Shown here one piece after another: positions 1 to 32,003 of a stretch of 32,003 nt of DNA. The notes under the pieces were generated by a model. It searched no databases. It was not told the origin of the DNA and saw nothing but the letters and a program-made list of their open reading frames with translations. The DNA is from an uncultured Methylococcaceae bacterium (GTDB lineage: Bacteria > Pseudomonadota > Gammaproteobacteria > Methylococcales > Methylococcaceae): assembly GCA_903911305.1 (NCBI GenBank), contig CAIWDB010000464.1:1-32003 (forward strand). Reading direction: 5' to 3'. Each line of letters opens with the position of its first letter. Within the stretch, counting starts at the first letter, position 1. Position numbers and translations under genes: made by a program.

Positions 1-2009
1 ACAGCCAAGCCAAGACAGACCCAAGTCACAATATAACGATACTCTTCAAGTTCATAATATTTTGGATATTGTTTGCCTAATTTTAGATTTGCTGTAGAGA
101 TTAACTGCCGTTCATGACTTACATCTGGGGCATTTTTCAAGATTACCTCCATAGAATCCTTATTTTCTAATCCAACCAGCACCATCTTATTATCCTTACG
201 CATCAGCTTCCGCCATTTACTGCCTTCAATACCCGATATTTCCCATTCATTCGCGGATATGAACTTTAAACTCTGATTAGCGTTTTGTTGATTGGTTGCA
301 TGGGTGGACCAAACGGAAAGCACAGCGGAATTTAATGGATCAGATTCCAGTATGATACAAGGAACTGGCTTGATGGCATCGAACATGACGGCTTGGGACA
401 ATTGATTGGAGCAAGCTTTAATCGAACGAGTTCCCAAAAAATGTCCTATCAGTTGTCCCGGCCCTTCCACTACCCATGGATTACCGCTGGCTGGATGCGC
501 CAAGCTTCCATTGACTCGCCAAATTATCTCTCCTATATTATTATTACCCATGAACACATCTAATACTATCCATGTATCCTTACCCATTTGGAAGAATTCA
601 CGCTGTACAGTGCCTTGTTGAGCTTTTCGTAACATCACTAAACCCCGCAACTCGGACGAGTCGCTAAAGGCTAATAATTCTGGGGCGTAACGTGAAGAAA
701 CTACCTGTTCGCCCATAAAATGAGGCGCGTTACTCCCCTTCCAACTGAGTGCTTCTTGCCGTCCTACAGTCACATCAGGCCAATAGCCTACGTTAACCAG
801 TTCTGGACTACCCTCTATCCAAAGGGAGATACTCAACTCATCGGCATGGGAGTGGCCATTTCGTTGAAAATAGGCCCAACTGGCGGTGGCGTGGGCGACT
901 GTCCTTCCATCCGATGCTAAGGTATGCCACCCTCCTATGCCGGAAATTGGGAATATGGAAAAATGATACATCCCCGCTAGAATTTGTTGATCTTCTGTGG
1001 GAATAAGGCTTTCTGATTTATATTCACTACCCTTTTTCGGTGAACCTCCGGGAGTATCGCCAAACATTGGCAAACTTCCATCTGGTCGCGCCATAAAGCG
1101 TTGGGCAAGCTGACCTTTTTTCAATAAATGAACCCAAGAAGAGGGCGGGCTTGAACCCGACAACCGATCCAGATCAATCATTGAAGACAATAAAGCCAAG
1201 CCAAATCCATGATAGGAGGGGGAATGCTCAAGCACTATCCCTTCTTGGCTAAAATAAAATTCTATCTGCCTTTCAAATCGAGTCCTAGCAATCTTTGCCC
1301 AAGTTTCAGCATTGGGTAATGAAGGAAACGCCATGGATGCCTCAAGCAAGGCCACGTTTTCCATAATTCCATGATTAGTATTGTAGGTAAACACCGTAGG
1401 CGAAGCCAGTCGTGTGGATATTCTTTCCACTGCCAGCAATACTTCTTTTGCAATAGCTGGATCATAATCTTTATCCATCCGATAATGATACCAAAATCTA
1501 GTCAACACCATTATTTGGTTGGATAATGTGTGATCATTCCAAATCATACCCGTATAAATTAACTGCTTTTTTTCCCATGAAAGGAAATGATATATCATAT
1601 CCCTTGCCAATAACAAAAACTTTCTATCTCCCGTTGATTCATATTCTCTTATCAAGATATCAGGGAAACTGAAACTTGCGTAAGCCAATTGCCACTGACT
1701 TGAGCCTGAAACCACATCATTTTTTGAGAAAGGAAGATCAATGTTTCTCTGTCCGTTAATGGGGTCAACGGCAATACCATTGATTAAATTTAAAGCAGCT
1801 TTATGGTCTTTACGGGAAACTTTATCACTTATGGAAACAATTTCTTTGAAAACATCATTGCTTGGCTTATTGATCGCTTCTTGAATTTGCTCATTTGTCA
1901 CCGGCGAGAAAAAAAACCAATATTGCCGGATTGGAGGCATCCAAATAGAACAAATAACCAATACGGTAATTATACCTAATGAGATATATTTTTTTTTGTT
2001 AATATTCAT
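1..2009 (-). CDS. Heparinase II/III-like protein with N-terminal membrane anchor, partial (C-terminus beyond left edge)
   Basis: Translated by hand from ATG at 2009 on the minus strand: MNINKKKYISLGIITVLVICSIWMPPIRQYW...YNTNHGIMENVALLEASMAFP...RNGHSHADELSISLWIEGSPELVNVGYWPDV...; open to the window edge, so the ORF track does not list it. The NTNHG and HSHAD blocks are typical of heparinase II/III-like proteins. Confidence 0.8.
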   Translation of the reverse strand, partial: MNINKKKYISLGIITVLVICSIWMPPIRQYWFFFSPVTNEQIQEAINKPSNDVFKEIVSISDKVSRKDHKAALNLINGIAVDPINGQRNIDLPFSKNDVVSGSSQWQLAYASFSFPDILIREYESTGDRKFLLLARDMIYHFLSWEKKQLIYTGMIWNDHTLSNQIMVLTRFWYHYRMDKDYDPAIAKEVLLAVERISTRLASPTVFTYNTNHGIMENVALLEASMAFPSLPNAETWAKIARTRFERQIEFYFSQEGIVLEHSPSYHGFGLALLSSMIDLDRLSGSSPPSSWVHLLKKGQLAQRFMARPDGSLPMFGDTPGGSPKKGSEYKSESLIPTEDQQILAGMYHFSIFPISGIGGWHTLASDGRTVAHATASWAYFQRNGHSHADELSISLWIEGSPELVNVGYWPDVTVGRQEALSWKGSNAPHFMGEQVVSSRYAPELLAFSDSSELRGLVMLRKAQQGTVQREFFQMGKDTWIVLDVFMGNNNIGEIIWRVNGSLAHPASGNPWVVEGPGQLIGHFLGTRSIKACSNQLSQAVMFDAIKPVPCIILESDPLNSAVLSVWSTHATNQQNANQSLKFISANEWEISGIEGSKWRKLMRKDNKMVLVGLENKDSMEVILKNAPDVSHERQLISTANLKLGKQYPKYYELEEYRYIVTWVCLGLA

Positions 2010-2090
2010 CAATCTGATCCAAAAGTTTACCCTAAAAGATCGTTTAATTAAAGTATTTCGCCAATTACAAAACAGAAAGAAAATAACCAA

Positions 2091-2241
2091 CACTATAGGG
2101 AACCTCGAAAAACCGCTTATGTTCATGCTTCGCCCTTCGACAAGCTCAGGAGGCTCAGCACGAACGGAAGAGATTGATTTTACTAAAACCGTTCGCACTG
2201 AGCCTGTCGAAGTGCAAGGTTTTTCGAGATACCCTATAGTG
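2091..2241. repeat. Composite palindromic repeat, copy 1, with 24-bp near-perfect terminal inverted repeats
   Basis: CACTATAGGGAACCTCGAAAAACC (2091-2114) versus GGTTTTTCGAGATACCCTATAGTG (2218-2241), 22/24 complementary; contains TTCGACAAGCTCAGG and GAGCCTGTCGA cores. Confidence 0.85.
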
Positions 2242-2245
2242 GTCA

Positions 2246-3142
2246 TCAACGTTTCAGTGCATCAATCATTTCCTGCGCCGATTGTGGGCGGTCTTTTGGA
2301 TTCATCGACATCGCTGAGTCAATAGTTTCAAGTATGGAGACTGAATACTTATTTCTGAAAGATCGGACAGCGGATGTCAACGTGTCTTTTTCGGCACGGG
2401 ATTTAGCCGATGGAGGGAGTTTTCCATCCAAACACATGCGCATGGATGCACCTACGGCATAAATGTCACTCCATGGCCCTACTGCGTTAGTGTCGTGATA
2501 TTGTTCAATGGGCGAAAACCCCGGGGATGATACTTTTCCGGGTTTTGGGGGTCCGTTATAAGGGTAGGGTTGAACTGCACCGAAATCCAGCAATAGCGGA
2601 TCGCCTCCTTGGCGGATAAGAATATTGTGCGGTTTGATGTCGAGATGCAGATAACCTTGGGAGTGGATGCACTTGACGCCTTCAAGCAGTGGTGGGAATA
2701 CTCTTCGTAGAAAAACTTCGCTCATTGAGCTTTTCTTTTCCCTTAAATAATCACCTAAAATTTTTCCATATTCATAAGTCATCACCAAATAAACGGTCGA
2801 GTTTGCCTCGAAGAAATTCAATACCTCGACGATGCTGGCGTGGCGAAATTTTGTCAACACCATCGCTTCTTCAAGAAACCGTTTGCGGCCCACAATGAAA
2901 AGGACTCGTGTCTCTGAGCTGTTAGGCATCACCAAGTTGCCCCAAGTACGGTGAGCCAATCGGCGAGGCAAATATTCTTTCAGCACCACTAGCCGTTGGT
3001 CGGTAAACTGACGGGCCAAATAAACTGAACTAAAACCGCCACCACCGAGCGAGCTTTCGATAACATAGTCCTCAATCCGAGTGCCTGGCTGAAGAAAATA
3101 CCAGGCATCCGGGTCATCGGTTTCATTAGAATGAAGGTTCAT
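2246..3142 (-). CDS. Serine/threonine protein kinase
   Basis: Gly-rich loop GGGGFSSVYLA, catalytic Lys (VLKEYLP), HLDIKPHN catalytic loop, LLDFGA, GFSPIEQY. Start taken at MNLHSNETDD (3142); the 3154 ATG is an alternative. Confidence 0.9.
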   Translation of the reverse strand: MNLHSNETDDPDAWYFLQPGTRIEDYVIESSLGGGGFSSVYLARQFTDQRLVVLKEYLPRRLAHRTWGNLVMPNSSETRVLFIVGRKRFLEEAMVLTKFRHASIVEVLNFFEANSTVYLVMTYEYGKILGDYLREKKSSMSEVFLRRVFPPLLEGVKCIHSQGYLHLDIKPHNILIRQGGDPLLLDFGAVQPYPYNGPPKPGKVSSPGFSPIEQYHDTNAVGPWSDIYAVGASMRMCLDGKLPPSAKSRAEKDTLTSAVRSFRNKYSVSILETIDSAMSMNPKDRPQSAQEMIDALKR

Positions 3143-3227
3143 GGTGGAGTGCAACGGTTCCCCCTATGCGGATTTGTCTTTACTATGGCAGCTTATCGAC
3201 TCGAAAACATTAAGGTACATAAAAATT

Positions 3228-4100
3228 ATGTGGATTAAAAGCATGACGGCGTTTGCCGGGGCGGAACGCGAAATTGAAAACTGGGCGTTTTCATGGGAAA
3301 TACGCTCAGTCAACCACCGCTATCTGGACATGGCACTACGCTTACCGGACTCGTTCCGTTTTCTTGAAGGCGAGGTCCGCAACCGCATCAGTCAAAGCGT
3401 CAAGCGCGGTCGCTTGGATGTCAGTTTAACTCAAAAAAGATCCCAAACCTCTGAATCCGGTTTGGAATTAAATATTCCACTGCTTAAACAATTACTATCT
3501 GCCACCGCAGAAATCGAAGCCATTGCTGACAGGCCATTAGGCAATTTCACCGCACTGGAACTACTTCGGTGGCCCGACGTGTTATGCGAATCTGAAACAA
3601 ACCGTGAACAACTAGCCCCGCTGTTGCTGGGGCTGCTTGGGGATGCCCTGGTCAAAATTGTCGCCGTGAGGACGAACGAAGGCGCTCAATTGGCGGAACT
3701 CATTGAAACCCGCTGCCAAAAAATGCGGGAGCATATCGCCTCAGTGCGCCAGCGGATGCCGGAAGTCCTTGCCTCCATGCGCCAAAAAATCCTAAGCCGT
3801 TTGGCGGAAATCACTGCCCGTCCAGACCAAGACAGGCTTGACCAAGAACTGGTTTATTTGGCCCAAAAGCTGGATGTCGCGGAAGAACTGGACCGCCTGG
3901 ATGCACATATAACCGAAACTCTGAAAACCCTGCGTCAAACAGAACCATCAGGCCGGCGCTTGGATTTTCTGTTGCAGGAAATGAACCGTGAAGCCAACAC
4001 CCTAGGCTCAAAATCCGCCGACTCCGAAACCACCCGAGCCTCAGTGGAACTGAAAGTGTTGATTGAGCAAATGCGGGAGCAGATACAGAATATCGAATAA
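3228..4100 (+). CDS. yicC: YicC family protein
   Basis: MWIKSMTAFAGAEREIENWAFSWEIRSVNHRYLDMALRLP... and C-terminal GRRLDFLLQEMNREANTLGSKS...VELKVLIEQMREQIQNIE are YicC signatures. The listed start at 3141 overlaps the kinase gene; ATG 3228 fits the family N-terminus. Confidence 0.92.
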   Translation: MWIKSMTAFAGAEREIENWAFSWEIRSVNHRYLDMALRLPDSFRFLEGEVRNRISQSVKRGRLDVSLTQKRSQTSESGLELNIPLLKQLLSATAEIEAIADRPLGNFTALELLRWPDVLCESETNREQLAPLLLGLLGDALVKIVAVRTNEGAQLAELIETRCQKMREHIASVRQRMPEVLASMRQKILSRLAEITARPDQDRLDQELVYLAQKLDVAEELDRLDAHITETLKTLRQTEPSGRRLDFLLQEMNREANTLGSKSADSETTRASVELKVLIEQMREQIQNIE

Positions 4101-4325
4101 CGAATCCTGAAGGATTGATGGGAAGGGCGATGCAGAGTGATTGCCCCATCATCACCGCCGACGACTGGCGTCCGAAAGCAAGTTCGCTTATCTGTCAACC
4201 ATGCGCTTCGCTTTAGACCTCTAATAAGCAATTTGGAACGATGCTTTTGATGGCCTGCGAACCAAATTACATACACAGGACATGCCAACCAGAAGGGCAC
4301 TCAATTGACAACCGGCTTAATGTTG

Positions 4326-4370
4326 TGTTCAACATTGAACAGTTTTAGATTGATTTGTGTATGCTATAAT
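4326..4370 (+). promoter_or_regulatory. Candidate promoter upstream of rpoD: operator-like palindrome plus extended -10
   Basis: TGTTCAACATTGAACA perfect palindrome (4326-4341) followed by TG-C-TATAAT (TG 4362-4363, -10 at 4365-4370); no strong -35. Confidence 0.5.
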
Positions 4371-4542
4371 GGTGGGCCTTTTCAATTCGTTTCAAAAACA
4401 TTATGGAACGAATATGGCTACCTACCATAGCCTCATAGATGAATATTATCAACCAACTCGTCCTTGCAAGCAAATGGTGACTGAACCTGAAATATCCCTT
4501 AATCCAGCGATCCGGTCATTGCGTTCTTTTGGTTCGCGGTAA
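4357..4542 (+). CDS. Hypothetical small protein upstream of rpoD
   Basis: 61-aa ORF; a same-frame open stretch continues after its TAA to 4731. No recognised family; the internal start MATYHSLIDEYY at 4414 is an alternative. Confidence 0.25.
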   Translation: MYAIMVGLFNSFQKHYGTNMATYHSLIDEYYQPTRPCKQMVTEPEISLNPAIRSLRSFGSR

Positions 4543-4740
4543 CTCAAGTGTTTTTATTTAGTTGCCGTGGCCTATGGAGTCAAGGTCCGTCAAGACAATT
4601 CATTCGACCGTGTCAACACCGGCTTCCCAAGCCTTCCAAATAAGGTACTGAATTATTTGGAGAACTTAGGGTCTGATACCATTGTGATTCACCTCAAGCC
4701 AACCCGGCCAACAGCCGCTTTGGAGGAGTAATTTTTACAG

Positions 4741-6531
4741 ATGAACCAAGAAGAACAGCAATTTGAGTTCAGAGAACTCATCGCCAAGGGTAAAATGCAA
4801 GGTTTTCTCACTTTTGCCGAAGTGAACGACCACTTGCCAAGCAATATTGATGACCCCGACCAAATGGAGGACATCATCAGCTTGATCAATAGCATGGGCA
4901 TTCAGGTCCATGAAGAAGCGCCCGACTTGGGACTCATCCCAGTAGCCGCAGTGGTTTCTGATGACGACGAAGAAGCTGCCGAAATGGCAGCGGCTCTTGC
5001 CACTGTTGGCACGGAGCTAGGCAGAACCACTGACCCTGTGCGTATGTACATGCGTGAAATGGGTTCTGTGGATTTGCTAACCCGTGACCGGGAATTGAGC
5101 ATCGCCAAGCGAATAGAAGAAGGTTTGAACCAATCTGCGCGTGAATTGGTTCGTTTTTCAGCGTCCATGGATCATTTTATCATGGCCTTTGACCATCTTG
5201 AGAGCGGGGAGAAGCGTCTTCCCGATTTGGTCTTGGACATTTTTGACCCTAGCCAACCGGAACCGCTAATATTGGACGATTCGATAGACCCTGATATCGT
5301 CGAGGAAAGCGACACGGGCCCGGCACCTGAATTGGTCAAGGAGAAGCTGGAGAACTTCAAGAAACAATACAAAGCGGCCTTGCATGCGCGCAACAAATAC
5401 GGGCATGATCATTTAAAATCCCAGCAAGCTTTCGAAGCACTCGCATCAAGCTTTTTGGAATTCAAGATGACCCCATCGTTTTTTAAGGAGTTGACTGACA
5501 TTCTGCATGGTTCCATCGAAAAGATCCGCGAACAGGAGCGTTTTATCATGAGCCTGACTGTTTCGGTATCCAAAATGCCGAAAGCGGCTTTTGTGGAATC
5601 GTTTGTCGGCAACGAATCCAACCCGGATTGGTTTAGTGGGCTGTTAGAATCCGACCGTCCTTATGTACAGGAACTGTCTAAACATGCCGATGAAATTAAA
5701 CGTGCGCAAAAGAAGCTGATGGCAATCGCCAAGGAAAACCGGCTTAGCATTGGGGAGATAAAAGAAATCCACCAACGCATGGCCGAGGGCGAAAACCTAG
5801 CCCGACAAGCTAAGAGCGAAATGATCCAAGCGAACTTGCGACTGGTCATCTCAATCGCCAAGAAATACACGAACCGTGGAATGCAATTTCTTGATTTGAT
5901 CCAAGAAGGCAACATTGGGTTGATGAAAGCAGTGGACAAGTTTGACTATCGCCGTGGCTTCAAATTCTCGACCTATGCCACTTGGTGGGTTCGCCAAGCA
6001 GTGACCCGTGCCATTGCTGACCAAGCCCGCACAATCAGGATACCTGTGCATATGATCGAGACGATCAACAAGCTAAACCGGGTATCAAGGCAAATGCGCC
6101 AAGAAATGGGGCGGGAGGCGACACTGGAAGAGCTTGCACCACGCATGGAAATGTCCGAGGATAAAGTGCTGAAAGTGCTTAAAATCGCCAAAGAACCCAT
6201 TTCCATGGCTTCGCCAGTGGGTGATGACGAAGATTCGCATTTAGGCGATTTTATCGAAGACGAGGGCATCATGTCCCCGGTTGAGTCCGCGACGGTGGCG
6301 GGTTTGCGTGAAACAACCGAGCAAATCCTATCCGGGTTAAGCGAACGTGAAGCCAAGGTTTTGCGTATGCGTTTTGGCATAGACATGCACACCGACTACA
6401 CGCTGGAAGAAGTCGGCAAGCAATTTGATGTCACTCGCGAACGCATTCGGCAGATTGAGGCCAAGGCTTTGCGTAAGTTGAGGCATCCCGCCCGCTCAGA
6501 AGTGCTTAAGAGTTTCCTTGACTTGGATTGA
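4741..6531 (+). CDS. rpoD: RNA polymerase sigma factor RpoD (sigma-70)
   Basis: [85 protein letters not shown] and [39 protein letters not shown] upstream. Confidence 0.98.
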
Positions 6532-6593
6532 TGCGGGTTAATCGGCATTGCTCCCACAAGCCACGCCTGCTACCTCAATGCTGTTGAATTAAG

Positions 6594-6650
6594 CCGTTCG
6601 TGCTGAGCCTGTCGAAGCATGAACATAGGCGGTTTTTCGAGGTTCCCTAT
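6594..6650. repeat. Hairpin repeat, copy 2 (half element)
   Basis: CCGTTCGTGCTGAGCCTGTCGAAGCATGAACATAGGCGGTTTTTCGAGGTTCCCTAT; stem GTTCGTGCT/AGCATGAAC around loop GAGCCTGTCGA. Confidence 0.85.
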
Positions 6651-7630
6651 TGCGCGAAGTAACCATACGTTTGGAATCGTGGCCGTTGCGAGAAGTGTTT
6701 CGCATTTCGCGTGGTGCATACACTGAAATCACCGTCGTGGTGGTTGAAATAAGTGAAGGCCAAGCAATTGGTCGCGGTGAATGCCGGCCCTATTCGCGTT
6801 ATGGAGAAACCTCGCGAGGGGTTGTCGCTGAAATCGAAGCCTTAGTGCCTAAGTTAAGAGACGGCTTGGGCAGGGATGAACTTAACGCCATACTGCCGCC
6901 GGGGTCCGCCCGCAATGCCATTGATTGTGCATTGTGGGATTTATCCTCCAAACAAACGGGTCAGCCAGTTTGGCAACTGGCCGGGTTGCCCCCTCCAACC
7001 CCTCTGGCAACCGCCTATACCTTAAGTGTTGACACTCCTGAGAATATGGCGTTAGCCGCCGGCAAACAAGCATGGCGTCCAGTACTGAAGCTCAAACTGG
7101 CCGGTGGCGATGATTTGGAAAGAGTCGTCGCGGTAAGGGCCAATGCCCCCAAAGCTCGCTTGCTAGTCGATGCCAATGAAGCTTGGACTCTGGCCGACTA
7201 CCAAACGCTTGCTCCTGAACTGGCACGATTGGGTGTGGAGATGCTTGAGCAACCATTTCCCTCCGGCGGTGACCAATGTCTGGCCACATTGCTCAAGACC
7301 CTGCCAGTTTGTGCCGACGAATCTAGTCACGCGAGTGCTGGTTTGAAGGACTTAGTTGGCCTGTACGATGCCGTCAACATTAAATTAGACAAAACGGGTG
7401 GATTGACCGAGGCGTTGAGGATGAAAGCACAGGCCGAAGCACTGGGTTTCAAAGTGATGGTGGGCTGCATGGTGGCAACCTCGCTCTCAATGGCCCCGGC
7501 TTTTTTGCTTGCCCAAAATGCCGCCTATGTCGATATAGACGGCCCATTATTATTAGAACAGGATCGCCAGCCTGGATTAATATACGAAGGTAGCCAAGTG
7601 TACCCACCGACATCGGAGCTTTGGGGCTGA
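6650..7630 (+). CDS. Enolase-superfamily dipeptide epimerase / N-acetyl-D-glutamate racemase (DgcA-like)
   Basis: TTG start; MREVTIRLESWPLREVFRISRGA..., VDANEAWT, LEQPFP, CADES, NIKLDKTGGLTEA, GCM motifs of the muconate-lactonizing/dipeptide epimerase group. Confidence 0.85.
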   Translation: MREVTIRLESWPLREVFRISRGAYTEITVVVVEISEGQAIGRGECRPYSRYGETSRGVVAEIEALVPKLRDGLGRDELNAILPPGSARNAIDCALWDLSSKQTGQPVWQLAGLPPPTPLATAYTLSVDTPENMALAAGKQAWRPVLKLKLAGGDDLERVVAVRANAPKARLLVDANEAWTLADYQTLAPELARLGVEMLEQPFPSGGDQCLATLLKTLPVCADESSHASAGLKDLVGLYDAVNIKLDKTGGLTEALRMKAQAEALGFKVMVGCMVATSLSMAPAFLLAQNAAYVDIDGPLLLEQDRQPGLIYEGSQVYPPTSELWG

Positions 7631-7692
7631 ATCTAGGGGAATAGGCTTCCGCAATACTCCATTAGTAACTGATGTTACGCACGGAGGCGAAA

Positions 7693-7854
7693 TTATTCTC
7701 TACGCATGTCGGACTGCCGGGTAACCCCCAAGATTTGCCCGATAGACACTTGGCTTTCAGGTTCGGTGATAAAATCAAATATTTCGTCATAAAAATAATA
7801 AAATGCAGACACGAAAGCCACAAAAGCAATCCCGTAAACCAGTTTTGACGACAT
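7693..7854 (-). CDS. Small single-pass membrane protein, hypothetical
   Basis: MSSKLVYGIAFVAFVSAFYYFYDEIFDFITEPESQVSIGQILGVTRQSDMRRE; one predicted TM segment with a charged tail; coding status uncertain. Confidence 0.4.
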   Translation of the reverse strand: MSSKLVYGIAFVAFVSAFYYFYDEIFDFITEPESQVSIGQILGVTRQSDMRRE

Positions 7855-7911
7855 AATAACTACCCTAAAATCGAAAAATATAATTTGCACAATTCCTTTG
7901 CGTACACATTA

Positions 7912-8032
7912 GGGAACCTCGAAAAACCCCGCACTTCGACATGCTCAGTGCGAACGGTATTAAGCTAATCAGTAGGTTACGTTCGTGGTGAGCCTGTCGA
8001 ACCATGAACGTAACCAGTTTTTCGAGGCTCCC
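7912..8032. repeat. Composite hairpin repeat, copy 3
   Basis: GGGAACCTCGAAAAACC...GGTTACGTTCGTGGTGAGCCTGTCGAACCATGAACGTAACC...GTTTTTCGAGGCTCCC; outer arms as in copies 1 and 2. Confidence 0.85.
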
Positions 8033-8059
8033 ATTAATATATCAATTAACCCGAAACCA

Positions 8060-8758
8060 ATGACCAAAAGCCGTTTGCAAGCCAAGATTATGGCTTTAGT
8101 GTTGTCCTCACTGCTTTTTATGGCTTACCTACCCTGCCATTCGGGAGAAATTATAAGGGGTCGTGTGGTCGGTGTACATGACGGAGACACCCTCACATTA
8201 TTAACCGGGTCAAAGCAGTTATTCAAAATAAGATTGGCTCAAATTGATGCGCCCGAAAGTGACCAGCCATTTGGTCAAGTGTCCCGGCAAACCCTCGCCA
8301 GCTTGGTGTTTAACAAAACTGTGGGGGTCGCTGTAGACACCCTAGACGCACACGACCGAATTGTCGGGATGGTTTTCGTTGATGGGGTTGACATTAATAG
8401 GGAGCAAATTAGACGCGGCATGGCTTGGGCTTATCGGCAATATCTACACGATCAATCTTTATTGCAGTTGGAAGGGCAAGCCCGCCGGGCGAAGTTGGGG
8501 CTGTGGACTGACGCAAACCCAATGCCGCCATGGGTTTACCGCCACGGAGGGAAAGCATACTCCGAACAAAGCACAGATTCCCAGCCTACTCCAGCACCAA
8601 CCCAGTCAACAGGGGTTTCGTGCGGGAGCAAACGAACGTGCAAAGAAATGGCATCATGCGAAGAGGCCAAACAATACTTGGCAAACTGTGGATTGTCTCA
8701 TTTGGACAGGGACAAAGATGGTGTGCCTTGTGAAAGCCTATGTGGCAATGGTCAATGA
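8060..8758 (+). CDS. Thermonuclease (SNase-like) family protein with C-terminal Excalibur domain
   Basis: GRVVGVHDGDTLTLLTGSKQLFKIRLAQIDAPESDQPFGQVSRQTLASLVFNKTV... and CKEMASCEEAKQYLANCGLSHLDRDKDGVPCESLC. ATG 8060 precedes a signal peptide; the longer ORF from 7985 starts inside repeat copy 3. Confidence 0.9.
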   Translation: MTKSRLQAKIMALVLSSLLFMAYLPCHSGEIIRGRVVGVHDGDTLTLLTGSKQLFKIRLAQIDAPESDQPFGQVSRQTLASLVFNKTVGVAVDTLDAHDRIVGMVFVDGVDINREQIRRGMAWAYRQYLHDQSLLQLEGQARRAKLGLWTDANPMPPWVYRHGGKAYSEQSTDSQPTPAPTQSTGVSCGSKRTCKEMASCEEAKQYLANCGLSHLDRDKDGVPCESLCGNGQ

Positions 8759-8944
8759 CAAATCAGATCTAAGCGCGATTTTGCCACTCAAGTTTTTAGG
8801 GAGTAATATAATTGCAAAGCACATCCAAAACGGGAAGCGCGACATTACCATCACCACAATAATATTTGCCTCAGGCAAAAATCCTGTCATTCACGCCCTG
8901 TTGTTTCAATGGCAATCCATGCCTAACGAATCAGGAAAACAGGC

Positions 8945-11900
8945 TTGACCCTATTCCACATACCCACCGCCTTTCTGATAGTCGGCTTGCTCTATTTTGT
9001 CATGCCGACCGTGACCTGGGTTGTCTTGTCGAGTCGCCGTTCTCCGGCTGTGGCCCTTTGGTGCGGCGGCGACATTTCATTTGGGATAGGTGTCATATTG
9101 TTGGGGCTGCGAGGCCACGTCCCTGAATGGGCCACTTTCCCACTCGCCAACCTACTGATGTTCATAGCCGTTTCGATGCGAATCCAGTCATTGAGCCTAG
9201 ACTTGGCAATGCCATGGCGAACGATGTGGATGGCGCTTGCCGCTTTGTTATACGTGCTGGGTTTTGAGGGCATCCGGCGAGGTTTAGGCGATGCCTTGCT
9301 GCGCTTGCAATACACTCAATCCATCTGGGTCGTTATGTATGGGTGCATGGCTGTTCTCGCTTGGCGCATCAACCACTTGGAGCGAAGCCGCAGCGCCCGC
9401 TGGATTGCCGGGGTTTTATTGCTGCTGGTAGTTGCGTTTGTATATTCTTTGATCAGGCTGTCAATCGGCTTATCCCCTCCTGACCCGCTAAATTCAAGCC
9501 CGAGTAATATTTTTTTGGCCCTTGCCGGTATCCTAGCCGCAGTGATTGGCAATATCGCCTATGTGGGACTGGCGTTCGATCGCTCCCAACGCCAAACTGC
9601 CGAAGCTGAAAGACAATATCACGCCATCATCGAAACCACCGTGGATGGTTTTTACTCTTGCGATGTGGATGGACGTTTGACCGATATCAACCGGGCATTC
9701 TGTGACATGCTGGGATACACTCGGGAGGAACTGCTGTGCATGAAAGTCCACGATGTCGAAGCCAAAGAAACCGCTGTTGAAATGGCTGAACATGTTCAGC
9801 ATATCTTGAAAAAGGGTTCTGACCGTTTCGAGACTCGATACCGTTGCAAAGATGGGCGATTATTGAATGTAGAACTCAGCGTTAACTTTCTGCCTACTAA
9901 TGCCGTTAAATTTCAGATATTTACCCGCGACATCACCGAGCGCAAGCGGATGGAGCATGAGCTAAGCGACAGCGAAGCCCGCTACCGCAGTTATTTTGAA
10001 CTGCCATTAACGGGGCGCGCCGTCACTTCGCCAAGTAAAGGCTGGCTGGATGTCAATGCCACACTTTGCGACATGCTGGGCTATACCAAAGCCGAATTGA
10101 CCCAGATGAATTGGACGGAACTCACCCATCCCGATGATTTGGCGGCTGATTTGGCCCTGTTCAAGCGAGCCATGGATGGCGAGATCAATGGCTATACCTT
10201 GGAAAAACGCTTCATCCACAAAGACGGACATAATGTTCATACCCACCTAGCCGTCCATTGCTTGCGCAAAACCGACCAATCGGTGGATTATTTTGTCGCG
10301 TTGATTTTAGACATAACGGAGCAAAAGCGAGCCGAACAGGCGTTGCGTGACAGCAACGCCCGTTACGATGAACTGGTCCGTCGCATTCCGGTCGGGGTCT
10401 ACACCCTGTGCTTGAATGCCGACGGGGAGGCCCGTTTTCTGTATGCCAGCGAGAAGTTCTGTCAGATGTTGGGTCTGACGGAACAAGAGGTGCTCCACGA
10501 TGCGGAATCCGTGCATGGTTTTATCCATCCCGATGATCGCGCATCTTTGGATGAGTCCAATCGAATCGCCGCACAAACCTTTGAACCTTTCCGTTGGGAA
10601 GGCCGCAGTCAGTTAAGGGGTGAAACGCGATGGCTTCGTATCGAATCCGACTCGACCGCACTGCCGAATGGCGACAGCTTGTGGAATGGAGTGGTCATCG
10701 ACATTACGGAACGCAAACAGGCGGAAGCGTCATTGCGCGAAAGCGAAATCCTCCTTCGCGAAGCTATTGAGTTTTCTCCAATACCATTGAACATTGCGGA
10801 TAATGACGGAAATATTCTGGTTGTCAATCGACAGTTTACCGAAAATTTTGGCTATACCCTCGACGATATTCCAACAATCGATACATGGATAACGCGCGCT
10901 TATCCCAATGTAGACTATCGCGCAGAAGTATTGGCACAATGGAATCAGGATGTCGTAACAGCCCTCCAAAATGGAACGGTCACCCCCAAGCGTGAATATA
11001 AAGTGACCAGCAAAAATGGCACTCAGTTCGATGTTGAAATTACGTCCAAATTTTTAGGCAATATTTCGGTTGTATCCTTTAATAACGTCACTGAGCGCAA
11101 CCAAACAGAGCGGGAACTTCGAGCGAGCAGGGAGGTTTTACGCGAGATGAGCCGCGTTGCCAAAGTGGGTGGTTGGAATCTGAATCTGAAGACCAATAAG
11201 CTGACTTGGACTGAGGAAGTCTACCGAATTCGTGAAGTGGACTCAAATTACCAGCCCCAATTGGAGGAGGGGGTTAATGCTTACCCGCCCGATGCCCGCA
11301 AAGTCCTGCGAGAGTCTATTGAACGTGCGGTGACACAAGGAGTGTCCTATGATCTTGAATTGCCGTTTATCACGGCCAAGGGCAATCACAGATGGGTTCG
11401 CACCATTGGTAACGTCGAACAGTCTGACGGTCAAGTCGTGCGACTTTATGGTGTTTTTCAGGACATCACCGAGCGCAAGACCAACGAACGGCAGTTGCTG
11501 CTGACTCAATTCGCGATGGAACAGTTCGCCGATGAGGTTTATATCATTCGCGATGACATCCATTTCCAATACGTCAATGACTCCGCCTGCCGAATGTTGG
11601 AGTATGGCCGCGAGGAACTTATGACCATGACAGTGCTGGACATTGACCCCTTCTTCAACAACATGGCCGAAGCCGCTGCGTGCTGGCAGGCGATAAAGGA
11701 CACCGGATCGATTTCGTCGGTGAGCCTGCACCGCTCCCGCAGTGGGCGCGTCTATCCTGTGGAAGTTCATAACAACTTCATCGAGTACGAAGGCGAGGGG
11801 TACGTTTGCAGTATCTGCCACGACATCACTGAACGCACGCAGGCAGAGAATGAAATCAAGCAGTTGGCCTTCTACGATTCGCTGACCCAATTGCCCAACC

Positions 11901-13162
11901 GAAGACTGCTGCTGGATCGTTTGCATCAAGCCATGGTGGCCTGTGTCCGCAGCAAACTCTATGGTGCGCTACTTTTCATCGACTTGGACAATTTCAAGAC
12001 GCTCAACGATACCCTAGGCCACGACCAAGGCGACCTTTTGCTGCAAGAAGTGGCAAGCCGCCTAGTCACCTGTGTGCGCGAGTGCGATACCGTGGCCCGA
12101 CTAGGGGGTGATGAATTCGTGGTGATGCTGATGGGCTTGGATGCTTGTCCCGGAGAAGCCGCCGCCCAATCGCAAAAAATCGGCACGAAAATTCTCGACA
12201 AGCTGAACCAAAAATATCAACTTACCGGACATGAACACTACTGTAGTGCAAGCATTGGAATCAATCTGTTCGACGGGCACAGTTTTTCGGTCAATGAATT
12301 ATTGAAACAGGCGGACATCGCCCTTTATCAGGCAAAATCCGACGGACGCAATACCTTGCGCTTCTTTGATCCCGAGATGCAGTCGTCAATGCTTGCGCGT
12401 GTCGCGCTGACCCATGATTTACGCCATGCCTTGGCAAAAAATCAATTCAAACTCTTCTGTCAGTCTGAGGTAGGTCACAACCAAAAAATCATTGGGGTCG
12501 AAGTGTTGTTGCGCTGGCAACATTCCGAACGAGGATTGATCCCGCCACACGACTTCATTCCTCTGGCAGAAGAAACCGGGTTGATCCAATCCATCGGGGA
12601 TTGGGTGTTGGAATCAGCCTGTACTTTCCTAAAATCATGGGAGAATAACCCTGTCCGGCAGGCTATGCATCTTGCCGTCAATATTAGTGCGCGTCAGTTC
12701 CATCAAGCCAATTTCGTTGACGGGTTACTTAAGATAGTGCGTGATACCCAAATTGATCCTAGCAAGCTGATGCTTGAACTCACCGAAAGTGTGGTACTGA
12801 GCGACCTGAACGATGCCGTCGCCAAAATGAACGCGCTTAAACAGATTGGGGTGCGCTTTTCTCTGGATGATTTCGGCACCGGCTATTCATCGCTGGCCTA
12901 TCTGACACGGCTGCCCTTCGATCAACTCAAGATTGATCGGTCATTTGTGCAAAACATCGGGGTAAAACCCACCGATGCGGTCATCATTCAAACCATCATT
13001 GTCATGGTGGGTCAGCTTGGAATTGATGTCATTGCTGAAGGTGTGGAGACAGAGGCCCAACGTGATTATCTCTATCAACAGGGTTGCCCGGTCTGCCAAG
13101 GCTACTTATTCGGAAAGCCAATACCATTGGAAGATTTTAGTGACAGCTTATTGTCAGCCTAA
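8945..13162 (+). CDS. Membrane-associated multi-PAS GGDEF-EAL protein (diguanylate cyclase/phosphodiesterase)
   Basis: TTG start; hydrophobic multi-TM N-terminus; six PAS/PAC ends (RDITERKR, LDITEQKR, IDITERKQ, FNNVTERNQ, QDITERKT, HDITERTQ); RLGGDEF with RxxD I-site; EAL domain with EVLLRW, LTES, DDFGTGYSSL, KIDRSFV, AEGVET. Confidence 0.93.
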   Translation: MTLFHIPTAFLIVGLLYFVMPTVTWVVLSSRRSPAVALWCGGDISFGIGVILLGLRGHVPEWATFPLANLLMFIAVSMRIQSLSLDLAMPWRTMWMALAALLYVLGFEGIRRGLGDALLRLQYTQSIWVVMYGCMAVLAWRINHLERSRSARWIAGVLLLLVVAFVYSLIRLSIGLSPPDPLNSSPSNIFLALAGILAAVIGNIAYVGLAFDRSQRQTAEAERQYHAIIETTVDGFYSCDVDGRLTDINRAFCDMLGYTREELLCMKVHDVEAKETAVEMAEHVQHILKKGSDRFETRYRCKDGRLLNVELSVNFLPTNAVKFQIFTRDITERKRMEHELSDSEARYRSYFELPLTGRAVTSPSKGWLDVNATLCDMLGYTKAELTQMNWTELTHPDDLAADLALFKRAMDGEINGYTLEKRFIHKDGHNVHTHLAVHCLRKTDQSVDYFVALILDITEQKRAEQALRDSNARYDELVRRIPVGVYTLCLNADGEARFLYASEKFCQMLGLTEQEVLHDAESVHGFIHPDDRASLDESNRIAAQTFEPFRWEGRSQLRGETRWLRIESDSTALPNGDSLWNGVVIDITERKQAEASLRESEILLREAIEFSPIPLNIADNDGNILVVNRQFTENFGYTLDDIPTIDTWITRAYPNVDYRAEVLAQWNQDVVTALQNGTVTPKREYKVTSKNGTQFDVEITSKFLGNISVVSFNNVTERNQTERELRASREVLREMSRVAKVGGWNLNLKTNKLTWTEEVYRIREVDSNYQPQLEEGVNAYPPDARKVLRESIERAVTQGVSYDLELPFITAKGNHRWVRTIGNVEQSDGQVVRLYGVFQDITERKTNERQLLLTQFAMEQFADEVYIIRDDIHFQYVNDSACRMLEYGREELMTMTVLDIDPFFNNMAEAAACWQAIKDTGSISSVSLHRSRSGRVYPVEVHNNFIEYEGEGYVCSICHDITERTQAENEIKQLAFYDSLTQLPNRRLLLDRLHQAMVACVRSKLYGALLFIDLDNFKTLNDTLGHDQGDLLLQEVASRLVTCVRECDTVARLGGDEFVVMLMGLDACPGEAAAQSQKIGTKILDKLNQKYQLTGHEHYCSASIGINLFDGHSFSVNELLKQADIALYQAKSDGRNTLRFFDPEMQSSMLARVALTHDLRHALAKNQFKLFCQSEVGHNQKIIGVEVLLRWQHSERGLIPPHDFIPLAEETGLIQSIGDWVLESACTFLKSWENNPVRQAMHLAVNISARQFHQANFVDGLLKIVRDTQIDPSKLMLELTESVVLSDLNDAVAKMNALKQIGVRFSLDDFGTGYSSLAYLTRLPFDQLKIDRSFVQNIGVKPTDAVIIQTIIVMVGQLGIDVIAEGVETEAQRDYLYQQGCPVCQGYLFGKPIPLEDFSDSLLSA

Positions 13163-13657
13163 CAGCCCACCGGCTTTTTTCCATTCCGCCAAATGCAAAA
13201 ATTCGCCGCTGTCCAGCCAGTCGCCATGATTGATGCAACGGTCAAGCACTACGCCGCTACGATGGCCGAAGCTTTGCCGACTCATCATCTGCTTACAGAC
13301 CGGACATTTACGGTAAACGACTGTTTCAGGCCGATAAAGTTCTTTATGCAGATTTTCCAATAATTCGCGGTGCATGGCATAGACTGGGCCAACCACTTGG
13401 TCAAGCAGAAAACCAATGCCGCCGGGTGGAAAGAACAATCCTCCGCAGTGGGGGCAACGGTCAACACTACTGACTGGTTTGGTCGTCAGTTCTAACAATT
13501 CCAATGGAGCTTGGCAACACGGGCAAAGCCTTTCGGTTTCCCGATGCTTTACCGAAAAGCCGATAACCCCTTTTAAATCCACAGGGTTATGGGCATTGCA
13601 ATATTCGCAGACAGTGGAGTTGGCGGGTAGCACCGCGCCGCAGGAGGAACAATTCAT
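13154..13657 (-). CDS. Zinc-ribbon (TFIIB-type zinc finger-like) protein
   Basis: MNCSSCGAVLPANSTVCEYCNAHNP...CPCCQAPLELLEL...DRCPHCGGLFF...KCPVCKQMMSRQSFG...LDRCINHGDWLDSGEFLHL; repeated CxxC pairs. Its 3' end overlaps the preceding gene by 9 bp, convergent. Confidence 0.8.
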   Translation of the reverse strand: MNCSSCGAVLPANSTVCEYCNAHNPVDLKGVIGFSVKHRETERLCPCCQAPLELLELTTKPVSSVDRCPHCGGLFFPPGGIGFLLDQVVGPVYAMHRELLENLHKELYRPETVVYRKCPVCKQMMSRQSFGHRSGVVLDRCINHGDWLDSGEFLHLAEWKKAGGLLG

Positions 13658-13695
13658 AGCATGTATTTTTGTCGATCATTCATTGTCAAACCCAC

Positions 13696-14760
13696 TCACG
13701 AAGCACGGTCTTGATTCAGCCAATCCATGAAAAGGGTATAAGCCACGGCAAGCAAGGTTGCACCGATGAACATGCCCATAAAACCCCAAGCCAGCAAACC
13801 ACCAATAACCCCGGTGAATATCACAAGCAGTGGCAAATTGCTGCCTTTGCTGATGAAATACGGTTTGATAAAGTTGTCAATGACATTGATGAATATGCCC
13901 CAACCCACGGTAAAAATAGCCCATCCTTGGTGATCGTGATAGCCCAACCAGAACGCTGTTGGAATCCATACCAGACCAGTGCCAATCTGTAATAAAGCCG
14001 TGATGAAGCACAAAGTACCTAATAGGGCATAGATCGAAATGCCGGCAATGGCAAAGCCAAAACCCGATAATGCTGCTTGAATGGCCGCCGTTCCGATCAC
14101 CCCCAGTGATACTCCGCGAATGGTATGCTCGGCCACATCAATGACTGATGCGGTTTTTGCGTTGGCAATGCGACAGGCAAATTTCCTAATTATATGAGCG
14201 CCATCCTCGGCATGGACATACATCATACCGGCAATCAGCGTGGCCAGAATGATTTCCAACATGGTGATTGCGAAACCTGCCCCTTGTGATAACAACCATT
14301 TTGCCGATTGCATGAGGAGTGGTCTGATTTTGTCGGTATCCATATTGGCATTTTCTATGCCTTGTTCCCAAGCTTGGGTAAGTCTATCTCCAAACATCGG
14401 GATTTTTGCCAACCAAGATGGAGGGTCCCCTGGTTTCAGCCAAGAAGTGTCGTTGGCGAGGTTTTCCAAGATAGGAATACTGTCAAGCAATTTGCCCGCC
14501 CCCAACCCAAGCGGAACAACGACTATCATGATGGTGATAATAGTCATTAATATCGCTGCCAATTTCCGGCGATTGCCCAAAGCATTCGACAAATATATAT
14601 AAAGAGGCCAAAGCGACACGCACAGCACAGTTCCCCCAAAAATCGCGCCAATGAAAGGTTGGGCTATTTTTAGGCAGGTCAATAGTAATAAGGCAATGAT
14701 TAGTAGAGCCAATGCCTTTTCAATGACAGTATGCTCTTTATTCGTGGTTGTCCCATTCAT
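13696..14760 (-). CDS. AI-2E family transporter (YdiK/PerM-like)
   Basis: 354-aa multi-TM protein with AI-2E-family C-terminal pattern NVIDNFIKPYFISKGSNLPLLVIFTGVIGGLLAWGFMGMFIGATLLAVAYTL. Confidence 0.9.
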   Translation of the reverse strand: MNGTTTNKEHTVIEKALALLIIALLLLTCLKIAQPFIGAIFGGTVLCVSLWPLYIYLSNALGNRRKLAAILMTIITIMIVVVPLGLGAGKLLDSIPILENLANDTSWLKPGDPPSWLAKIPMFGDRLTQAWEQGIENANMDTDKIRPLLMQSAKWLLSQGAGFAITMLEIILATLIAGMMYVHAEDGAHIIRKFACRIANAKTASVIDVAEHTIRGVSLGVIGTAAIQAALSGFGFAIAGISIYALLGTLCFITALLQIGTGLVWIPTAFWLGYHDHQGWAIFTVGWGIFINVIDNFIKPYFISKGSNLPLLVIFTGVIGGLLAWGFMGMFIGATLLAVAYTLFMDWLNQDRAS

Positions 14761-14853
14761 ACTTGTATTCTCCAGTCTGGAAATATTGATTGGAAAGTTT
14801 GTGGAAAAGAGGGGGCAGTTGGTTGGCTGTGAGCGACTGGATCAGCACGGTTA

Positions 14854-16419
14854 GTGCCCATAATCTATATTATGTATCCTATGGTACACTTTGGTAAGCT
14901 AAAATCAACCGATAACGTCTCAGTCATGGTCACTTCATCAGATACAGAGAGACTCACCCTCGCGTTTAATCCAAACTACTCTGAATTCGACATTCACCAA
15001 GGATTGGGTTGGATTGCCGGCGAAGCAGATTGGGTAGGGTTGCGTTTTGTACAAGAATATACCCAAAATCGTAGCATTCGCAATCAGCGCCCAGATCAAA
15101 ATTTATTTAGGATAGAGCGCGGAGTCATGGTGGAAGCCATGATAGATGGGCAAATCGCCTATGCCGGCACGAGCGACCTGTCCAAGCCAGGACTGCGTGA
15201 AGCTTGCCGTAGGGCAGTGCAACTGGCAATGGCAAGCGCAGACTCCAAGGTGTTTGGATTTTCCACCATGCAAAGGCCGCCCAATCAAGGGCGTTTTGTC
15301 AGCCCGCGTTTGCAAGGATTGGATTCTCTAAGTTTGACCGAATTTACCAGCAAATTGATTGATGCCTGTCGCCATATGCAGGTGTCTGACAAAATTGTAA
15401 ATGCCACCGCCGAAACTACGCTAGTGGAAAGCCACTGCCAATATGCCAGCACCAACGGGTCCAATATTGACCAGCAGTTTTTGTTGGTTTCCGCGAATTT
15501 TGCCGTCACTGCCAAAGACGGGTCAATTACCCAGCGTCGTTCGCTGAATGGCCCGGTGGCTAATTGTAGCCAGGCAGGTTTGGAATATTTCAACTTCGAT
15601 GCGATCTTTGCCGATTGCGAACGGGTCGCGCGTCAAGCCTTGGAACTCCTTGATGCGGATAATTGTCCTTGTGAAATTTTAGACTTGATACTGGCTCCAG
15701 ACCAAATGTTGCTTCAGATTCATGAGACCATCGGCCACCCTCTGGAATTGGATCGAATACTAGGCGATGAGCGCAATTACGCCGGCTGGAGTTTCGTCAA
15801 GCCTTGCGATTTCGGCAGACTTCAGTATGGGACGAATCTGATGAACGTCACGTTTGATCCGGGTTTAAACGGAGAGTTTGCCAGTTATGGCTTCGACGAT
15901 TGCGGCAATCGTGCCACTCGCGAATACTTAATCAAGGACGGCCTATTGCTGCGCGGCTTGGGAAGTTTGGAGAGCCAAGCTCGATCAGGCATAGCCGGTG
16001 TCGCCAATTTTCGCGCTTCGAGTTGGAACCGTGCCCCGGTGGACCGGATGGCGAACGTTAATCTAGCGCCCGGTTCCAGCAATCTGGAAGCCATGGTTGC
16101 TGCGGTTAAGCGTGGAATTTACATGGAGTCCAATATTTCGTGGTCGATTGACGATTACCGCAACAAATTCCAATTTGGCTGTGAATATGCGCGATTGATT
16201 GAGGACGGACAATTCACCAAGGTATTGAAGAATCCCAATTATCGGGGTGTTACCGTGCCATTCTGGAATTCGCTGAAAATGGTTGGAGGGCCAGACGAAT
16301 GCCGGTCTTTTGGCACATCCTTCTGCGGCAAGGGTGAACCGAATCAAATGATCCGAGTGGGCCACGCCTCACCGCCCTGTTTATTCACCCAAGTGGAGGT
16401 GTTTGGAGGTGGGCAATGA
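14854..16419 (+). CDS. TldD/PmbA family metallopeptidase, TldD-like
   Basis: HETIGHPLELDRILGDERNYAG (HExxxH-type zinc site), GIAGVANFRASSWNRAPVDRMANVNLAPG, C-terminal CGKGEPNQMIRVGHASPP; paired with a TldE-like gene. GTG start in the track; ATG at MVTSSDT is an alternative. Confidence 0.85.
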   Translation: MPIIYIMYPMVHFGKLKSTDNVSVMVTSSDTERLTLAFNPNYSEFDIHQGLGWIAGEADWVGLRFVQEYTQNRSIRNQRPDQNLFRIERGVMVEAMIDGQIAYAGTSDLSKPGLREACRRAVQLAMASADSKVFGFSTMQRPPNQGRFVSPRLQGLDSLSLTEFTSKLIDACRHMQVSDKIVNATAETTLVESHCQYASTNGSNIDQQFLLVSANFAVTAKDGSITQRRSLNGPVANCSQAGLEYFNFDAIFADCERVARQALELLDADNCPCEILDLILAPDQMLLQIHETIGHPLELDRILGDERNYAGWSFVKPCDFGRLQYGTNLMNVTFDPGLNGEFASYGFDDCGNRATREYLIKDGLLLRGLGSLESQARSGIAGVANFRASSWNRAPVDRMANVNLAPGSSNLEAMVAAVKRGIYMESNISWSIDDYRNKFQFGCEYARLIEDGQFTKVLKNPNYRGVTVPFWNSLKMVGGPDECRSFGTSFCGKGEPNQMIRVGHASPPCLFTQVEVFGGGQ

Positions 16420-17780
16420 GTTTCATCGAAACAACCCGTATGCTTTTTGACCATGTCAGTCACGCCAGTTTTTCCGTATTGAAGCCGGGTGAAGCGTTGA
16501 ATCTAGACCTCTATGCGGAGGAACAAACCTACATTCGGTTTAATCGGGCGCAGATTCGCCAAGCCACAGCCGTTGCGCAGAGGAACCTAGGGGTGACCTT
16601 TCAGGGGGACGGCAGAACCATTCAATTTGCTGTCGATTTGACCGGGTCCTTGGAGCAGGATGCCGCCTTTGTCAGATCATTGCTCGAACGCGCCCGTGCT
16701 GAGGCAAGCGTGTTACCGGAAGACCCATTTCTGGTTCCCATAAAAAATAACGGAAGCAGCGATATCCAATACCAAGCCGATCATCCTTTCGAATCTGATT
16801 GGATCAAACAAATCATCTCTGCTGTCGAGGGTGTCGATTTCGCTGGGTTGTTGAGTAAGGGTCCGCAAATCAAAGCCGTTCGCAATTCGGCAGGACAAGA
16901 CCATTGGTTTTGCTCAGACTCCTTTTTCATTGATTATTCATTGTATACGGTCAATGCCTCCGGGGAAAACAAAGCGGTGAAAGACTTATACGCTGATCGC
17001 GCATGGAGTCTAGAACATTTTTGTAAAGCCATCGGGCATGGCAAGAATCAACTAGAATTGCTCAAGCGTTCTGCCCGAAGATTATCTGCTGGCGAATATC
17101 GGGTTTATCTGGCGCCGGCCGCCTTAGAATCCATAGTTGGAATTTTTTCATGGGGGGCGGTCAGCTATGATGCTTGGAAGAAAGGGCAATCTGGCCTGCA
17201 AAAGCTGATAGAAGGCAATGCCTTTTTTTCGGAAAAATTTAGCTTGCAAGAAAACTTTCGATTAGGCTTGGCCCCGCAGTTTAATAGCCTAGGCGAGTTG
17301 GCGCCCATGGAGTTGCCTATCATCCAGCAAGGCCAATTGAAAAATCTGTTGGTCAACTCGCGCACAGCGAAAGAATTCAAAATCCCCTCCAATGGAGCGG
17401 ATAACGTCGGCTGGAAAGGTGAAGGGCTGCGTTCGGCGGAAGTCAATGGAGGCGACTTGCCTGAAGCAAAGGTTTTGCAGCATTTGGATAACGGGATTTA
17501 CCTAAGCAACTTACATTATCTGAACTGGAGTGACCCACAAACTGCCCGACTCACTGGCATGACCCGCTATGCTTGCTTCTGGGTGGATCACGGCGAAATT
17601 GTTGCGCCTATTCATGATTTGCGCTTTGACGAAAGCCTGTACCGCATATTTGGCTCGTGCTTGGATGCCCTAACCGCTGAAACTCGATTGTTTCCATCCA
17701 CAGAAACTTATCAACGACGCGACCTAAGTGGCTGCAAAGTACCGGGAGCGATAGTCGATAACTTCAGATTCACTCTTTAG
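16416..17780 (+). CDS. TldD/PmbA family protein, TldE-like
   Basis: Overlaps the TldD-like stop by 4 bp (ATGA); lacks the HExxxH site; C-terminal IYLSNLHYLNWSDPQTARLTGMTRYACFWVDHGEIVAPI is typical of the family. Confidence 0.85.
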   Translation: MSFIETTRMLFDHVSHASFSVLKPGEALNLDLYAEEQTYIRFNRAQIRQATAVAQRNLGVTFQGDGRTIQFAVDLTGSLEQDAAFVRSLLERARAEASVLPEDPFLVPIKNNGSSDIQYQADHPFESDWIKQIISAVEGVDFAGLLSKGPQIKAVRNSAGQDHWFCSDSFFIDYSLYTVNASGENKAVKDLYADRAWSLEHFCKAIGHGKNQLELLKRSARRLSAGEYRVYLAPAALESIVGIFSWGAVSYDAWKKGQSGLQKLIEGNAFFSEKFSLQENFRLGLAPQFNSLGELAPMELPIIQQGQLKNLLVNSRTAKEFKIPSNGADNVGWKGEGLRSAEVNGGDLPEAKVLQHLDNGIYLSNLHYLNWSDPQTARLTGMTRYACFWVDHGEIVAPIHDLRFDESLYRIFGSCLDALTAETRLFPSTETYQRRDLSGCKVPGAIVDNFRFTL

Positions 17781-17797
17781 CGCGATTTGCTTCCATC

Positions 17798-19351
17798 CTA
17801 TTCGGGGAGTTTATAGCCCCTGTCTTGGAGCAGTTTGACGCAAGCATCGACCACTGATGCATCAAACAGGATGCCGCGTTGGGCGACAATCTCTCCCAGC
17901 GCCGCTTTGACCCCCAGTGCTGGCCGATAGGTGCTATGGGAAGACATGGCTTCAACCACGTCAGCCACCGCGAGAATTTTAGCTTCAAGCAAAATCTGGC
18001 TACCTTTTAAACCTTGCGGGTAACCCGAACCATTAATACGTTCATGATGCTGCAAAATAATTTGCGCAATGGGCCATGGGAATTGAATATCCTTGACCAT
18101 CTCGAAACCCAAGCTTGAATGTTCTTGAATCAGAGAGAACTCTTTGGATGTCAACCGCCTTGGTTTGCTGAATAATTCTGCCGGAACGCGGAGTTTGCCA
18201 ACATCATGGAAAGATGCCGCAAGGTGTAAGCCATGGACGCGATCTTCCGACAAGCCCATCCGTACTGCTATTTCCCTACAGAGGTAGGCAACCCGGTGTT
18301 GATGGCCGGGCGAAGCGGTGTCGCGCTGGTCAATGGTGGAGGCTATGGCTTGGATCGACTGCTCCAAACTATTGCGCAGCGCGGCCTCGTTTTTCCTGTA
18401 AGTGGCCAGTGTGCGCAGGGTGACAATGCCATAGACTAGATCGTCAGCCAGTTCTTGTAACAAAGCCCGTTCTTCAGCAGGCCAGGTTTCGGCGGCTGAA
18501 CCGTAAACCGTCACACATCCCAACAAGCCACTTGAATGCCGTAGCGGCAGGGCAATTGCCGAGTGGTATCCTCGCTTCAATGCCTCTACCCTCCAAGGAT
18601 TCTTCCTGACATCGCTGGCGATGTCCTCGACGAATTGCAACTCTCCCGACCTGATGGCATTGCCGGTAGGTCCCAAACCCGTTTCGGTGTATCCCCAGGT
18701 AATGTCAGCAACTTTCAAATAACCTTCTTCGTAACCATAGTGGGCCATCGGTTGGATATGTTTGCCACCCAGTTCGTCGGCATAGCCGACCCACGCCATA
18801 CGATAGCCTCCCGTTTCCACGATGACCCGGCAGATTTCATGGAGCAACTCCCACTCATCCGGCGCGTTAATCAAAACGGTGGTGGTATCGCTGATGACCT
18901 TCAATGAACGGGCGGTGATTCTCAGCGCCTTTTCCGCTAAAACTTGTGCCGTGATATTCCGAATCGTACACTGAATGACAGCTACGCCGTCATAATTGGA
19001 CAAAAAACAGGAAAATTCGACGGAAACCTGTTGCCCATCCTTTGTTTCCAGAGGGAGGTGGTCATAACGGATATGACCCTTCTTCTGCAAATCGGCAAAA
19101 GATTCCATGCTCAACGCGGTGCTCTCAAAAACCCCCACTTCCCAAATTCGTTTCCCTAGAAACTCTTCTCGGGTGTAGCCAAGCAAGTCAATCATAAAAG
19201 GATTGACATCTTCGATTTGCGAGGTCCATGCATTGAGCAGGAGAATGCCATCTTGGGCGGTTTCAAAAAGTTGACGGTAGCGTCTGTCTAAATCGGTAGT
19301 GGAAGTCGGCATACTGCTTTTTCCCATTTCTTTAGGATTTTTATCGCTCAA
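17798..19351 (-). CDS. PAS-GAF-HD-GYP domain protein (putative c-di-GMP phosphodiesterase)
   Basis: PAS (YRQLFETAQDGILLLNA...), GAF (ALPLRHSSGLLGCVTVYGS), HD-GYP (HDVGKLRVP, QEHSSLGFEMV, HHERINGSGYPQGL). Confidence 0.92.
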   Translation of the reverse strand: MSDKNPKEMGKSSMPTSTTDLDRRYRQLFETAQDGILLLNAWTSQIEDVNPFMIDLLGYTREEFLGKRIWEVGVFESTALSMESFADLQKKGHIRYDHLPLETKDGQQVSVEFSCFLSNYDGVAVIQCTIRNITAQVLAEKALRITARSLKVISDTTTVLINAPDEWELLHEICRVIVETGGYRMAWVGYADELGGKHIQPMAHYGYEEGYLKVADITWGYTETGLGPTGNAIRSGELQFVEDIASDVRKNPWRVEALKRGYHSAIALPLRHSSGLLGCVTVYGSAAETWPAEERALLQELADDLVYGIVTLRTLATYRKNEAALRNSLEQSIQAIASTIDQRDTASPGHQHRVAYLCREIAVRMGLSEDRVHGLHLAASFHDVGKLRVPAELFSKPRRLTSKEFSLIQEHSSLGFEMVKDIQFPWPIAQIILQHHERINGSGYPQGLKGSQILLEAKILAVADVVEAMSSHSTYRPALGVKAALGEIVAQRGILFDASVVDACVKLLQDRGYKLPE

Positions 19352-19449
19352 GGAAAATACTCCAGTCTGAATCGTAAATGTACTAAGAAACCTTTAGAAC
19401 CAGCCTATATAGCTTATCGGAAAAGCACCGTGGAATGTCAACCTGCCTT

Positions 19450-19530
19450 AAAATCATTATCTAGGCTGAAAATGCTTGGTAATGGCAAAGCCCCAATGGT
19501 GAAACAGTAAAATAATGATTTTCAGCCTAG
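19450..19530. repeat. Interleaved inverted repeats in a divergent intergenic region
   Basis: CTAGGCTGAAAAT (19461-19473)/ATTTTCAGCCTAG (19518-19530), 13/13; AAAATCATTAT (19450-19460)/ATAATGATTTT (19512-19522), 11/11. Confidence 0.85.
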
Positions 19531-19569
19531 GCTTAAACAAGCTGGTGTAGAATTGATAATTTAAGTCTC

Positions 19570-21102
19570 ATGTCCTGCTTGCCCTGGAAAAATGGGTGGC
19601 CTGACTCACTTCATTGTTTCACACTTGCGGAGAATTTATCCATGGCTGAATTAGCCGAATATGTTGAAGGACTGCCTAATATTTGCGGTCAAGAAGCCGA
19701 AATCAAGGAGACTCTGCAAAACAGAGCTTCGACCATTTACGCTCATGAAACCCATATCCCTTTTGACCGAATCAATAGTGCTTGTGCCATTGCCCTGCAT
19801 ATGCACCAACCCCTTATTCCAGCGGGCGGATGGGATTTGCCTACCGCCGCAATCATTAGCAATCTTCAGTACATGATGGAAAATCAAGGTATTGGCGACA
19901 ACCACAATGCCGGGGGGTTTCATTGGTGCTACAAGCGCATAGGCGAATTCGTGCCGCAAATGATCCACGAAGGCAAGCAGCCTCGCGTGATGTTGGAATA
20001 CTCGGGAACTCTGTTTCACGGGCTTAGAAAAATGGGTTTGCACGATGTCATTGACACCTTGAAAAATATCACTTGCAATCACCAATACCGACATGCAGTG
20101 GAATGGTTGGGCGCACCTTGGGGCCATGCCGTTGCCCCTTCCACGCCCGCACAAGACTTCAGACTGCACGTGATGGCTTGGCAGCATCATTTCGCCGCTA
20201 TTTTCGGCAAAGAAGCCTTAAGCCGTGTGCGCGGTTTTTCACCTTCGGAAATGGCCTTGCCTAACCATCCTGATGTCGCCTATGAATACATCAAAACCCT
20301 TCGCGATTGTGGCTACTCTTGGGTATTGATACAGGAACATACCGTCGAACAGCCCGAAACTGGTCATGGGATCGAAAAGAAGCACCTTCCTCATCGACTG
20401 GTGTGCCAAAACTCTGCCGGCGAGAGCATCGACATCATTGCCATCATCAAAACCCAAGGCAGTGACACCAAGCTAGTGGCCCAGATGCAACCTTATTACG
20501 AAGCGAAAAGCCTGACTCGATGGGAACTGGGCGGGAAAAGCGTCCCGCCCTTGGTCACTCAGATTGCCGATGGGGAAAACGGCGGGGTGATGATGAATGA
20601 GTTTCCTGGCAAATTCTTTGACGTGTCCCGTGAATCGACAGGTTCGAACACGCCCATGCTTAACGTCACCGAATACTTGGAATACTTGTTTGGCTCTGGC
20701 GTCAAAGAAAGCGACTTTCCCATAATCCAACCTATTCATCAAAAGGCGATTTGGACTCGCTTCAAGGCCGGGGATGGGCCTGAGAAGCTGGCCAAGGTAA
20801 TCGAAGAATTGCGCAAAGAGGATCACCGTTTCCATATGGAAGGCGGCAGTTGGACCAATGATATTTCTTGGGTCAGAGGGTACGAAAATGTACTTGGCCC
20901 GATGGAGGAAGCCAGTTCGCTATTTCATGAGAAAGTGCTAAAGCCAGGCATCCCTCCCAGTGACCCGCGATATCGCAATGCCTTGTTTCATTTGATGACC
21001 GCACAAACCAGTTGCTACCGCTACTGGGGACAAGGTCAGTGGACAGACTATGGGCGGGAAATTTGCAGACGGGCGGTTGACATTCTGCAACACGACTTTT
21101 AA
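19570..21102 (+). CDS. Glycoside hydrolase family 57 protein
   Basis: ACAIALHMHQPLIPAGGWDLPTAAIISNLQYMM...GGFHWCYKRIGEFVPQMI...VMLEYSGTLFHGL...FSPSEMALPNHPDVAYEYIKTLRDCGYSWVLIQEHTVE. ATG 19642 is a possible alternative start. Confidence 0.88.
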   Translation: MSCLPWKNGWPDSLHCFTLAENLSMAELAEYVEGLPNICGQEAEIKETLQNRASTIYAHETHIPFDRINSACAIALHMHQPLIPAGGWDLPTAAIISNLQYMMENQGIGDNHNAGGFHWCYKRIGEFVPQMIHEGKQPRVMLEYSGTLFHGLRKMGLHDVIDTLKNITCNHQYRHAVEWLGAPWGHAVAPSTPAQDFRLHVMAWQHHFAAIFGKEALSRVRGFSPSEMALPNHPDVAYEYIKTLRDCGYSWVLIQEHTVEQPETGHGIEKKHLPHRLVCQNSAGESIDIIAIIKTQGSDTKLVAQMQPYYEAKSLTRWELGGKSVPPLVTQIADGENGGVMMNEFPGKFFDVSRESTGSNTPMLNVTEYLEYLFGSGVKESDFPIIQPIHQKAIWTRFKAGDGPEKLAKVIEELRKEDHRFHMEGGSWTNDISWVRGYENVLGPMEEASSLFHEKVLKPGIPPSDPRYRNALFHLMTAQTSCYRYWGQGQWTDYGREICRRAVDILQHDF

Positions 21103-21123
21103 GCGTCTATTTTCATCCGAATA

Positions 21124-21153
21124 TTGACAGAGTCGAACCTTTTTGGCGATAAT
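21124..21153 (+). promoter_or_regulatory. Sigma-70 promoter of tRNA-Met
   Basis: TTGACA (21124-21129), 18-bp spacer, GATAAT (21148-21153), 17 bp before the mature tRNA 5' end. Confidence 0.75.
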
Positions 21154-21170
21154 TACGAGTCTTACAGCGT

Positions 21171-21247
21171 GGCAACGTAGCTCAGTCGGTTAGAGCACCG
21201 CATTCATAATGCGGGTGTCGCAGGTTCAAGTCCCGCCGTTGCTACCA
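21171..21247 (+). tRNA. tRNA-Met (CAT anticodon, elongator-type; tRNA-Ile2 not fully excluded)
   Basis: GGCAACGTAGCTCAGTCGGTTAGAGCACCGCATTCATAATGCGGGTGTCGCAGGTTCAAGTCCCGCCGTTGCTACCA; anticodon stem CCGCA/TGCGG, loop TTCATAA, encoded CCA. Confidence 0.95.
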
Positions 21248-21255
21248 ACCAATTC

Positions 21256-21289
21256 AAGCGGTTAGGAGTAGTTTCCTGCCGCTTTTTTT
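21256..21289 (+). terminator. Rho-independent terminator after tRNA-Met
   Basis: AAGCGGttAGGAgtagttTCCTgCCGCTTTTTTT. Confidence 0.75.
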
Positions 21290-21530
21290 CGTTGACATGA
21301 CCAGATCGTGACTGACCATCCAAAAGGCTTACAGCTTCCCGAACATTTTCAGGGGCTAAGTGAGCATACCGTTCGGTAATTTTTTCTGGTCGAGTGATCG
21401 AGAAGGTCACGCACGACTGCTAATTGAGCGCCCTCAGAAACGAGCCAAGCGGCACCGTATTTCACCTTTTTTGACAATCCTCCTTGAACCAAATCTCAGC
21501 ATCATTCATGCCGATTTATAAATGTATTGA
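21256..21530 (-). pseudogene. Tyrosine recombinase (phage-type integrase) C-terminal remnant, frameshifted
   Basis: Minus strand: one frame gives KYGAAWLVSEGAQLAVVRDLLDHS, another gives KITERYAHLAPENVREAVSLLDG; together they spell the integrase C-terminus containing the catalytic Tyr, with the frame broken between them. Confidence 0.8.
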
Positions 21531-21584
21531 TTTTGGCTATGAATTATGGTTTGCTGCTAGGGTTGTCAGTATTTGTTTTGCCGT

Positions 21585-22262
21585 ATGGAAAACTCAGTTT
21601 CAGAAATTTCGACTCCCTCAAAATCCAACTTATTAGTTGCTTCAAATATAAAGTTTCTGCGAGAAGCTTTGGTTGACGTTTTCTCGATTGACAGCAACTT
21701 GGTTATGGCAGGAACTGCCGAGAATACAATTGAAATAATTGCGAAATTGATGCTGAACAGGATTGATATTCTTTTGATGGATGCTTCCATGCAAGATGCT
21801 TTAGAAGCAGCACATGAAATTCGCGAAAAATTCCCGTTAGTGCGTACCATTATTTTTGCCGTGGTAGATGAGGTGGAGAATATCCTCAAATGGGTTGAAG
21901 CCGGTGTGATAGGTTTCGTGCCGTGCACTTCCTCGATCAATGATGTGACTAAATTGGTTAGTGATATTTTGCTTGGCAAGCAGCAGTGTTCAGAGCAAGT
22001 GGCATCAGCGTTGATGCATAAGATTGCCAGTATGGGTATTCACCATGAAAGAAGACGGTCTCAACGCTCATCGGTGCTGTTAACCAAGCGCGAACGTGAA
22101 ATTATGCGATTGCTTACCGATGGAATGAGCAATAAAGAAATTGCCCGCTTGCTCAACATAGAAGTGGCAACTGCCAAGTCCCATGTCCACAACTTGATGA
22201 CGAAACTCAATTTGAAACGCAGGAGCCAAGCCTCGAATTGGATACACAACCAGATCGTGTAA
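21585..22262 (+). CDS. LuxR/NarL-type response regulator with degenerate receiver
   Basis: C-terminal HTH LTKREREIMRLLTDGMSNKEIARLLNIEVATAKSHVHNLMTKLNLKRRSQA; receiver-like N-terminus LLVASNIKFLREAL...DILLMDAS. Confidence 0.85.
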   Translation: MENSVSEISTPSKSNLLVASNIKFLREALVDVFSIDSNLVMAGTAENTIEIIAKLMLNRIDILLMDASMQDALEAAHEIREKFPLVRTIIFAVVDEVENILKWVEAGVIGFVPCTSSINDVTKLVSDILLGKQQCSEQVASALMHKIASMGIHHERRRSQRSSVLLTKREREIMRLLTDGMSNKEIARLLNIEVATAKSHVHNLMTKLNLKRRSQASNWIHNQIV

Positions 22263-22480
22263 AGTAGTTTGTCTCAAAAATTAGGTGGCATGAAGTCTCC
22301 ACACCTTCTCAATCCTTTTTCAATCTTAAGATGAATTCTAAATTTGAAGTAATTTAGTTCATAATCAACACGCCTTGTTTGCTGCTCAAGAAAAATAAAT
22401 GGCTTATGACTTTTATTTGATTTTCAGCTTTGGATGCTGTTGATTGTATTATGGTTTAAGAATTAGAGAAAACAATTAAG

Positions 22481-22903
22481 ATGAAAAAGTTAAAAACCGT
22501 TTTTATATCGAAGGCTCCTCTTCTTTCCAATTTAATCAAAGAAGTATTGTGTAAAAAGGTTTCGATTGAGTGTATGGGTGAGCTTCCTGTTTCTGATGAT
22601 CTGCTTGATCGCTTAATAGAGATGGCCCCAGACTTAGTGCTTGTTGGCTTGTCATCTGAGGTTACTGATACGTTCGCACTTAGTATTTTGTGTGCATTGC
22701 CGCTAGCCAAAGTGATCACCTATACCATTGATGGTAGGCATGCGTATCTCAATGAACTAATTTATCAACAGCGGCCATTGATTGATCTCTCACTAGAGAC
22801 ACTGGTTTCTGCCATCGTTGAAAATCAACAGGCAGAATGGTGTTTCCTTCCACAGGCAAGTAATTCCGTTCCATTTTTTAAATCGAGTAGCTTAAGGGGT
22901 TAA
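22481..22903 (+). CDS. Stand-alone receiver-like protein lacking a recognisable phosphoacceptor
   Basis: MKKLKTVFISKAPLLSNLIKEVL...PDLVLVGLSSEVTDTFALSILCALPLAKVITYT; receiver-like order of hydrophobic strands and helices, no HTH. Confidence 0.55.
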   Translation: MKKLKTVFISKAPLLSNLIKEVLCKKVSIECMGELPVSDDLLDRLIEMAPDLVLVGLSSEVTDTFALSILCALPLAKVITYTIDGRHAYLNELIYQQRPLIDLSLETLVSAIVENQQAEWCFLPQASNSVPFFKSSSLRG

Positions 22904-22941
22904 TTGATTTTGAAGTATCAATTCTATAGACGGAAGTTATC

Positions 22942-23571
22942 ATGACAGAACGTGCCATATTTTTACTTAATCGTTTAATTTCGGTTGCTGTTGCTGCGAT
23001 TTTTTTCTGTGTTTCGTCCTCGGCCTATGCTGAAATTACAAATAAAAATGCACCAGAATCTAGTGATCATCCATCAAACATCAGAATAACGGCTGTGGAT
23101 TATTCTCTGCCAAATGTAAAGTTACTGCGTGATGATGACAAGAAAGTGACATTAAACGAGGAATTGAACGACGGACGGCCCGTCTTTGTAAACTTTGTTT
23201 ATACCACTTGCACTACGTTTTGCCCGGTGTTAAGCCATACTTTTTCGCAATTGCAAAAGAAACTTGGTGTCGAAGCTAACAAAGTGCATTTAGTTTCTTT
23301 CTCAATAGACCCTGAACGCGATACGCCGTCTCGTTTGCGGGAATATGCCAATAAATATAAAGCCGGACCCTATTGGAACCATTACACAAGTTCAATAGAA
23401 GATAGCATAGCCATACAACAAGCCTTCGATGTTTATCGGGGCGATAAAATGAACCACCCACCAGTAGCTTTGTTACGCATGGCTCCCAATAAGCCGTGGT
23501 TGCGTTTTGACGGTTTTGCCAACGCAGACGATCTGTTAGCGGAATATCGCAAACAACTCACTAGTAAATAA
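22942..23571 (+). CDS. SCO family protein (SCO1/SenC-like copper chaperone)
   Basis: Signal peptide; VFVNFVYTTCTTFCPVLSHTFSQLQKKL (CxxxC), SFSIDPERDTPSRLREYANKY, MNHPPVALL. Confidence 0.93.
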   Translation: MTERAIFLLNRLISVAVAAIFFCVSSSAYAEITNKNAPESSDHPSNIRITAVDYSLPNVKLLRDDDKKVTLNEELNDGRPVFVNFVYTTCTTFCPVLSHTFSQLQKKLGVEANKVHLVSFSIDPERDTPSRLREYANKYKAGPYWNHYTSSIEDSIAIQQAFDVYRGDKMNHPPVALLRMAPNKPWLRFDGFANADDLLAEYRKQLTSK

Positions 23572-23809
23572 AGTTTTACACTGCTTTTTACATAAATTCT
23601 GCCGAATTCTGCGATTGGCATCATCGCTTAGTCAATTAAAATTCATGGCTAATTTCCCCAACTAACATCTAATCTGCCAAACGCATACGAAGATTCGCCC
23701 CTGCGCAAACTTACTTCAACCTAAGTTAGGTATCAGAACGTCAAATCCCTAGCTTTTCGTTAAGGATATACAGGGCATATCATTGCACAAAAAAAAAGAC
23801 ATACTATTC

Positions 23810-23826
23810 TAGTCTGTAACAGACTA
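23810..23826. promoter_or_regulatory. 17-bp palindrome in the long MCO upstream region
   Basis: TAGTCTGT-A-ACAGACTA, perfect. Confidence 0.5.
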
Positions 23827-23864
23827 AAGGCCGTCAGCACAATCTATTCTATTTTTCTCCATCC

Positions 23865-23880
23865 AAAGGATTAATCCTTT
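23865..23880. promoter_or_regulatory. 16-bp palindrome in the long MCO upstream region
   Basis: AAAGGATTAATCCTTT, perfect. Confidence 0.5.
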
Positions 23881-24313
23881 TCCTCTATTCTTGTAAACCA
23901 TCTACTCCATCATTTGGAGGATGGTTACTTGGAAGCTTTTATAAGAACATATAGTCGTGATTTTTGTTTGCAGGAAGCTTCTGTATGAAACGATCAATCC
24001 CACCATTTGCCTAGTGCCAAATTGGATTGCCTGTTTGAGAGTTGCAGTGGCAAAAATGCACTTTGAATCATGAGAGGTTAATCACCCACAGCCAGCGGTT
24101 TTCGAAGTTTAGAAGCAGGATGACTTCTTGACGTTGAAGGTCGCTGGTTTTTCTGAGTGAACAACCGGTTTGAGTTTTTCAATTACACCGAACTCACCTC
24201 AGTCGAAAGCACATAAAAATCCGAAGTGAAGAGAGTGATCGGTATGCTCATTTGATCCGGATGGGCAATAAAAATAAGAACCCCGGATTTTTCTATAAAC
24301 GTGGGTGAATGTC

Positions 24314-27300
24314 ATGAAAGAGAACAAACAATCAATTAAGCAAATAAAGGCTGGCTCTGGGTCAGCCAAGACAGTCGTTTTTCGCGTGAAGCCTTTGGCA
24401 GTCGCGTTGGCGGGAGTGTTAAGCGTTGGGTTGCTCGCACCAGGTTCCATCCATCAGGCACAAGCAGGTGCAGGTTGGGCTGAACGAATGGGGGAGAAAG
24501 ACGGTAGCGTATTCTCAGTACCAACCTATTATGCCAGCAGCCCATCAGGGTTGCGCAATCCAACGGAGTGCTTTTCAGCACCACCGCCTAACAGCACTTG
24601 GAATGGCACAGATCAACCGTCCATCGTCACAGGGACGGAATGCGACACGGGAAAGGCATTGCGTAAATTCGTTGATAGCTTGCCGTTGGTGAAGACCGCC
24701 ACTAATAATTATGTCGGCAATAATTTAGGTCAAATGCTAGTAAAAGCTGAGCCAAACACCACCAAATATCCAGGATCGGATTACTACGAGATCGGCGTTA
24801 AACAATATACTGAGCAGATGCATAGTGACTTGGTTGAGGCGAATGGGGTTACCCAGCACCCAACCAAGCTAAGAGGTTATGTGCAGTTAGTAGAAGGTAC
24901 AACCACGCCTGTTGCGGCCGGCCCACACTATCTAGGCCCGATCATTGTGGCTCAACAAGGCCGGCCAGTGCGGATAAAATATACTAACCTATTGCCTAAT
25001 GGCGATTTATTCCTACCGTTTGATACAACCTTGGATGGGTCCGACATTGGCCCGGATGGTGTCAATAAATACAAGCAGAATCGGGCAGAGCTACATCTGC
25101 ATGGCGGTGACACCCCTTGGGTGAGTGATGGCACCCCGCATCAATGGACGGTTCCGGCGGCTGAGGGGACTCAAACGCAATGGCTCAATCCCAAAGGGAC
25201 GGGGGCTTACAACAAGAATGGCCCCTATTTACAAGGTGCAAGCTTTGTCAATGTCCCTGACATGCCCGATCCGGGGGCGGGATCAGGCACCTTGTATTAT
25301 CCGAATGGCTTGAGTGGGCGGCTAATGTTTTATCATGACCATGCCTTGGCCTTGACCCGATTGAATGTTTATGCCGGTGAAGAAGCCAGTTACTTGGTGA
25401 CTGACAGTGCTGAACGTGCCATAAACACTGCATTGGGGCTTACCCTAGGCACGACAGAAGTGCCATTAGCCATTCAAGACAGATCTTTCGTACCTAAAGA
25501 CATTTCCCGTCAAGACGCCAAATGGGATACAACACACTGGGGTCAGACAGGCGATTTGTGGTTCCCGCATGTCTATGAAAGAAATCAAAGCCCAAGCGCC
25601 TACGACGGTCAAAATGCTCCGGGTCGCTGGGACTGGGGCCCTTGGTTCTGGCCCATCAGTCCGGCAACTTTACCGTTACCGACGGGTGATTACGGTGATG
25701 TGAGCACGACACCAGAAGCATTTGGTGACACCCCGATGGTGAATGGCACGGCCTATCCTTATATGGTAGTCCAACCAAGCGTTTATCGATTCCGTGTGCT
25801 TAACGCGTCGAATGACCGGACATGGAATCTTGGCCTCTATAAAGCAGAACCCTTGTCGGTTAGATTAGTTTCAGGAGGAAAAAGTTATAAGGCCGCTCCT
25901 ACGGTGACCGTTTATGACGGCGGCAATGCCACGGCCATGCCGGTGCTTTCTAATCCAACTAATCCAGATGGCAGTTCGATCACCAGCATAGCGGTGGTCA
26001 ATGCGGGTAGTGGATACACCACACCAGAGGTAGTAATCTCCGATCCCACGGGTTCGGGGGCTACAGCACATGCGACTACATCAGGTACTTCAATTACGGG
26101 CATTGTTGTTGATACAACAGGCAGCAAATACACTGCACCCGTGGTAAGTATCGCTGAGGGTGGCACAAACCCCGGCGCGACAGTAATAGCTAAGTTGAAT
26201 AATGATAAGGTCGTTACAGGCTTCACCGTTACAAATCCCGGCACGTTTAGCAATGGTTATCCACCCGTCGTCAAGATCACCAACGCTTCAGGTGATAATG
26301 AAGGTATAGGTGCCTCGGCCTTGGCCGCAGCAGGGACGGAAGTCTCGATGATTCCTTTCATCGGGCCTAACAACCCCAATACCACGGGTTACACCTGTCC
26401 AGCCAGTGGGTGGACGGAAACTACTTCAAATGGAGATTATAACTATCCTGCATCTTACCCTTGTGGTCCGACGAATGGCGGTATAAATGGTCAATATGGT
26501 GGTGGACTTGCTGGTTCGGGTTGGGGGCAACAAGACAATCGCCAAGGTGGCGTACCCAATCCATTGACGGCTGGTCCTGACATCATCCAGATTGGTTCTG
26601 AAGGTGGTATATTGCCTGAACCGGCGGTCATACCCTCAACAATCGTCAACTATCAATACAACAAGAAAAATATTGTTGTGCTAAACGTGTTGGAAAAAGG
26701 TTTGAATTTGGGGGCGGCAGAAAGGGCTGATATCTTGGTTGACTTCAGCGGCTTATGTCCCGGCAGCAAATACATCCTTTACAATGATGCCGGCGCACCA
26801 GTACCGGCAGAAGACCCGCGCCAGAATTACTACACGGGCAATGCCGATCAAACTACCAGCGGCGGTCAGGAACCCACCAAGCCGGGTTTGGGGCCGAATA
26901 CTCGAACGGTGATGCAATTTAGGGTCGCCGGGACATTTGATCCAACCTGTGTGGATATCCCCAAGAGTTCGCTGTTTAACCGCCAAAGTTCGATTGTTGC
27001 GACTGTTAAGCCTCTTGTAGAAGCTGCTTATGCTGCCAAGCAAGAAGCTCCGGTTGTGGCGGAGTCGGCGTACAATAATGCATTAGGTCAAGCTTGGACT
27101 GATAGCTTTGCAAAAATCCAAACCGGATCGTCATCCGTGCCTTTCTTTGAGTTTACGGCAGGCTCAAACATCACGTTCAAAACCCTTGCGGCCACGGTAA
27201 TGGACCCGCCGTTTTCTTATGGGCAGGACATGAATAATCTGCAATCGGCAACGCAACAAACTACCGTGCCCAAAGGTTACTGGGTGAAAGTTACGCAAGG

Positions 27301-29014
27301 CAACAAGGCGCGTATGAATGTCTACAACAAGGCCATTCAAGAACTATTCGATACACATGGTCGGTTGAATGCCACGTTAGGTGTTGAATTGCCATTTACC
27401 AATGGTGCTGTGCAGACGACGATACCGCTGAATTACATCGACCCGCCGACTGAGTCGATAGTCGCTGGCGAGACGCAACTGTGGAAGATCACCCATAATG
27501 GCGTGGACACCCATCCTGTTCACTTTCATCTGCAAGATGTGCAGGTGGTTAATCGGGTAGGTTGGGACGGAGCGATCCGTACGCCAGATGCGACTGAAAT
27601 TGGTTGGAAGGAAACGGTCAAGATGAGTCCTCTAGAAGACATTATCGTGGCTGTTCGTCCTCGTGTGCCGGTCACTAACACAGGAAATTCGGGTACAGGC
27701 GTAAACTTTGGGGTACCCACAAGCAACCGTTTGCTGGACCCTACCATTCCCTATGGTAGTACGCTGGGCTTTACCCAGATCGACCCAAACACAGGCAATC
27801 CGGCCACAGTTATGAACGTCATGTACAACTTCTACGATGAATATGTCTGGCATTGCCATATTCTCGGACACGAAGAGAATGACTTCATGCGGTCCTATGT
27901 GTTTAACCGCCAAGCGGCTGTACCCGATGCACCAGTCAATGTGACGGCCACCTCGAATGGGGCTGGCACTGAAGTGACGGTAACATTTAATGATGTCGCT
28001 GACACCGAGTATCAGTATGTGGTCGAGCGTTTTAATGGCGGAACAGCAGGTCCAATGCTGACAGGAACAAAGATTGCCACGCTTCCGGCAAATGCAGGCA
28101 ACGCGGCTTTGGCAGTGGCGGTTGGCGGTGGAACCAACCCGTGGCCCGGTACAGTGACGGATACAACTACACTACCCGGAACCCAATACACCTACCAAGT
28201 GGTTGCCATCGGTGCATCGGGTAAAACAGCGGCTAACAGCAGAGTCACAACGACCAGTCCCTGTGGTAGCTTGGTGGAGTTAACCAACTTGACACCCAGC
28301 TACAACTCGGCAACACCACGTTCGGTGACGCTGACTTGGGCCAATGCCAACCAAGTCACTTGCATGACGGACTACGTGGGTCAACGTGCGCAATATACGG
28401 TAAATTCTACGACGGGCGTGGCGACGTTGGATAGTTATGCTGCTCTCGGAGTGCAACCGGCCGTAGCGGCACTGACAGTGCAAGACAAACAGGGTGTACC
28501 GGGTGGAAACACAGTCGCGGCAAATGTGATCTATGGTTACAGTTTAGCGGCTCAATATAACTCCACCACGGGGCCGACAACGACGACTACGATTGTGACC
28601 GGCGCTTTGCCCGCACCGGGTAACACTACGTCGCCCGTTACGCACACAACAGGTAGCAATAATGCAGTCTTAAATTGGACTGCGGGTAACAGTGCATCTC
28701 AAGTCAATGTCACGGGTTACCAGATCATGCGTTGTGTGGGCAGTTCCACTTTCTGTACCGATGCAACCAAGTGGAATCCGCTAGTGACCACGGCGGGCGC
28801 GGGTCAAGCCGGTAACAAGGTGCAATACACCGACAATACGCTGACAGATGCCACAGGTACCCAATACCGCTATCGCATCAACGCGGTGACGGTGATTGGC
28901 GGCACAGTGACCCCAGGCACCAAGTCTGGCGATATCTACATGACAGGCAAGGTAGTGGGAGGCAAGACGATCATCTCATCATCCCAAAACGGCGTGGTGT
29001 CTGTCACCAAGTAA
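24314..29014 (+). CDS. Large exported multicopper oxidase, MofA-like (putative Mn(II) oxidase), with fibronectin-III-like C-terminal region
   Basis: Signal peptide ending ...GSIHQAQA; copper motifs HLHGG, YHDHA, HPVHFHLQDV, HCHILGHEENDFM; C-terminal PDAPVNVTATSNG... Fn3-like modules; genomic context of FKBP and cytochrome c. Confidence 0.88.
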   Translation: MKENKQSIKQIKAGSGSAKTVVFRVKPLAVALAGVLSVGLLAPGSIHQAQAGAGWAERMGEKDGSVFSVPTYYASSPSGLRNPTECFSAPPPNSTWNGTDQPSIVTGTECDTGKALRKFVDSLPLVKTATNNYVGNNLGQMLVKAEPNTTKYPGSDYYEIGVKQYTEQMHSDLVEANGVTQHPTKLRGYVQLVEGTTTPVAAGPHYLGPIIVAQQGRPVRIKYTNLLPNGDLFLPFDTTLDGSDIGPDGVNKYKQNRAELHLHGGDTPWVSDGTPHQWTVPAAEGTQTQWLNPKGTGAYNKNGPYLQGASFVNVPDMPDPGAGSGTLYYPNGLSGRLMFYHDHALALTRLNVYAGEEASYLVTDSAERAINTALGLTLGTTEVPLAIQDRSFVPKDISRQDAKWDTTHWGQTGDLWFPHVYERNQSPSAYDGQNAPGRWDWGPWFWPISPATLPLPTGDYGDVSTTPEAFGDTPMVNGTAYPYMVVQPSVYRFRVLNASNDRTWNLGLYKAEPLSVRLVSGGKSYKAAPTVTVYDGGNATAMPVLSNPTNPDGSSITSIAVVNAGSGYTTPEVVISDPTGSGATAHATTSGTSITGIVVDTTGSKYTAPVVSIAEGGTNPGATVIAKLNNDKVVTGFTVTNPGTFSNGYPPVVKITNASGDNEGIGASALAAAGTEVSMIPFIGPNNPNTTGYTCPASGWTETTSNGDYNYPASYPCGPTNGGINGQYGGGLAGSGWGQQDNRQGGVPNPLTAGPDIIQIGSEGGILPEPAVIPSTIVNYQYNKKNIVVLNVLEKGLNLGAAERADILVDFSGLCPGSKYILYNDAGAPVPAEDPRQNYYTGNADQTTSGGQEPTKPGLGPNTRTVMQFRVAGTFDPTCVDIPKSSLFNRQSSIVATVKPLVEAAYAAKQEAPVVAESAYNNALGQAWTDSFAKIQTGSSSVPFFEFTAGSNITFKTLAATVMDPPFSYGQDMNNLQSATQQTTVPKGYWVKVTQGNKARMNVYNKAIQELFDTHGRLNATLGVELPFTNGAVQTTIPLNYIDPPTESIVAGETQLWKITHNGVDTHPVHFHLQDVQVVNRVGWDGAIRTPDATEIGWKETVKMSPLEDIIVAVRPRVPVTNTGNSGTGVNFGVPTSNRLLDPTIPYGSTLGFTQIDPNTGNPATVMNVMYNFYDEYVWHCHILGHEENDFMRSYVFNRQAAVPDAPVNVTATSNGAGTEVTVTFNDVADTEYQYVVERFNGGTAGPMLTGTKIATLPANAGNAALAVAVGGGTNPWPGTVTDTTTLPGTQYTYQVVAIGASGKTAANSRVTTTSPCGSLVELTNLTPSYNSATPRSVTLTWANANQVTCMTDYVGQRAQYTVNSTTGVATLDSYAALGVQPAVAALTVQDKQGVPGGNTVAANVIYGYSLAAQYNSTTGPTTTTTIVTGALPAPGNTTSPVTHTTGSNNAVLNWTAGNSASQVNVTGYQIMRCVGSSTFCTDATKWNPLVTTAGAGQAGNKVQYTDNTLTDATGTQYRYRINAVTVIGGTVTPGTKSGDIYMTGKVVGGKTIISSSQNGVVSVTK

Positions 29015-29082
29015 GTTCTGGCAAGAATACCGGCGTGAGCCTTAAAGCCCGCGCCGGTTCATGACGAGTCATTCTAGGCTAT

Positions 29083-29131
29083 GGGCTATGTTCAGATTGC
29101 ATTTTTTCCAAACTGAGCATAGCCCTTTTCT
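29083..29131 (+). terminator. Rho-independent terminator between MCO and FKBP genes
   Basis: GGGCTATGTTCAG...CTGAGCATAGCCC (13-bp stem with one G-U) followed by TTTTCTC. Confidence 0.75.
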
Positions 29132-29239
29132 CATTTGCCTTTCAAGTAAATTGCTTTCTTTCTTGAACAGGCTACAATTCAATTTCAAATGATCTTTTCG
29201 AAATTCAGAATTTTCCATTTTTAGGGTACGAGGATAATC

Positions 29240-29980
29240 ATGCATAAACAAACTGTGTTTCAAGCTTTGTTTGCAATAGGGTTTTGGCTGTTCGCTTGCT
29301 CTGTTTCAGCAGAAAATGAAACCATCCTTAAAACTAATCAAGATAAGATGAGTTATGCTTTAGGGGCAGATGTCGGTAGAAATATTCGAAAACAGGAATT
29401 ACAAGTCAATGTCGATTTGATGGTAAGGGGTCTGAAAGAAGCACTGACAGGTCAAAAGCTGTTAATGTCAGAAAAGGAGGTTCACCATGTCATGCAGGGT
29501 GTCATGGCAGAAGTTCGCCAGAAAATGGCAGCGTTACAAGCTCATGCCGCAGAAGAAAATCGCAACAAAGGCGAAGCATTCTTGGCAGAAAATAAGAAAA
29601 AGCCCAATGTGGTCACACTGCCTAGCGGTGTGCAGTATAAAATCATCAAGGCTGGCAATGGCAAAAAGCCAACCATGAACGATGCGGTCGAATGCAATTA
29701 TCGCGGGACATTGTTGGATGGTTCTGAGTTTGATGCCACCGAATCGGGAAAGCCGGCGACATTACAGGTTTCCCAACTGATTAAAGGGTGGAAAGAAGCG
29801 CTTATGTTAATGCCTGAAGGCTCCAAGTGGGAGATTTACATACCATCGCAGTCTGCCTATGGCACGAGAGGTGTGGGCAACGAAATAGGGCCTAACGCCA
29901 CTTTGTTTTTTGAAGTTGAGCTTGTTGCTGTCAAACCTGCACAGAAGCCAAATCCTGCACCAAATCCAGCATCTCCTTAG
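29240..29980 (+). CDS. FKBP-type peptidyl-prolyl isomerase, FkpA/Mip-like (MofB-like)
   Basis: Signal peptide; N-terminal helical dimerisation-like domain (DKMSYALGADVGRNIRKQ...); FKBP domain NYRGTLLDGSEFDATESGKPATLQVSQLIKGWKEALMLMPEGSKWEIYIPSQSAYGTRG. Confidence 0.93.
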   Translation: MHKQTVFQALFAIGFWLFACSVSAENETILKTNQDKMSYALGADVGRNIRKQELQVNVDLMVRGLKEALTGQKLLMSEKEVHHVMQGVMAEVRQKMAALQAHAAEENRNKGEAFLAENKKKPNVVTLPSGVQYKIIKAGNGKKPTMNDAVECNYRGTLLDGSEFDATESGKPATLQVSQLIKGWKEALMLMPEGSKWEIYIPSQSAYGTRGVGNEIGPNATLFFEVELVAVKPAQKPNPAPNPASP

Positions 29981-30045
29981 ATAAAGGGCTTTGGTATTGA
30001 TAATGCCCTATTATCAAGGATAATCAATTCATTACGGAAATCGAC

Positions 30046-30732
30046 ATGGTATTCAAAAGTTATATTAATTCACACAGGGTCCCCGTATACGTTTATTTAT
30101 TTTTCTTATTTATGGCAAGCTTGTTACTGCCACTGACGGTTAATTCCGATACACCATCTCCTTCATCAAATGAAGCCTCACCGACTTCACTGGATGAAAA
30201 TAAAGGAACGGGTGATACCCCGGCCGATTTAAAAAGAGCGGGCAAGCGCAGTTGGATGAGGGCTGGTGTTTCTAATTACAAAAACAGCGTTGCACTCATG
30301 GAGCAAAACAAATCTCAACTTGGTGTAGTCACCCTGAAGAGTGGTTTGCAATATAAGATACTTAAACAGGGCGAGGGTGGCATTCCAACCAAGACCGATA
30401 CCGTTGAAGTTTATTTTCAAGGCACTCTGATTGACGGAACCATATTCGCCAGCGCCCCAAACAACCTAAATCCGGCTGTCTTCAAGATGGCTGAAGTCAT
30501 TCCTGGTTGGCGGCAGGCACTGTCGTTGATGCCAGTGGGCTCTCGGTGGCAGCTTTTTGTCCCACCTTCGCTCGGTTATGGAACAAAGGGTTTGTCCCCG
30601 TCGATTGGACCCAATGCAACATTGATCTATGATTTGGAGTTGGTCAAGATTAGACCGGCGGCATCACCTAAGACCGTGCAAAAGACACCTCATCAAACAC
30701 AGACTAACCCAAGCTCTTCAACCCCTCAATAA
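30046..30732 (+). CDS. Second FKBP-type peptidyl-prolyl isomerase, short form
   Basis: VEVYFQGTLIDGTIFASAPNNLNPAVFKMAEVIPGWRQALSLMPVGSRWQLFVPPSLGYGTKGLSPSIGPNATLIYDLELV; N-terminal hydrophobic segment. Confidence 0.9.
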   Translation: MVFKSYINSHRVPVYVYLFFLFMASLLLPLTVNSDTPSPSSNEASPTSLDENKGTGDTPADLKRAGKRSWMRAGVSNYKNSVALMEQNKSQLGVVTLKSGLQYKILKQGEGGIPTKTDTVEVYFQGTLIDGTIFASAPNNLNPAVFKMAEVIPGWRQALSLMPVGSRWQLFVPPSLGYGTKGLSPSIGPNATLIYDLELVKIRPAASPKTVQKTPHQTQTNPSSSTPQ

Positions 30733-30749
30733 TAAACTGGTGATCCACC

Positions 30750-32003
30750 ATGGGCTGGTTAAAAGAATTAAGCGTTACTCGACACGATACCTCTTCTGCT
30801 AATGTATCCATTTACTGGCACGGAAGTGTAACCCTGTTGTTCTGTCTATACTTTTCGCTAGGGGTTTGCGCCGAAACCGTCCCAGCCGAGAAGGAGCCTA
30901 ATAATCCGTCTACGAGCGGAATAACTACTGACCCAATTGAGATAGGCCGTCGCATTTATCAGGAAGGTATCTTGCCAAACGGTCAACAGCTTATAGGTAT
31001 GCTGCCCGATAATATGAAATTCGAGGGCCAGCAAGCTTCGTGCGCGAATTGCCATCGACCCAGCGGCATGGGAACAGTCGAGGGAGAGAATCAAATCCAA
31101 CCCATCACAGGTAAGTTTTTATTCGCTAAAAAGGGCGATATGGCCTTGGCGACCATGGACACACGCATAGGCAAACGTTTTAACCAATCCCATGAACCTT
31201 ATACTGATGAGTCATTGGCTAAGGCAATCAGTGAAGGGATGACGGTTGGTGGAAGGAAGATGAACCCAATGATGATGCCACTTTACCCGTTGGCAAAGCC
31301 CGAAATGGATGGGTTGATTGCTTACTTAAAGCAGTTGTCGTCGCAAACTTCACCCGGCGTTACCGAACAGGTGATTCATTTTGCCACGGTCATTGCACCG
31401 GGTGTTTCTGCTGATCGGCGTAAGCTGTTACATGATATGATTCATGGCATTATCGTTCAAAAGAATGGCAGTACAGTTGTCGGTAACCGTGGAAGTAGGC
31501 ATCACATGGCATCAGCCGCCGAGCTGGTGTTGGGAACTGAGCGAAAATGGGAAGTCCATGAGTGGGAATTGCAAGGTGAGCCTGAATCTTGGTTAGGTCA
31601 ATTGGAAAAGCTCTACCAAAGCCAACCCGTGTTTGCCCTCGTTTCAGGAGTATCTGATACAACTTGGCAACCAGTCCAAGCGTTCTGCCAGCAACAAAAA
31701 GTACCTTGCTGGTTTCCTAGCGTCTATCTACCGCCGTTATCGGAACAGCATTATTCCATTTACTTTTCGCGTGGATTGGCACTGGAAGCTGAAGTTTTGG
31801 GAAAATATCTACGTGATAATAAGAAAGCCCGTCCAAAAAGCCTAATTCAAGTTTATCGGGATGATTATGTAGGCAAGGGCGCTGCCGAAGAACTAACGAG
31901 AGTATTAGCCGATTCGGGAATCAAACTTGAAAACAGGATTTTGAAAAATGACAATCCAGAGGAGTGGAAAAGTATTCTATCTGGTCTTGGTAAAAATGCC
32001 ACC
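30750..32003 (+). CDS. c-type cytochrome fused to a periplasmic-binding-protein-like domain, partial (MofC-like)
   Basis: Translated by hand from ATG 30750: MGWLKELSVTRHD...CANCHRPSGMG (31041-31055) ... GRKMNPMMMPLYPLAKPEMDGLIAYLKQL ... PVFALVSGVSDTTWQPVQAFCQQQKVPCWFPSVYLPP...; open to the right edge, absent from the ORF track. Confidence 0.8.
   Translation, partial: MGWLKELSVTRHDTSSANVSIYWHGSVTLLFCLYFSLGVCAETVPAEKEPNNPSTSGITTDPIEIGRRIYQEGILPNGQQLIGMLPDNMKFEGQQASCANCHRPSGMGTVEGENQIQPITGKFLFAKKGDMALATMDTRIGKRFNQSHEPYTDESLAKAISEGMTVGGRKMNPMMMPLYPLAKPEMDGLIAYLKQLSSQTSPGVTEQVIHFATVIAPGVSADRRKLLHDMIHGIIVQKNGSTVVGNRGSRHHMASAAELVLGTERKWEVHEWELQGEPESWLGQLEKLYQSQPVFALVSGVSDTTWQPVQAFCQQQKVPCWFPSVYLPPLSEQHYSIYFSRGLALEAEVLGKYLRDNKKARPKSLIQVYRDDYVGKGAAEELTRVLADSGIKLENRILKNDNPEEWKSILSGLGKNAT

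Follow-up and report, generated by a model that had tools for sequence, protein, structure and literature searches.

What does a cytochrome domain joined to a ligand-binding fold do beside a secreted multicopper oxidase? The question is raised by a reading frame at the end of the DNA analysed here (the window, 32,003 bp), which is one whole contig (G000:C464) of a 5.84-Mb genome in 661 contigs. The initial annotation had noted a single frame of 418 codons hidden at the edge, and this frame is indeed open to the contig end. As the window is the entire contig, the gene was cut by the assembly and extension was impossible. We identified its product as a further copy of MofC, the described but putative partner of the secreted copper oxidase MofA. 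Judged from the sequence, the frame would almost certainly be the 5′ two-thirds of a mofC gene in a MofA-type operon. The fusion is not a new one; He et al. 2017 (PMC5566968) had already described MofC-like proteins as having a periplasmic binding domain in addition to a cytochrome c.

Table 1. Coordinates of the mof-type genes and of the mapped MofC features in the window
Feature	Position (bp)	Strand	Evidence
SCO1/SenC copper chaperone, 209 aa	22942..23571	+	Pfam SCO1-SenC, E 4.3e-19
MofA-like secreted multicopper oxidase, 1569 aa	24305..29014	+	Pfam Cu-oxidase_2
MofB-like FKBP peptidyl-prolyl isomerase with FKBP_N, 246 aa	29240..29980	+	Pfam FKBP_N and FKBP_C
Second FKBP isomerase, shortened FKBP_N, 228 aa	30046..30732	+	Pfam FKBP_C, E 4.6e-23
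MofC-like protein, N-terminal 418 residues of an expected ~590-650	30750..32003	+	Pfam, relatives, tree, structure
Cytochrome c domain, residues 95-197	31032..31340	+	Pfam Cytochrom_C
Heme site C98-x-x-C101-H102	31041-31055	+	CxxCH motif
Axial Met176	31275-31277	+	Conservation
Type-I periplasmic binding protein (PBP) fold, first lobe and start of second, residues ~208-418	31371..32003	+	Pfam, structure, Foldseek, conservation

The two halves of the truncated protein

The N-terminus has a hydrophobic stretch at about residues 26-39 followed by VCA|ET, and looks signal-like by eye. The cytochrome half matched Pfam Cytochrom_C with an E-value of 3.6e-6 (28.6 bits, cut-off 21.3). In an alignment with 80 relatives, C98, C101 and H102 were kept in each of the 80 comparable sequences, and all 81 sequences had Met176-Pro177. 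The protein therefore has the single c-type heme site with a methionine axial ligand by which we recognised MofC. The CxxCH site had been predicted correctly. Concerning the Met-rich segment put forward for the axial ligand, M176 stood up to the comparison; the rest was mostly incidental, and M174 is an insertion peculiar to the window sequence. Reading this stretch as a copper-binding motif was dropped because Met176 alone is conserved.

Only the first ~210 residues of the periplasmic binding domain are present in the contig; an intact gene would be expected to run on for about 170-230 codons, up to the FASKGAYI...WIVP tail that is conserved in the family. The residues present include a match to Pfam Peripla_BP_6 (residues 247-393, E 1.2e-8, 35.4 bits, cut-off 31.7), and this domain is a further mark of MofC. 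In the same alignment W306 and C313 were invariant and C320 was kept in 78 of 81 sequences; the two cysteines possibly form a disulfide. A loop of the form SG-x-x-x-x-TW-x-P, which includes W306, was strongly conserved.

The structure predicted for the window protein from a 37-sequence alignment had a mean pLDDT of 80.6, with much of the C-terminal part exceeding 90, and its elements follow each other as beta-alpha-beta, as in a type-I PBP lobe. Over about 210 residues, Foldseek matched this model to PBP-like receptors and to proteins that bind sugars or amino acids. We also modelled a full-length relative of 587 aa, 53% identical to the window protein (alignment A1), using AlphaFold2 and an 11-sequence alignment. 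It gave a mean pLDDT of 78 and a pTM of 0.77, and its best matches in the PDB were LivJ-type and aromatic-acid-binding type-I PBPs (best E 2.8e-12). Rows from plasmid records were excluded from the alignments used for structure prediction. Both the Pfam match and the predicted structures thus agree with the initial annotation, which had proposed a type-I PBP-like C-terminal domain and a structure search to check it. Sequence searches of the PDB gave only weak or cytochrome-only matches, and NCBIfam yielded no family.

A family-profile search did not find the C-terminal third of the window mofC elsewhere in the host assembly. The one other match of the profile in that assembly, G000:C240:589-978 (L061), corresponds to the C-terminal domain of the MofC family. 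It was rejected as the missing 3′ end, being a short G+C-rich fragment of a different copy, either a remnant or foreign.

Relatives, phylogeny and gene neighbourhood

Relatives were gathered by searching genome contigs with a six-sequence alignment. Nearly all of them encode the two domains together in a single unbroken frame of about 540-680 aa, and no frameshift lies between the two halves. The possibility that the frame is a chance ORF, or two genes joined by a sequencing error, is negligible and was considered refuted, because the same fused architecture recurs as single frames in 80 loci of two phyla. The loci L030-L035 and L084 encode single-heme proteins of about 370-580 aa that are more distantly related, and several of them adjoin SCO1; they match mainly the cytochrome half and belong to a wider family around SCO1.

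The maximum-likelihood tree of 81 proteins (window plus 80 relatives) splits into two groups. The window protein falls in a 22-row clade (SH-aLRT 100) of methanotrophs, Sulfuricella, Ferrigenium, Rhodocyclales and Burkholderiales. This clade contains all 19 MofB-linked rows, a placement by which the protein was again assigned to MofC. The other 59 rows, the sister clade, come from Burkholderia, Paraburkholderia, Collimonas, Sideroxydans, Anaeromyxobacter and others, and in none of them did a co-directional MofB-type isomerase adjoin the gene. The host genome has a pmoA/amoA-family gene (PF02461, E 6.8e-118), and among the named carriers of the protein the one closest to the window in the tree is a Methylococcaceae MAG; the host is therefore most likely a gammaproteobacterial methanotroph.

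Immediately upstream of the truncated gene are a mofA-type oxidase and a mofB-type isomerase, as is expected of mofC. The gaps are 225 bp from the oxidase to the first isomerase, 65 bp between the isomerases and 17 bp from the second isomerase to the truncated frame. In the oxidase, the copper motifs HLHG (264), HDH (344), HPVHFH (1070) and then WHCHILGHEENDFM, which was read directly in the translation, follow in the order of the four copper-binding motifs of the MofA type. Together with the Cu-oxidase_2 match, they bear out the MofA-like neighbour named at the outset. The core of the original interpretation, a heme/PBP fusion beside a MofA-like multicopper oxidase, therefore holds; what it missed was that this is the known mofABC operon, and its suggestion of ligand delivery is disfavoured by the permease survey given below.

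The region 29240-30732 holds two tandem FKBP isomerases instead of a single mofB, the second with a remnant FKBP_N match. Such a pair is also found in G012:C512 (L021), and three copies are present in G009:C3 (L023). Upstream of SCO1, the ORFs at 19570-21102 (510 aa) and 22481-22903 (140 aa) had no Pfam or PHROG match.

The initial annotation had also proposed a survey of how often the fusion neighbours MofA-like oxidases. We surveyed 28 loci in 17 genomes with full-length family members, the window included; the genomes had been picked for carrying the MofC family, not for oxidases. A Cu-oxidase_2 gene lay within 16 kb in 22 of the 28 loci. The remaining six were on contigs of 3.0-8.1 kb, and one of these (G376:C40) had an oxidase fragment recognised by a custom profile. 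Among the full-length copies on contigs longer than about 8 kb, all 22 (again including the window) had the oxidase gene within this distance. Since the genomes were chosen for the family and contain 1-14 Cu-oxidase_2 matches each, the counts place this proximity far beyond chance. Of the 28 loci, 19 had SCO1 within 8 kb, in most cases next to the gene. What is new here is this survey, in which the binding-protein half keeps company with multicopper oxidases and SCO1 rather than with ABC transporters.

Possible roles of MofC

The Peripla_BP_6 match would suit the solute-binding subunit of an ABC importer with an accessory heme domain, and one Paraburkholderia homologue bears a database name of this kind ("ABC transporter substrate-binding protein"). 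However, a LIV-type permease (PF02653, BPD_transp_2) was found neither in the host genome nor in five other family-carrying genomes. Within 10 kb of the gene it occurred at one of the 28 loci, G298:C37, where the permeases lie about 4-6 kb away on the opposite strand. It is therefore unlikely that the binding-protein half supplies an ABC importer or forms one of its subunits. We rejected this role for want of a cognate permease and consider it very improbable.

The reading that we favour, with somewhat better than even confidence, is that MofC would be an exported, dedicated redox accessory of the oxidase, acting in the cell envelope. In this scheme, the His/Met-ligated heme would pass electrons one at a time between the periplasmic cytochrome pool and the copper-oxidase system. 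Its partner on the copper side may be the oxidase itself or copper held by SCO1. The PBP-like half would serve in docking or ligand recognition rather than as a transporter subunit. The domains, their fusion, the heme ligands, the gene order, the constant oxidase neighbourhood and the lack of an ABC partner were counted in its support. Our confidence that MofC is a redox accessory and not an importer is moderate; that in any given direction of electron flow is low. Multicopper oxidases pass electrons to O2 and can do without a cytochrome acceptor; chemically, MofC need not be an electron acceptor in the strict sense. The putative electron acceptance suggested by the initial annotation is close to the published hypothesis, and the part of MofC in Mn(II)/Fe(II) oxidation is putative even for Leptothrix (PMC5566968).

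A maturation role has nearly as good support as the redox accessory, and we regard it as a serious if less probable alternative. MofC, together with SCO1 and the FKBP isomerases, would copper-load and fold the very large secreted oxidase; a partner protein would be held by the PBP-like half, while the heme would control whether copper or the SCO1 cysteines are oxidised or reduced. Among the immediate neighbours SCO1 is the most frequent, and it often overlaps the gene or lies only a few bases off, in both clades and in Myxococcota; the isomerases sit between the oxidase and mofC. PBP-like folds without a transporter can be protein scaffolds, and LpoA was among the Foldseek matches. In the sister clade SCO1 is the most constant neighbour and the isomerase is missing, so a role in copper maturation fits equally. 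However, gene neighbourhood in the operon does not by itself tell maturation from catalysis, and the MofB-linked loci L090, L091 and L095-L097 have no SCO1 within 3 kb. We think it unlikely that MofC is a redox-linked ligand sensor, whose PBP half would bind a small molecule (e.g. a metal chelate) and gate electron transfer by the heme. The conserved loop with W306 and the lack of an ABC transporter to serve are consistent with such a sensor, although conservation of the loop could equally be structural and no dedicated signalling partner was identified. Equally improbable in our estimation, the half might be an orphan receptor for a specific metal chelate or small ligand that gates heme electron flow; if so, MofC would act as a redox switch under ligand control, by which methanotrophs and iron oxidisers regulate extracellular metal oxidation. 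The role of MofC, and whether MofA oxidises manganese or iron, is a long-standing question in metal biogeochemistry, and the survey places a testable constraint on that role.

Comparison with known systems

LivJ/LivK-type solute-binding proteins (Peripla_BP_6) share the fold of the window protein at about 10-15% identity in structural alignment, whereas the window protein adds a heme domain and has no ABC transporter partner. The sister clade shares the fusion, and in many members a nearby SCO1, but not MofB. One of its loci (L037, Paraburkholderia, 1286-31008) resembles the window in that the fusion lies near two multicopper oxidases; it also contains SCO1, type II secretion genes and a cadherin-like protein of 2723 aa, which suggests that the oxidases or this giant protein are secreted.

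In Geobacter sulfurreducens, a distant MofC homologue, GSU1397, lies beside SCO1 and near OmpB (PMC5566968). Like the window, this cluster combines a MofC homologue, SCO1 and a multicopper oxidase, in this case an outer-membrane one, but it has no mofB, and GSU1397 is said to be 29% identical to MofC (PMC5566968). OmpB has EXXE, a reported iron-binding motif (PMC5566968), whereas no EXXE motif was found in the window oxidase.

The mofABC operon of Leptothrix discophora is treated in He et al. 2017 (PMC5566968). The operon occurs in L. discophora SS-1, L. cholodnii, Ferriphaselus R-1 and Gallionellaceae KS (Brouwers et al. 2000, as cited in He et al. 2017). MofA is a putative oxidase of manganese or iron. 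SCO1-type copper chaperones occur in some mof clusters (PMC5566968). As in the window, MofC of these operons joins a cytochrome c to a binding domain and lies downstream of the MofA oxidase and the MofB isomerase. The likeness to Leptothrix refers to this description and the gene order, as none of the 80 loci returned came from Leptothrix and the sequence comparison was made with KS. The closest named example is Candidatus Ferrigenium straubiae KS, with a 55% identical MofC and the same gene order. Its KS03 locus (L091), which judging from the isolate name is presumably the Gallionellaceae KS of He et al. 2017, encodes in order an oxidase of 1450 aa, an isomerase of 331 aa and a MofC of 588 aa. 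The window oxidase is 47% and 43% identical to the KS oxidase over two long segments, and the first window isomerase (246 aa, MofB-like) is 53% identical to the KS isomerase. Compared with the Leptothrix and KS operons, the window differs in its methanotroph host, in having two isomerases rather than one, in the SCO1 gene upstream of mofA and in a mofC copy cut by the contig end. The locus thus adds a methanotroph example of mofABC and is otherwise an ordinary homologue of a described gene.
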